Below, piece after piece: positions 1 to 64,000 of a stretch of 64,000 nt of DNA. Below the pieces are notes generated by a model. It did no database searches. It saw only the letters and a list, made by a program, of their open reading frames with translations, and had not been told where the DNA came from. The stretch is from Rugalucina vietnamica (lineage: Eukaryota > Mollusca > Bivalvia > Lucinida > Lucinidae). Within the stretch, counting starts at the first letter, position 1, and each line of letters starts with the position of its first letter. The translations under genes were made by a program, and so were the position numbers. The stretch spans positions 26,435,621 through 26,499,620 of the forward strand of contig OZ024870.1 of assembly GCA_964017185.1 (NCBI GenBank), read 5' to 3'.

Positions 1-140
1 ATTTTTAAACATGTTTAAAACCTTGCGACCAGTTAGCGACGAGTTCGCGACACATGAAAATTCTCATGACACTCGTGCGACACTCGCACGAATGTCGTGC
101 GAAAGTCCGCGACAAAATTCGCAAAACAGTCGCGAGAAAT
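1..140. repeat. CGAC/GCGA-rich repeat fragment at window edge
   Basis: This stretch is made of many overlapping GCGAC, GTGCGA and TCGCGA words with short self-complementary arms such as TCGTGCGA. The style matches the interior of the element at 1159-8547, so it is probably a fragment of a related foldback transposon cut by the window edge. Short open frames here are by-products of the simple composition. Confidence 0.35.
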
Positions 141-164
141 TCGCATGCCAGTGAGATACTAGCT

Positions 165-330
165 TTATGCTTGTTTGTTTCATTACATACCAAGTCAACA
201 ATTTTTCAGGCATGTCAAGAAGGAGCCATCACTTCCTGGGTACCAGTATTATGGTGAGTTAATGTGTCTTGCACCCGGGGTTTGAACACAGGACCTCTCT
301 ATTACGAGTCTGACGCTCTACCACTTATAA
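165..330 (-). mobile_element. tRNA-derived SINE, copy 1
   Basis: Read on the minus strand, the segment starts with a tRNA-like head: GTGGTAGAGCGTCAGACTC (A-box side), an anticodon-arm-like stretch, then a degraded B box. It continues into a body ending in the complement of CAAGTCAACAATTTTTCAGG and a TTTGTTT tail. The same architecture recurs at 32895-33105 and 57690-57905, so this is a dispersed SINE family. The copy is diverged. Confidence 0.6.
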
Positions 331-344
331 TGTCACTGCACTAC

Positions 345-713
345 CCTAAATTTCAGGTTTGAACTGCATTCTTTTCAGAGTGTTCATCTGTTAAAATCAT
401 GAACATAGAGCAAAATAACGTTAGACAGTATAAATCTGAAAATATGACTTAAAGCGATCATTCTCCAATTGATTGCTTCCTCAGAGATTTAAGAACTCTA
501 AACCATTACTTCTGAACAAAAAACACACTGCTTATCATAGATCTGGCATACAACTAACCCTCTTACAGTGAGATAATGACTTTTTCATGCCTATGTGTAG
601 AAAAAATCCAAATATTTAGGAACCTGAAGATGTTTGGCTGAGTGAAAGAAACAGTCTGTGAAAAAATATAAAATCTGATCTAGACTGGACTGATGGTTGC
701 TGTTTTTAACCCT
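345..713. other. AT-rich stretch without recognised feature
   Basis: No ORF of note, no convincing splice-bounded exon, no obvious inverted termini and no family recognised from elsewhere in the window. Confidence 0.5.
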
Positions 714-898
714 GGTAATGCAGGGGCAGATCCATGATTTCTGGATGGGGTGGTTAAAACCCACTGGGGGGGGGGGGGTCTCATTTTCTACACTTTACCT
801 GAATTTCCTTAAATTTTCCCATGACATTTTAATAATTTAGTCTCAGAGGACGGTTCTAGCAAACACCCCGAACCCCCTCTAAATCAGCCACTGTAATG
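714..898. mobile_element. Small GC-rich MITE-like element with a G13 run
   Basis: The left end (GTAATGCAGGGGCAGATCC) and the complement of the right end (CATTACAGTGGCTGATTTAG) are related inverted termini, enclosing a run of 13 G at 766-778. The GGGG/CCCC-rich interior resembles the small element at 40689-40864. The termini match imperfectly, so the call is tentative. Confidence 0.4.
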
Positions 899-1626
899 TC
901 TCACCAACAACTAAGGTCATATGAAGTTGTGGCCTCATTTCAAACTCAACCAAATTCTAGGTCACAGGCTGACAGCATACTAAACATTCATTGTTTTCAT
1001 TCATTCCCATTGATGAACCTAATCTAAACCTAAGTAAAATAGGTCAAGGCAACCGCTTGGTGATCATTTTTACAAAATGGTTATGGGGTAACACTACCCA
1101 AAAATCTCTCATCGGCCACAATGTAAATTGTTGCACTTTGTGACACTCCCAGCTGTTAAGGCCCTGTCACACACTCACAAGTTGAAGCTACGACATGCTA
1201 CGAGTTTGCGCGAGTTATAAGTTGCCGCTTGTCGCGCAAAATTTGAAGCTGTCACACACTCACGAGTTGAAGGTACGACATTCTACGAGTTAGCGCAAAT
1301 CACAACTCCAGCTTGTCGCACGAGTTGCCACAAGTTATAATGTCCTACGAGTTCTACTCGACATCTCTACAATATGAATCGTGGAAACTTGCGGATACTC
1401 GTAGGAATGTCATAGTAAACTTGTGAGATGTCGTAGCAACACACGGGAAGTCACCGTGATTATCGTAGCAACTCGTAAGTAACTCGCCATATTTGACAAG
1501 ACGCCGAGAATGCACGACATCCCATGAGTTCTGTACGATAAGCTACGACATCAGTACGAGTCATGCTCCGTCCATGCCCCGCTCACTTTTAGACAGCGAG
1601 TTAAAAATTCTCGTAGCCCTTCCAAG

Positions 1627-3580
1627 ACCAGAGGACCAATGGTCCTGTAAACGCTCACCTGAGATCTGCAGCATATACCAATAAACATGTTTGAATATTA
1701 TGGTATTTAATCCCAGTGCAGGGGCAGATGAAGCCCTTGGGCCATTTTCTTTTTCAGAATAATCAATATTTTGTCCATTTGCCAATTTCCTGCTGGCTTT
1801 TTCTTCAAATGACATTTTAACAGTTATTCCCATTCAAATGCATTGGCAACCCATGTTGACCTTGCCATAAACTGGGTCAAGGTCATCACAGGGTCATGAT
1901 TTATATATACATTGTAGTACTTGAGCCATCGATGCTTCAAGCCAAGTTTCCTTGAAATCTGTCCACTGGTTCCGGAGAAGAAGATTTTTGAGAGATTTTT
2001 ACCATATATGGGCCTGGTGGCCATCTTGGTCATGTGACCTGGATTATTTATATATACATTGATTACCCCATAATTTAGATGCTTCACATAAAATTTGGCT
2101 TTGATTGGCCAAGTGGTTTCAGAGGAGCACATGTTTGAATATTATGGAGATATACAAGTATATTGCCCCGGGGTGGGGGCATATGAGCCCCTGTGGTCCA
2201 TTTTTTGTCAGAATCATTAATAGTCAGTCCTTTAGCCCATTTCCTGCAAGACTTTCACTTTAAATGACATTTTAAAAGTTTTCCCCATTCAAATGCATTG
2301 GTGACCTATGTTGACCTTGCCATAAAATAGGTCAAGGTCATCACAGGGTCATGATTTATATATACATTGCAGTGCTTTAGCCATCGATGTTTCATGCCAA
2401 GTTTCATTGAAATTGGTCCAACGGTTCCAGAGAAAAAGATTTTTGAAGGGTTTTTACAATATTTGGGCATGGCGGCCATCTTGGTCATGTGACCTGGATT
2501 ATTTATATACACATTGGTTATCCCTTCCCATTGATGCATTACATAAAATTTGGCTTTGATTGGTCAAGTGATTTCAGAGGAGCAGACGTTTGAACATAGT
2601 AAAGATATACATGTATATTGCCCCGGGGTGGGGGCACATGAGCCCCTGGGGTCCATTTTTTTTTCAGAATCATTAATATTCAGTCCTACTGCCCATTTCC
2701 TGCAAGACTTTCACTTTAAAGGACATTTTAAAAGTTTTCCCCATTCAAATGCATTGGCGACCTATGTTGACCTTGACGTAAAATAGGTCAAGGTCATCAC
2801 AGGGTCATGATTTATATATACATTGTAGTGCTTTAGCCATCGATGCTTCATGCCAAGTTTCATTGAAATTGGTCCACCGGTTCCAGAGAAAAAGATTTTT
2901 GAAGGGTTTTTACCATATATGGGCATGGCGGCCATCTTGATCATGTGACCTGGATTATTTATATACACATTGGTTATCCCTTCCTATTGATGCTTTACAT
3001 AAAATTTGGCTTTGATTGGTCAAGCGGTTTCAGAGGAGAAGACATTTGAATATAGTGAAGATATACATGTATATTGCCCCGGGGTGGGGGCACATGAGCC
3101 CCTGGGGTCCAATGTTTTTCAGAATCATTAATATTCAGTCCTACTGCCCATTTCCTGCAAGACTTTCACTTTAAATGACATTTTGAAAGTTTTCCCCATT
3201 CAAATGCATTGGTGACTTATGTTGACCTTGCTGTAAAATAGGTCAAGGTCATCACAGGGTCATAATTTATATATACATTGTAGTGCTTGAGCCATTGATG
3301 CTTCATGCCAAGTTTCGTTGAAATCGGTCCACTGGTTCGGGAGAAGAAGATTTTTGAAGGGTTTTTACTATATATGGGCATGGCGGCCATCTTGGTCATG
3401 TGACCTGGATTATTTATATACACATTGGTTCCCCCTTCCCATAGATGCTTCATGTAAAATTTGGCTTTGATTGGCCAAGCTGTTTCAGAGAAGAAGATCT
3501 TTGAAAATGGTGGACGACGGACGACGGAGCATGGGTATACTATAAGCTCACCTTGTGAGCCTGACGGCTCAGGTGAGCTA
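1627..3580 (+). mobile_element. CTCACCTGAG-type repeat element, copy 1
   Basis: Begins ACCAGAGGACCAATGGTCCT, which contains a near-perfect hairpin AGGACCA-A-TGGTCCT, then GCTCACCTGAG. It ends in CTCAGGTGAGCTA, so the termini are inverted repeats. Just inside the right end, AGCTCACC..TGAGCC and GGCTCA..GGTGAGCT form a second hairpin. The interior is about four tandem units of ~455 bp; the conserved word GGTCAAGGTCA recurs at about 1876, 2332, 2787 and 3240. Each unit also carries GGTCATGTGACC. No protein-coding frame is conserved; short minus-strand frames arise because the unit lacks stops there. Not assigned to a named superfamily. Confidence 0.75.
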
Positions 3581-3662
3581 ACAAGCTACGAGTAAACAAG
3601 ACTTGTGTACGACAACTGCCGAGGTATGGCGAGTTCTGTACGAGTTGCTACTGGTTCACCAA

Positions 3663-5535
3663 ACCAGAGGACCAATGGTCCTGTAAACGCTCACCTGAGA
3701 TCTGCTGCATATACCAATAAACATATTTGAATATTATGGTATTTAACCCCAGTGCAGGGGCAGATGAAGCCCTTGGGCCATGTTCTCTTTTCAGAATAAT
3801 ATTCTGCCCATTTGCCAATTTCCTGCTGGTTTTCCCCGTCAAATGATATTTATCACAGGGTCATGATTTATATACACATTGTAGTACTTTAGCCATCGAG
3901 GCTTCACGCCAAGTTTCATTGAAATCAGTCCATTCGTTTCAGAGAAGATTTTTGAAGGGTTTTTATCATATATGGGCATGGCGGCCATCATGGTCATGTG
4001 ACCTAGATTATTAAAATATACATTGGTTCCCCCATCCTATAGATGCTTCACATAAAAATTTAGCTTTAATTGGCCAAGTGGTTTCAGAGGAGAAGATGTT
4101 TGAATATCATGGTAATACACATGTATATTTCCCCAGGGTGGGGGCATATGAGCCCTTGGGCCCAATTTTTTTTTTCAAAATCATTAATATTCAATTCTAC
4201 AACCTATTTCCTGCAAGATTTTCACCTCAAATGACCTTTCAAAAGTTTTCCCCATTCAAATGCATTGGCGACCTATGTTGACCTTGTCGTAAAATAGGTC
4301 AGGATCACCACAGGTTATATACACATTGTAGTACTTTAGCCATCAATGCTTCATGTCAAGTTTCTTTGAAATCTGTCCATCGGTTCCGAAGAAGATTTTT
4401 GAAGAGTTTTTACCATATATGGGCATGGTGGCCATTTTGGTCAAGTGACCTAGATTATTTATATATACATTGATTCCCCCATTCTATAGATGCTTCATAT
4501 AAAATTTGGCTTTGATTGGCCATGCGGTTTCAGAAGAGATGTTTGAATATTATGGTAATATACATGTATAATGCCCCAGGGTGGCGACAGATGAGCCCCT
4601 GGGGTCCAATTTTTTTCAGAATCATTAACATTCAGTCCTACTGACCATTTTCTGCAAGACTTTAAATGACATTTTAAAAGTTTTCCCAATTCAAATGATT
4701 TGGCGACCTATGTTGACCTAGGTCAAGGTCATCACAGGGTCATGAATTATATATACATTGTAGTACCTGAGTCATCCATACTTCAGGCCACCAAGTTTCT
4801 TTGAAATCTGTCCACCGGTACCGCAGAAGAAGATTTTTGAAGGGTTTTTACCATATGGGCATGGTGGCCATCTTTGTCATGTGACCTGGATTATTTATAT
4901 GCACATTGGTTCCCACTTCCTATAGATGCTTCATGTAAAATTTGGCTTTGCTTGGCAAAGTGGTTTCAGAGAAGAAGATCTTTGAAAATGTGTATGGTCG
5001 ACAGACGGGCCAAGGTCAAGAAATGACCTTGACCTAAATTAATCATATACGTTCATCTAATCCATTAGTTGTTTGCATCTACCATTTTTCAGGTCTTAGG
5101 GTGCAATAGTTTTCAAAAAATTCATAGTTTTCACTTTTTCCCATGTAAAAGCCAATGTTTCCAAAATTGACCTTGCTGTAAAACAGGTCAAGGTCATTGC
5201 AGGGTCATGATTTATATATACATTGTAGTACTTGAGTCATAGATGCTTCATGCCCTGTTTCATTAAAATTGGTTCACCAGCTCTGGAGAAGAAGATTTTT
5301 AAAGGTTTTTACCATATATGGGCATGGCGGCCATCTTGGTCATGTGACCTGGGTTATCTATATATACATTTGTTCCCCCTTCCTATAGATGCTTTATATA
5401 AAATTTGGCTTTGATTGGCCATGCAGTTTCAGAGGAGAAGATCTTTGAAATTGTGGACAGATGGACGACGGACGGACGGACGCCGGATCATGGCCATCCT
5501 ATAAGCTCACCTTGTGAGCCTAACAGCTCAGGTGA
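3663..5535 (+). mobile_element. CTCACCTGAG-type repeat element, copy 2
   Basis: Same start (ACCAGAGGACCAATGGTCC), the same kind of ~455-bp tandem interior, and the same 3' block of GACGGACGG simple repeat followed by the TATAAGCTCACC hairpin. The last bases are separated from the body: the LINE is inserted inside the terminal CTCAGGTGAGCTA, whose final GCTA lies at 8506-8509. Several units carry deletions, including a damaged AGGTCA motif near 4295. Confidence 0.72.
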
Positions 5536-8501
5536 TAATAATAATATAATAATAATAATAATAATAAAGACTTTATTTCACGAGGGTAACACAATTAGTA
5601 CGAAACTAATCTCCCTTGCGGCCCTCAAATATTTACAAATATTAGCAATAAATATTCTCTCCATACACTGACACCTCACTCCACACATTCACACAAACAA
5701 TTAATAGTCAAATGAAAATAAAAGTTAACAAAAGAACAAGCATATAAATGAAATGAATCAATTAATTAATGAGACACAACAATGATAAGACTCAATGAAT
5801 ACACAATGTACAATGCATGAATAAATGAATTTACAAATTAATGAATGAATGAATAAATGTTGAATGAATGAATGAATGAATAAATGAATGAATATAAAAA
5901 GGAAAATAAAATTATTGAAACATAGGTACAGAATAAATGAATGAATAAATACACAAAATAATGCATTATTAGGTAGCCTTCATCCACTTAATACATCTGG
6001 AATGAAAGGAGCTGATAGAGGGAGCATTCTTTACATTGGTTTCAAGATAACTCCAAATAACTGGACCTGAAAATGCCAAACTACCTTTAAATAGTTCAGT
6101 ATTTGGTTTAGGTAGCAAAAAGTTGTCCGCAGTCATGGATCGTAAAACGTAAGAATCTTGGATATTGTCAGGACCTTGCCTTTTGCTAAACATTTCCATT
6201 ATATATTCAGGAGTTAAATTGTTTGAAACTTTGTACATAAACTTCGCTTTTCTGAAAAATACTCTTTCAGTCATTGACATAATTTTCAGATCATTCATTG
6301 ACTGATATATATTATCAACATTAAAGTCAAGGATTGTCCTACACGCTCTCCTTTGCAATTTTTCTATTTGCATTAAATTTGCTTTGGATGTGCTACCCCA
6401 TACAATATTTGCATAGTCCAGATGAGGTTGTATGTAACTTCTATAATACATCAACCTATGTTCCATTGATAAATAGACCTTAATTTTGGAAAGTAGCCAA
6501 ATATTTGTTGACATTTTTCGAGTAACTTTTCGTACATGGTCCCCCCATAAGAGATTGTTATCAATTTCTACTCCCAAAACCTTTTCTTTCTGAACAGTTA
6601 CTAATTGGACATTGTTAAGTGATAATTGAAGACTGTCATCAAGTCTGCTTCTTCTTTGCCTTGTAGTTATTAACATTGCTTTTGTTTTGTCAGTGTTAAT
6701 GACCATCCCATTCTGTTTACACCACGATGCTACTTCTGTGATTGCTTTCTGTAATTTTCTTTCTATCTCTTCCTTTGACTTACTAATTTCGTAAAGTGTT
6801 GTATCATCAGCATAAAGATCAGTCATTGCTTTAGTATATAAAGGAAGATCATTTATAAAAAGGAGGAACAAAAGTGGCCCTAAAATGGACCCTTGAGGCA
6901 CTCCACATTTAACAGTTTTTTGGGCGGAGAATGTATCCCTAAAATATACCTTTTGAGTCCTATGAGAGAGATATGACCTAAACCAGTTTAGGCAAGTTTC
7001 ATTTAACTTATAATATTTCAATTTTCTTAATAAAATTTCATGATCTACTAGATCAAAGGCTTTACGAAAATCTACCAACACTACTCCAACTAATTCACCC
7101 CTATCCAAAGCTTTTAGCCATTTATCAGTCATATATAACAAAGCTGTCTCACAGGAATGACTTGGTCTAAAACCTGATTGTGTACTATACAACAGTTTGT
7201 ATTGTTCCAAAAAGCTTAATAATGATTCATGTACATGTTTTTCGAAAAGCTTTGAAAGGACTGGTAAAATTGAAATAGGCCTGAAATTATTCAGATCATT
7301 TGTTGGTCCTCCTTTATGTAATGGTTTCACCTTTGCTTCCTTCCATTTTTCTGGAAAAGACCCTGTTCTAATGCTTAAGTTACATATAAACGTCAAGCTT
7401 TCAGCAATAAAAGGAGCAGCCATTTTCAAAAGTCTTGGCCCAATGTCATCAGTTCCTGTAGATTTTCTTACATCCAGATTCTTCAAATATTTAAGAATTT
7501 TATCTGTATTTGTTAGAGGCATATCAAAGAAAACATTTTGAGGAATTTTTTCTTTGCAGTATTCCTGAAGTTTATCATGATTAGAGGGGTCAATGGGTTC
7601 TTTTATATTCTCTGCTACATTTACGAAGAAGTCATTAAAAGTATTTGCCATATCCTCGGGTTCATAAATTTCATGTTCGCCGTTTTTTAATGAACTAGTG
7701 CAGGTAGAAGAGTCAGTCTTTTGCTTACCTGCACCTAACTCGCTAAAAATTTTCCATATGGTTGTGGGCTTGTTATCCCCTTCTTCTATTAGTTTTTCAT
7801 AATTGTACTTCTTAGCTTTCTTGATCTGATTGACAACATTATTCCTCCAGATTTTATATTCAGAAGTGTCTCCTATAGCCTTGTAATGGTCTCTAGTTTT
7901 TATACTATCAATAATTTCTGGTGTTAGCCAGTCTGGCTGCTTGACTTTTTTTACTCTATGCTGCTTTAGAGGGACATGCTTGTCTACTACCTCAGTGAAC
8001 AAAGAATACCAGGTGTCGAGAGCATCATCTACAGTATCAAATACCTTTATAACATCCCAAGGGACTGACTCTAAATCTTCATTAAATTTTGAAATTTCAA
8101 AATTTTTGAACGATCGATATTTGATAGTGTGGTGAGTTGATCTTGAGTTGCAACAGTTAACCTTTCTTGTAAAGAAAATAGGAAAATGATCACTTAAACC
8201 AATTTTGGGGACATCTGAAAACTGAATATTGACAGAGAAATTAGAATAGACATGATCCAGGAGTGTTGCACTGGCATTTGGTACAACACGTGTGGGTTCT
8301 TTAATGTGTTGCTTTAATCCAAGTGAATTTATATAGTCAAGCCATTGATTTTGAATTTGTGCATTTAACAAATCTCTATTGAAGTCACCTAGCAAGAAAA
8401 ATTCTTTACCTTCATCATGTGCCATCTCTACTTGTTCGTCAAAAGTGTCATTCCAAGATATATTTGAATTCGGATTTCTATAGAAATTTCCAATTAAAAA
8501 A
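5536..8501 (-). mobile_element. 5'-truncated CR1/Jockey-group LINE retrotransposon
   Basis: A minus-strand non-LTR retrotransposon. The 3' end is at low coordinates: AATAAA-like sequence followed by a (TTA)n tail (5536-5568 on the plus strand), with a (TGAA)n-rich 3' UTR at 5815-5960. The 5' end stops inside the endonuclease domain at about 8501, the usual result of incomplete reverse transcription. Flanking GTGA at 5532-5535 and 8502-8505 is a short target-site duplication. The insertion point is the terminal repeat of the copy-2 element. The frame is intact, so the insertion is probably young. Confidence 0.85.
5969..8425 (-). CDS. LINE ORF2 fragment: endonuclease C-terminal part plus reverse transcriptase
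   Basis: 818 codons without stop or frameshift. Residues 13-16 are GDFN and 78-84 SDHFPIF, the C-terminal motifs of the apurinic-type endonuclease that nicks target DNA. The reverse transcriptase follows: KVKPLHKGG at 365-373, FRPIS at 381-385, SGFR at 417-420, motif A VLVDFRKAFD at 449-458, motif B GVPQGSILGP at 508-517 and catalytic YADD at 538-541. LGVEID at 617-622 and a PHLDYANIVWG segment near 667-677 are typical of CR1/L2/Jockey-like elements. The first Met is not the real start: the frame stays open upstream to about 8506, encoding further endonuclease sequence (IGNFYRNPNS), and then meets the truncation point. ORF1 and the endonuclease N-terminus are absent, so the copy is not autonomous. 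Clade assignment is by motif memory only. Confidence 0.88.
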   Translation of the reverse strand: MAHDEGKEFFLLGDFNRDLLNAQIQNQWLDYINSLGLKQHIKEPTRVVPNASATLLDHVYSNFSVNIQFSDVPKIGLSDHFPIFFTRKVNCCNSRSTHHTIKYRSFKNFEISKFNEDLESVPWDVIKVFDTVDDALDTWYSLFTEVVDKHVPLKQHRVKKVKQPDWLTPEIIDSIKTRDHYKAIGDTSEYKIWRNNVVNQIKKAKKYNYEKLIEEGDNKPTTIWKIFSELGAGKQKTDSSTCTSSLKNGEHEIYEPEDMANTFNDFFVNVAENIKEPIDPSNHDKLQEYCKEKIPQNVFFDMPLTNTDKILKYLKNLDVRKSTGTDDIGPRLLKMAAPFIAESLTFICNLSIRTGSFPEKWKEAKVKPLHKGGPTNDLNNFRPISILPVLSKLFEKHVHESLLSFLEQYKLLYSTQSGFRPSHSCETALLYMTDKWLKALDRGELVGVVLVDFRKAFDLVDHEILLRKLKYYKLNETCLNWFRSYLSHRTQKVYFRDTFSAQKTVKCGVPQGSILGPLLFLLFINDLPLYTKAMTDLYADDTTLYEISKSKEEIERKLQKAITEVASWCKQNGMVINTDKTKAMLITTRQRRSRLDDSLQLSLNNVQLVTVQKEKVLGVEIDNNLLWGDHVRKVTRKMSTNIWLLSKIKVYLSMEHRLMYYRSYIQPHLDYANIVWGSTSKANLMQIEKLQRRACRTILDFNVDNIYQSMNDLKIMSMTERVFFRKAKFMYKVSNNLTPEYIMEMFSKRQGPDNIQDSYVLRSMTADNFLLPKPNTELFKGSLAFSGPVIWSYLETNVKNAPSISSFHSRCIKWMKAT

Positions 8502-8674
8502 GTGAGCTAAACTCGTAGCTCCAACTCATGAGTGTGTGACAGGGGCTTTACCAAACATTGCATGACCAAAAGGACTCTCCTCGCCATGTAGCTAAATCAT
8601 ATTATATCTACACAACAAGCCGATTTCAAAGTGGGGTTGACCATTGAGTTTTTACGGTATTCCATTTTGCCATA

Positions 8675-8690
8675 ATGCACTAGTCATTTG

Positions 8691-8725
<35 letters not shown>

Positions 8726-8998
8726 TATGGAGAAGGGTGGGGGATAGCCGGGCTAAAGTGTGGGGCAATTACTTTTCAAGTGTCCCCACAGTGCAGGGGA
8801 AATGACGGGATTTTGACATTAGGATCCTTACCCCAGGGAGATTTTCTAATGCGAAGGGCGGGGCAAAGAGCAGTTTTGACCTCCAGTTTGCCCCCTGGGG
8901 GTGGGGCTCAATACAGGGCACTGAAAGCTGAAAAGTCATAATCCCTACCCCCCTTCCCAGTAGGTGGGGGAGCAGTGGTTACAAACCCTAGGACTGGC
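8675..8998. mobile_element. GC-rich MITE (TGCACCAGTCAT family), copy 1
   Basis: Left end TGCACTAGTCATTTGTAACC and right end GGTTACAAACCCTAGGACTG are inverted copies. The interior is rich in CCCC/GGGG and includes an uninterrupted run of 26 C at 8700-8725. Related copies lie at 23904-24183, 29387-29825 and 53209-53492. Confidence 0.65.
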
Positions 8999-9235
8999 TT
9001 TTACCCTCTAGGATGGTGCAAATTTGAAGAGGGGGCAGTTTATATATAGAAGCTTCCTCAAAAAATTGTCTGTTTTAAGTTCGTATTCTGTACACTCAAA
9101 AGTTGTTCACCAGTGAAACTTTGCAGTGCATACTAAATATAAGACGGATATAAAGAAATGTGCTCATTAATTAATGCAGTGTCAAACTCACTTAGGCGAA
9201 ATTTTCAGATGCACTTTTTTCAAGGGGTACGGCTG

Positions 9236-9483
9236 AGGGGTGTCACACCAAATGCTACAAATAACAGTTTCATGGTAATTGGTTCAATGGTTCCTTAGAG
9301 GAAGATTCTAGAAGGTATTTTACAGTATATGGGCGTGGTAGCCATCTTGGTCATATGACCCACATCAAATCAATAAATTTTCAATTCCTTGTAAAATACA
9401 AGATTTGAAGATGGATGGATGATGGATCATGTGTATGTTCACCTGGTGAAACATCAACTCAGGTCGGCTCAAGTGAGCTAATA
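9236..9483 (+). mobile_element. Right-end fragment of a diverged CTCACCTGAG-type element
   Basis: Contains recognisable relics of the unit (ATATGGGCGTGGTAGCCATC, CTTGGTCATATGACC), the GATGGATG simple repeat and a terminal hairpin ending GGCTCAAGTGAGCTAAT. The left part is missing. Confidence 0.55.
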
Positions 9484-10175
9484 ATTTGGCTATGATCCTC
9501 ATGAACCAATTATATTTCAGCTAAAAAATCCTGAAATTTGTCATTTCTTGGTGACTCTTGGTTTTGCTGCTGAATTGAGGTAGGCGTATTACCTCATGGT
9601 CCCCTTAATTTTGTTCGAACTGCATAGAAAGATTCATAAATAGGCCACAATGAAATGGAAAAAAAAAAAACAAAGCACAAGTTAGCATGTTCAATGTCAT
9701 GATGTACATTGTATAAAGTACCATTTCCGTGTAGAAGCGTGCATGCTATGGTGTAGTGGATAAGCACCTCATCTTGTATATCAGAAAGATTGATTCTGCT
9801 GTATGGCAAAAGTATGTGACAAAGATGCAACTTTGCTTTCAAATAGCTCAACTTGTAAAAGCAATATGTTAAAGCGAGCTTTACATATGACAAAACCACT
9901 CAATACCCTTACCATTTTTTGCCATACATGAGAGTTGGTTTACAATTTAATGTCTACTGTAATGTTTATACCAGCAAAGCACTGATTCACCAAGTAAAAA
10001 GCTAGAATTTGGCATTTGAAGTATTGGCACCAAACCCATTGTATTTTTTGGTACTCAAAGGTATCCCCGGAGACTTCCCGTGACAACTGTAACTGTTCTG
10101 TGGATCCCATTAAGATTCATATACATAAAATACACATTATAGATTACACAATAATGCATATCACTAAGTGCTTTC
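9484..10175. other. Non-coding stretch with a degenerate tRNA-like segment
   Basis: At 9744-9806 the plus strand reads GGTGTAGTGGATAAGCACC followed about 30 bases later by AGATTGATTC, resembling a decayed SINE A box/B box pair. No other feature is supported. The ~300-bp minus-strand open frame here has no homology I recognise. Confidence 0.3.
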
Positions 10176-10917
10176 CTATGTCTCCAGTTCATCAGGATAA
10201 CATTTCTGTGTAATATATACCCCTTATACCCCACTTTTATATAGCAAAACTGGGGTATGCAGGGTGATGCCTATTATTGCACCAAAGCATAGATTATGGG
10301 TACTTTTTAGAACCACCTCGCTGAGATGGTTCTTACAGTGTACCCACAATCTATGTTTTGAGCAAAAATAAGAACCAGAGGACCAATGGTCCTGTAAACG
10401 CTCACCTGAGTCTGCTGCATATACCAATAAACATGTTTGAATATTATGGTATTTAACCCCAGTGCAGGGGCAGATGAAGCCCTTGGGCCGTTTTCTTTTT
10501 TCAGAATAATCAATATTCTGTCCATTTGCCAATTTCTTGCTGGCTTTTCCCTTCAAATGACATTTTAACAGTTTTTCCCATTCAAATGCATGGGCAACCC
10601 ATGTTGACCTTGCCATAAACTTGGTCAAGGTCATCACAGGGTCATGATTTATATATACATTGTAGTACTATAGCCATGGATGCTTCACGCCAAGTTTCAT
10701 TGAAGTCAATCTATTGGTTTCAGAGAAGAAGATATTTGAAGGGCTTTTACCATATATGGGCATGGCGGCCATCTTGGTCATGTGACCTAGATTATTAATA
10801 TATACATTGGTTCCCCCATCCTATAAATGCTTCACATAAAATTTGGCTTCAATTGGCCAAGTGGTTTTAGAGGAGAAGATGTTTGAATATTATGGTAATA
10901 AACATGTATATTGCCTC

Positions 10918-12677
10918 CCATACATGTGATATCTTCTTTGGCCCAAATAGGGAGATTTGTGTTTTGAAATAGGGAGATTGGGTCTCAAATAGGGAGATTT
11001 TAGCGCGGTTAAAAAGCAAAGATTTTTTGCCATTTTTGTGCAAACGATGCATTACATTTGCCTTATGATCCCTTACATCTTCATGATTTTGCTAATGGGT
11101 GGTAATTTTATAACAAACTAATAATTCCATAATTAAATATAATCACAGCTGAGGAAATTTTAACTCTTAAATCGGTCCAGCTAAGTGATGACGTCATCAC
11201 GGACATACAACATGCATGTACAAAGCGTATCTAAGAAGTCGCGAAAACTGATGACATTTATTATTTCATACTTTATGTCCATTGTATCAACGTCAATTCG
11301 AGAAAATTTAAATATTTTAATATATTGAAATAAAACAGACAAAGAAAAAAGCAGAAAAACGTACTTATTTCTTTCCATTTTCCACAGAAATTTGTGTTTC
11401 AAGTTTTTGTAATTCCAATGTTTACTTTATAAGCTGGTACCCCGCATTTTTCAGGTTCGATAACGCAGTTGTTCTAATAGTTTGTAGGTCGGAAAATTTA
11501 CCCGACTTTTTGCCTTACGCTACGTTCGACCACAGGCGCTTGAAGTTATTACCATAAATCATTAAAATATGCCCAAAAACAATAGTGTCTACATTCGTAT
11601 TGCTATGTTGACACTTATTTGAAGCATTATTTTTATGATTTATGGCTATAACTTCAAGCGCCTGTGGTTCAACGCAAGTGGCGTTTTCATGTGTATGAAA
11701 TACCTGATCTTTCGGAACTATATGGCGTTTGTTTTAAACTTATATGTTAATCATTTGACGTCGCGCCGCCACCCAATTATCGCTGGTCACTATCTGTCTG
11801 GAGTTTAATATTAAATTTTGATTTTGGCTCCGAGCTCAAAATCAGAAAATTGTTACGCAGACGGACATTATTGCACAATGTCAAAGCGGCTTCGGTAGAT
11901 TATTGAGAAGCTCCGCCCACGCGTTAGTTAGAATGGGCCAATCAGCAAGTGTTGCATGAATTACTGCAATGTTTACCCAACACATTAAAACCGCAAGGTT
12001 ACCAGTCCTCACGTTTCAGTAACTTTCACACTTTTCTGCGAAAATTGTTTTGATAACAAGGCAATTAACAAGGGCAATTATCATGTTGACACGTGTGTAG
12101 TAGTGGTATATTGCGTCTGAAACTTGTGAATATAAGGACCGATCGAACTTTTTATCAGGGAAAAATCGGAAAAAATGTTTTTACTCGGACCGATAAAAAT
12201 GCACAAAAATGAAAGATAAATCGGTCCCACTTGTTCAAAATGCCCGATAATCTTTAAAGGACAATCAGAATTAATTGTCCTATTACGATTATCGGCAATG
12301 TTTAATCCAAGCCCTCCAAATTAAAGACGCATTAATCCTTCTAAAGATGAACTCTGATCAAATTAGCGGTTGACATTATACACTGTACCTGTAAGACTGA
12401 CAATTTGTCGCATCATTAATCCCAATTACGCAATAAAGTGACATGACATCTATTCTGCATTGTCTCCTAAATTTCTCCAAGGTATTATCGAGTCAATTAT
12501 CAATAACACGTACCGTATATTACCGCAATCTTAAAAATGGAACATTGCCGAAAAATTAGGATAGGCAAATATTGAAATCGGGAGATTTGGGCCCTACTGG
12601 GCTGGGCGGGGGACAATCGGGTTAGGAAGCCCAAAATCGGGAAAACCCGACGAGATCGGGAGATATCACATGTATGG
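10918..12677. mobile_element. 1.76-kb TIR element without coding capacity
   Basis: Termini CCATACATGTGATATCT and AGATATCACATGTATGG are perfect 17-bp inverted repeats, flanked by CCTC at 10914-10917 and 12678-12681 (4 bp, or 5 bp counting the preceding G). Subterminal tandem words ATAGGGAGATT (left) and ATCGGGAGAT (right) resemble transposase-binding repeats. No ORF above about 75 codons is present, so it is non-autonomous. The superfamily is not recognised. Confidence 0.72.
11530..11667. repeat. Inverted repeat inside the 1.76-kb element
   Basis: CCACAGGCGCTTGAAGTTAT at the left and its complement ATAACTTCAAGCGCCTGTGG at the right, with extended arms ACCATAAATCAT / ATGATTTATGG. Probably an internal foldback or an older small insertion. 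Confidence 0.65.
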
Positions 12678-14196
12678 CCTCCGGGTGTGAACATCTTAGG
12701 TCCATTTTTTTTCAGAATCATTAATATTTAGTCCTACTACCCATTTCCTGCAAGATTTTCACCTCAAATGACTTTTTAAAAGTTTTCCCAATTCCAATGC
12801 ATTGGCGACCTATGTTGACCTTGTCTTAAAATAGGTCAAGGTCACCACAGGGTCATAATTTATATACACATTGTAGTACTTCAGCCATTGGTGCTTCATG
12901 CCAAGTTTCTTTGAAATCGGTCCACCAGATTCGGAGAAGAAGATTTTTGAAGGGTTTTTACCTTATATGGGCATGGCAGCCATCTTGGTCCTGTGAACTA
13001 GATAATTTATATATACATTAATTCCCCCATTCCATAGATGCTTCACATAAAATTTGGCTTTGATTCGCCAAGCGGTTTCAGAGGAGAAGATGTTTGAATA
13101 TTATGGTAATATACATGTATATTGCCCCGGGGTGGGGGGCACATGAGCCCCTGGGGTCCATTTTTTTCAGAATCATTAATATTCAGTCCTACTGCCCATT
13201 TCCTGCAAGACTTTCACTTTAAATGACATTTTAAAAGTTTTCCCTATTCAAATGCATTGGCGACCTATGTTGACCTTGCCGTAAAAAAAGGTCAAGGTCA
13301 TCACAGGGTCATGATTTATATACACATTGTAGTACTTGAGCCATTGATGCTTCATGCCAAGTTTCTTTGAAATCGATCCACCGGTTCTGGAGAAGAAGAT
13401 TTTTGAAGGGTTTTTACCATATATGGGCATTGCGGTCATCTTGGTCATGTGACCTGGATTATTTATATACACATTGATTACCCCTTCCTATTGATGCTTC
13501 ATATAAAATTTGGCTTTGATTGGCCAAGCGGTTTCAGAGGAGATGATGTTTGAATATTATGGTAATATACATGTATATTGCCCCGGGGTGGGGGCATATG
13601 AGCCCCTGGGGTCCAATTTTTTTCAGAATCATTAATATTCAGTCCTACTGCCCATTTCCTGCAAGACTTTCACTTTAAATGACATTTTAAAAGTTTTCCC
13701 CATTCAAATGCATTGGCGACCTATGTTGACCTTGCCGTAAAATAGGTCAAGGTCATCATAGGGTCATGATTTATATACACATTGTAGTGCTTGAGCCATC
13801 AATGCTTCATGCCAAGTTTCGTTGAAATCAGTCCACTGGTTCTGGAGAAGAAGATTTTTGAAGGGTTTTTACCATATATGGGCATGGCGGCCATCTTGGT
13901 CATGTGACCTGGATTTCTTATATACACATTGGTTCCCCCTTCCTATAGATGCTTCATATAAAATTTGGCTTTGGTTGGCCAAGCGGTTTCAGAGAAGAAG
14001 ATCTTTGAAATTGTGGACGGACGGACGGACGACGGACAACGGACGGACGGACGCCGGATCATGGCCATCCTATAAGCTCACCTTGTGAGCCTAACGGCTC
14101 AGGTGAGCTAAAAATACCATTGAGATTTTTACAATGTACAAAATTTTTACAATGTAGAAAAAAATCAGTATATTTCATGGGCATGTTTTCGTAATG

Positions 14197-14665
14197 TTTT
14201 AAAACTTTAGTTATCAATACTTCAACAAAAATTTATATAAAAGCAAAATAAACCCAAACAATATTTTTTAGAAAGCAAACATAATCCAATGTTACAATAC
14301 AAATGTTATAATTTTCACTGTCACCATATCAGGGCAATTCCTGTTTCCTCAGTTTAATACCAGGAAGACCAATTACTTTAGTAAGTCTATTTTCAGAAGA
14401 GCTTTCAGGCTGGACGTCACATATAAGCGAAAATCCCTCGACGTAGACTTGCGTTTTATTGCAAAAAGGAATAATTCTTGTTCGTTTCATTCGTTGCTTT
14501 ACGTCCCTTCCAACAAATTACGTATCGACATGACCATAGCTGTTGACTGAGACGTAAAAGAATAAATCAGACAAACAAATACTATTTTTCGCAATTAAAA
14601 GCATGTATGCGTCGAGAGATTTTCGCTTACGAGTGAGTGACGAGTCCTTAAAACAGCATCTGCCT
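14197..14665. other. Unique stretch with weak foldback
   Basis: AAGCGAAAATCCCTCGACG at about 14428 is mirrored by GTCGAGAGATTTTCGCTTA at about 14612, suggesting a decayed ~200-bp foldback element. Nothing else recognised. Confidence 0.35.
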
Positions 14666-14670
14666 AGTAT

Positions 14671-14760
14671 CCCATAGAGTTCTACACTTTCACACATGAT
14701 CCCATAGAGTTCTACACTTTCACACATGATCCCATAGAGTTCTACACTTTCACACATGAA
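14671..14760. repeat. Three tandem 30-bp units
   Basis: Three nearly identical 30-bp copies beginning CCCATAGAGTTCTACAC, at 14671, 14701 and 14731. This is a short minisatellite; the minus-strand frame through it is a by-product. Confidence 0.9.
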
Positions 14761-15070
14761 TATCCGCCAAGACCTGAGTGAGCCAACTGCAATCAGGTTA
14801 TATCTGAAGCATCATCAGGGTGAGTGAAAGACTCAGCATTAGGTTTGAACCTTGACTGATTCGGAACTCTGGTTTCCATGGTAACAGAAAGTTGCCATCA
14901 AGATCCTATACAGGCAGGCAACAAGGCCAACATTCAAGGGGAAGACCATATGAAACCCTTTTATGACAAATGTACTTGCCCATCATTATTATTTGGGTGA
15001 GTCCACTTTCATTTTTGGGGATCTCAGGTGTGATTTTATATTTAAATTTTTTTTATCATTTTTCGATGAA
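14761..15070. other. Non-coding stretch
   Basis: Contains GGTTTGAACC, a possible relic B box, near 14842. No coding or inverted-terminal structure is supported. Confidence 0.35.
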
Positions 15071-15129
15071 ACAGAATAGCCCCAGATGGGACGCTGTACT
15101 CTGCAGCGTCCCATCTGGGGCTATCCTGT
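15071..15129. repeat. Near-perfect 26-bp-arm hairpin
   Basis: Arms ATAGCCCCAGATGGGACGCT and AGCGTCCCATCTGGGGCTAT surround a 7-base loop. A diverged version with the same arm core (CAGAATAGCCC...GGGGCTGTACTG) is at 26427-26491, and upstream sequence is also shared, so this is the core of a dispersed repeat. Confidence 0.8.
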
Positions 15130-15317
15130 TTGCCTATGCACCATTACCAGAGATGGTCACAACAACTGTGTGCACTGTAGTATTAAATGCTTGTTTGTTT
15201 TATTGCATTATGTTTGTCTGTTTTATTGGTTTAGGTTTGTTTGTTTTATTACTTTATATCCTTACATCCAGGGTCAACAGCTAAGGCCATATTGGGATGT
15301 TTACTTAACCTATATTA

Positions 15318-15782
15318 CAGCCCCTTTCACTCGAGTTTGCCGTGTTGTGTGTAAATGAGGTAACTTTTTATTCTATTTTAGAACTGAAACAGTGTCCCAG
15401 GTGCCAGGTGTTCTTAAAATCTATTCAGCATTTATCTTTAGGTAATGATGTCACCTCTTCTGATAAAACACATTGTGATTGTTTGGTTAAAGCACATTTT
15501 TACTTCAAAAAATTTTGAAACAACATATATATACAATGCATATTAAGAACACATATTTGAAATAGGATAGGGACAAAAGCAGAATTTTATCAGTTTTAGC
15601 AGTTACCTATCAGTATCTACATGGCAAAAATTCCACACAGTAAGATAAAAAAAATTCACTTGAGTATGCCGTTTTAAAGGTCATTTAGTTTGACAACATG
15701 AATAGAAACTCAGATCTTCAGAACACATGGTCTTCTTGTGTAATGCAAATGCTCAAACGGCAAACTCGAGTGAAATGGGCTG
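15318..15782. mobile_element. Tc1/mariner-type MITE
   Basis: Termini CAGCCCCTTTCACTCGAGTT and AACTCGAGTGAAATGGGCTG are inverted copies extending to TTTGCCGT / ACGGCAAA. Each end is flanked by TA (15316-15317 and 15783-15784). The 465-bp interior is AT-rich and has no transposase. Confidence 0.8.
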
Positions 15783-15787
15783 TAATC

Positions 15788-15946
15788 ACACTGATTCTTG
15801 TCAAGCCTCCCAGTTCTTCATGCAAATTTCTTCCACTACTAACTGACAAAATGCTTTTCTTGAATCAGCCAAAAGGGAGAATGGCTGTTAACATATTTTC
15901 ATGAACAAATCTTGAAAGAGATGACCAATCACAGACATCCTACTGG
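15788..15946. repeat. Dispersed repeat segment
   Basis: Shares CACTACTAACTGA, a following A/T-rich stretch and GAAAGAGAT with 25060-25215. This suggests an interspersed repeat rather than unique coding sequence. Confidence 0.45.
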
Positions 15947-15950
15947 TTCC

Positions 15951-16051
15951 TACCCAGCGGGCACATGACGTCAAAATGACGTCATATCAACGTCGATGCG
16001 ACATCATGACGTCGCATCGACATCGATCTGACGTCATGTGCCTGCTGGGTA
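15951..16051. mobile_element. 101-bp palindromic MITE with CRE-like sites
   Basis: Almost the whole element is a palindrome: TACCCAGCGGGCACATGACG at one end, CGTCATGTGCCTGCTGGGTA at the other, with ATGACGTCA-type words between. Flanks CTGGTTCC (15943-15950) and CTGGTTAA (16052-16059) agree at 6 of 8 positions, as for an aged 8-bp duplication of hAT type. It lies directly against the candidate exon at 16052-16178. Confidence 0.65.
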
Positions 16052-16178
16052 CTGGTTAAGGTATCATGTATGGTAGCATAGAATGCACAGAGTACACTCA
16101 TTCCGCCATCCCTTGTTATAGTATATGCCTCTCGCAACAAGTACTGGCTCAACTTTCCCACCACTGGTGCCAGCTTAT
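16052..16178 (-). CDS. Candidate host exon, unrecognised protein
   Basis: On the minus strand, after a possible acceptor (TTTTCTGAATAAACAG), two bases are followed by about 42 open codons starting KLAPVVGKLSQYLLREAYTI and including GGMSVLCAFYATIHDTL. Amino-acid composition and codon choice look coding. The 3' boundary is unclear because the palindromic MITE abuts it; read through, the frame continues into the MITE and stops there. Caution: the plus strand here also has an open segment (YMPLATSTGSTFPPL) ending at a strong donor GTAAGT at about 16196, so the strand is not certain. The incoming phase does not join the candidate exon at 17202-17239. I recognise no domain. Confidence 0.4.
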
Positions 16179-16179
16179 C

Positions 16180-16645
16180 TGTTTATTCAGAAAATGTAAG
16201 TTTTAAATCAACAGATATCAATTTTTACACAAAACATCACTGAATTCCTACAGTTTTGACTGATTAGCAGACATATCAGGTTCTGGCAGTTGCATTTCAA
16301 CGAATTACATAATTGGGGTTAATTCTGGCACTAGATCATTTCACTTCCAGAAATAGCCTGACCTATATTTGGTTGCACTTGATGAACCCATTACATAGGG
16401 GTATCTACATTATTCCAGTGTCATGCCAAGCACATGCATATTTTGGTAATTTACCCTTGATTTGAAACTGTAACTCTGATCAACAAAATGCATATCAAAT
16501 ATCAAAGGTAAACAGGCAATGTCAAACTATTTATACAATATCCCATCCCCTCTTCCCATCTCCATATGACCTTAGCTGTTGGTGGGACGTTAAACCCCAA
16601 TCAACCAACCAACCAACCATCCCCTCTAGAACACACCAGGTCCCC
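16180..16645. other. Non-coding, with SINE-like tail
   Basis: No coding signal. At 16560-16620, ACCTTAGCTGTTGGTGGGAC followed by CAACCAACC repeats resembles the tail of a dispersed SINE-like repeat also hinted at near 14520 and 37330. Confidence 0.4.
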
Positions 16646-16853
16646 AGGTTATAAAACCTTTTTCATGCTCAGCTCAACTGAGCATAACATTTAAACTGCT
16701 CATAAACACTGCAACAGCCCAAATAAATTGACACTTCAGGTTTAGATCACCAAAGCCTGTAATTTATCCTGCTAATTGTTGGCATTTTAACGTTTATGAG
16801 CAGGATAAATTTTAGTCTAAGCTGATGTGAGCATGAAAAAAGTTTTATAACAG
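16646..16853. mobile_element. Family B MITE, copy 1
   Basis: Termini GGTTATAAAACCTTTTTCAT and ATGAAAAAAGTTTTATAAC are inverted, with a second internal inverted pair ATTTATCCTGCT / AGCAGGATAAAT. Related copies at 28654-28882 and 49859-50073. Confidence 0.75.
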
Positions 16854-17048
16854 AGCGATCTAGCTCTATCAGTAGCAAGATAAGTAGCAAAGTGGACCAA
16901 CGATTGATCCTCATTTCTGACACATTCCTTGCACAAAGGCAATTCTACAATTCTTCTTCCGATGAGTCAATAAGAACATTAATTTTGTCAATTAGTGGTG
17001 AAAGAAATATGCACTGTATAATGGTAACTGGGAGACATTTCAAGACTT

Positions 17049-17185
17049 TATGAGAAAATCTGATATTTTGCATCATGAAAACAAAGGCAAAGATCTACTG
17101 TGATCCAACACTGTACAGTGCCATTTATGCCAGACCTGGTCTGAAACCCCCGCCGACTGTTTTCCTTACTATGACATGGTTTGTA
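17049..17185 (+). mobile_element. Degenerate F1 foldback MITE remnant
   Basis: Retains ATGAGAAAA, AAACAAAGGCAAAGATC and CAGACCTGGTC..GAAACCCC in the F1 order, but has lost one arm of the central palindrome. Confidence 0.5.
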
Positions 17186-17201
17186 TGAAGCAAGAACTCA
17201 C

Positions 17202-17239
17202 CTGATGCTGGTCATCTTGAGGGACTGCTCACACAGGTA
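17202..17239 (-). CDS. Candidate 38-nt micro-exon
   Basis: Minus strand: acceptor TTTCTATTTTCAG, then 38 nt open only in the frame YLCEQSLKMTSI, ending CAG before the donor GTGAGTTC. Both sites are close to consensus. The exon starts at a codon boundary and leaves two bases. Its incoming phase matches the candidate exon at 34987-35030. Size and setting fit a gene with tiny exons and multi-kilobase, transposon-filled introns. Protein family not recognised. Confidence 0.45.
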
Positions 17240-18014
17240 CTGAAAATAGAAATGGAAAACATTGTTAACATAATCTGATAATGACAATATTAAACCTAGC
17301 TGACCTCATTCGTGGTCAAGCTAATGCATATGGTTGTGCAAGGTTGCCAAAGAACATGGTCAATTTTGAAAAATATGGCTAAGCCTGAAAAAAAACCAGG
17401 GGAGTGTGATGGGGTGGGGGTATTATGAAATACAAAGATCTGGGCTGATCATGACAAAACATGGTGTATTCTTTTGTTCGAGTCTAATTAAGTATTGTTA
17501 TGGTTCTTGGTCATGTATACATGAAATCCTGACAGTTAAGAAATGAGATCTGTGGGTCAGAGCAGTAAAGCATGCTGATTCAATATCTGTCATGTCTGTT
17601 TGATATACTACTCATAACCCCATGACCAATAAAATCCTAAAAAACATAGTTGATGATGCAGAGTAATAAAAATCTAACTCTACCAGTGGGAAAACACCAA
17701 TAAAACAGACTTTTCCTACATTGATCTGGAACACATCACATAAAAAATGTTCTTTTTAGTTTCTATAGATAATTGTGTTTAAAGAAATTGTTGGCATATT
17801 TTGCACATATGAATAAACTAGAACACAGGTTGGTTCCACCTCTAAAACACCAACCATGTAATGTCAAGTGTTCTTTTCTTTTAGTATTGTACATCCAATA
17901 AAGGACTAGGGGTAAAAAGGCCCTTGTTTGGCCTCAGATTACTCTGTATTGTTTGTTTCTTGTTTTATTTGCCTAATGTCTAAGAAACGGTTATTATGGT
18001 CATGTTGAGATGTT
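17240..18014. other. Non-coding stretch
   Basis: No recognisable repeat ends or coding signal. It ends in a TTTGTTTCTTGTTTTATTTGC tract resembling SINE tails elsewhere in the window. Confidence 0.4.
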
Positions 18015-18860
18015 GCCCCAATAGTAGAAGTGGGGACAGATGAAGTTATAATAGATGAGGTTTTGAAATATGAAGTTAGAATACATCAAGTTGAAACTGA
18101 TGATTATGAAGTGGAAACAGACAAGGTAGGAAACAAATATGCTGGAACTGAATCAGATGAAGTGGAAACAGATGAAATAGATGACCAGATGAAGTTGGCA
18201 CATATACAGTCCGAACAGATGAATTTGGAGAAGATGACACTGGAACAGATGAAGCTAAAACCAATAAAATTAAAACAGATGAAGTGGAAACAGATGGAAT
18301 AGATGGCCAGATGAAGTTGGAACATATGAAGTCTGAACAGATGAAGCTGGAGAAGATGAAATAATGTTACAGATGAAGTTGGAACATTTTAAGGTGAAAC
18401 ATATGAAGTGGAAACAGATAGAATGGATACCCAGATTTAGTTGTGAACAAAATGAAGCTGGAACATATGAAATTCGAAGAGATGAAGTTGGAACAGATCA
18501 AGTTAAAACAGTTAAAAATGAAACAAATGAAATGGTTGTAGAACAGATGAAGTTGGAACAGACACAGTTGGAACGTTAACAGATGAAGTTAGAAACAGCG
18601 AAAGTTGGAACAGACAAACAGATGGAATAGAAGAACAGATTAAGTTGTGAACAGGTGAGTTGGAAAAGATGAGTTGGAATAGATGAGCTGGAGCAGATGA
18701 AGTTGGAACAGACGAAGTTGGAAGAGATAAAATTGAAACAGACGGAATATATAGAGGAATAGATTTACTTGTGAACAGGTGAAATTAGCACGGATAAAGT
18801 TGTCACAGATGAAGATTTAACAGATGAAGAAGATTTAACAGCTGAAGTGAGAGTAAGGGA
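18015..18860 (+). repeat. Degenerate 15-bp minisatellite
   Basis: Variants of ACAGATGAAGTTGGA repeat through about 850 bp. Because 15 is a multiple of three, open frames appear on both strands (for example an acidic 90-codon frame at 18030-18302). Frequent insertions and deletions break the phase, so a protein is unlikely. Confidence 0.85.
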
Positions 18861-19523
18861 AGAGCACATTATGGGAGATGAAAAGCAATGTGACAAAGTG
18901 GGGTACAAGGGAGATAAAGTGGTGGTGATTTTTCAGTTATGCTGAGGCGGAGCCAATGTTTTCTGGGTATTAACCAGGACTTTGGTGATTTGTGGAGTTA
19001 GTGTGTCTTGTTTTGGATCTGCTTAACACTCTACCACTGGGTCACCATCCTCTCCTCAAAGTGGAGAGCAAGAATGGATCTGAGTGGTAAATAGAAAGGG
19101 GAAGTGTTGAAAAGAGATGATTATGTGGCTTTATGTATAGCTCAATTTTGACCTCAGATGCGTCAAAAGATCAATGAGTCCATGAAGTAGCATGTGAAAG
19201 GTAAATCAGTGCGTAATTCTGCAGGTTTTCTGTTACACTTCGGCTGCACGCACAGTAAGTATTTGTACTGTTACAATCTGAAATCTGAATATCCTTTCAC
19301 TTGCTAATAAGCAGACTGTCGATCTTTGACACAAATGAGGTAAAACTCTAGCTATACCAGTGTACAGAGATGAATGATCTTTAAAGATGTCACAATTTAT
19401 TTCATGTGCATGAACTTAAGTACCAGACCCTCAGAGACAGTTTTGTGACAATTAAAAAACTCAAGAGAAAACCTTATTGTATGTACATGTAATACAAAAC
19501 TTTAAATAACTACAAAATGACAA
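18861..19523. other. Non-coding, with degraded SINE-like segment
   Basis: At 18950-19055 the words GGAGCCAATG, TGGGTATTAACCAG, GTTAGTGTGTCTTG and CACTCTACCACTGGGTC follow the order of the SINE at 32895-33105 (minus sense). The rest shows nothing recognisable. Confidence 0.4.
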
Positions 19524-19524
19524 T

Positions 19525-19763
19525 TTGAGCCGTGCCATGAGAAAACCAGATTTCTGCCTATGCAAAAAGAAAGGCGCAGATCAGCTTCGCAGTAACTGCG
19601 AAGCTGATCAGCGTCTTTGTTTTCGCTACAAGGATAGTACAATCCCTCTTCTTCTTAAATCCGAAATTTCAAGCTTCTAGCCTGCTTCTTAAGACGTACA
19701 GGCCGGTTTGTGTCAGACCTGGTCGGAAACCCCGAAGACCGATTTTCTCACGTAGCAGCTCAT
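19525..19763 (+). mobile_element. F1 foldback MITE, copy 1
   Basis: TGAGCCGTGCCATGAGAAAA at the left, TTTTCTCACGTAGCAGCTCA at the right. Central palindrome GATCAGCTTCGCAG-TAA-CTGCGAAGCTGATC inside AAAGGCGC / GCGTCTTT. It is followed by the conserved right arm CAGACCTGGTCGGAAACCCC. Confidence 0.85.
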
Positions 19764-19882
19764 TTTACAGCTACTACACATGCAACACTAGTAGGAAATG
19801 TTTCTGTAATGAGCCATTGCCATAGACTGATAATTGTTTCTCAACATAATTATGGCAGCATCTTGAAATGTCATAGATGAAA

Positions 19883-19883
<1 letters not shown>

Positions 19884-19924
<41 letters not shown>
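19884..19924. repeat. Poly-A run (41 A)
   Basis: Uninterrupted A tract directly before the CTCACCTGAG element that starts at 19925. It could be an expanded target-site A tract or the tail of an adjoining retroelement. Confidence 0.9.
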
Positions 19925-19925
<1 letters not shown>

Positions 19926-21338
19926 AGAGAACCATTACACTCACCTGAGATTTGGCCTTTGAAAAATGACCTTTGACCAAAATGACCTTAACTTTGAATA
20001 CTAACATATAGAGTCGAGAGGGCGCCAAGTAGTTTCAGAGGAGAAGCAGTTTGTGTATTATGGTAATATACATGTATAATGCCCCGGGTGGGAGCAGATG
20101 AGCCCCCGGGGTCCAAGTTTTTCAGAATCATTGATATTCAGTCATACTGTCAATTTCCTGCAAGATTTCCCCTTTCAATGACATTTTAACAGTTTTCCCC
20201 CTTTCAAATGCATAGGCCACCTATGTTGACCTTGCTGTAAAATAGGTCAAGGTCATCACAGGGTCATGATTTATATATACATTGAAGTACTTGAGTCATC
20301 GATGCTTCATGTCAAGTTTCCTTGAAATCGGTCCACCAGTTCAGAAGATTTTAGAAGGGTATTTACCATATATGGACATGGTGGCCATCTTGGTCATGTG
20401 ACCTGGATTATTTACATACACATTGGTTCCCCCTGCCTATAGATGAGCCCCTGAGGGAATCATTGATATTCAGTCCTACTGTTCATTTCCTGCAAGATCT
20501 TCCCTTTAAATGTCATTTTAACAGTTTTCCCCATTCAAATGCATAGGTGACCTACGTTGACCTTGCCTTAAAATAGATCAAGGTCATCACAGGGTCATGA
20601 TGTGTATATACATTGTAGTACTTGAGCCATCGATGCTTCATGCCAAGTTTCATTGAAATCGGTCCACCGGTTCAGGAGAAGATTTCTGAAGGGATTTTAC
20701 CATATATGAGCATGGCTGCCATCTTGGTCATGTGACCTGGATTATTTAAATACACATTGGTTCTCCCTGCCTATAGAAGCTTCATGTAAAATTTGGCTTT
20801 GATTGGCAAAGATGTTTGAATATTATGTTAGTATGCATGTATATTGCCCTGGGGTGAGGGTAGATTAGCCCCTGGGGTCCATTTTTTTTTCAGAATCATT
20901 GATATTTAGTCCTACTGCTCAATTCCTATAAGATCTTCCCTATGTCATTTTAACAGTTTTCCCCATTCAAATGCATAGGCGACCTATTGACCTTGCCATA
21001 AAATAGATCAAGGTCATTGCAGGGTCGTGATTTATATACACATTGTAGTACTTGAGTCATCAAAAATTCATGCCAAGTTTCGTTGAAATCGGTCCACCGG
21101 TTCCGAATAAGAAGATTTTTTAAGGGTTTTTAACATATATGGGCATGGCTACCATCTTGGTCATGTGACCTGGATTATTTATATATACAATGGTTCCCAC
21201 TTCCTACAGATGCTTCATGTAAAATTTGGCTTTGATTGGCTAAGTGGTTTCAGAGAAAATGGTGGATGACGGATGTCGGATGGATGACGGATGGACTGAC
21301 GCTGGGTTCCTATCTTATAAGCTCACCTAGGTGAGCTA
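19925..21338 (+). mobile_element. CTCACCTGAG-type repeat element, copy 4 (diverged)
   Basis: Starts CAGAGAACCATTACACTCACCTGAG-like (diverged 5' hairpin) and ends GCTCACCTAGGTGAGCTAAA. Internal units are shortened: the GTCAAGGTCATC words are at about 20247, 20577 and 21009, giving spacings of 330 and 430 bp. Its proximal part (TGACCTTTGACCAAAATGACC) belongs to the subtype also seen at 30455-31145. Confidence 0.7.
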
Positions 21339-21470
21339 AAAAAACAACTTATCTATAGTCCAACATAATATCTTCCTGTTGGTCAGCACAAGCTTTTTCA
21401 ATCGATATTCAATATTGATGAAGATTTAGGTCATCGAGAGAAGAAAAAGAATGTAATAGATAATATATGA

Positions 21471-21696
21471 TCCTGTGTGTAAGAAAACCAACAATTTGGT
21501 TCTGATCAGGTCCGACACAAACCGGGCAGTACAGTCACAGAAGATGGTTAGAGACTGGAAATTTTGGGTTTAGAGAGTAGAGGAATTATACTATCTGTAT
21601 AGTGAAAACAAAGGCGCTGATCAGCTTCGCAGTTACTGTGAAGCGGATCTGCGCCTTTGTTTTGGCCTATGCAGATTGTTGGTTTCCCATGCGGCC
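21471..21696 (-). mobile_element. F1 foldback MITE, copy 2 (TTGGTTTTC subtype)
   Basis: Carries AACCAACAATTTGG and GATTGTTGGTTTCCC as a subterminal inverted pair, CAGGTCCGACACAAACC and the AAACAAAGGCGCTGATCAGC palindrome. One arm has CTGTGAAGC, so a stem base pair is lost. Confidence 0.75.
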
Positions 21697-22292
21697 GATC
21701 AGTTCTGACAGGCTTTGGAGCATCTAAATTGACGTTTTTTTAACTTCAAAGCTGTGGTTGATCAGAATTACTTTAGCTGTTGTCCCTGGACATAAAGCAC
21801 TTCAACTTGGAGTCAAACAAAACATTTTTTTTCAAGACTGAGTGACATATTGCAATGGACAACTGTTACACTTTAAAGCATTTACGGAGTTGAAATTGCC
21901 ATTATTTTTCCAAATAGTATCAATACATGTAGCAATATTATGATATAAAATGATGGCTTCAATTTTAGTTTGTCTCACTTTAAAAGTTGAACTGAGCCAG
22001 ACACTATAGGATGAACCTAAATTACCCGAAATGAGAAGAACTATAGTTTATGAGAAACTTCCATTAAAAGCTGGTACCTTAAAACATTTAACAAAGTTGT
22101 TTGGTTTTATTTAGCATCAAAACATCACCAATTTTTATTACATGAAGATATATATCTACTTTTTCCCCCAAGCATAATGAAATAAAACCTTTTATCTATT
22201 TGGTAATTTCGTTAACTTGGTGTGCTACAGTGCACTTTGAAACCTGTGACATGCACTCAGGCAGAAGGAGGTTTAAAAAAGAATTTCTATAA
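21697..22292. other. AT-rich non-coding stretch
   Basis: No repeat family, inverted ends or splice-bounded coding segment supported. Confidence 0.45.
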
Positions 22293-22531
22293 ATGAGCTG
22301 CCGCACAGGAAAAACAAACAATCTGCATAGGCAAAAGCAAAGGCGCAGATCAGCTTCGCAGTAGCTGCGAAGCTGATCAGCGCCTTTGTTTTCGCTATAC
22401 GAATAGTAAAATTCCTCTACTTTCTAAATCCAAAATTTCCAGGATCTAACCATCTTCTGTGACTGTACAGCCTGGTTTGCGTCAGACCTGGTCGGAACCC
22501 AAATTGTTGGTTTTCTCACGCCCAGGCTCAA
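22293..22531 (+). mobile_element. F1 foldback MITE, copy 3
   Basis: Complete palindrome GATCAGCTTCGCAG-TAG-CTGCGAAGCTGATC with flanking CAAAGGCGC / GCGCCTTTG. The ends are the TTGTTGGTTTTCTC subtype. Confidence 0.82.
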
Positions 22532-23156
22532 ATGAGAATATTCATCATTGAATCAACAACTTTCATGACTTGAAGATACTCTAAATGCTCTAAGGACCAT
22601 AAAAAGGCCCAATTTCACACCCTAAAGCGGATTTATTATTAATGATTGGATTTCAATAGAATGTATATGGTCTCATTTTGCACAATTTATTGAAATTTTC
22701 TTAACCATTTTGTCAAAGTCTTAAGTCATACCAAGATTTTACAGTTGCATAATTTTTATTAGATGATATGACTATAACAAATGTATAATGCAACAGAAAC
22801 TTTTAAAATTTCAGACAACCGGCTGGCTACCCCACTGAGGAATTGAACCAGGAAACCCTTGAGCCCAAAATCCTTATAAGCTTTACACATGCTCAATTTG
22901 TCATCTTTTGACGGTCCCGACAATGCCCACCTGACACTTTCCTGGGTATCAGTATTAACCAGTCTTACAGGGCTACTTTTCTTCCTGGCCCTAGTGGGTT
23001 CAACCTCTACCCCCCCCCCTCTCCCCCACATCTCTATCCTAGTCTGGCACACTACCACTGGGCCACCAAGCAATTCCATCATAATCAATGACATCTAGAA
23101 ACCTTACCACACAAGGCAAGGCAAAGACAACTTGTAAGCAGACTTGGTCTCCTTTA
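22532..23156. other. Non-coding, with degraded SINE-like segment
   Basis: Between about 22905 and 23085, CTTTCCTGGGTATCAGTATT and CACACTACCACTGGGCCACC follow SINE order on the minus strand, and a C-rich run is near 23013. The rest has no recognisable content. Confidence 0.4.
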
Positions 23157-23419
23157 AATGAGTCGCAATGCGAGAAAAACATTGTTTGGCTTTCTGACCA
23201 GCTCCAACACAAACCAGCCTGTACAGTCACAGAAGCAGGCTAGAAGCTTGAATTTTGAGATTTAGGAAGAAGAGGAACTGTAATATCAGTGTAGCGATAA
23301 CATAAGCGCTGATCAGCTTCGCAGTTACTGCGAAGCTGATTTCGCAGTTACTGCGAAGCTGATCTGCGCCTTTGTTTTCGCATAGGCAAAAATCGGGGTT
23401 TCTCATTACGCGGCTCAAA
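23157..23419 (-). mobile_element. F1 foldback MITE, copy 4, with duplicated palindrome arm
   Basis: Typical F1 parts, but the palindrome reads GCTTCGCAGTTACTGCGAAG, CTGATTT, then a second CGCAGTTACTGCGAAG: one arm and the loop have been repeated, as expected of slippage on a hairpin. Confidence 0.78.
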
Positions 23420-23903
23420 TGTTAAATCTATGGAAAATGTCATAAAAAGTTGCCGAGACATTTGTAGCCTTAACAATTTTACAATGTACTTCATTAAAAG
23501 GAGCTGTTTCAGACAGTTTTCAGACATTCAATGAGGCCAACATCTCACAGTATCAGGAAAAAACAAGTTTTGCACATTCTAACAAGATGAAAGAGTTCAG
23601 CCTGTCCATTCCTTGTCTTTTGTTATTTTTCTTTTTCTTTTTACGAAATGGAATACTTTAAGCCCTTACTTTGTTTGTGAAAGTGCACTGTGTGTCATAC
23701 TATCATCTATCTATCTCAGACAGGATACAGTGACTAGGCTTCTGAAATAATCTACAGGCTGGTGCACTGCCATAAATTTCACTTGTAAAGTCTCAGACAG
23801 CATTACAGCTCATCAAAACAGCAAGAACTATAACTTTCTCCAGCTAAGAGGGAGAAAGAGCCCCTTATTGCTGGCCCCAGATAAATGAGCTGTTAAATAT
23901 TAA
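23420..23903. other. Non-coding stretch
   Basis: Only a short (ATCT)n near 23703. No coding or mobile-element structure supported. Confidence 0.45.
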
Positions 23904-24183
23904 TGCACCAGTCATTTGTAACCACTACCCCAACCCCAAGGGCAGGAATTATGACTTTTCAGCTTTCAGTGCCCTCCGTCCCCCGGGGACAACCTTGAGG
24001 TCAAAACTTTGCTCTATGTCATGCTCTTTGCAATAGAAAATCACCCCTGGGTAAGGATCCTAATGTCACCCCTGCACTACTGGGACAATAAAAAAGTATT
24101 TTTCCCTGCACTTTAGCACAACTATCCACCACCATTCCCCAAAGACATGAGGGGTGGGGCAGTGGTTCCAAATGACTGGTACA
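23904..24183. mobile_element. GC-rich MITE (TGCACCAGTCAT family), copy 2
   Basis: Left TGCACCAGTCATTTGTAACC, right GGTTCCAAATGACTGGTACA. The interior has the same CCCC/GGGG blocks and TTTCAGCTTTCAGTGCCC as copy 1, without the long C run. Confidence 0.75.
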
Positions 24184-24206
24184 TAGCTCCACATTGTTAA
24201 AAATTA

Positions 24207-24936
24207 AAGGATGAGCACTTGGTACAAATAAAGGATGAGTACTGGGTGAAGAATGAGCACTGGGAGCAAATAAAGGATGAGTGATGGTTACAAATAAAGT
24301 ATGAGCACTGGGTACAAATAAAGGATGAGTGATGGGTACAAATAAAGTATGAGCACTGGGTACAAATAAAGGATGAGCACCGGGTACATAAATAAAGGAT
24401 GAGCACTGGGTACAAATAAACTATGGGCACTGGGTACACACAAAAGCTTAGTGATGGGTACAAATAAAGGATAAGTGATGGGTACAGATAAAGAATGGGC
24501 ACTTGGGGTACAAATAAAGGGCAATTGATGGGTACAAATGGATGAGCACTGGGTTTAAATAATGGATGAGCACTGGATACAAATAAGGTATGAGCACAGG
24601 ATACAAATAAAGGGATGAGTGATGGGTACAAATAATGGATGAGCGATGGGTATAAATAGTGGATGAGCAATAAGTATAAATAATGGATGAACAAGGATGA
24701 GCACTGGGTAACAAATAAAGGATTGAGTGATGGGAACAAACAAAGGAGAAGTACTGGGTACAAATAAAAGATGAGCACTGGGTACAAATGAAGGATGAGT
24801 GATAAGTACAACCGGTACAGATAATGGATGAGCATTGGGTACAAATAAAGGATGAGTCATGGGAACAAATGGATGATGAATGGATACAAATTATGAATGA
24901 TCACTGGGTACAAATAAAGGATGAGCACTGGGTACT
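24207..24936 (+). repeat. ~24-bp minisatellite, about 30 units
   Basis: Variants of GATGAGCACTGGGTACAAAT plus AAAG repeat for 730 bp. Unit length varies by a base or two, so no frame persists. Overlapping minus-strand frames rich in Y, L, H, P, S and V are artefacts of repeats lacking stops. Confidence 0.92.
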
Positions 24937-25235
24937 GGTTAAGACTTTATTTTGTTTGAGTAGTGCACTTTGCATAGCTTCCAATCAACAGCTATGGTCA
25001 TTCCAGGATGTTGCCTTAACTAAGCTAAGGCAGTTGAGATAATCAATTATTGTAACCACAGTCCCAGAGGCAGGTAACCAGTACTTTGTGCATATTTCTG
25101 ACACTACTAACTGATAAATGATCTTCTTTAATCAGGAAGGGGAAGAATAATCTTAAAAAAATTCATCACTAAATCTGCATGAAAGAGATAAATTGAAGCC
25201 AGACCTGATCTACTTCGGTACAATCAGGTGAGCTA
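24937..25235. repeat. Dispersed repeat segments
   Basis: CCAATCAACAGCTATGGTCA resembles a SINE body. The part from about 25060 shares TGACACTACTAACTGA and GAAAGAGAT with 15788-15946. It ends in CAATCAGGTGAGCTATGG, like the terminus of a CTCACCTGAG element. Confidence 0.4.
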
Positions 25236-25700
25236 TGGCTATTCTTTGTCTCAGAACAATAGCAGAATAAAACAGAATTTGTCTTTATAGAACTATAAAA
25301 AATAGCTACCACTCCTTATATAGAATACAGGAGGAATTTTACCTTTAATCATGGTAATCATGCTTAAATTACAGCATTTAACGCTCCATCTATTTAGAGC
25401 TTATACGGCCTAGTAATTTGTAAAATTGCCACATAATAATTTACTTCTGCTCCAAATGCCATTAATTTGAGCAATTTTGACTTTATATAGCATTTGGGTA
25501 ATGCATTCAGAGTCAGCAAAACTCTTTGTAGGACTAAGCGGCTTATATAAGACTCCCTGTAATGAAGCAAATGAAAGGGAAAATTATGTAATTCAGGCCA
25601 AGCTGACTGGAAAAAGGTGCTGTTACTAAGGAATTATGGTTAAAAGAATCAGATGATTACGCAGGCTAGTGACAATTTGAAAGCAGGACATGTACAAACC
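25236..25700. other. AT-rich non-coding stretch
   Basis: No recognised family or coding signal. Confidence 0.45.
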
Positions 25701-25706
25701 TCTGGA

Positions 25707-25979
25707 GTCATCAGGATAACATGTCCGTGTAATGTATACCCCCTTATACCCCACTTTTATATAGTAAAACTGGGGTATGCAGGGGTATACCTATTTTTCT
25801 TATTTTTGCTCCAAAACATAGATTGTGGGTACTCGTTAGAACCGCCTCGTCGAGGCGGTTCAATCTATGTTTTGAGCAAAAATAAGAAAAATATCAAAAT
25901 TTTTCCAGTGAAATTTTTCATTTTTTACAGGTGAAAAAAATCTCTGTATATATTGCATGGGCAAGTTTTCGTAATGTGA
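25707..25979 (+). mobile_element. Family D MITE, complete copy
   Basis: Starts AACATGTCCGTGTAATGTAT and ends CATGGGCAAGTTTTCGTAAT. The centre holds a long hairpin with arms CAAAACATAGATTGTGGGTA and the complement ATCTATGTTTTGAGC, with GAACCGCCTCG-T-CGAGGCGGTTC at the tip. The tip is shortened on one side compared with 44479-44745. Confidence 0.78.
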
Positions 25980-26014
25980 GAAGCAAAAATAATTATCATG
26001 ATACACGTCTTTGT

Positions 26015-26200
26015 GTGGAGCAGACTAGTTGGTAGCGCATCAGACATTTGGCCGAGGGGTGCCCGGTTCGATCCTCATCAGGGGCTTTGTCTTTCGTGGC
26101 CTTGCGCGAGTCACATTTCCACAGCTCACTATGTAAATATGTATTATATGTACTTAGTTTGTCACAAAAAAGCTCTACAGAGCTTATGTTGATTCATACA
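26015..26200 (+). mobile_element. tRNA-derived SINE, plus strand
   Basis: Head: GACTAGTTGGTAGCGCATCA (A box) and CCCGGTTCGATCC (B box) spaced as in a tRNA. The body runs through CTTTGTCTTTCGTGGCC to about 26200. The acceptor stem does not pair, so it is not a tRNA gene. Confidence 0.6.
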
Positions 26201-26339
26201 CGTAAGTGACTTTGAATGATCTTTTTTAACAAATTTTCTTCTTGCATATATATTAATAAAATGATTTGTTCCTGATTGCACCAATGTAGGATATCTCAGC
26301 AGCAAGATTGCCACTTAAGACATGATGAATTCCCATTAT

Positions 26340-26497
26340 CAACTGGGAGAGTCCAAAGTCATTTTTAGGGTGACAGGACTGATTTTCAATTTGTACCTAT
26401 TGTTTTGATGAAATTTCTCCATACAAACAGAATAGCCCTAGATGTGACACTGCTTTCTGCGGTGTCAGTCACATCTGGGGCTGTACTGTTTGCCATA
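26340..26497 (+). repeat. Dispersed hairpin repeat, second copy
   Basis: Relative of 15000-15129: AGTCCAAAGTCATTTTTAGG upstream, then CAGAATAGCCCTAGATGTGA and its imperfect complement ending GGGGCTGTACTG. Confidence 0.6.
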
Positions 26498-26577
26498 AAA
26501 CGGATGTCATGCTTAAATGAGTTAAGTATGGTTTGTTAATGTCAATATCTTCTTTTTTTTTCTTGTTTTTTGAACAG

Positions 26578-26885
26578 ACAATCTTGATAAAATATCACAA
26601 TTGATCATCACGATCATTTGCACTCGAAGCCATCTTGCCTTCCTACATGTTCCATGTATAAAAGCAACGTTTAAATCATATTGTGTCTATTTAAAAGAAC
26701 CCAGGGGGCATGAAATGGTCTTTCAGCTTATAGTTGATTCGTTAGTTTTAACTAAAGATGTTGCACAATTCAGTTATCAGAATGCAATAGTTTTTCACAT
26801 CTGTGTTATTGTGCTTGTGGGGCACAGCTGGCATGCGGAGATATGTTTCAGTGAGCTGGACACAGCAGGGAAGCTTCCTAGATGA
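26578..26885 (+). CDS. Weak candidate terminal exon
   Basis: A long pyrimidine tract (TCTTTTTTTTTCTTG) and TTTGAACAG precede about 100 open codons ending in TGA at 26883. The peptide includes SYCVYLKEPRGHEMVFQLI and HSWHAEICFSELDTAG. No family is recognised and the composition is not strongly coding. It lies between a hairpin repeat and a minisatellite and could be chance. Confidence 0.2.
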
Positions 26886-27019
26886 AATGACATGGTTAGA
26901 AAGTTAAAATTTGGTTGCAATGTCAAGCATGTAGAATCTTGAGTAGTTTGGATAAAATTTGCATGATTTTAAAAGGACTTCCGCAGAAATGCTTTTGTGA
27001 AACTGCTTAAAAAATCAAT

Positions 27020-28260
27020 GGAAGCTTCTAGCTCCCATCTGAAGTCAGTGGAAGCTTGGAGCTGCCTAAGCAAACAAAGTTGTCTCTTTCCTCATCTAAA
27101 GTCAGTGAAAGCTTGGAGCTGCCTAAGCAAACAAAGTTGTCATTTTCCTCATCTGAAGTCAGTGGAAGCTTGGAGCTGCCATAGCAACCAAAGTTGCCAC
27201 TTCCCTCATCTGAAGTCAGTGGAAGCTTGGAGCTGCCATAGCAACCAAAGTTGCCACTTCCCTCATCTGAAGTCAGTGGAAGCTTGGAGCTGCCTAAGCA
27301 ACAAAAGTTGCCATTTTCCTCATCTGAAGTCAGTGGAAGCTTGGAGCTGCCATAGCAACTAAAGTTGTCACTTTCCTCATCTGAAGTCAGTGGAAGCTTG
27401 GAGCAGCCATAGCAACCAAAGTTGCCACCTCCCTCATCTAAAGTCAGTGAAAGCTTGGAGCTGCCTAAGCAAACAACGTTGCAATTTTCCTCATCTGAAG
27501 TCAGTGGAAGCTTGGAGCTGCCACAGCAACTAAAGTTGTCACTTTCCTCATCTGAAGTCAGTGGAAGCTTGAAGCTGCCATAGCAACCAAAGTTGCCACT
27601 TCCCTCATCTGAAGTCAGTGGATTCTCAGAGCTGCTGCCATTTTCCTCATCTGAAATCAGTGGAAGCTTGTAGCTGCCAAAGCAAACAAAGTTGTCATTT
27701 TCCTCATCTGAAGTCAGTGTTAGCTTGGATCTGCCTGTGCAACCAAAGTTGCCTCTTTCCTCATCTGAAGTCATTGGAAGCTTGGAGCTGCCAAAGTTGT
27801 CATTTTCCTCATCTGAAGTCAGTGAAAGCTTGGAGCTGCCTAAGCTAACAAAGTTGCCATTTTCCTCATCTGAAGTCAGTGTAATAGGCTTGGAGCTGCA
27901 TAAGCAACCAAGGTTGCCACTTTCCTCATCTGAAGCCACTGTAATAGGCTTGGAGCTGCATAAGCAACCAAAGTTGCCACTTTCCTCATCTGAAGTCAGA
28001 GGAAGCTTGAAGCTACAAAAGCAAATAAAACTGCCACTTTCCTCATCTGAAGTCAGTGGAAGCTTGGAGCTGCCATAGCAACCAAAGTTGTCATTTTCCT
28101 AATGTGAAGTCAGTGGAAGCTTGGAGCTGCCTGAGCAACTTTCCTCATGTGAAGTTAGTGGAAGCTTTGAGCTGCCATAGCAACCAAAGTTGTCATTTTC
28201 GTCATCTGAAGTCAGTGGAAACTTGGAGCTGCCAAAGCAACCAATGACAACTTTCCTCAT
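27020..28260. repeat. 57-bp minisatellite, about 20 units
   Basis: Unit of 57 bp with core AGTCAGTGGAAGCTTGGAGC and CTTTCCTCATCTGAAG. Some units are shortened. Because 57 is divisible by three, several frames are open for hundreds of bases. Confidence 0.93.
27028..27939 (-). CDS. Possible 19-residue-repeat protein (303 codons) within the minisatellite
   Basis: The minus-strand frame translates as about 16 repeats of a 19-residue unit, consensus SKLPLTSDEENDNFGCYGS. Each contains an acidic TSDEE motif of casein-kinase-2 type, one or two Cys and SSKL. Shortened units remain in frame. Upstream the repeat continues to about 28260, but a unit near 28098 has a stop (SH*EN). The frame ends after LTSDGS. 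No signal peptide, initiator context or splice site was clearly identified. Competing plus-strand frames are also open, so this may be only a minisatellite. Confidence 0.3.
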   Translation of the reverse strand: MASDEESGNLGCLCSSKPITLTSDEENGNFVSLGSSKLSLTSDEENDNFGSSKLPMTSDEERGNFGCTGRSKLTLTSDEENDNFVCFGSYKLPLISDEENGSSSENPLTSDEGSGNFGCYGSFKLPLTSDEESDNFSCCGSSKLPLTSDEENCNVVCLGSSKLSLTLDEGGGNFGCYGCSKLPLTSDEESDNFSCYGSSKLPLTSDEENGNFCCLGSSKLPLTSDEGSGNFGCYGSSKLPLTSDEGSGNFGCYGSSKLPLTSDEENDNFVCLGSSKLSLTLDEERDNFVCLGSSKLPLTSDGS

Positions 28261-28286
28261 CAACAAATGTTGAAAAATGGACAGAC

Positions 28287-28324
28287 AGAAAAAAAAAGAA
28301 AAAAAAAAAAAAAAAAAAAAAAAA
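28287..28324. repeat. A-rich run (~38 bp)
   Basis: Nearly pure A with one G. The sequence after it, to 28560, is unremarkable. Confidence 0.9.
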
Positions 28325-28559
28325 CAGGTGACGATAAGGTAAAGTTTAAACCCACGCCCGCTAGCAGGCCACCGCCCTCCCCATTAGAACTCTGTGGTAG
28401 TCTATTGTGTGCAGTCAAATCACCCCTTTTCTGTCCCAAAATGACTAGAAAATTGTTCACTAGAACATTATTTAGTAAAAGCCATAATCAAACCAAAATG
28501 TTTAAAAATACCTATTTAATGCAAATTTAAATCAAAAGAACCATTGCTTTTCCCAGCAA

Positions 28560-29025
28560 GCCTTACACCGGTTATCCAGAGATAACCAATGCAGATGAAA
28601 CGAACAGAATGCTGTAGGATGCAAATCCCTGTCTTGGAACAACATATTGCTCTGAGGTTATAAAACTTTTTTCTTGCTCAACTCAGTTGAGTATGAAATT
28701 TAAACTGCTCATAAATACCGAAATAACCAAAATTGGTTGAAATTTCAGATTAAGTTTGTCAAAGCCTGTAATTTATCCTGCTAATAAATGTTAAAATGCC
28801 AAGAATTGTTGGCATTTTAACATTTATGAGCAGGATAAATTTTAGTCTCAGCCAAGCTGAGCATAAAAATTTTTATAACCTCGGGGCATTATCAGCAGCA
28901 AGAAGCTTTCATACAGGTATTTACTTGATCCTGATTGTGGCTTATTGATTTCATCTGCATTGGAAATAATCTGTCACGTTGGTTATCTCTGGATAACATT
29001 GGCTATCTCTGGATAGCCAGTGTGA
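28560..29025. mobile_element. Foldback element with GGTTATC..GATAACC ends, holding a nested family B MITE
   Basis: Left: ACACCGGTTATCCAGAGATA then ACCAATGCAGATGAAA. Right: TTTCATCTGCATTGG, then GGTTATCTCTGGATA and AGCCAGTGTGAG. The outer parts are inverted copies. A related element is at 56320-56500. The interior is occupied by the MITE at 28654-28882. Confidence 0.65.
28654..28882. mobile_element. Family B MITE, copy 2
   Basis: Ends GAGGTTATAAAACTTTTTTC and TTTTTATAACCTC. A strong central palindrome of AATGTTAAAATGCCAA and TTGGCATTTTAACATT lies between CCTGCT and AGCAGG. Confidence 0.8.
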
Positions 29026-29386
29026 GCCTGATCTGAATTGATTAATCATAAACAACAGAGAGAAAATTAACAACATGACTGACTTGTGTAATAAGACCCT
29101 AAATGGTATTAAGATCAAAAGGCTTTTTGTCAAAGAATTAAACAGTTTTACAATTATAGGTTTTATATCATTCAAGTTATTTAGAGGTGACATGAATCTG
29201 GAACAAAACTCTGCAATATCAGGAAAATAGGTGTTTCATCTAAAGCTTCATGGTTTCAGCTGTTGGTGACAAAGTCAATCAACCATGAAATATAGGTCAA
29301 GAGCACCAGATCAAGGTCTGTGGTTGAAGAGTATATAAAGACAATTTCCAAGCAAGGTTCCATGCTTTACAGCTATAATAATACAA
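29026..29386. other. Non-coding stretch
   Basis: AT-rich, no recognised repeat or exon. Confidence 0.45.
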
Positions 29387-29825
29387 TGCACCAGTCATTT
29401 GTGTCCCCGGCTCCCCTAGGGCCGGGGAATAGCGGGGCTTTTAACTTTTCAATTTTTAAAGCCCGGCTAAAAGCCCGGCAGTGTGGGACCAGATTTATAT
29501 TAAAGACGCTAAAACTAAAAAGCCCCAGCTCCCTGGAGTCTGACAGTAATGTGGAACAACAGCTGTTCTGATAATACTGAAACATGAGAGAAGGGCTTCA
29601 ATTTATGCATGTAAATGTTTAAGTGCATTTGCAAATTAAATAAGTACCATTAAAGTAATTAAGTGTTAAAAAATACCATTAATATCTAATTTGTATTAAT
29701 GTGACCATGTATTGGCGGGCAATTACAACCCTGGCACATCCCCATCACTGTGGTTAAAGCCTGGCACTTTAGTCCGGCTGTGTCCCGCTATCCCCGGCCC
29801 TAGGGGCACCGTGGATGACTGGTGC
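29387..29825. mobile_element. GC-rich MITE (TGCACCAGTCAT family), long-TIR member
   Basis: Left TGCACCAGTCATTTGTGTCC, right ATGACTGGTGCA. The inverted similarity extends about 45 bp through CCCCTAGGGCCGGGGAATAG / CTATCCCCGGCCCTAGGGG. Both strands give an ORF of about 70-80 codons through the left arm because the arm is self-similar; neither looks coding. Confidence 0.8.
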
Positions 29826-30454
29826 ATAACTACTACGTACAGAGATATACATTCTTGAGTTTTCTAAACCTGACACAACTCAACATAAATTTTGAAAAAG
29901 TCAATCAACTGTGAAATATATGTCGAGGGCACCTGCTACTGTGTGTGCTTGAAGGGTATAGCAATGCAAGGTGAAATGCTTTATACAGCGAGAAATACCC
30001 TAGAGTTCTAGACTACATACAAATGTTGAAAAATGGAAGGATGAAAAGACAGACAATCTGAACATGTATATAAAACAGGCATCAGAATAAGTGTGAGGAT
30101 ACATTTTAAGGGCAATTTCCTGTTGGAATCAATCATTTTGAATCGGGTAATCCATACCTAAAGCTGAACTATGACTCCAATCCTTTCATTCAAAGAATAT
30201 ACATACTCCAAGACAAAATTGTTAACTGAATATATATTCAACATAACATTTAATTCATAGTATACTGTAGATGTATATCATTTACTACATACATTTCCTG
30301 TGTATTATTAACACATTTATGGTAACATGAACAATCGTGATATAATATTACTATATAACAAGTGTTTCCTTTTGCTTACAACACAAAGAAAAAAAATATC
30401 AAAACATAGTTGCTACTGAGCTTTACAATTTTGTAACACAGAAGTGTTAAAAAA
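29826..30454. other. AT-rich non-coding stretch
   Basis: Nothing supported beyond short A/T runs. Confidence 0.45.
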
Positions 30455-31145
30455 AAAATGAGAGGACCAACGCAATGGTCCTGAGAACGCCCATCTGAGA
30501 TTTGGTCTTTGTAAAATGACCTATGGACAAGGACATGTTGGCCACTAACCTTGACCTTCAATACTCACATAAGTTCATTAACATAGTAAACTGTTTGTAT
30601 CTACCGATTTTCTATGTGACCATTTTTTACCTTGTCATGAAATAGGACAAGGTCAACCAAAGGTCATGATTTACATCAACTAAATGGGCTAGAGATACCA
30701 AGTTTCATTGAAATTGGTCCTCCGGTTCCAGACTGGAAGATATAGTAGCCTAGACCATTTATATAAACTTTAAATAGGTTCCCAATCCCTATGGATACTC
30801 TACATGAATTTTTGCTTTCATTGGCCAAGCAGTTTCGGTAACAATTAAGTTTTATCTTTTATATGTAACCGCCAAATGTCAAGAAATGACCTTGACCTTG
30901 AATACTCACATTACTTCACAAACTAAAATTGTCTGTATCTACCAACCTGGAAAATCAAATGTTCCCACTTTTTCCCACTGAAAACCCTCTGTTACCATAT
31001 TTGACCTTGTCACCAAATAGGTCAAGGACAATTCAAGGTCATGATTTATACAAACTATGATGGGCCAGAGACTGCAATGCTACACACCAAATTTCAATGA
31101 AACTGGCCTTCATTTTAAGAGAAGAAGTAGTACAAATTTTACTTT
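30455..31145 (+). mobile_element. Diverged relative of the CTCACCTGAG element (5' part)
   Basis: Starts GAGAGGACCAACGCAATGGT and GCCCATCTGAG, then contains ACCTTGACCTTCAATACTCA twice and AAGGTCATGATTTA. The right terminus is missing. Confidence 0.6.
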
Positions 31146-31690
31146 TAAAGCATTTTTTTATTGCCATTAAACACCCAGTAAAATGATTATCTAAAAATAA
31201 ACGTTTATCATATGCTGCAAAATGTTGCCACTTTAAATTGATTGATTATATAATCACAATTCTATCTTGACAAATATTTCATTTTACAGTCCATTAGACT
31301 CACAACCAGGCATTGATTTTCCTCTCCATTTGCCTCATATACAGATATGATATATATTTTATATCATGATATATATTTACACTTTCCTATATGAAAGTGT
31401 CCTAAATTTCCAATGAAAAACATTTACCAGTTTTGCAATCAAAGTTAAACAAAGCAAAAGAGTCAAGCAACGTCAACACCAGCCCTGGATCAAACCTAGA
31501 AATACTGATTACAAAAGAAAGAAGCTAAAAACTTTAAACAGAAACTTAAACAACGCCGAACAACAACACCAATGCCAGGGTGATTGCAATAGCTCATGTA
31601 CTTTTTTCGAAACCTTCGGATTCCTGATCACCTTGTATAGCTGTATAGACATTTCAGAATTTTCTAGGTGGCAGTATTGAATGGATGCCA
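31146..31690. other. Non-coding, with a repeat terminus
   Basis: At about 31570-31600, CAGGGTGATTGCAATAGCTC matches the 3' terminus of the element at 50078-52062 and of 47440-47690, so a fragment of that family ends here. The remainder is unrecognised. Confidence 0.4.
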
Positions 31691-31691
31691 T

Positions 31692-32095
31692 CAGGAAAAC
31701 ATACAAATATACGGTATATAGTACCTTTACAATAGAAGGGGATGGGCGTTTATTGGAGGCTACACTGTAGGGCATCATTCAAGAATTCATATATATATAG
31801 GTACTGAAATTTTTTGGTTGATCTCGATCTGCCCCAGACATGAATTTTGTTCCAAGTTAGTGTTCGGGTATCCCATGCATTACCATTTATTTGGAGGATA
31901 AGAGTCAAACAGATGTGTGTATTGTGATAAAGCAGCAAAATTAGAAATTTGCTGCTTAAAAATATGTATTTTTCCCAACTTTTTCAAAGTGGGCATTTAT
32001 AAGAGGTTCCTGGAATTTCAAAACTCACAGATAAAATGGCCATTTTTGTGGTATGGGCATTTATTAGAGTGTGGGCATTTAATAGAACTTTTACG
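31692..32095. repeat. Repeat with GGGCATTTATT words and ACGGTA ends
   Basis: GGGCGTTTATTGGAGG, GGGCATTTATTAGAG and GGGCATTTAATAGAAC recur in one orientation between ATACGGTATA and TTTTACGGTA. Probably a degraded interspersed element. Confidence 0.4.
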
Positions 32096-32099
32096 GTAA

Positions 32100-32322
32100 A
32101 TTTTGAAAATTTCCAATTGAAGAATTTTGATTTCTATCTTTTTTTTTTCCTTCTTATTTTTAGCTCAAAACATAGATTGTGAGTTCATGTTAAAACTGGT
32201 TTTAACAAGTACCCACAATCTATGTTTTGGAGCAAAAATAAGAAAAATGTTTACCCTTGTAAACCCCATGTTCACTATATAAAAGTGGGGTATAAGGGAA
32301 TATTCAAAGGATGGACATGCTT
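32100..32322 (-). mobile_element. Family D MITE, diverged
   Basis: Minus-orientation copy with TCAAAACATAGATTGTGAGT and ACCCACAATCTATGTTTTGG arms, hairpin tip AAAACTGGTTTTAAC and the TATAAAAGTGGGGTATAAGG block. The terminal ACGAAAACATG parts are mostly lost. Confidence 0.6.
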
Positions 32323-32749
32323 GCATGATGGATACACATAAATGCAATTTGTGGCTAAAAACGTCTGTAAATCTTGGCACGTTGCTGAGAAGCACAAATG
32401 GACATAACTTCTGCAATTTAAATTTAACCCAAATTCAACACACAGACCAAAATTATTTGAGGTCATTCGCAGATAAACACACTCTTTCGATAAAAAAAAT
32501 CCTATTTCTTTATATTTTTGTTGACATAAGGGTTTTATTGACATAATGTGGCTATGGATTAAGAAAATATTGGAAATGGAATTTTTTCAGCCCATTTATA
32601 GATTCGACAAACACACAAACAAGACAAAAATGAACCAGGTGACAGGGTCTCATATAAACCAAAAATGTTATTGTTTCCAAGCACAAAACAAGACAAAATG
32701 GCATGCAAGAACACATTTGCAAAGTATATTCTTGAGTTGCATGGTGAGA

Positions 32750-32812
32750 AATCTGGGGATTCGAACCCATCCAACACTTGAATCAGTCAGTCTGCACGCT
32801 AGACCCGTATGT
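32750..32812 (-). mobile_element. tRNA-like SINE head fragment
   Basis: Minus strand reads GGTCTAGCGTGCAGACTGAC ... GGGTTCGAATCCCC. The B box is intact and the A-box side is degenerate. Confidence 0.45.
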
Positions 32813-32894
32813 AATTGAAATTTGGGTTAGAAAATGTGGAGGAATTTAAAGGTGTAGATCAACTGCCAGGTTATAGTGATAATACTGTCCCTTA

Positions 32895-33105
32895 TGTATT
32901 GTCTGTTTGTTTGTTTGTTTTGAGGCTTAACGTCCCAGTTAACTATTTTTCAGTCATGTCAGGACGGAGCCAACTCTTCCTTGATTTAACCAGTACTGTA
33001 GGGAGTTAATGTGCCCTGCTCAATGACACAACACATTGACGCTTGTGGGGATAGACCCCAGGACCTCTCGATTCAGAGTCTGACGCTCTACCACTACACC
33101 TGTCA
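32895..33105 (-). mobile_element. tRNA-derived SINE, copy 2 (best preserved)
   Basis: Minus strand: GTGGTAGAGCGTCAGACTCT, GAATCGAGAGGTCCTGGGGT and a B-box relic, then the body (GTCATTGAGCAGGGCACATT, GGCTCCGTCCTGACATGACT) and a tail complementary to TTTGTTTGTTTGTTTTGAGG. It looks like a complete SINE of about 200 bp. Internal promoter positions fit RNA polymerase III transcription, although the copy has mutations. Confidence 0.72.
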
Positions 33106-33262
33106 TTCACTAGGATCTAAGATCACAGGAAAGACTCCCATGATATCATGCCTTGGCAGGCCGGTCTGGGTTGAAGCACAAATCTCACATCACATCATGA
33201 TCAATGTCACATTGTGGTTCACATTTCTAATAACTTTAAAATGCAGTTGTCATTATACCATA

Positions 33263-33500
33263 TATGAGCCGCATCATGAGAAAACAGGATTTTTGCCTGA
33301 GCGAAAAACAAAGGCGCAGATCAGCTGTGCAGTAACTAATTGCATAGCTGATCAGCGCCTTTGTTTTCGCTATAAGGATAGTGCAATCCTTCTTCGATCT
33401 ATGTAAATCTGAAATTTCAAGCTTCTAGCCTTCTTTGGCACAGATTTGTTCCGACCTGGTCTAAAACCCTGAAGACCGGTTTTCTCATGTCATGGCTCAT
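33263..33500 (+). mobile_element. F1 foldback MITE, copy 5
   Basis: TGAGCCGCATCATGAGAAAA and TTTTCTCATGTCATGGCTCA ends flanked by TA. The palindrome is of the TGTGCAG type, but the second arm is ATTGCATAGCTGATC, so pairing is imperfect. Confidence 0.8.
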
Positions 33501-33626
33501 ATAATATGTACCATATACAGTTCACATGTCAGGATGAAAATGATTCCAAATCCAACCCAGTCTCTGCCCTCCCTAGTGAGGTCTTCATATCAACTGTTAT
33601 GAGCAGTTTACCTCTTCATAAAAACA

Positions 33627-33845
33627 TATGAGCCAGCTCATTGAAAACCAACAATGTAGTTTCTGAACGGGTCCGACACAAACCGGCCTGTACAGCAATA
33701 GAAAATAGCTAGAGCTTGGAAATTTCTGATTTAGAAAGTAGAAGAATTGTACTAACCCTGTAGTGAAAACAAAGGCGCTGATCGGCTTCGCGGTTACATT
33801 TTCGCAAATGCAGATTGTTGGTTTTCCAATGAGGCGGCTCATATT
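33627..33845 (-). mobile_element. F1 foldback MITE, copy 6, palindrome deleted
   Basis: TTGGTTTTC subtype. The second arm of the palindrome is missing: GATCGGCTTCGCGGTTAC jumps to ATTTTCGCAAATGCAG. Confidence 0.72.
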
Positions 33846-34910
33846 TCTGTGATTGTCTAACCTATAGACTCTGCCAAAACCAGTGCCACTGACCAATGCC
33901 TTTAACTTCACAAAAAAGATGCCACAATTACACCATACTTCCAATCTCTGACCATCATCTTCTCTCTCTTTAATACAGCATCATGAGACCAGACCTTGTT
34001 CAAAACCCCAAAACCACATTTTCTGCAGCTGTGGCTAATCTTCCCCTGAGGGGTGATCATATCTCCTAATCTGCAGTTGTAGGTATACCCAGGAAACTAA
34101 TCATGCAAATTCCATCATCAACAGGATCAAGCTCAAGATAACAACAGATGTTAAATGTTATAACAAGTAGGAAAAGTTGCACATAATCTGTAGCTCTGCC
34201 ACCTCAATTTACCCCTAAAATATAAAACCATAAGCATGAAAATGCAGAATTTCATTTCATATTAATATAGGTTGTACAACTTTTAAAATTTCGTACACTC
34301 TAAAAATTGTGGATATTACAATATCAAAAAATCAAAAAAGTGTCTTTATGGTAGACTAAGATTGTCCCTCTTGGGTAGACAACTAGACATAACTACAAGG
34401 AACTCCACACAATGCACAGGGTCTGCAAAGTTTACAGCCATTTCTCGGCCTCTTACATCTAGAAAATTTACTGTAAGAATTCAGAAGCTATTTCCTGAGA
34501 AACTATGAGGTGACTCATGAGTAGTAAAGATTCCAAATTTTATGGTTAATTAAGTTTATAACTATAATCAAGTTATGTAAAACCATTTACTGTTCACATA
34601 TATGATGATAGATTTGCCATCCTCAATCATTTCTCAAAGCTACATTGTTTCACAGATAGCTTATCAAAAAGGTTTTGTTTGCTTGTTTTATTGCTTTATT
34701 TACATGGTCAACAGATAAGGTCATGTTGAGCCAGTTAGTTATCATTACACAACACTGTTTCTGGACAAGCCTGGCAGAATACCAAAACTAAATAGTGGAA
34801 TTTCTTTGAATCTGACAGTAGAAGATTAAATGGCCATAATTTAGAAATATTTTTTTTTCACAACCAATGAGAAAGGGGGACAAATCATTTGCAAATACTG
34901 CAAAAACATT
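33846..34910. other. Mostly unique non-coding stretch
   Basis: A degenerate F1 right end (AGACCAGACCTTGTTCAAAACCCC-like) is at 33990-34045. A SINE-like TTTGCTTGTTTTATTGC and GGTCAACAGATAAGGTCATG segment is at 34670-34735. No convincing exon. Confidence 0.4.
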
Positions 34911-34990
34911 CACACATCATATTTAATATTATACTGCAAACATTCACACATCAAATTATTGTTCCGTCTACTGCAAACATTCACACATCA
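34911..34990. repeat. Three-copy tandem repeat overlapping an exon boundary
   Basis: CTGCAAACATTCACACATCA recurs three times at irregular spacing (~35-45 bp). On the minus strand its edge coincides with the putative donor of the candidate exon at 34987-35030. Confidence 0.7.
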
Positions 34991-35030
34991 AATTCGCCCA
35001 AGGCATTCAGTGCAAAGCTGGATTCAAGAC
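34987..35030 (-). CDS. Candidate 44-nt micro-exon
   Basis: Minus strand: strong acceptor TTTCATTTCTGTTTGTAG, then two bases and 14 codons open in one frame only (LESSFALNALGEFD), followed by GTGTGAATG, a weak donor. It ends at a codon boundary, compatible with the candidate exon at 17202-17239. The donor lies at the edge of a local tandem repeat, so repeat expansion may have altered it. Confidence 0.33.
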
Positions 35031-35039
35031 CTACAAACA

Positions 35040-35247
35040 GAAATGAAAATTGTGAAGTATAAAGGGAATGTCTGTAGTTTCCTATTACCAAAAAGACACC
35101 TCCATTGAAGTAATGACACCCGAGGTTCTACTTTTACACAATTAACTGGCTTTATTATGAGCATTCATTAGGTTATTTCTGCTCTAAAACATTATTTGAT
35201 TCTACTAGAGCCTAACGGGGCACTTACAACCATATAGGACAGTCTCA
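35040..35247. other. Non-coding stretch
   Basis: No structure recognised. Confidence 0.4.
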
Positions 35248-35940
35248 TACCCAGTTTACACTAAAACGAACTAAACCGTTTTCGATTCGATGCAAGTTAC
35301 GTCGCTGTAAGGTAATCCGGATCGAATCCACTTGTCTGTTTAGACACATCTGAAATTCTCCGTTAAAACTGAAGAATATTTTTTAATTTTCTGTTTTGGT
35401 TGCATTATAATCCGCTCTCAAGCTTTTTACTTTTGTACGGCATTGGCTTGCTGTGCGCTCAAACCCGCTGTCCCTGAGCCGTGTCGCTAGCTTTTCATAA
35501 ATGGAAGCATTTCTTCAACAAGTCTCAAAGTCCTTTTGTATCTCGATATCCGCCCATAATCGTATTAGGGCCCGCGTCTCATCGTGAGTCCAGGTTAATC
35601 CCCTGTCACTGTCCTTTGCTACAGCCATTTTCGCCATTTTTATCTGTTGTGTTGACTCAAATATTTCGCGGAAAAAGAAGCATGTGTAAATGTAAACATA
35701 ACCCCAACATGCGAAAGGTCAGTATAAAAATAACATTTAATGCGAATTCGCTTCGGTTAACTGTTTAGACATGACTTTAATACCGAAGTAAAAGTTAATT
35801 CGGTTTCGATCCAAGGTGCTAAGCTGGATTAGTTTACTTCGAATTAGTTTTTTAATTCGAATTAGAACTTCTAATGTAAACAGTTAATTCGAAGCGAATT
35901 CGGATTCGATTCGATTTAAAACTCTAGTCTAAACAGGGTA
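35248..35940. mobile_element. 693-bp MITE, 3-bp TCA duplication
   Basis: Ends TACCCAGTTTACACTAAAAC and the complement-matching CTCTAGTCTAAACAGGGTA, flanked by TCA at 35245-35247 and 35941-35943. Subterminal inverted TTCGATTCGAT / ATTCGATTCGA and many AATTCG words. A 95-codon plus-strand frame inside has no recognisable domain. Confidence 0.72.
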
Positions 35941-36135
35941 TCAGACAGAGAAAGTACAAATCTGATGCCAATTAAACCTCAACTCACGCATGAGCCTTTG
36001 AACTTTGTTTTTTTTTTAACTTCTAAAAGCTGTTGTACCACACACTATTGGGCATGGAAGCATGTGAAAGGGAATGAAGACCTAATATCACCTTGATTCT
36101 ACAACACAGAAAGACCTAAAGGGTGTCTCCTAGGG

Positions 36136-36584
36136 TCTGATAATGATTTTTGGCAGATATTTTACAACTGTTTAAATGTAGATGAAAAATTTATTGGCAC
36201 GGTTAATCACTGATTTCAGTTTGTCGCAAAATGTGCAGATAATAGGTATTTTTTTGAAAATCGGTTGACAAATAAAAAATTATGGTCAAAAACATTTTTG
36301 AATTGGGATTTTCTGTACAAAAATCTCATGGAAAAGAGGTAAATATTTTTCCCGCAAAAAATTTAAAATCTTAGTATTTAATTATGATAACTCAAAATCA
36401 TTATAAAAAAAATGACACAAATGACTTGCCCGAGACAAAATTTTCATGATCAAGTAAAACTGAAGACCAAATTTCAAAATTTTTGCAGGTCCCATTAGGA
36501 GAAACCAAGACCAAGATTTTGACATGAAAATAGTTTTCCTGTCATCCTCCATATAAAAATCTTCTGCGAAAAACCATTATCAGA
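36136..36584. mobile_element. ~450-bp TIR element, copy 1
   Basis: TCTGATAATGATTTTTGGCA at the left, TCTGCGAAAAACCATTATCA plus GA at the right: inverted 22-bp ends. The sequence is repeated at 61663-62355, where an F1 MITE interrupts it. Plus-strand words such as GGGATTTTCTGTACAAAAAT are shared. Confidence 0.75.
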
Positions 36585-37625
36585 GCCAAGTTTTTAAACT
36601 ATAGGTTTCAATTGTTCACTACAATAAAAGGAAACAGACTATAGACCTGCAGTTAATAATCTGCATCAATTATTTGTGGATAACAATCATCATGCCCTTT
36701 GTATATTTAATATTGATCTATCTCATGTTATTGATTCATTGATTGAGGGTCGATCTTTGTGGGTATTACTCCTTCAAAACAGGACAGAAAAAATTCAGTA
36801 GTTCCAACTTAGGATGGGTGCTACAAACACAGTGTTTTGTACAGCTTGAAACTACAAACTGATCATCAGTTTGTTACTGTACCACTCTGGTGTGCCACTG
36901 AAAAGAACCCACCCACTTCCCTTCATTTTAAATCCTATTCAAGGTGATGGCATGTAACTGGTATATCAATAAGTTAGCACAAGTCATATTTAATAACCAT
37001 ACATTATATTGGTGTAATCCAGCAATAAATCAGGCCCCATTTGGTCTGGTGAAGACAGCCCAACTCTCACTTACCTGTGCTTAATTGCCCAATAAAACAC
37101 AGTAAAACTGCTACACTGTTAAGGCAAGGCATGATATCATACACCAGTGTGACTGTCTCAATGTGAACCATTAACCAATGCTAAGTGCACATCTTTTCAA
37201 CTTAAATAAAGGGGTCATTCAACTTTTAACAACACCCCCATCCCTGGACAATAGGGGTTCTTCCAAACTGGAAAGAGAAGACTCTGATGGGCCCATTGCT
37301 TGTGCATGGACACATTCTAAAAAAGTCAAGCCTGCCTGGCATAGTTGGGTGGGGAGCTCAAATCCCAACTTCCCATTGAGTGGGAAGTAAAACAAATCAA
37401 CCAACCAACCTGTCTAGAAACAAAAGATAGTCAATGTCATTGAATAGCTCATTATAAAGAAAGATAGCCTAGCCTTGTGATACCTGACCTGTTAACATCT
37501 GGGCCAAACTGACATTCAATCTTTACATGTTTAAGGTGTCAGTTTCTCACCTACAATGGTAACATTTTGATAAATCCTTTAAATAATCAATTTACCTTGC
37601 ATGATATACCAGCATTACTAGTGCC
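36585..37625. other. Non-coding stretch
   Basis: At 37310-37400 a SINE-like stretch ends in CAATCAACCAACCAACC-type sequence. A donor-like CACAG/GTAAGTGAG on the minus strand at about 37075 is not accompanied by a convincing exon. Confidence 0.4.
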
Positions 37626-37628
37626 TTA

Positions 37629-37818
37629 AGTGCCGGTCCCACTGCGCTTAAGATCGCTATACGATTGTCTAAATATTAATTTGGGGGTCATATCGTCGAC
37701 TCCGATATGCAAATTAAGAAAGCAAAACACATTTTACATATTTTGCATGCGCACTCTTATCACAAAACTAATGATACCACAATCCTACGATTGCTTACGA
37801 TTCAGTGGGACCGGCACT
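37629..37818. mobile_element. 190-bp PIF/Harbinger-type MITE
   Basis: Perfect inverted ends AGTGCCGGTCCCACTG and CAGTGGGACCGGCACT, flanked by TTA at 37626-37628 and 37819-37821. The TTA duplication links it to the same broad group as the 1159-8547 element. Confidence 0.85.
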
Positions 37819-37854
37819 TTAGAGAGCTGGAGCAAGGTTGACCTACTTTACTTC

Positions 37855-38060
37855 AATTACACAGGAAGTTCATGGAACTGGTATATGGTTCTTGTAAGCG
37901 AGAATGTGGCAATGTGTGGTTATACATGGTGTCGGAAAACGGAGAACCCGTGGAAAACCACCGACCTTGGATGGGTGACAACTACCCTGTCACATGCCTT
38001 GACCCAGATTTGAACCCGGGCCACAAAGGTGACAAGCGAGTGCGTTTCCACTACGCTATC
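37855..38060 (-). mobile_element. tRNA-derived SINE, second family
   Basis: Minus strand begins GCGTAGTGGAAACGCACTCG and has the B box GGGTTCAAATC at its expected distance. The body includes the complement of GGAAAACCACCGACCTTGGA. It differs in body from the 32895-33105 SINE. Confidence 0.6.
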
Positions 38061-38329
38061 CTGAAAAAATGTGGAATTGTACCAATGCATTTCATTTTCA
38101 TTATATTATTATAAAGTTTTTACAAAAACAGATTTACTTTACCCATGGATGCAAACCCATAATAAATTACAATCTACCCCTGAAAACCCTAGATTTTAAA
38201 TATACCTCATATTCACACTGAAGTCAATGTAAAAATTTGATTCTGATATCATCAGGTATACTGCACAAATTTTGATAAGCATCAAGGTATACTTTCCATC
38301 TTGCACTGTTTAACAAATTACAAAAACTT
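38061..38329. other. AT-rich non-coding stretch
   Basis: Nothing recognised. Confidence 0.4.
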
Positions 38330-38590
38330 GCCTGTGTAATAAACAGAGATTTTTTCAGCTGTAAAATTAAAAAAACTGATATATTTAATATTTTTGCTCA
38401 AAACATTGATTGTGGGTACTTGTTTGAACTGCCTCTGACCGAAGCAGTTCTAACGACTCAGTGAGGCGGTTGTAAAGAGTACCCACGATCTATGTTTTGC
38501 AGCAAAAATAAGAAAAATTGTATACCCATGCATGCAGACCCCATTTTCACTATATAAAAGTGTGGCATTACACGGACATGTTGATGAATC
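38330..38590 (-). mobile_element. Family D MITE, minus copy
   Basis: TTTGCTCAAAACATTGATTG and ACCCACGATCTATGTTTTGC arms, then TATATAAAAGTGTGGCATTA and CACGGACATGTTGATGAATC at the far end. The hairpin tip is partly duplicated (GAAGCAGTTC and GAGGCGGTTG). Confidence 0.7.
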
Positions 38591-39671
38591 AGAGCTTAGC
38601 TAGGCCTGCTGATAAAAGCAATCCACAAAGAGCTGTAATGCATGCTAAATAGTAGATAATTTTTTGTAAAATTCAAATTGGCCAAACTGGTAAAAACTTC
38701 TTTCCAGATCAGCAAACAAGTTTGAATCTTGCACTGCGTAACTCCAGACTGACTTCCATTCAAGTTGAATTTCTGAACCATAGTCCTTCAGCAAAAATGC
38801 CACAATTTCAAATTTCTAGAAACATAAGAAAGATGTGAAAGATGTTCTATCTAGACTTGTTGGCAGGACATGTTTGTAATGAATGTCTTGAAGTGAATGA
38901 TACGAATTGAATTTGTTGCAAGTATATAATACTTGGACGTTTTTACACAGAGATGGAAATTTCTACTTAATACTTTATTTTTTGAGTAGTATATAACTAG
39001 ATATGGGGATTACCCATGTCCCATAATCAGATGTTTTTGTACCATAATTATTATTTTCTTAAATTAGTTCTAACTTTACAATTTGTACATGCTCAATGTA
39101 TGTACATGAATTTTGTAAAATTACAGTAAAATTTTTGCCTACCTGTTGAATAAAAGAAAACAAGGAAAAAATCCCTTTTTTTTCACTTTTTGTCACAGAT
39201 AAACCATTGTCCTGGTGTGAAATAAGAAATTAAACCTCCAGAACGCAACAGTTGGTCGTAATATCTACAGTAACAATTCTATAACTGGTGTAATAATCGT
39301 CCATATAATGTACACACACATCCTGAGGAAACAATACCACTACTATAAACTGAGTGAAGACTATCTCTCAATATTTACCATTTAGCCAGTGTATTTGCCT
39401 TTAGTCAACCTATATCTGCAAAACCAATATCTAAACACATATGTGTAGTAAAACAAAAATCTTTAAATTACACGCTTTAACACCACATTAAGTGAGCAAT
39501 AAGATATGAAAAGTGGTAGAAAAAAAAATCTCCAGTATTATAGTATAGTAAAGTGTGAAACGTTTCGCTTATAGGCGGTTATACGACTGTCACAATTTTC
39601 GTGAATGAATCTATAAAATCTATTGTTGATTATCTGCAGTGTAACTTCGGCAACACAGAAGGACAGATAGT
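38591..39671. other. Long AT-rich stretch without recognised feature
   Basis: A good minus-strand acceptor-like tract (CTTGTTTTCTTTTATTCAACAG, about 39141-39162) is present, but the open sequence that follows is not convincing. No repeat family identified. Confidence 0.4.
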
Positions 39672-39872
39672 ATCTGAGCCGAGACGCAAGAACATGCGAC
39701 GTGACACAAACCAGTCTTTACTGGTAATACTTCGAATTTATCAAGAAGAGGAATTGTACTATCCTTGTAGCGAAAACAAAGGTGCTGATCAACTGTGCAG
39801 TTACTACATTGCTGATCTGCGCCTTTGTTTTCGCATAAGTAAAAGTCCGGTTTTCTCATGGCATGGCCATAT
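39672..39872 (-). mobile_element. F1 foldback MITE, copy 7
   Basis: TGAGCCGAGACGCAAGAACA start, AAACAAAGGTGCTGATCAAC and CTGATCTGCGCCTTTGTTTT arms with several mismatches, ending GTTTTCTCATGGCATGGCCA. Eroded. Confidence 0.7.
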
Positions 39873-40359
39873 TATCTGCGCTATAACATTTCTTGTCTTG
39901 TGAGGACAAAATGACTGCTTAAAGCCCTGTCTTATATCCTCTTTTCTTATGACAAATAAAAAGAATGGAATTGAATTTCCAATTGGTATTATTGTAGTAT
40001 TGGTAGAAAATAAGTTGTTATTCCTGTATAAACAAGCAGGACACCACTGTACCACATTTAACCTACAAATATGGATAGCAACTGTACAGTGCATTAGACT
40101 TTTCAGTAAGGCCAGAGAAAGTTAATTATTAGATTCTCATCCGAATTCCAGAAAATTCTGGGGTGGGGGTGGATTTTATTTCTTATTTTTTTTATTTAAG
40201 GGTACCCAGTTTGACATTTCACGTTTTTCTTATAAAAAAAACAAAAAAAAAAAAAAAAAAACAACAAAAACAACAACAACAGGCAATTAAGTACAATATC
40301 TCTTGACTGTTTCATTGAAAAAATATATATTATTAAAAAAAAAAAAAAAAAAAAAAAGA
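39873..40359. other. Non-coding stretch with A-rich runs
   Basis: A-rich tracts at about 40230-40261 and 40335-40357, the latter just before a CTCACCTGAG-related element, as also at 19884-19924. Confidence 0.5.
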
Positions 40360-41575
40360 TTTTTGAGGGTTAAAAATGGCCTTTGTCACAGGTTTATTTT
40401 GGCCAAGGTCAAAAAATGACCTTAACCTTGAATATCTACATAACTTCATAAACTCATTAAACTGTTTATATCTATCTACCAATTTGCTAGTTATAAAATT
40501 GGCAACAAAACATTCTAAAAAATACATAGTTGATTGAAAAGCCTATGTCACCAAATTTCACTTTGTTGTAAATTGGTCAAAGTCAACCCAAGGTCAGATT
40601 AGATTTATATTAACTATGATAGGTTACCCAATAGTTCATTGAAATTGGTCAATCGGTTCCTGAGAAAGCAACTGAAAGAAAGAATTTCATGCGCAGATCC
40701 AGAAATTTTCATGAGAGGGGGTCCAACGAAAATGGTAATTTTTGGTCACAGACGAGGGGGGGTCCAACCCCCCAAAAATCCCGAAATTACCTTTTTTTAG
40801 GTAAAATTTTCAAATTGCAGGGGGGGGGTCCGGACCCCCGGTCCCCCCCTCTGGATCCGCGCATGAATTTCTTAACAAAAATGGAGCCACGAGGAGTAGT
40901 CACACTATTTTCCCCATTTCATCCTCTAACGGAACTATCTGTTGCCATGGAAACCAGAATCTTGATCCAATCTGCTTCAAAACCTATTCCATGTAGTCCA
41001 AAACCCTGCTTCAGATAAAATTTGATTTTGATTACAGTGATATTATATTGCAAACAAAATTTCAATGCCACTACCAGCGGAGGCTCCACATAAAATTTCA
41101 ACTTGATCGGCCAAGCGGTTTCAGAGAAGAGGATCTTTGAAACTGTGACTTAATTTTGATATTTCATTGACCTTGACCTTAATTAATCATATACATTCAT
41201 TGACTCCATTAGTTGTCTGTATCTAGCAACTTTCAATGTTTCCATAAAATATGTCATGGTCAACCAAAGGGGCTAGTTTTCCTTATGGTATGTACCAACT
41301 TTATTAAAATCAGTCCATCGGTTCCAGAGATTTTTGAAATATTTATACCATTTATGGACACAATTGGGCATGGTGGCCATCTTGGTCATGTGATCTGGAC
41401 TTTATAAACCTTCGTTCTCCATTCCCAAAGAGATTTGGCTTAGACTGACCATGACCAAATGGTTCGAAGAAGAAGAACTTTGAAAATGTGAATGGACGGA
41501 CAGATGGACAACAGACTGCAGAGGATCCCTACACTATAAGCTCATCAGTTGAGCATCATGGCTCATGTGAGCTAA
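40360..41575 (+). mobile_element. Diverged CTCACCTGAG-type element with nested MITE
   Basis: Contains AAATGACCTTAACCTTGAAT, the ATGGTGGCCATCTTGGTCAT unit core, GGACGGACAG simple repeat and the right-end hairpin TATAAGCTCATCAGTTGAGC ... GGCTCATGTGAGCTAA. The middle (40870-41130) belongs to a different repeat also seen at 45330-45680. Confidence 0.65.
40689..40864. mobile_element. 176-bp MITE with perfect 7-bp duplication
   Basis: Ends ATGCGCAGATCCAGA and TCTGGATCCGCGCAT match as inverted repeats at 14 of 15 positions. GAATTTC flanks both sides (40682-40688 and 40865-40871). The interior has long G and C runs (GGGGGGGGTCC, GGTCCCCCCCT). Confidence 0.85.
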
Positions 41576-41819
41576 ATAAAAACAATGCAGAAATGGGCCA
41601 AACCTTTTTGACATAATTACAAATCAGACTGCACAGCGAGGAGCCCTGCCAAGCCCTTTCCAGGACTTAACAGTTTTGTTTAAATCTGCACCGTCCTAAC
41701 CAAAACTTTAAAATTGCTATGGTAGAAAAATCTTATGGCTTGAAGTGTTGTTGTCTGTGTGAGATTTGTCACACTCACAGAATTCAATATTTCCTTGAAA
41801 GTACATCTGGCTGCCAATG

Positions 41820-42056
41820 TGAGCCATGACGCGAGAAGGCCGGTCTTCGGGGGTTCCCACAAGGTCTGACACAAACCCGCCTGTGCAGTCAAAGAAGATA
41901 GAAAGAAGCTTGAAATTTCAGATTTAAAAAGAGTAGGAATTGTACTATCTGTATAGCAAAAACAAAGTCGTTGATCAGCTGTGCAGTTACTGCACAGCTG
42001 ATCTGCTCCTTTGTTTTCACATATGTAAAAATCTGTTTTTCTTGTGACGTGGTTCC
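41820..42056 (-). mobile_element. F1 foldback MITE, copy 8
   Basis: TGAGCCATGACGCGAGAAGG and TTTTCTTGTGACGTGGTTCC ends. Perfect alternative palindrome GATCAGCTGTGCAG-TTA-CTGCACAGCTGATC. Confidence 0.8.
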
Positions 42057-42085
42057 AATATGAGAAAACAGGCTGTCCTACTTAC

Positions 42086-42136
42086 AATAATATGCCTCCT
42101 TGGGCAATGCCCTTGGAAAAACTGTTTTCAATGTCT
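42086..42136 (-). CDS. Candidate 51-nt micro-exon
   Basis: Minus strand: excellent acceptor AATCTTTCTCGCCCACAG and donor GTAAGTAGG bound 51 nt. Two frames are open: DIENSFSKGIAQGGIL (incoming phase 2, leaving 2) and TLKTVFPRALPKEAYY (incoming 1, leaving 1). The second joins the candidate exon at 34987-35030 in phase. The plus strand has an overlapping 86-codon Cys-rich frame (42060-42320), which I regard as chance. Protein not recognised. Confidence 0.4.
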
Positions 42137-42509
42137 CTGTGGGCGAGAAAGATTCCAATTGGGGCCTTTTAAATTAACAGTGGATACAAAACCTGAGCCA
42201 TACTGCTGCCTAGTCAACTGTGATTTCAGGTTCTTATACATAATAAATGGTCGATGTCATGAAGGGGTGGTCAGTTATCTAGGCCGCATTTTTCCTCAGC
42301 AATCTCCAGGAGGAATATAGCCCGTACTTTGTGCACATTTTTTACTAGAACTGGACAGATAAACAATCTAGCCTTGAAACCAAGATGACTTTTAACAATA
42401 TACACATGTACATAGTGACAATGCCCATTATACACACCAGCTATCGAGAGGCAGATTACTGTATCATAACGTAGCGTTCGTGGTAGGATGGACTCAACAC
42501 CATTAAAGC

Positions 42510-42910
42510 CGTAGTACACAGTAACTTAACGCAACAAAACGTGTTGAGTATTCCATAGGAAATGGGATAAACGGGGGGATGAGACGTGAGACGATCGTGA
42601 TAAAAAATGGGATGAGACGTGAGACGATCGTGATAAAACGCACAGTAAACAGCCGAACGTAGCTTGCCAGGTTATTCACTAGCTCTATGTTGCACTACAG
42701 ACTGCCTCCAAGTTCCATTACGTATATGTTGCGGTCAGCCCGTTCACGACTCATTACGTTTCTCATTTCTGACGTGATTGCCATCGCAAATTTTTCAACT
42801 GTCAAAAAATTTGTCACGGCCTCCACGGTTATCAGGGCCTGTTACATTTGCTTATCCCGTCCGCCTGCGTTGCCTCACGTTTATCCTGTTTTGAATACGG
42901 TGGTCTGAAG
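42510..42910. mobile_element. Foldback-like element with internal 33-bp duplication
   Basis: GAGTATTCCATAGG...GGGATAAACG near the left is mirrored by CGTTTATCC...TGTTTTGAATAC near the right. A 33-bp unit starting GGGATGAGACGTGAGACGAT is duplicated at 42576-42641. GC content is above the surroundings. Class not recognised. Confidence 0.45.
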
Positions 42911-42993
42911 CATGTGGCTGCCGTGGCCGCGCACTATCAATAAATATACCAAACCTTCTATATAATGCCGTTTTACACTTTATTTTCTTCCAG

Positions 42994-43140
42994 GTTTCTG
43001 ATGCTAAGGCTCATTCGATCCATCTCATTTATGATTACCAGGATCATGATGACAGTATCATACCAGAGAATATTACAAATTATAGTTATTACAAATCCCA
43101 ATCAAGACCAAAAGGGCCAAAATCCTGCAGAAATTACATG
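42994..43140 (+). CDS. Candidate 147-nt exon, unrecognised protein
   Basis: Plus strand: strong acceptor ACTTTATTTTCTTCCAG, then 49 open codons beginning VSDAKAHSIHLIYDYQDHDD, with a glycosylation-type sequon (ENITNYS) and a basic/proline stretch (SRPKGPKSC), ending ATG before GTATAGAGC, a moderate donor. If unspliced, the frame stops one codon later. It starts and ends on codon boundaries. Residue composition and codon use look coding, and no repeat family elsewhere in the window matches it. No partner exon could be linked confidently. Family unknown. Confidence 0.42.
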
Positions 43141-43245
43141 GTATAGAGCTGCTGACAATAGACAAATCATATTCATTAGACACACTATACAGAGTATTCT
43201 TGCATCAGTTCATATAAGTAATTGCTAAGTGTTTATTAGACCATA

Positions 43246-43476
43246 TGAACCACGACGCGAGAAAATCCGGCTGCGGGGGTTACCAACCAGGTCCAACACA
43301 AACCGGCCTGTACAGTCTCAGAAGAAAGCTAGAATATTGAAATTTAGAGTAAACATAGAGGAGGAATTGTACTATCCATGTAGCGAAAACAAAGGCACTG
43401 ATCAGCTTTGCAGTTACTGCACAGCTGATCTGCGCCTTTGTTTTCGCATAGGCAAAAATCCATTTTTCAGATGATG
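43246..43476 (-). mobile_element. F1 foldback MITE, copy 9
   Basis: TGAACCACGACGCGAGAAAA start and CAGGTCCAACACAAACCGGC. Palindrome arms GATCAGCTTTGCAG and CTGCACAGCTGATC form a mixed type, intermediate between the two stem versions. Confidence 0.78.
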
Positions 43477-43827
43477 TCTCTCATCTAAAACAGCATCAAA
43501 GTACATGCTTACTTTTCATTCACACCTAATTGAAAATTTATTGACGGCATCATTATATGGAACCAGCAATAATGATCTGTGAATTACTGTCTTTAATATT
43601 ACATTTAAATTAGCTTTGTAAGGCTTATTTAGGCAGGAATAAAAACAAGTAGACCAAAGTGCAATGATCGCTCACCTGAGAACAAATGAAGGGATCAAAT
43701 CAATACCAGGAAACAGAGCAAAATCAAAAACATTTATTCTTTAGACACTCAAGGGTAAGTAATTCTGTTGAAAAGGTCTGGTTCAGCTGAAATTTAAACT
43801 CACTAGGTTACATGATAAAAAGATAAA
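43477..43827. other. Non-coding stretch
   Basis: CCAAAGTGCAATGATCGCTC and ACCTGAG at about 43655 resemble the 5' end of a CTCACCTGAG element. A minus-strand donor-like GTAAGCATG at about 43517 lacks a convincing exon. Confidence 0.4.
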
Positions 43828-43987
43828 TGAGCCACCAGCAACCTGCAAACGCGGAAACAAAGGCGCAGATCATCTGTGCAGTAACTGCATAGCTGATCAG
43901 CACCTTTGATTTGGCTACACAGATCTTCTAGCCTGCTCTTGTGACATTGTTGGAAACCCAAATTGTTGGTTTTCTGATGAATGGGCT
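43828..43987 (+). mobile_element. F1 foldback MITE, copy 10, internally deleted
   Basis: ATGAGCC start, GATCATCTGTGCAG and CTGCATAGCTGATC arms, CCCAAATTGTTGGTTTTCTG right end. The segment between palindrome and right arm is shortened. Confidence 0.65.
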
Positions 43988-44140
43988 CAAATCATGCTCA
44001 AGACTGAATCTAACATACAACCCTATGGGAACTATTTTCTTCCACCAAAACTGAACAGTTTCAATGAATTTATAATATGCTTCAAAATTAAATGAAACTA
44101 CCTGTAAGAATGCTGATTCAATCAAAATTGAACGTCACAA

Positions 44141-44353
44141 TACTGTAAATTCGGAAATTTTCATGTGACTTTTATTTCGCGAATGTTCTATTTCCGAATT
44201 ATTAGCGAGTTCTTGAATTCACGAGTGAGTGTCTGTGTGTTGTGTAAAGTTTATAGTGACTTTTTATTAGCGAGAACTTTGAATTAGCGAGGCAACCAAT
44301 TTGCAAATATTAGCGAAAATTAAGTTCTCGAGAATATTTCCAGATCTACAGTA
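44141..44353. mobile_element. ~213-bp MITE with TACTGTA ends
   Basis: Left TACTGTAAATTCGGAAA and right TTTCCAGATCTACAGTA are imperfect inverted ends. The interior repeats ATTAGCGA in several places. Probably a Tc1/mariner or pogo derivative. Confidence 0.6.
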
Positions 44354-44478
44354 TATATATATATTTGAGACATTCAACCGCTTATAACTCTGCAGTCAGG
44401 GGGCAGTTCTGGCCAAATTTGAACTCATCCAACAAATGGTACCAGAGTAATCACAACCGATTTACCACCATCTATTGC

Positions 44479-44745
44479 ATCAGGAAAACATGTCCGTGCG
44501 ATGAATACCCCCTTAAACCCCACTTTTATATAGTAAATCTGGGGTATGCAGGGGTATACCTATTTTTCTTATTTTTGCTCCAAAACATAGACTGTGGGTA
44601 CTCGTTAGAACGGCCTCGGCGAGGCGGTTCTAACGTGTACCCACAATCTATATTTTGAGCAAAAATAAGAAAAATATCAATTTTTTTTTATCGATTTTTG
44701 ACCTGAAAAAATTACTGTATATCATATGGGTATGCTTTCGTAATG
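44479..44745 (+). mobile_element. Family D MITE, complete copy
   Basis: CATCAGGAAAACATGTCCGT start, ATGGGTATGCTTTCGTAATG end. Full hairpin with tip GAACGGCCTCG-G-CGAGGCGGTTC and arms through GTGGGTAC / GTACCCAC. Confidence 0.78.
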
Positions 44746-44759
44746 GGGAGTTTTCCAGA

Positions 44760-45065
44760 TGCTCAAGGGCAGCCAACTCTGGATAAACCTTTAACTTGCT
44801 GTCGGCGCTATCGTGCGCCTGTGAGAAAGTATCCTTGTGCCACTGAAGGTGCAATCGTTCGCCCGATCGGACTTCGATTTTTTTCCTCCATTTTTTGCAC
44901 ACGTTACCTTTGTAAACAGTGAGAGTGCTTTCTTTCGTGTACGCGCTATACTTCAAGGTGACGTGTGCAAAAAACTGAATCAGGAAATTGTCAGCAATGA
45001 GGTTGTTTTTTTGCATTTTAAGCCTAGAAAACGCATTTGAACCGGGATTTTGGTAAGAAATCACA
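44760..45065. repeat. Inverted-repeat region with overlapping open frames
   Basis: TTTTTTGCACACGTTACCTT and AAGGTGACGTGTGCAAAAAA are inverted arms about 60 bases apart. The minus strand is open for about 100 codons (including STLTVYKGNVCKKWRKK) and the plus strand for 67. The hairpin suggests a decayed element rather than a gene, but the minus frame is not clearly random. Confidence 0.4.
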
Positions 45066-45329
45066 ATTACAGACTTGTTGAATTAATGCTATAATGGCGG
45101 CTCATCGATGGATTTAATGATGTTTAGACACAAAACGTAGCAATAAACGGACTTGTATCGCTCTCACAAAGCAAGTATTAGCTTTTTGGAAAATGCAACA
45201 CAGTGTTTTTTGAAGCCTGAAAAGTGGTAAAAAAGCGATTTTTTAAAAAAAAAAAAAACTCAGTGGCACACGATATTGGAAAAAAGTAAATCTCAGCATG
45301 ATAAAGGTTAAAAAGTTGCACTCAGCCAA
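45066..45329. other. Non-coding stretch
   Basis: CAGTGGCACACGATATTGG at about 45261 resembles the complement of 44818-44846, perhaps the far end of the same decayed element. Confidence 0.35.
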
Positions 45330-45680
45330 AATTTGGACACATATGAATCTCATGGTTTCATAATCACCAGAAGGAAAGAATTTCTAAATAAAAATGGAGC
45401 CGTGACAAGTGGTCACACTATTTTCCCAATTATAACTCCAACGAAACCATCTGTTACCATGGAAACCAGAATCTTGATCCAATCTGCTTCAAAACGTATT
45501 GCATGTTATCCCAAATCCTACCTCATATAAAATTTGATTTTGATTACAATGATCGGCCAGCAGGTCTCAAGATATTTCCAAGTTTGAAAAAGCGAACATC
45601 TGGTGGGGATGAACAGACATCCGGACAAAGGATGCCGGCTCAGTCCCATCCATCAAGTTTACCTTTTCAGCTTTCGGCTC
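45330..45680 (+). repeat. Interspersed repeat, shared with 40865-41130
   Basis: AAAATGGAGCC..GTGGTCACACTATTTTCC and CCATGGAAACCAGAATCTTG occur in the same order in both places. It ends in a simple GGACAAAGG/ACATC region like the CTCACCTGAG 3' blocks. Confidence 0.65.
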
Positions 45681-45948
45681 CGATGAGCTATGGATTTACA
45701 GGTTTCGCTGTTACAATTTTCTCGATTTGGAATTAATTCTTGCATGAATATTGGCAGTTGTTGTGCATGTGTTCCTGCTTATTATCAGGGCAAGGAGGGG
45801 GTCTTTGTCTGCCTTAGTCAGAATGCATTAAAATTATTATGTTAGCAACAAATGATTATTGTGTTATTGATAATTTTAATAACCAGCTAGCATGGCGACA
45901 AAATGCAAGAAACAGGCTTGATTAAAGGATATCTAGGTTACAATGATA

Positions 45949-46187
45949 TGAGCCTCGACGCGAGAAAACCGGTCTTCGGGGTTTCCGACCAGGTCCGACA
46001 CAAACCCACCTGTACAGTCACAGAAGCAGGCTAGAAGCTTGAAATTTCTGATTTAGGAAGAAGAGAAATTATACTATCCGATTAGCGAAAACAAAGGCGC
46101 TGATCAGCTTCGCAGTTACTGCGAAGCTGATCTGCGCCTTTGTTTTCGCATAGGCAAAAATCCGGTTTTCTCACGATGCGGCTCATA
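45949..46187 (-). mobile_element. F1 foldback MITE, copy 11 (near-consensus)
   Basis: TGAGCCTCGACGCGAGAAAA and TTTTCTCACGATGCGGCTCA, flanked by TA on each side. Perfect palindrome GATCAGCTTCGCAG-TTA-CTGCGAAGCTGATC. One of the best-preserved copies. Confidence 0.87.
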
Positions 46188-46220
46188 TTATATAGATCCT
46201 GAAACAGACACATTATATAA

Positions 46221-46432
46221 TATGAGCAGCAAAGCAATAAAAACGGACTTCGGGAATTGCGACCAGGTCCGACACAAGCCGGCATGTACAGTCACAGAAG
46301 GAAGCTTGAATCTTGAAATTTTGGGTATAAGTAGAGGGAAAATTGTACTATCCATGTAGCGAATACAAAGGCGCTGATCAACTGTATATAAATGTGTAAA
46401 AACCTGGTTTTCTCATGACGCGGCTAATATGT
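46221..46432 (-). mobile_element. F1 foldback MITE, copy 12, palindrome mostly lost
   Basis: CAGGTCCGACACAAGCCGGC and AAAGGCGCTGATCAACTG present. The second arm is replaced by TATATAAATGTG. Right end GTTTTCTCATGACGCGGCTA. Confidence 0.7.
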
Positions 46433-46884
46433 CATTATTACATTTTAGCCTGTTTTGAACTAAGGGTGTACTATGATGCTTAATCCTTTCTGTCTACATA
46501 CAATAATAATGAAGTCATATCTCTGATGTGATGTGAAAGTCATTTCCAGTTTCAAGTCCTATTCTTTCTTAGGTGTGGATTTTGATTGGTCCAGAGCAGG
46601 TCACGCGGAGGGTGCTATTCTGTCACCCAAATAGTCATGTCACCCTCACTCAAGGGGCGGTACATGTCCGTGGCATTCGGCACCATCCAAAAGTAAATTT
46701 ATAAATATCATAATTATATCAATTTATCATTATTGTAGACCCATGGGTTGTGCGGTGTTTACTGTTGTGTGCACTACGTAGGGCTATCCGGAACAGATAC
46801 AAGCCGGTGTTATGTTACAGCTGTTCGGGCTACCAGAGTTGATACAACCCTGTTTGAGGCATTATGTATTATTCAGTTCATTAT
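46433..46884. other. Non-coding stretch
   Basis: GGGTGCTATTCTGTCACCC and GTCATGTCACCCTC form small local repeats. A plus acceptor-like TTCTTTCTTAG is not followed by a convincing exon. Confidence 0.4.
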
Positions 46885-47124
46885 TTGAGCCACATCGTGA
46901 GAAAACCGGATTTTTGCCTATGCGAAAACAAAGCCGCAGATCAGCTTCGCGGTAACCGCGAAGCTGATCAGCGCCTTTGTTTTCGCTACACGGATAGTAC
47001 ATTTCCTCTTCTTCTTATATCCGAAATTTCAAGCTTCTAGCCCGCTTCTGTTTCTGTACAGCCCGGTTTGTGTCGGACCTGGTCGGAAATCCCGAAGACC
47101 GGTTTTCTCGCGTCGCGGCTCATT
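46885..47124 (+). mobile_element. F1 foldback MITE, copy 13 (third stem version)
   Basis: TGAGCCACATCGTGAGAAAA and TTTTCTCGCGTCGCGGCTCA. Palindrome GATCAGCTTCGCGG-TAA-CCGCGAAGCTGATC: relative to the common version both arms changed together and stay fully paired. Confidence 0.87.
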
Positions 47125-47290
47125 TAATCATAATATCATATTCTCATAATCACTGGCCCAATGTGACAGTTAACAACTTATTAAATAGACATAACATTGT
47201 CATGAAAATGACACCACATTGTCATATTGCCTTTTTGAAAACTTCTGACTTTCAGTTATCCAAGTTCTCTAAGGTGTAAGGGATAGAACA

Positions 47291-47435
47291 TTACGAAAAC
47301 ATGCCCATGCAATCAATATACGGTACAGAGAATTTTTTTCAGCTGTAAAAACTAAACATTTCAATGGAAAAAATTTGGATATTAAAATTTTCAATATTTT
47401 TGCTCAAAACATACATTGGGGGTGGTACACATTAG
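47291..47435 (-). mobile_element. Family D MITE, truncated
   Basis: Begins ATTACGAAAACATGCCCATG, continues TTTTTTTCAGCTGTAAAAAC and TTTTTGCTCAAAACATACAT, then breaks off before the hairpin tip. Confidence 0.65.
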
Positions 47436-47690
47436 AATCGGTTCTAACGACACTGACACTGACATTGGGAGTGTACATGTTCATGAGATATAGACTTACA
47501 AAAACTTTAACCAAAATCTTGAACATTTGAGCAACGCTAACGCTAACGACGGCATACAGAACTTTTGTACAGAAGAGCTAAAACCTTTAACCAAAAACTT
47601 TAACATTTTTGCAATGTGGAGATGCCGATGCCCAAGCTTGGGTGAGTGCAATAGCTCTTTGTGTACTTTCTTACAGGCGAGCTAAAAAGT
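47436..47690 (+). repeat. 3' fragment of the GTGA(G/C)TGCAATAGCTC family
   Basis: CGCTAACGCTAACGACGGC, GATGCCGATGCCCAAGC and the terminal GGGTGAGTGCAATAGCTCT ... GGCGAGCTAAAAAG match the right end of 50078-52062. Confidence 0.55.
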
Positions 47691-48104
47691 CATATGTGTC
47701 GCAGTATGTGGAGACAATACGAAAATAGAAACACAGGGCACATTTTGCCCAGTGCTATGCAATAGCCTGTCCTGGGACTATGTTCACAAAAATCTATTGC
47801 CGTATAAAAACATTCTTTGATAAAAAATATCAAATACAACCAAAATTATATTGTGGGGTGACAAAATGGTGTAGGATTTCTTGAATTTCAGTTTACAAGG
47901 TATAAGACACCTTTTTCTATAAATACAAGGTTGTTCAAGTTGAAATGTGTTTTTTCTAAATGTATTATTGTTCCTCTTGTAATAAACCACATATTAAGCC
48001 CACTAACAAGTATACTGATAGGCAAAAGAAGGTCTACACCTTGTAGCTTATTTCAAACTTAAAAGTCAACATTTTTTCAAATATAGAGCAGCTACAACCA
48101 GTAC
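47691..48104. other. AT-rich non-coding stretch
   Basis: No repeat or exon recognised. Confidence 0.4.
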
Positions 48105-48205
48105 TACTGTGTCTTGCTCAAAACACAATTTGGCTACATAGATTCAAACCACCGACCTCTCAGTTAGGAGTCCACACTTTACCTCTAGGCCAGTGTGCTC
48201 CCAAT
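48105..48205 (-). mobile_element. tRNA-like SINE head
   Basis: Minus strand: GGCCTAGAGGTAAAGTGTGG, ACTCCTAACTGAGAGGTCGG, then GGTTTGAATC, the order and spacing of tRNA A box, anticodon arm and B box. The body cannot be traced far. Confidence 0.55.
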
Positions 48206-48238
48206 GATGTGAATTATATAATTTCAGCTCCCACAAAT

Positions 48239-48396
48239 TTGAGCCACGTCATGAGAAAATCGCTATATGGATAGTATAATTCTTCTACTCAAATCCAAAA
48301 TTTCAAGCTTCTAACCTTTTTCTGAGACTGCACAGACCGTTTATGTCAGACCTGGTCGGGAACCCCAATGACCGGTTTTCTCGCGTTGCAGCTCAT
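48239..48396 (+). mobile_element. F1 foldback MITE, copy 14, palindrome deleted
   Basis: TGAGCCACGTCATGAGAAAA, then directly CGCTATATGGATAGTA: the whole central palindrome has gone. Right end TTTTCTCGCGTTGCAGCTCA intact. Confidence 0.75.
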
Positions 48397-48436
48397 TTGT
48401 CTGGACATTTTGCAAATTTCTGAAATGAGTTGGCTT

Positions 48437-49712
48437 TATAGAAGGTGCTTTTGACACCCAATCTTAACTGGAGAGCGGTGCTTTTGATTCCCAATCTTTA
48501 CTGGAGAGGGAGAGATGCTTTTGACACCCAATCTTTACTGGAGAGCGGTGCTTTTGATTCCCAATCTTTACTGAAGAGAGAGAGGTGCTTTTGATTCCCA
48601 ATCTTTACTGGAGAGCGGTGCTTTTGATTCCCAATCTTTACTGGAGAGGGAGAGGTGCTTTTGACCCCAAATCTTTACTGGAGAGAGGTGCTTTTGACAC
48701 CCAATCTTTACTGGAGAGCGGTGCTTTTGATTCCCAATCTTTACTGGAGAGGGAGAGGTGCTTTTGACACCCAATCTTTACTGGAGAGCGGTGCTTTTGA
48801 TTCCCAATCTTTACTGAAGAGAGAGAGGTGCTTTTGACACCCAATCTTTACTGGAGAGCGGTGCTTTTGATTCCCAATCTTTACTGGAGAGGGAGAGGTG
48901 CTTTTGACCCCAAATCTTTACTGGAGAGAGGTGCTTTTGACACCCAATCGTTACTGGAGAGCGGTGCTTTTGATTCCCAATCTTTACTGGAGAGGGAGAG
49001 GTGCTTTTGACCCCAAATCTTTACTGGAGAGAGGTGCTTTTGGCACCCAATCCTTACTGGAGAGAGGTGCTTTTGACACCCAATTTTTAATTATGAGAGA
49101 CAGAGAGAGAGGTGCTTTTGACATCCACTCTTTTCTGGAGAGAGAGGTGCTTTTGACACCCAATCTTTACTGAAGAGACAGAGAGAGGTGCTTTTGACAC
49201 CCAATTTTTAATTATGAGAGACAGAGAGAGAGAGGTGCTTTTGACATCCACTCTTTTCTGGAGAGAGAGATGCTTTTGACACCCAATCTTTACTGAAGAG
49301 AGGTGCTTTTGACACCCAATCTTTACAGGAGAGAAATGCTTTTGACACCAAATCTTTACTGGAGAGACACCCAATCTTTACTGAACAGACAGAGAGAGAC
49401 AGAGAGAGAGAGATGCTTTTGACACCCAATCTTTACTGAAGAGAGGTGCTTTTGACACCCAATCTTTACAGGGGAGAAATGCTTTTGACACCAAATCTTT
49501 ACTGGAGAGAGGTGCTTTTGACACCCAATCTTTACAGGAGAAAAATGCTTTTGACACCAAATCTTTACTGGAGAGAGGTACTTTTGACACCCAATCTTTA
49601 GTGAAGGGGGAGGTGCTTTGGACACCCAACCTTACTGAAAAGAGGGGCTTTTGACACCCAATCTTTACTGGAGAGAGAGGTGCTTCTGACACCCAATCTT
49701 TACTGAAACTAA
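48437..49712. repeat. ~33-35-bp minisatellite, about 36 units
   Basis: GGTGCTTTTGACACCCAATC plus TTTACTGGAGAGA repeats for 1.28 kb. Alternating GATTCCC / GACACCC / GACCCCA variants give a higher-order period of about 70 bp, and (GA)n spacers vary in length. Frames on both strands are repeat artefacts. It ends 15 bp from the donor of the candidate exon at 49727-49782, inside its intron. Confidence 0.93.
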
Positions 49713-49726
49713 AGAGAGAGACTTAC

Positions 49727-49782
49727 CACGCTTCCATCAAGGTCAAGGCTGTCATCCCCTGTAACATCAATAGTCCCGCTTA
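49727..49782 (-). CDS. Candidate coding exon 3 (56 nt)
   Basis: Minus strand: near-ideal acceptor TTTTTTTTTTCTGTTTCAG and donor GTAAGTCTC. Only one frame is open: two bases, then SGTIDVTGDDSLDLDGSV, ending at a codon boundary. The incoming phase matches exactly what 53507-53549 leaves, so exons 59058-59102, 53507-53549 and 49727-49782 form a continuous frame. The segment is acidic and lies in unique sequence between a minisatellite and a MITE. Function unknown. Confidence 0.55.
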
Positions 49783-49858
49783 CTGAAACAGAAAAAAAAA
49801 CACATTTGATTTTCAACAACCATGATGACTGATACCTCTGCCAAACTGCGCCCTGGCC

Positions 49859-50073
49859 CCGAGATTATAAAACTTTTTTCATGCTCAATTCAGCTGAGCA
49901 AAAAATTTCAACTGCTCATTAATAGCAAAATAGCCAACATAAAATGAGACTTTAGGTTAAGATCACCAAAAGACTGTAATTTATCCTGCTTATAAATGTT
50001 AAAATTCCAACAATTGTTGGCATTTTAACATTTATGAGCAGGATAAATTTTAGTCTCAGATGAGCTGAGCATC
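49859..50073. mobile_element. Family B MITE, copy 3, right end lost
   Basis: GAGATTATAAAACTTTTTTC start and central palindrome AACAATTGTTGGCATTTT. The right terminus is cut off at GAGCTGAGCATCAATAAG where the next element begins. Confidence 0.75.
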
Positions 50074-50077
50074 AATA

Positions 50078-52062
50078 AGAGCTGTTGCAGGACAGTGTGC
50101 TCGACTGCTTCTGACCTTTGTCAAACATAAGGCCAAACCAAACCAGTAACCCAAAGCATTATGCTCATACATCTTTTTGCCTTGATGCAATAAGGCAAAA
50201 TTACTGAACCATGAAAGTTAACTATAACTACCTAAGATTTATAGGTCTCACTCATATTGTGAAAGAAGTGTGTTCATATACACAAGGCAAAATCACTGAA
50301 CCGTGAAATAAGGTCACAGTGACCTATAAGTATTTCAGGGTCAAAGGTCTAGTGATACTTACTCATAATGTGAAAAAAATATGATCATATACCCATTCAG
50401 TGTTGAGATATAAAGCAAAATCACTGAACCATGAAATTAGGTCATAGTGACCTATAAGTATGTTTGGGTTAAAGGTCTGGTCATACTCATTCATAATCAA
50501 CACAAGAGAGGAATCAGAAAGAAGTATGAAAAAATACCAACTGAGTGTCGAGATATAAGGCAAAATCACTGAACCATGAAATTAGGTCACAGTGACCCAG
50601 GAATACTTTACAGTCAAAGGTCTTGTCATACTCATACATATCGTGAAAGAGGTATGTTCATATACCAGTTGAGTGCCAAGATATAAAAGAAAATCACTGA
50701 ACCGTGAAATTAGGTCATATTGACCTAGGACTTCTTTAGGGTCAAAGGTCTTGTCATACGCAAACATAGTGTGAAAGAAGTTTGTTCATAAACTACTTGA
50801 GTGCCGAGATATAAGGCAAAGTCACTGAACCGTGAAATTAGGTCACAGTGACCTATAAGTATATTGGGGTCAAAGGTCTGGTCATACTCACTCATAATCT
50901 GAAAAAAGTATGAAAATATACTAATTGAGTGTCAAGATATAAGGCAAAATCACTGAACCGTGAAATTAGGTCACAGTGACCTAGGACTACTTCTGGGTCA
51001 AAGGTCTTGTCATACGCAAACATACTTTGAAAGAAGTTTGTTCATAAACCATTTGAGTGCCGAGATAAAAGGCAAAATCACTGAACAGTGAAATTAGGTC
51101 ACAGTGACCTATAAGTACATTGGGGTCAAAGGTCTGGTCATACTCACTCATAATCTGAAAAAAGTATGAAAATATACTAATTGAGTGTCATGATATAAGG
51201 CAAAATCACTGAACCGTGAAATCAGGTCACAGTGACCTATAAGTATACTGGGGTCAAAGGCCTGGTCGTACTCACTCATAATCTGAAAGAAGTAAGAAAA
51301 TATACTAATTGAGTGTCAAGATATAAGGCAAAATCACTGAACCATGGAAAGTAGGTCAACCGACCCTTACCGTCATGACACACAAGTCTGTGTCACAAAG
51401 TCAAAAGATGAATGACCAACCATCTTCCTAAGTTGTTTCTATTAAGAAATAAAAAGAAAAAAAATTCTGGGAGTTCTAGATTTTGACCTCTAGCCCCGCC
51501 CCCCTGACTCCGACCCAGAGGTCCGATGTCATGGAACCTAAAGTGTATGAAGTATGAATGCTTTATGATAAGTTGTTGTCAAGATATGGACTCCTTGTAA
51601 AAGTTACACAGCAGTACAACTATTTTTACAGTGTTCTAGTTTTTAACCTCTAGCCCCACCCCCCAGGCATGGACCCAGAGATCCGATGCCATGAAATGAA
51701 ACTGAACCCTACAGGGTACCTATGGTCCGAGTATGAAAGCCCTCTGATAAAAAGTTTTCAAGATATAGACTTCTAGAATACTATATCACAGAAAAGCCAT
51801 TATTATTAATGGTGTTCTAGATTTTAACCTCTAGCCCCACCCCCTGGCATGGACCCAGGGATCTGATGCCATGGAATGAAAGCCGACCCTACAGGGTGTC
51901 AATGGCCCAAGTATCAATGCTTTCTGATGAGTGGTGGTCAAGATATGGACTTCTAGAAAACTTTAACGCAAGTGTGACACGCACGGGAACGGGAACGGGA
52001 ACGTGGACGACCGGGGTGACTGCAATAGCTCTATGCACTTCGTGCAGTCGAGCTAAAAAGTT
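50078..52062 (+). mobile_element. 2-kb repeat element carrying the ERE array
   Basis: Left end GAGCTGTTGCAGGACAGTGT and GCTCGACTGC. Right end GGGTGACTGCAATAGCTCT and GCAGTCGAGC, so the inverted pair is GCTCGACTGC / GCAGTCGAGC. Interior: a 128-bp tandem array (50190-51360), then three ~175-bp units starting TTCTAGATTTTGACCTCTAG at about 51475, 51640 and 51815, then GGGAACGGGAACGGGAACG. Fragments of the same family end at 47690 and 31600. No ORF. Superfamily not recognised. Confidence 0.65.
50284..51364. promoter_or_regulatory. Array of estrogen-response-element palindromes at 128-bp spacing
   Basis: AGGTCACAGTGACCT is present at 50311, 50840, 50968, 51096 and 51224. Perfect half-sites with other spacers (TAG, TAT) are at 50439 and 50712, and a one-mismatch copy at 50584. 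Successive starts differ by exactly 128 bp except one interval of 145 bp. The 15-mer matches the consensus ERE as known from vitellogenin promoters. About 12 bp downstream of the palindrome each unit also has GGGTCAAAGGTCT-like sequence, close to a DR1 nuclear-receptor site. That receptors bind here is inference. Confidence 0.7.
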
Positions 52063-52139
52063 TACCCCCATCACATTACAAAGCATTGGTTTCATCATAA
52101 CATGACTAAAAAAATTTTGACAGCGATATTAAAGTGAGC

Positions 52140-52421
52140 CTATACATCACGAAAACATGTCCGTGTAATGTATACCCCCTTGAACCCCACTTTCATATAG
52201 CAAAACTGGGGTATGCAGGGGTATACCTATTTTTCTTATTTTTGCTCCAAAACATAGATTGTGGGTACTCGTTAGAGGCGGTTCTAACGTGTACCCACAA
52301 ACTATGTTTTGAGCAAAAAAAAAAAAGAAAAATATCAAAAATTTTCAGCTAAAAAACTTCAATTTTCAAAGCTCAAAAATTCTCTGTATATTGCATGGGC
52401 ATGTTTTCGTAATGTATATCA
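52140..52421 (+). mobile_element. Family D MITE, hairpin tip deleted
   Basis: CATCACGAAAACATGTCCGT and ATGGGCATGTTTTCGTAATG ends are good inverted repeats. The tip is reduced to TTAGAGGCGGTTCTAAC. Confidence 0.8.
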
Positions 52422-53208
52422 TGACTGAGTATTCCAGTTTCCAAATCTTAAAAGTCACTTGTTTGATTCTGATGGTGCATCTCCAACTAGCTAGTCAATG
52501 AAATGTGTGTCAAACAGTTAAGGCATGAAAGGTGGCTCACAGATGAAGACTTCTCAGTGAATGCTAGCTCCTCCTACTGTTCTAACACCATCTTTTAGAA
52601 ACTGCCTTTTTTCTGAAACACCTCGAGAAAAACCTTTGTTAATTCAAGTTTTTTTAATTTTTATAAATCGAAATTCATAGAATTTTAAATTTAAGGTTTT
52701 TTGAATTACCTCCCTTGTACATGCAAAATGCCTGTTCAAGTTTTTGGACAAAATATTTATAAGTGATTCAATTAATGCAAAAGGAGACAGGGTCATGATT
52801 TTCTGGAGGTGTTTCAGTAAAAGCATGATTTAGGAAAAGACAGTTCCTGAAAGATGTTGTACAGACAGTAGGTTAATCCTTTCAAAGTCTGCGAGTCAAC
52901 CATGCGATACCCCATCCCACCGTGTTCACATTTAAATGTTGTTGTCCTGTTGTTGTGGTTGACTGTGTCAGGATTTTTATTTTTGTCAGCATTTGTATTT
53001 GTCATCATTTTTATTGGTATGTGTATGATTTCCCTGTAAAAATTCCAATTTCCACGTTTTATTATTCTGATCATGTTGTGTGCTTTAATTGGCAATAAAA
53101 CTTCTTGCTCTTGTTGTTGTTGTTGTTGATTGTACTGCACTCTGGAATCATATTTCTGACTTCAGAATCACAAGCTTAGAGACATTGGCAGCCACAATAT
53201 TCATGCCC
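52422..53208. other. Non-coding stretch with (GTT)n
   Basis: A GTT microsatellite at about 53107-53131 and the word ATTACCTCCCTTG near 52706 (again near 62163). The first 400 bases are unrecognised. A minus donor-like GTGAGCC at about 52545 has no open exon. Confidence 0.45.
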
Positions 53209-53492
53209 TATGCACCAGTCATTTGTAACCACAGCTCCCCCACCTACGGGGAAGGGCAGGGATTACGACTTTCCAGTTTCCAATGCCCCGCTATAGACCC
53301 TACCCCCAGGGGACAAACTGGAGGTCAACACTATGCTCTTTGAACTGCCCTTTGCAATAGAAAATCTCCCTGGGGTAAGGATCTTAATATTAAAACCCTG
53401 TCATTTCCCCTGGACTGAGAGGACACTCAAAAAGTTACTGCCCTGCTATCCCCCATCCTTCCCATAGGTGGGGGAACAGTGGTTACAAATGA
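53209..53492. mobile_element. GC-rich MITE (TGCACCAGTCAT family), copy 3
   Basis: Left TGCACCAGTCATTTGTAACC, right GTGGTTACAAATGAGTCAAC. Interior ACCTACGGGGAAGGGCAGGG / CCCATAGGTGGGGG. It lies about 15 bp from the candidate exon at 53507-53549. Confidence 0.75.
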
Positions 53493-53506
53493 GTCAACAG
53501 ATCTAC

Positions 53507-53549
53507 CTACATGTTTTGAACTGATGACTTTAGATGGGGTGCCCTGCAA
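53507..53549 (-). CDS. Candidate coding exon 2 (43 nt)
   Basis: Minus strand: acceptor ATTATTGTTTTTGTGTAG, 43 nt open in one frame (LQGTPSKVISSKHV plus one base), donor GTAGATCTG (moderate). It starts on a codon boundary, as required after the proposed first exon, and its leftover base joins the exon at 49727-49782 to make a Val codon. A GC-rich MITE sits within 15 bp of its donor. Function unknown. Confidence 0.48.
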
Positions 53550-53780
53550 CTACACAAAAACAATAATGTCCAAAACTGGATCTGTACAGTATATGCTTGT
53601 GCAGGGGTGACTCAAACAGCTCAACAGGATATATTGATCTCCAGGTCAGAGACCTGATCTTATTTCAGCCTGCAGCAGCATCAATATATTTCATTTTCCG
53701 AGAAATAAATTCCATTGATATTCGATCCTACATCATGTAATGGAACTGCCAAAATAAACTTACTGAAAATGAGAAATATC
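53550..53780. other. Non-coding stretch
   Basis: No feature recognised. Confidence 0.4.
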
Positions 53781-53992
53781 TGAGCTGAGATGCGAGAAAA
53801 CCAGTCTTCCGGGTTTCTGACAGGCCTGACACAAACAAGCCTGTACAGTCACAGAAGACTAGAAGTTCGCAATCTCATATGTAAGAAGAAGAGGGATAAT
53901 ACTATCTGTGTAGCGAAAAACAAATGCGCTGATTAGCTGTGCCTTTGTTTTCGCATATGCAAAAATCTGTTTTTCTCATGACGCGGCTCATC
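53781..53992 (-). mobile_element. F1 foldback MITE, copy 15, partial palindrome
   Basis: TGAGCTGAGATGCGAGAAAA and TTTTCTCATGACGCGGCTCA ends. The palindrome is cut to GCGCTGATTAGCTGTGCCTT. Confidence 0.75.
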
Positions 53993-54059
53993 CAAATGCT
54001 CTTATCACAATACCATGCCAATATTAAATCGGCACAAATTGACAAATTTTAGGATGCTG

Positions 54060-54125
54060 AAGTACAGTAGAACATCTTTCGCGGAATCAAGAGGTCCTGG
54101 GTTCGACCCCGCTGGGGTACCATGT
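54060..54125 (+). mobile_element. tRNA-like SINE head fragment
   Basis: AAGAGGTCCTGGGTTCGACC and CC form a good B box and T arm. The A-box side (AGAACATCTTTCGCGG) is degenerate. Confidence 0.45.
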
Positions 54126-54446
54126 TGTGTCAATGACATATTTTATAATTCTCTAAAGTACAGGTTTAAGTTAATACCAACATGAATGTAAAATTGTTGA
54201 CTAGGACATAAAACCTCAATACAAAATTTTAAGATTCATAACTTAATGGAATCGTATTGTCCATAGTAAGTTCTTGGGTCAGTTCAAAATTTGCAGCTAA
54301 AATGTTGTTTTGGCTTCAACATCAATCAAATTAACTTGTATTGTTGTGCTTTAGCCAAAAACAAGAACATACAGAGTTAAGATTCCAAATTAAAATGCTT
54401 TGTTTGTCTAGGTGACATTTGAAATAATGACAGTTTGGTAATTGTA
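54126..54446. other. AT-rich non-coding stretch
   Basis: Nothing recognised. Confidence 0.4.
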
Positions 54447-54689
54447 CTGAGAGCCACTTGATGAGAAAACCCATTTTCTGCCCATGTGAAAACAAAGACA
54501 AAGATCAGCTGTGCAGTAACTGCACAGATGATCAGCACCTTCATTTCTACCACATGGATAGTACAATCACTCTTCTACTAAAGACCAAAATGTGAAGCTT
54601 CTAGCTTTCTTCTACAACTGTACAGGTTGATTTGTGTCAGACCTGGTCCGAAATCGCGAAGACCGTTTTTCTCATGAAGCGGCTCACTG
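54447..54689 (+). mobile_element. F1 foldback MITE, copy 16
   Basis: GAGCCACTTGATGAGAAAAC and TTTTCTCATGAAGCGGCTCA. Arms GATCAGCTGTGCAG and CTGCACAGATGATC (one mismatch). Followed 20 bp later by copy 17 in the opposite orientation. Confidence 0.8.
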
Positions 54690-54710
54690 TAATGCCAGAC
54701 AGTCAGAATT

Positions 54711-54943
54711 GAGCCGCCTCGTGGGAAAACCAACAATGTGGTTTCCGAACAGGTCTGACACAAACCAACCTGTACAGTCACAGAAAAGAGCTAGAAGCTT
54801 GAAATTTTGGATTAAAGTAGAAGATGTACTATCCGAGTAGCGAAAACAAAGGCGCTGATCAGCTTCGCGGTTACTGAGAAGCTGATCTGCGTCTTTGTAT
54901 GCGCATATGCAGATTGTTGGTTTTCCCATGAGGCGGCTTCAAT
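54711..54943 (-). mobile_element. F1 foldback MITE, copy 17 (TTGGTTTTC subtype)
   Basis: TTGAGCCGCCTCGTGGGAAA and TTTTCCCATGAGGCGGCTT, with AACCAACAATGTGG / ATTGTTGGTTTTCCC. The palindrome has a mismatch (CTGAGAAGC). Confidence 0.82.
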
Positions 54944-55136
54944 ATTAAAGGTTCTGTGTGGGTGGGATAACATATAAACATTATAAAGTCAGGGAAAATT
55001 TACTGGCAGAGCTGTACCAGCTTCATGGAAATATTTAGAGGGGGGTTCAAGAGATCCCCCTTGAACCCTGCTTAATTGAGTCCCTTGAACCCCTTTTTGT
55101 GATCAAATTATTGAATTTTCATGAGGAAATTAAAGA

Positions 55137-55375
55137 AAGGAGGACCAATGGTCCTGTAAGTGCTCGCCTGAGATCTGGTATCTTCCCAAGGAGACTCCAC
55201 ATTAAGTTTGACTTTGATTGGTAAAGCGGTTGAGAGAAGAGCTTTGAAAACGAAAGTGCACTGAATGGACGGAAGACGATGACGGACGCCAGAGGGTGCT
55301 TATACTATAAACCCACTTGCTGAGCGTAACAAAGGGAATGGTTCAGTAAGTGAGCTTAATGGCTCAGGAGAGCTA
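55137..55375 (+). mobile_element. Short CTCACCTGAG-type element lacking tandem units
   Basis: AGGAGGACCAATGGTCCTGT and GCTCGCCTGAGATCTGG at the left, ACGATGACGGACGCC and GGCTCAGGAGAGCTATTAAG at the right, with only about 240 bp in total. Both ends are present but the ~455-bp units are gone. Confidence 0.72.
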
Positions 55376-55675
55376 TTAAGATATGTAACAATATTAAGAA
55401 AATGAACACCCATAACCTCTTCTCCAGATATCCTGGATGAAATGCAATTTTAAATCATCGTCTTAATAAGTTATTCCTATACTACTGGCACTTAGTTAGA
55501 CCTAAGAGGAGTTGCCACGCCTCCCCCACACTCCCCTTCAATTTGACTGAAAAATTTAGAAAGGGACATTGTTAACAAATTTATCAAACAAATAGTCAAA
55601 TTTTGGGTACAGGGGAGACAAATCTTTAAGCAATACACCGCTTTGCCAGCAACCTTGAGAAAACTTTGGCATAAA
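55376..55675. other. Non-coding stretch
   Basis: No feature recognised. Confidence 0.4.
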
Positions 55676-55912
55676 TGAGCCGCATCATGACAAATCAGAT
55701 TTTTGCCTACGCAAAAACAAAAGGCACAGATCAGCTGTGCAGTTACTGCACAGCTGATCTGCGTCTTTGTTTTTGCTACACTTTGTGTACGATCTCTCCT
55801 CTTGTAAAATCCAAAATGTCAAGCTTCTAGCCTTTAGTTTCTGAGACTGTTTAGCCCGGTTTATGTCAGACCTGGTCAGAAACCCCGAAGACCGGTTTCC
55901 TTGCGTCACCGC
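55676..55912 (+). mobile_element. F1 foldback MITE, copy 18
   Basis: ATGAGCCGCATCATGACAAA start. Perfect alternative palindrome GATCAGCTGTGCAG-TTA-CTGCACAGCTGATC. Right arm CAGACCTGGTCAGAAACCCC. Right terminus eroded. Confidence 0.82.
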
Positions 55913-56319
55913 TAAAATACTTCTAAAAGCATAACAGTTGCAAAGTTCTGAGAAACAGTTAAAACCTGCTTTTAGATGAATTATACTGTGTACCCTTTAC
56001 ATCTAGCAAAGCAAGTTTTTATGATGTTTAGTTAATATTGTGTTTATTGCTCAGTGATTTATGTGCAGCTATAAACTTCCCAACCAAGAGCAGATGAAGG
56101 TGATAACTTGTTTCTAACTTTAATCAACACATGAAAACACTTTTTGGTGTTATAAAAATAGGGGAACAGCCTTGCAGTTTAAAATGCAGTGAAATTTACA
56201 AATCCAAAACTTTATTTATGTTCAAAAATTTCAAGTTTCAAACTGTTCCAAGTCCCTAGACACATTAAACCAAATGGCAAAACAAAATCTAATCAAAAGC
56301 TGAATTCAATTAAAACCGC
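55913..56319. other. AT-rich non-coding stretch
   Basis: Nothing recognised. Confidence 0.4.
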
Positions 56320-56789
56320 AACACACCAGTTATCCAGACTGAGTACAGCCGACACAGATGAAATCAAAACGTGGTTGTACGATGCAAACAACATGCCACA
56401 AATCAGAATGATTAGTGTGCCAAGTTGTTCCCAGACCCATTGATTTCATCTGTGATGATTGAATTCAGTTGTCTTGGTTGTCTCTCGATAACCAGTGTGT
56501 GCTATAATAATATCATTGCATGAGTTGTTGTCAGTCACTTTGGTTGTCTCTAGATATAAAGCTGTGTGTAACTATGATATTGTTATTGACTGAGTCGTTC
56601 TCGTTCATTTTGGATGTCTCTAGACAACTGGTGTGTCCCATATATCGCATTATACAAAGTTACTGAATAAGTTGTTCTCAGTCATAATAGTTGTCCCTGG
56701 ATAACCGATATTGACTGAATTGTACTCAGGTTTGTGTCTGGATAACAAGTGTATACTGGAATAAAATTAACAACAGTGCTGTTCAACAT

Positions 56790-56973
56790 TTGTGAGCCTT
56801 TGCATGACAATACCAACAATTTGGGTTCCGACCAGGTCCGACACAAACCGCCCTGTACAGTCACAGAAGCAGGCAAGAGAAGAGGAATGGTACTATCCGT
56901 GAAGCAAAAACAAAAGATCTGCGCCTTTGTTTTTGCCTAAGCATTTTGTTGGTTTTCTTATGCAGCGGCTCAT
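56790..56973 (-). mobile_element. F1 foldback MITE, copy 19, palindrome deleted
   Basis: TGAGCCTTTGCATGACAATA, CAATTTGGGTTCCGACCAGG and CAGGTCCGACACAAACCG present. The palindrome is reduced to AAAAGATCTGCGCCTTTG. Right end TTTTCTTATGCAGCGGCTCA. Confidence 0.75.
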
Positions 56974-56994
56974 TTTGTAGTCATATTGGTTGTA

Positions 56995-57181
56995 CACTTC
57001 AACCTCATTACAACACGCCTCATTATAATGCGGTTTTCATTATAACACGGCCATGTCAAGGCTCCCAAATTGATTATTTTGCTATATGTCTATAGTAAGT
57101 AACCTCATTATAACACGGTTCACTTATAACACGGTCTGCTTCTATGGACCCCAAGAATAGCGTTATAATGAGGTTGTACTG
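56995..57181. mobile_element. pogo/Tigger-like MITE
   Basis: Left CACTTCAACCTCATTACAAC, right GTTATAATGAGGTTGTACTG: inverted ends flanked by TA (56993-56994 and 57182-57183). CATTATAACACGG recurs inside. The CAGTACAACCTC-type terminus resembles pogo/Tigger-group transposons; that assignment is by memory. Confidence 0.7.
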
Positions 57182-57534
57182 TATGTGAATAACCAGTGCA
57201 TACTGTAATATTATTAACCAAGTTTTTCTATCTTGTGATACTGAGTCGAATCAATTTCTGATCATCACCTCAGGTAGTTGTTCTCAATTGATCATTGTTT
57301 CTGGTTAGCCAGTGTGCATTGTAATATCAGTAGCTGAGTTATTCTCGGTAGCACTTGTTGTCTCTGAATAACCAGTGTGTAATACAGTAATTGACTGAGT
57401 TGTTCTAAACTTTGGATAACTGGTGAATAAATACTTCAATAACATTATTGACCAAGTTGTTCTCAGTCACGTTGGTTGTCTCTGGATAACCAGTGCTATA
57501 ATGATAACATTACTGCCTGTGACCAGATGCATGC

Positions 57535-57686
57535 AAACCATAAAGAGATGGCTTTGCTTTGAACTGAAGCCAGAATATGTTTCCTGGAACAATGCTACAG
57601 CATCATGTAAATCTTGGACTGGAGTTAAGCTATGGAGCATATTTCTCTCTCACAAAGTTAACTTATTACAACCTGAGCATGGATGA
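57535..57686 (+). CDS. Possible C-type-lectin-domain exon or fragment
   Basis: The plus frame reads ...RWLCFELKPE then YVSWNNATASCKSWTGVKLW and SIFLSHKVN before a stop at about 57684. SW-x2-A-x3-C ... G-x2-L-x2-I is the conserved N-terminal signature of C-type lectin domains (carbohydrate or ligand binding, extracellular); here one extra residue lies between the Cys and Gly. A possible acceptor (CTGCCTGTGACCAG) lies at about 57533, but no donor is clear and the WND/EPN half of the fold is absent. It may be a decayed exon or a chance match. A SINE follows at once. Confidence 0.28.
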
Positions 57687-57689
57687 GAC

Positions 57690-57905
57690 ACTTTGTTTGT
57701 ATTGTGGTTTAACATCCCAGTCAACAATTTTTCAGTCATACCGGGATGGAGCCACTGCTTCCTGTGTATTAAACAGTACTGTGGGCAGTGTGGGGAGTTA
57801 ATGTGTCTCGCTCAAGGACACAGCTCGGCAACCCTAGCTGGATCAAAAACCCAGGAGCTCGGGATTCAGAATCTGATGTTTTACCACCTATCCATCAAGG
57901 GCCTA
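57690..57905 (-). mobile_element. tRNA-derived SINE, copy 3
   Basis: Plus-strand view: TTTGTTTGTATTGTGGTTTA, ACATCCCAGTCAACAATTTT, GGATGGAGCCACTGCTTCCT and GGGAGTTAATGTGTCTCGCT, then a tRNA-like head with damaged B box (AAAACCCAGGAGC). Same family as 165-330 and 32895-33105. Confidence 0.68.
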
Positions 57906-58392
57906 GTAGTAAAACGAAAAGTGAAATCTATAAGAATGTTGCAAGTCAATTTAAATATAATTTATTTAACAATTAAGGCATTCACAGAGACCCTAGCGGT
58001 GACAACACATGGAGCTCCTATTGTGTATAAGATGACCTGACAGGGTGCTGTTATGTTCACCTCACAGCACACCCACCCCATTCTTATCACTCCAATCAGA
58101 ATGTCGACCAAGCTGGCATTGCCATGTTTGATTTGAGCATGCCCAAATGTCCATTGATTTTCTATGCTATCCCATGGCATCTACTAGTGATATCAACAAG
58201 GATAGCTTTTAAAAAGCTAGGAGCGGCTCGTTTAGCATTTTGTATTATGACCACACCATTTTCGAAATCTCTTCATTTTTTAAACAAATAAACTTGTATG
58301 CTAGTGGTTTCTGAGAAAACAAATTTCTTATTTTGATGTGCATGAGCTCAAGATTACTCTCACACTGATCTCATGAGAATTAGTCGTAAAGT

Positions 58393-58393
<1 letters not shown>

Positions 58394-58464
<71 letters not shown>
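58394..58464. repeat. (GT)n(GA)n microsatellite
   Basis: About 15 GT followed by about 20 GA dinucleotides, within the 982-bp segment. Expected to vary in length between individuals. Confidence 0.95.
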
Positions 58465-58466
<2 letters not shown>

Positions 58467-59057
58467 CCGTTACACTTTTATAGGCTAGAAACGGCTCTGT
58501 GTGCATAAACATAATGGACAAGTGGGATAAAAAATATGTTGATTTCCGACCCACACTAATCAGTCATTAAGTAGGCATAAGCCACAGTACTGCTTGCAAT
58601 GAAGAAATAGCTATAGAAATTAGAGGTGTTTCGGAGGCGAACAGACACGGTCCAATGTATGGAAGTCGTGTACATGGTTTACTTGGTGTGAATTGTGTCA
58701 GTGAAAGTGGGGTCCCTTTGATCACGGTGCGAGACCTTCTGTTTGCGGTTTGCCAGATGGTTTTTCTTGTGGACCTCCCGTTCTTATATGAGCTGAAATT
58801 ATCTTAAAAGGGACATCAAATTGAATTAAAAAGAAAAAAAAGGCCGAGTGGACTTGGTAAGACCGAAAAGTAAAAAGGCAGAGATGACCTGTTTCCTGGA
58901 TTTCCTGTTCGGTAATTAGTCGACCCTTACTGCCCCGATATCAGCATACGCAAAATGGTCTACATCCGAACTTTGCTTAAAAGAAAAATGATGATTGGCT
59001 GGATTTCATTAAACCAATCACTGCTAACGTTTAAAACATCACATGTTTTCGGCTTAC

Positions 59058-59102
59058 CGGATGACTAATTAGTGTAGATCGGAAACCAACCTGTGTAGGC
59101 AT
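59058..59102 (-). CDS. Candidate first coding exon of a host gene
   Basis: Minus strand: ATG in the context TCCGCATGCC opens a 15-codon frame (MPTQVGFRSTLISHP) ending at a strong donor GTAAGCCG. It ends on a codon boundary, as the candidate exon at 53507-53549 requires, and that in turn fits 49727-49782, giving 48 codons across three exons. Upstream sequence is richer in CpG than most of the window and holds a perfect palindrome (59154-59177), compatible with a promoter. The exon lies in the segment missing from the second copy of the local tandem duplication. No homologue recognised. Confidence 0.48.
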
Positions 59103-59180
59103 GCGGAGTGTTCGGTATTTTTCGTAGGTTCCCAGCCAAAATCCTATCGTATATTCGGCTCGTCGAGACGAGCCGAAATT
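59103..59180 (-). promoter_or_regulatory. Putative 5' leader/promoter segment with palindrome
   Basis: TTCGGCTCGTC-GA-GACGAGCCGAA (59154-59177) is a perfect inverted repeat just upstream of the proposed start codon. No TATA box is evident in the short leader. It could also be a transposon end at the edge of the 982-bp segment. Confidence 0.25.
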
Positions 59181-59289
59181 ATGCGTTGTTGAAATGATGA
59201 TTGTGCCCGCACTGTGCTCACCACATTCTACACTTTTCTTGAATGCTGTGGGAACAGTGGGACCCTTGTGACAACACCACTATGGTGTG

Positions 59290-59695
59290 ACAGGGTTTGA
59301 TAATCAGCAGTTTGTCTTTGAAAGTTGTCTTGGGACTTTTGCTTTTTGGTGTGGCAGGGGGTTGATAATCAGCAGTTTGTCTTTGAAAGTTGTCTTGGGA
59401 CTTTTGCTTTTTGGTGTGGCAGGGGTTTGATCTTTGAAAGTTGTCTTGGGACTTTTGCTTTTTGGTGTGGCAAGGGTTTGATAATCAGCAGTTTGTCTTT
59501 GAAAGTTGTCTTGGGACTTTTGCTTTTTGGTGTTAAGCAGGGGTTTGATAATCAGCAGTTTGTCCTTGAAAGTTGTCTTGGGACTTTTGCTTTTTGGTGT
59601 GGCAGGGGTTTGATAATCAGCAGTTTGTTTATCAGCAGTTTGTCCTTGAAAGTTGTCTTGGGACTTCTGTTTTTTGGTGTGGCACAGGTTTGATA
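59290..59695. repeat. 65-bp tandem array, first copy
   Basis: About six units with cores GTTTGATAATCAGCAGTTTG and TTGTCTTGGGACTTTTGC, some shortened. Frames such as SWDFCFLVWQG are repeat artefacts. Confidence 0.92.
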
Positions 59696-60257
59696 ATCAA
59701 ACTTGGCAACAAATTCACAACTAATTTGCACATCTTTTTGCAAATTCTCTATTATATTAGCTCACTATAATATTAGCGAAAGTTACGTTTTGATGATTAT
59801 ATTTTTGAACTGACAGAAGCTAAGCCCAACTCCAATACCTAAGCCTCCACTCCACTGCCAGATTCCACCTCATGTTTCAGAGAAAGCCATGTTCTGTAGA
59901 TCAATAATTCTTAAATGTCAGAGAACATGAAAAACAGCGGTGACAACACATGGAGCTCCTATTGCATATAAGATGACCTGACAGAGTGCTGTTATGTTCA
60001 CCTCACAGCAAACCCACCCCATTCTTAATTGCCCTCCAATCAGAATGTCGACCAAGCTGGCATTGCCATGTTTGATTTGAGCATGCCCAAATGTCCATTG
60101 ATTTTCTATGCTATCCCATGGCATCTGCTAGTGATATCAATTATGCGTTGTTGAAATGATGATTGTGCCCGCACTGTGCTCACCACATTCTACACTTTTC
60201 TTGAATGCTGTGGGAACAGTGGGATCCTTGTGACAACACCGCTATGGTGTGACGGGG

Positions 60258-60790
60258 TTTGATAATCAGCAGTTTGTCTTTGAAAGTTGTCTTGGTACTT
60301 TTGCTTTTTGGTGTGGCAGGGGTTTGATAATCAGCAATTTGTCTTTGAAAGTTGTCTTGGGACTTTTGCTTTTTGGTGTGGCAGGGGTTTGATAATCAGC
60401 ACTTTGTCTTTGAAAGTTGTCTTGGGACTTTTGCTTTTTGGTGTGGCAGGGGTTTGATAATCAGCAGTTTGTCTTTGAAAGTTGTCTTGGGACTTTTGCT
60501 TTTTGGTGCTAAGCAGGGGTTTGATAATCAGCAGTTTGTCCTTGAAAGTTGTCTTGGGACTTTTGCTTTTTGGTGTGGCAGGGGTTTGATAATCAGCAGT
60601 TTGTCTTTGAAAGTTGTCTTGGGACTTTTGCTTTTTGGTGTGGTAAGGGTTTGATAATCAATGGTTTGTCCTTGAAAGTTGTCTTGGGACTTTTGCTTTT
60701 TGGTGTGGCAGGGGTTTGATAATCAGCAGTTTGTCCTTGAAAGTTGTCTTGGGACTTTTGTTTTTTGGTGTGGCACAGGTTTGATAATCA
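60258..60790. repeat. 65-bp tandem array, second copy
   Basis: About eight units of the same 65-bp repeat in the duplicate segment. Unit number differs from the first array, so the arrays changed after duplication. Confidence 0.92.
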
Positions 60791-61016
60791 AACTTGGCAA
60801 CAAATTCACAACTAATTTGCACATCTTTTTTTGCAAATTCTCTATTATATTAGCTCACTATAATATTAGCGAAAGTTACGTTTTGATGATTATACTTTTG
60901 AACTGACAGAAGCTAAGCCCAACTCCAATACCACTGCCAGATTCCACCTCATGTTTCAGAGAAAGCCATGTTCTGTAGATCAATAATTCTTAAATGTCAG
61001 AGAACATGAAAAACAG

Positions 61017-61662
61017 TTGTTAAGGTTTCAATGCAATTAAAGCATGATCAAACAGTCATGGCATCAGGTAAACTATGCCAATGGTTATTGTATTTAAATG
61101 AGGTCAGGCCGTAGATTTACAAGCAGTCTGATCTGTTCAGCAACCAGCAGTTTCTACTATCATTAGTTTCTCAGAGTGATTTGTGCAGTAGGGTCAGCTT
61201 GCCTGTTCAGAAACAGTCAAAAGCCAGGATTTCTGAGGCTCAGACATATAGGAAGAGTTAATATTTCAAATATCCCACATTAAAATGAACCTCACCTATT
61301 TAGCTGGAGCTCGTTACACCTAGTATTGACAACTTTGGCATCGCCTGTATTCTTTTTACTGTTTCAGCTTCATTTGACCATTGACCTAATTACAAGACAT
61401 GACTTTAGCGTACTGACTTGTCATGTTCAGAAAGAGACAAAAGCCAGGATTTCTGCAGCTCAAAGACATATAGAAAGAGTTCATATTTCAAATGTCCCAC
61501 ATTAAAATGAACCCAGTGATGACATTAAATTCATGTGGGATCCAGAAAATTTTCTCATTTTCTCATGACTTTAGCGTACTGACTTATGTTTTTAATCATA
61601 GGAATATCACACATTCTGTGCAATCTGAGAATTGGTACGATTCTACAGTGTGTTTCCTTGTG
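61017..61662. repeat. Direct repeats of ~85 and ~25 bp
   Basis: AAAGCCAGGATTTCTG ... TCCCACATTAAAATGAACC occurs at about 61218 and 61440. CATGACTTTAGCGTACTGAC occurs at 61399 and 61565. Between them TATTCTTTTTACTGTTTCAG is a good plus-strand acceptor followed by 45 open codons, but these lie inside the direct repeat, so I do not call an exon. Confidence 0.65.
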
Positions 61663-62355
61663 TCTGATAATGGTTTTTCGTAGTTATATACAACTGTTTA
61701 AATGAAGATGAAATATTATCTCATCACATTTGAGCATTTTAATAGCTTGTTGCAAAATGTGCAACAAAAAATTTTGAAAACGGATGACAAGCTTAATTTT
61801 TCAAATAGGGATTTTCTGTACAAAAATATCAAAATCATTATAAAATGACACGAAATAACATGCATGAGATCACATGAGCCGCGATGCCAGAAAAATGGTT
61901 TGGGTTTCCAACTAGGTCTGACACAAACTGGCCTGTGCAGCTACAGAAGATGGCTAGAAGCTTGAAAATTCGGATTTAGGAAGAAGAGGAATTGTATTAT
62001 CTGTGTAGCAAAAACAAAGGTGCTGATCAGCTTCGCAGTTACTGCAAAGCTGATCTGCGCCTTTGTTTTATTACGCAAAAATTCGGTTTTCTCATGATGT
62101 GGCTCAAATTTTCAAGATCAAGTAAAAATTTTCGAAAAGTTTGAAAGTTCATGATCTTCGATTACCTCCCTTGCCAATACAAAATCCCTTATCAAAATTC
62201 ATATTGGCCATAAAAGCTTTTATCCTCTGCTGACCAATTTCCAAAATATTTGCAGGTTCTATTAGGACAAACTAAGATCAAGATTCTGACATGAAAACTA
62301 TTTTCCTATCAGCCTCCACATGAAATTCAAAATTCTCTGCGAAAAAACATAAGAG
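61663..62355. mobile_element. ~450-bp TIR element, copy 2, interrupted by F1
   Basis: Same order of words as 36136-36584 (TCTGATAATGGTTTTTCG start, CTCTGCGAAAAAACAT end), with the F1 MITE inserted at about 61873. Comparing the two copies defines the insertion site. Confidence 0.75.
61874..62106 (-). mobile_element. F1 foldback MITE, copy 20
   Basis: ATGAGCCGCGATGCCAGAAA and TTTTCTCATGATGTGGCTCA. Arms GATCAGCTTCGCAG and CTGCAAAGCTGATC (one mismatch). Inserted in the element at 61663-62355. Confidence 0.85.
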
Positions 62356-62690
62356 GCAAGGTTTTAAATGCCAGTGGAATGGTTAAATGCACAGACATCA
62401 AAACTTTGATGCAAAAGGCGAGAAGTGCAACGAGTTCTTAAGCGAGACTATCATTTAATTAGTGTCTCAAATTTACTTTAATACAGGAAATGTCATGCAA
62501 AAGTCCTGTAACATTTGTGTGTGTGTTGGGGGATGGGGGGGGGGGTAAATAATAGAATAATGGGATTTTCCTGAAAGCCTACAGACTCACTGAAGCTTGA
62601 ATATTTCAGCAAATTATGACAGTGTGAGATTTAAACTTGACTGCAAAGAAGTTAATGTTGGGGTTACCAATAGCAGCATAAGTACTGCCC
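62356..62690. other. Non-coding stretch with a G-run
   Basis: GGGGGATGGGGGGGGGG at about 62528. Nothing else recognised. Confidence 0.45.
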
Positions 62691-63010
62691 CAGTGAAAAT
62701 GCAATTGAAATTTCAGTGAAATTTTGATGAATTTCATCAAAATTTCACTGAAATCCCTATATTTTGGTAAATTTCACCAAAATGGCCAAAATTTGATAAA
62801 ATTTCAGTGAAATTTTATTGAAATTTCAATAAATTTCATTATTACAGAAATTTAATGAAATTTCAGTCAATTTCAATGAAATTTCAGTCTAGATATTTCA
62901 CTGAAATTTCAATGTTACAGCAATTTCAATGAAATTCCATTGAAACTTTTTTCAGCAGATAAATTACAGTGAAATTTCAATAAATTTTGATGTTATATAA
63001 ATTTCAGCAA
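62691..63010. repeat. Self-complementary AAATTTC/GAAATTT repeat
   Basis: Irregular repetition of TGAAATTTCA, itself a palindrome, spaced by CAATAA, GTT or ATC. The strand reads almost the same in both directions, so many overlapping cruciforms are possible. A shorter patch of the same word recurs at 63495-63545. Confidence 0.85.
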
Positions 63011-64000
63011 AATTTTAGCACAGAAATGTTAATAGTTTTCTGACATATAATTGAATTCAAAATTGGGTGATACTCTATTGCAGCATTTCGGGATGTCATG
63101 CCATCCTAATTTTGTGTAGAAGTCCCATAAAAAAGAAGGCAACATATCCCAACATGACCATTAGGGCTGTTCAAATTAAATTCTTGTAGGGTGTTTGAAG
63201 GCACACCATCTCTTTTCTTGTGGGTGGTTGGGTCTGGTCAATTTTCAATCTTGGTGATGATGGTCTCCTGTGGAAATGTTTTCCTGGTGGAGTGGTCTTT
63301 CACTGAAGCACAGTTCTTTGATAGGGTGTAAATGTACTTCAAATTGTTCATGCAAGTTGACATTAAATGACCTCTCTTTTTAACTAATAAACTCTCTATT
63401 ACCATTAGAGGGATGAATGCATGGTTAAATTGATTTTATATCCTGTCAGGATGCTGCGATGCTGATGATAGGTTTTGTGCAAAAAAGATATATTCCAGTG
63501 AAATATCATTGAAATCTCATTGATATTTCATTGAAATTTTAGTGATCACATGACCAATAACCACATTACCCACAATCCCATGACCTCTGACCTTACTTCC
63601 TTTTCCTGTTTATATGATTTTGAAAAGCAAGCAAAAATCTAATCTGAACAAATCTTCAAACATCTGAGGCATCAGAATGACTACAAACTTGAAATTTGAA
63701 GACTAAATAGCAGACAAGGTCAGGGATACTAACAGGAAGAGGATAGTGGAAAAAAAAAACTGATGGGAAGTGGTCTAAAGGATGCTTATGTAGAAGGCAT
63801 GAGGGAATGAGAACAGCCCTGGACCAAATAAAATGACAAAACCTAGAGCTGTATTTAATGTAAGTGATTGGCAGGAACTTTTATTTCTAAGATATGAAAC
63901 TATATGCATGTTGTTCTCAATAGAATTCTAATGCCTCCATTTATCATTGTTGAGGTGTTGGCTGATCAAGGCAGGTTAGATTTCATAATTTGGTCCAGTT
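63011..64000. other. Non-coding stretch to window end
   Basis: AT-rich. AACATGACCATTAGGGCTGT resembles SINE-body words. No exon or complete mobile element recognised. Confidence 0.4.

Follow-up and report, generated by a model that had tools for sequence, protein, structure and literature searches.

A non-autonomous Helentron-type element carries tandem estrogen-response-element palindromes with a possible footprint of a dimeric protein

The window, i.e., the whole stretch of 64 kb that was analysed, contains a non-coding mobile element of the Helitron2/Helentron type (HINE) on the minus strand. The array of palindromes which drew attention to this region is the central tandem repeat of this non-autonomous element. 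The features of the element are listed below from its 5′ end to its 3′ end, with the basis of each assignment in brackets.

50074..52056, minus strand: whole HINE, true 5′ end at 52056 and true 3′ end at 50074 (shared boundaries, end anatomy)
52044..52053, minus strand: 5′ asymmetric, subterminal inverted repeat GCTCGACTGC in the minus-strand reading (copy comparison)
52034..52046, minus strand: 5′ palindrome TGCAC-GAA-GTGCA, which overlaps the inverted repeat (sequence)
51984..52003, minus strand: short (GTTCCC)n microsatellite of the 5′ module (sequence)
51473..51962, plus strand: second tandem array, unit of about 180 bp (GTTCTAGATTTTAACCTCTAGCCCCACCCC...) (sequence, repeat search)
51330..51371, plus strand: degenerate last unit (AGGTCA-ACCGACCC; no intact palindrome, at about 51352), left half-site kept and right one lost (sequence)
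50284..51358, plus strand: main tandem array, 128-bp unit, eight units with an ERE-type palindrome (sequence, repeat search)
51224..51238, no strand: perfect palindrome AGGTCACAGTGACCT (pattern match)
51096..51110, no strand: perfect palindrome AGGTCACAGTGACCT (pattern match)
50968..50982, no strand: perfect palindrome AGGTCACAGTGACCT (pattern match)
50840..50854, no strand: perfect palindrome AGGTCACAGTGACCT (pattern match)
50712..50726, no strand: perfect palindrome AGGTCATATTGACCT (pattern match)
50584..50598, no strand: one-mismatch palindrome AGGTCACAGTGACCC, a recurring form found in 23 of 262 units (pattern match, unit set)
50439..50453, no strand: perfect palindrome AGGTCATAGTGACCT (pattern match)
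50311..50325, no strand: perfect palindrome AGGTCACAGTGACCT (pattern match)
50201..50283, plus strand: degenerate low-end unit with no intact palindrome (sequence)
50099..50108, minus strand: 3′ subterminal inverted repeat GCAGTCGAGC in the minus-strand reading, upstream of the 3′ hairpin (copy comparison)
50081..50096, minus strand: 3′ hairpin GCTGTC-CTGC-GACAGC, the form of most copies shown; the window copy has two changes (copy comparison)

The eight palindromes match AGGTCANNNTGACCT with at most one mismatch, seven of them perfectly, and AGGTCACAGTGACCT accounts for five of these seven. They are inverted repeats of AGGTCA with a 3-bp spacer, which is the organization of an estrogen response element (ERE). 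None of 100 shuffled sequences reaches eight matches (mean 0.13). The spacing is 128 bp, save for one interval of 145 bp. The pattern match thus reproduces the starts, the spacing and the count of seven perfect sites and one mismatched site given in the initial annotation. The annotation also placed a DR1-like GGGTCAAAGGTCT after each palindrome, which is slightly too strong: when read from the window sequence, this motif is exact after five of the eight palindromes and has one or two mismatches after the other three.

The boundaries of the element are defined by comparison of copies. The low-end boundary, 50074, is common to the 11 copies shown, and nine further stretches have edges in common with the window copy, at this position and at positions as far as about 51972. 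At its right-hand edge the element reads TGCACTTCGTGCAGTCGAGCTAA, with the last base at 52056. In the minus-strand reading the order is TTAGCTCGACTGCACGAAGTGCA, the (GTTCCC)n microsatellite, the array of ~180-bp units, the 128-bp array, and an end made of GCAGTCGAGC, the hairpin and TCTTATT. The 5′ module holds a microsatellite and the centre holds tandem repeats, as in HINEs, and the inverted repeats are placed asymmetrically, with GCTCGACTGC 3 bp away from the 5′ end and GCAGTCGAGC about 25 bp away from the 3′ end. A 40-base 3′ stretch of one copy (L008) folds into the expected stem of the 3′ hairpin, with an energy of -10.1 kcal/mol (RNA parameters); a 45-base 5′ stretch of the same copy folded into another stem, and the 5′ palindrome is visible in the sequence. 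A T is found directly outside the 5′ end in 22 of 26 copies, the base outside the 3′ end is evenly distributed (7/7/6/6), and no target duplication was seen by eye. In keeping with a non-coding HINE, no reading frame of 130 amino acids or more is present within 50074-52056 (shorter frames were not listed). Classical satellite DNA was rejected as a description of the array, which sits inside an element with fixed ends.

The element is abundant. The 3′ end pattern has 2,799 matches in the genome (42 bases, at most three mismatches) and the 5′ end pattern has 5,176 (25 bases, at most two mismatches), two counts which come from patterns of unequal length. The low end was recovered at 31 places, of which 26 also carry the other end within 4.5 kb, with lengths of 1,983-4,327 bp. 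Some 3′ ends continue into unrelated sequence, so it is likely that there are one-ended or chimeric copies, or related families with one end in common. At two loci (L060 and L062) the HINE low end is followed by other DNA without intact arrays, and no long reading frame occurs in the 3.5 kb examined. Over the first 200 bases, the median divergence from the consensus is 1.6% for the 26 copies (3.0% for the window copy), 15 of which were chosen by a perfect 42-base end, a choice that favours young copies. This low divergence suggests a recent spread. At least 150 matches to rolling-circle Rep domains were found in the genome (409 first-look candidates, 150 scored). The anatomy of the element and its thousands of copies bear out the earlier proposal of a mobile element which spreads ready-made clusters of ERE palindromes.

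The 1.09-Gb host genome contains 22,978 perfect palindromes, versus 20 for a reversed-pattern control. A genome search for palindrome arrays near the 128-bp spacing had been proposed in the initial annotation; among the matches listed, which cover the first 2.65 Mb of contig C1, 82 of 83 distinct perfect sites form such ladders, and a lone perfect palindrome lies at C1:2265558. If the host is a mollusc or its receptor is similar, a ChIP experiment on this receptor would have to take into account that such a share of the listed EREs belongs to the ladders of one transposon family. Outside the element, AGGTCA occurs at 1.25 times the fourth-order expectation and ranks 331-332 of 4,096 (185 kb, some loci overlapping); a general enrichment of half-sites in the rest of the genome was rejected on this ratio. 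We infer that the 22,978 palindromes arise from copying of the element, not from host selection on each copy. The exact 24-place pattern of the unit has no match in viral_contigs and none in genome_contigs.

Elements of this kind are known from other hosts. The passages available from a study of the oyster Crassostrea gigas describe Cg_HINE, or Cg170-HindIII, repeats and Pearl, with non-autonomous Helentron-type ends and a microsatellite in the left module, as here (PMC7492417). According to the same passages, the central repeats of Cg_HINE form short arrays with units mostly of 140-180 bp, once as two consecutive arrays; two arrays are present here too. The oyster work covers 7,151 arrays in 13 clusters, and one Cg_HINE group has repeat segments of reduced variability (PMC7492417, same passages). 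The element of the window differs from the Cg_HINE described there by its 128-bp unit with a perfect ERE palindrome, and the terms "nuclear receptor" and "transcription" are absent from the main text of the oyster paper (PMC7492417). Helitron2, as presented in an excerpt of its description, resembles the window element by hairpins at both ends and by asymmetric inverted repeats of 8-15 bp, the 5′ one terminal and the 3′ one upstream of the hairpin; a preference for T at the 5′ end is also described for Helitron2, and unlike this group, the window element is non-coding (PMC3627910). DINE-1 and the HINEs of mites and Culex, in the portion of the report at hand, resemble the window element in description by subterminal inverted repeats, a 3′ palindrome and central repeats; they belong to other hosts, and their insertion sites are T-rich (PMC4067079).

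The evolution of the repeat unit was followed in 26 copies of the HINE. Fifteen were chosen by the element end; the other 11 (the window copy and copies taken from palindrome places) lean to intact sites because of the way they were chosen. These copies gave 282 units, of which 270 were kept and 12 with less than 60% identity were dropped. The mean divergence in the 270 units is 0.03 in the half-sites, 0.18 in the spacer, 0.07 in the DR1-like stretch and 0.14 in the rest. Eight more units were dropped for gaps, and a tree was built with the remaining 262. Of their palindromes, 192 match perfectly at all 12 bases, about seven per copy. The internal branches of this tree represent the spreading lineage; the terminal branches represent mostly post-insertion changes, though pre-insertion variants can fall there.

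On the internal branches of the 262-unit tree the half-sites have 0.58 changes per site, their ten core bases 0.30, the spacer 3.33 and the positions elsewhere 2.10. Conversion between units could bias these counts. Among 128 template offsets, that of the half-sites comes lowest (permutation P 0.0026). With base-matched expectations, seven changes are observed in the half-sites against 30.5 expected, and three in the core against 26.0 expected. A cleaner set of 237 of the 262 units was obtained by dropping 25 units in which the palindrome contains a gap or the identity is below 70%, and its tree was built without columns 1-32. In this set the ten core half-site bases have no internal change and the three spacer bases have eight (binomial P 8e-6), with 1.34 changes per site elsewhere. 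Among the 128 offsets, the half-site template comes lowest here too, and the spacer-minus-half contrast ranks second, or third with the all-column tree. When a distant anchor is used to cut the units (232 of 236), the core has one internal change versus 15.1 per ten sites (permutation P 0.0002); in alternate halves of this unit list the core has none in each (P 0.0003). The array of ~180-bp units (55 units) has too few changes for an informative contrast as a control.

Thus, the half-sites hardly changed while the inner units of the array diverged, and the 3-bp spacer changed freely. This conservation is a statement on inner units, because the dropped units include some that lost the palindrome, chiefly the last ones of the arrays; when the palindrome-losing units are included, the core has three internal changes instead of none.

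The picture is different after insertion. In the first tree test on the 262 units, terminal changes in the half-sites are mildly reduced relative to the background (P 0.085). The base-matched terminal ratios of the same units are 0.66 for the half-sites (P 0.014), 0.54 for a neighbouring box discussed below and 0.63 for the DR1-like site, and the cleaner set of 237 units gives 2.10 terminal changes per site in the core versus 2.88. With the units cut by the distant anchor, P is 0.10 for the whole set, 0.48 in one half and 0.015 in the other. Genome-wide, the anchor ATCACTGAACCNTGAAAT marks 19,138 units; the 11 tested bases of the palindrome are intact in 15,615 of them (81.6%), and 11 bases of a different block, itself fairly stable, are intact in 14,725 (76.9%). 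The mild post-insertion reduction is therefore not specific to the palindrome. Clear conservation of each copy at the level of the host was rejected, as the terminal changes are near background. Since inserted sites decay at almost the same pace as the remainder of the unit, the constraint acted on the spreading element and not clearly on the host. The initial annotation would count as refuted if palindrome bases diverged like the rest of the unit and no receptor binding were detected; as to the first condition, in the element lineage the half-sites evolve more slowly than the rest, whereas their decay after insertion is close to background.

The constraint extends beyond the palindrome. Just before it lies the box CACTGAACCRTGAAAT (also given as CACTGAACC), whose internal ratio is 0.24, compared to 0.23 for the half-sites (262 units). 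In the set of 237 units this box has 0.46 internal changes per site versus 1.56 for columns 33-112 in a first tree, and 1.00 versus 1.52 in a second tree. The constraint is thus not ERE-specific, because this similarly conserved box is no ERE; by eye, the TGAACC that it contains could be read as a further receptor half-site. The DR1-like site is weakly conserved (internal ratio 0.67, 262 units).

The genome encodes a protein that might read such sites. There are 75 zf-C4 exon matches, of which 30 became loci and were read. Two adjacent exons on contig C4 read as the DNA-binding domain of an estrogen receptor, with the P-box CEGCKAFF. In the PDB, the 72 residues obtained by joining them match AncSR1 (5.3e-43), the estrogen receptor structures 1hcp (4.6e-39) and 1hcq (6.4e-39), and ERR (2.5e-30). 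By motif, other zf-C4 loci resemble ERR, RXR, HNF4 and COUP-TF. This receptor set, like the HINE arrays, would be compatible with a molluscan host. The host estrogen receptor that the initial annotation presumed is thus represented by a DNA-binding domain with an ERE-type P-box.

The estrogen receptor of a snail, Marisa cornuarietis, has been studied. In the sections of that report at hand, its DNA-binding domain bound GGTCAnnnTGACC without ligand, its ligand-binding domain was constitutively active, and Marisa ERR did not bind the ERE, a result given there as data not shown (PMC3778743). The claim that molluscan estrogen receptors are ligand-independent holds, from the same sections, as published for this one mollusc (PMC3778743).

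The contrast between half-sites and spacer would be a footprint left by a dimeric protein that binds DNA and that the element used while it spread, and it is likely that such a protein reads the palindrome during this phase. It is plausible that this reader is the host estrogen receptor, which is the best candidate because the site matches the ERE at 12 of 12 positions and a receptor-type DNA-binding domain with a matching P-box is encoded. Taken as a whole, the reading of the array as a HINE repeat with the half-site/spacer footprint of a dimeric protein, with this receptor as the best candidate, has in our estimate about an even chance of being right. The palindrome could instead be a recognition site for the zinc finger of the element's own Rep/helicase, or for another factor that the element encodes, and its match to the ERE a coincidence. 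A transposition signal would be constrained in the lineage that spreads and less clearly so in copies once inserted, as is observed, and the adjoining box, which is no ERE, is under the same constraint. Such a coincidence would have to produce a 12-of-12 match to the site of a named host receptor, and some related oyster HINEs keep similar flanks with unrelated central repeats (PMC7492417, passages available), so that transposition in general needs no given central repeat; we consider a site for an element-encoded protein improbable.

Neutral hitchhiking deserves slightly more weight, although it too is unlikely: the founder repeat would have had an ERE-like palindrome by chance, and the conservation would be only apparent, caused by the small number of unit classes and by homogenisation between units. 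Tandem arrays do homogenise, decay after insertion is near background, the end units lost the palindrome, and the motif was chosen post hoc, in a window of 64 kb that has 77 rows of tandem repeats. Homogenisation should however affect arms and spacer alike, yet there are eight spacer changes versus none in the core, the half-site template is the lowest of the offsets, and the core is unchanged in both halves of the unit list. A function as a DNA or RNA hairpin or cruciform, for example in replication slippage that makes the array grow, is very improbable as an alternative to a protein site. The commonest form, AGGTCACAGTGACCT (117 of 262 units), does form an inverted repeat, its 7-bp arms separated by a one-base loop, but the C-G pair which flanks its centre is freely broken (the spacers TAT, TAG and CAC occur in 26, 21 and 20 of 262 units), for which reason a cruciform function was rejected, and compensatory pairs in the arms are absent among the 25 commonest forms listed.

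If the reader is the estrogen receptor, receptor clusters might, more speculatively, maintain open chromatin at the donor copy in germ-line cells that express the receptor, and open chromatin would let the rolling-circle machinery act on this copy. The broader proposal is that element-level selection made a rolling-circle transposon keep clusters of dimeric estrogen-receptor sites, that this transposon exploited a constitutively active host receptor for mobility or expression in the germ line, and that it thereby seeded about 23,000 perfect EREs in the genome of an invertebrate; the receptor may need no hormone. We hold this scenario to be rather doubtful. The locus also offers a candidate case in which the footprint of a host receptor site on the element may be told apart from constraint at the level of the host.

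Transposons that spread consensus receptor sites have a precedent in the primate Alu elements, whose DR2 retinoic acid response elements include several that are bound in vivo, according to the excerpts available (PMC1785376). These excerpts report 108,582 consensus DR2 sites, 90% of them in Alu, which arose largely via CpG deamination of a non-consensus motif (PMC1785376). Unlike the Alu DR2 so described, the palindrome of the HINE is ancestral to the copies, stands in tandem rows and is conserved in the element lineage (PMC1785376). Thus, bivalve HINEs with central repeats and transposons that spread receptor sites were already known, and what is new is the evolutionary footprint. Among the titles and opening parts of abstracts listed in the literature searches, none describes a transposon whose copies each bear about seven perfect EREs with a footprint of constraint.

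Several other repeats lie in the window. An inverted repeat with arms of 43 nt, 91% complementary and without a loop, is found at 49971-50056, 17 bases outside the low end of the HINE; it could stem from an older palindromic insertion or mark a preferred target. Just below the HINE, an array of units of about 33-35 bp, GTGCTTTTGACACCCAATCTTTACTGGAGAGAGA, spans 48443-49705. A 57-bp tandem repeat occupies 27036-28244, and a 303-aa frame of 19-residue repeats (LTSDEESGNFGCYGSSKLP-like) on the minus strand (27028-27939) is open through part of it. An 818-aa frame on the minus strand (5969-8425) resembles, by eye, the endonuclease/reverse transcriptase of non-LTR retrotransposons. Two arrays with units of about 455 bp and a similar consensus are found at 1721-3512 and 12699-14058; a (GGAC)n microsatellite comes after the second array, which may form the central repeats of another HINE family.
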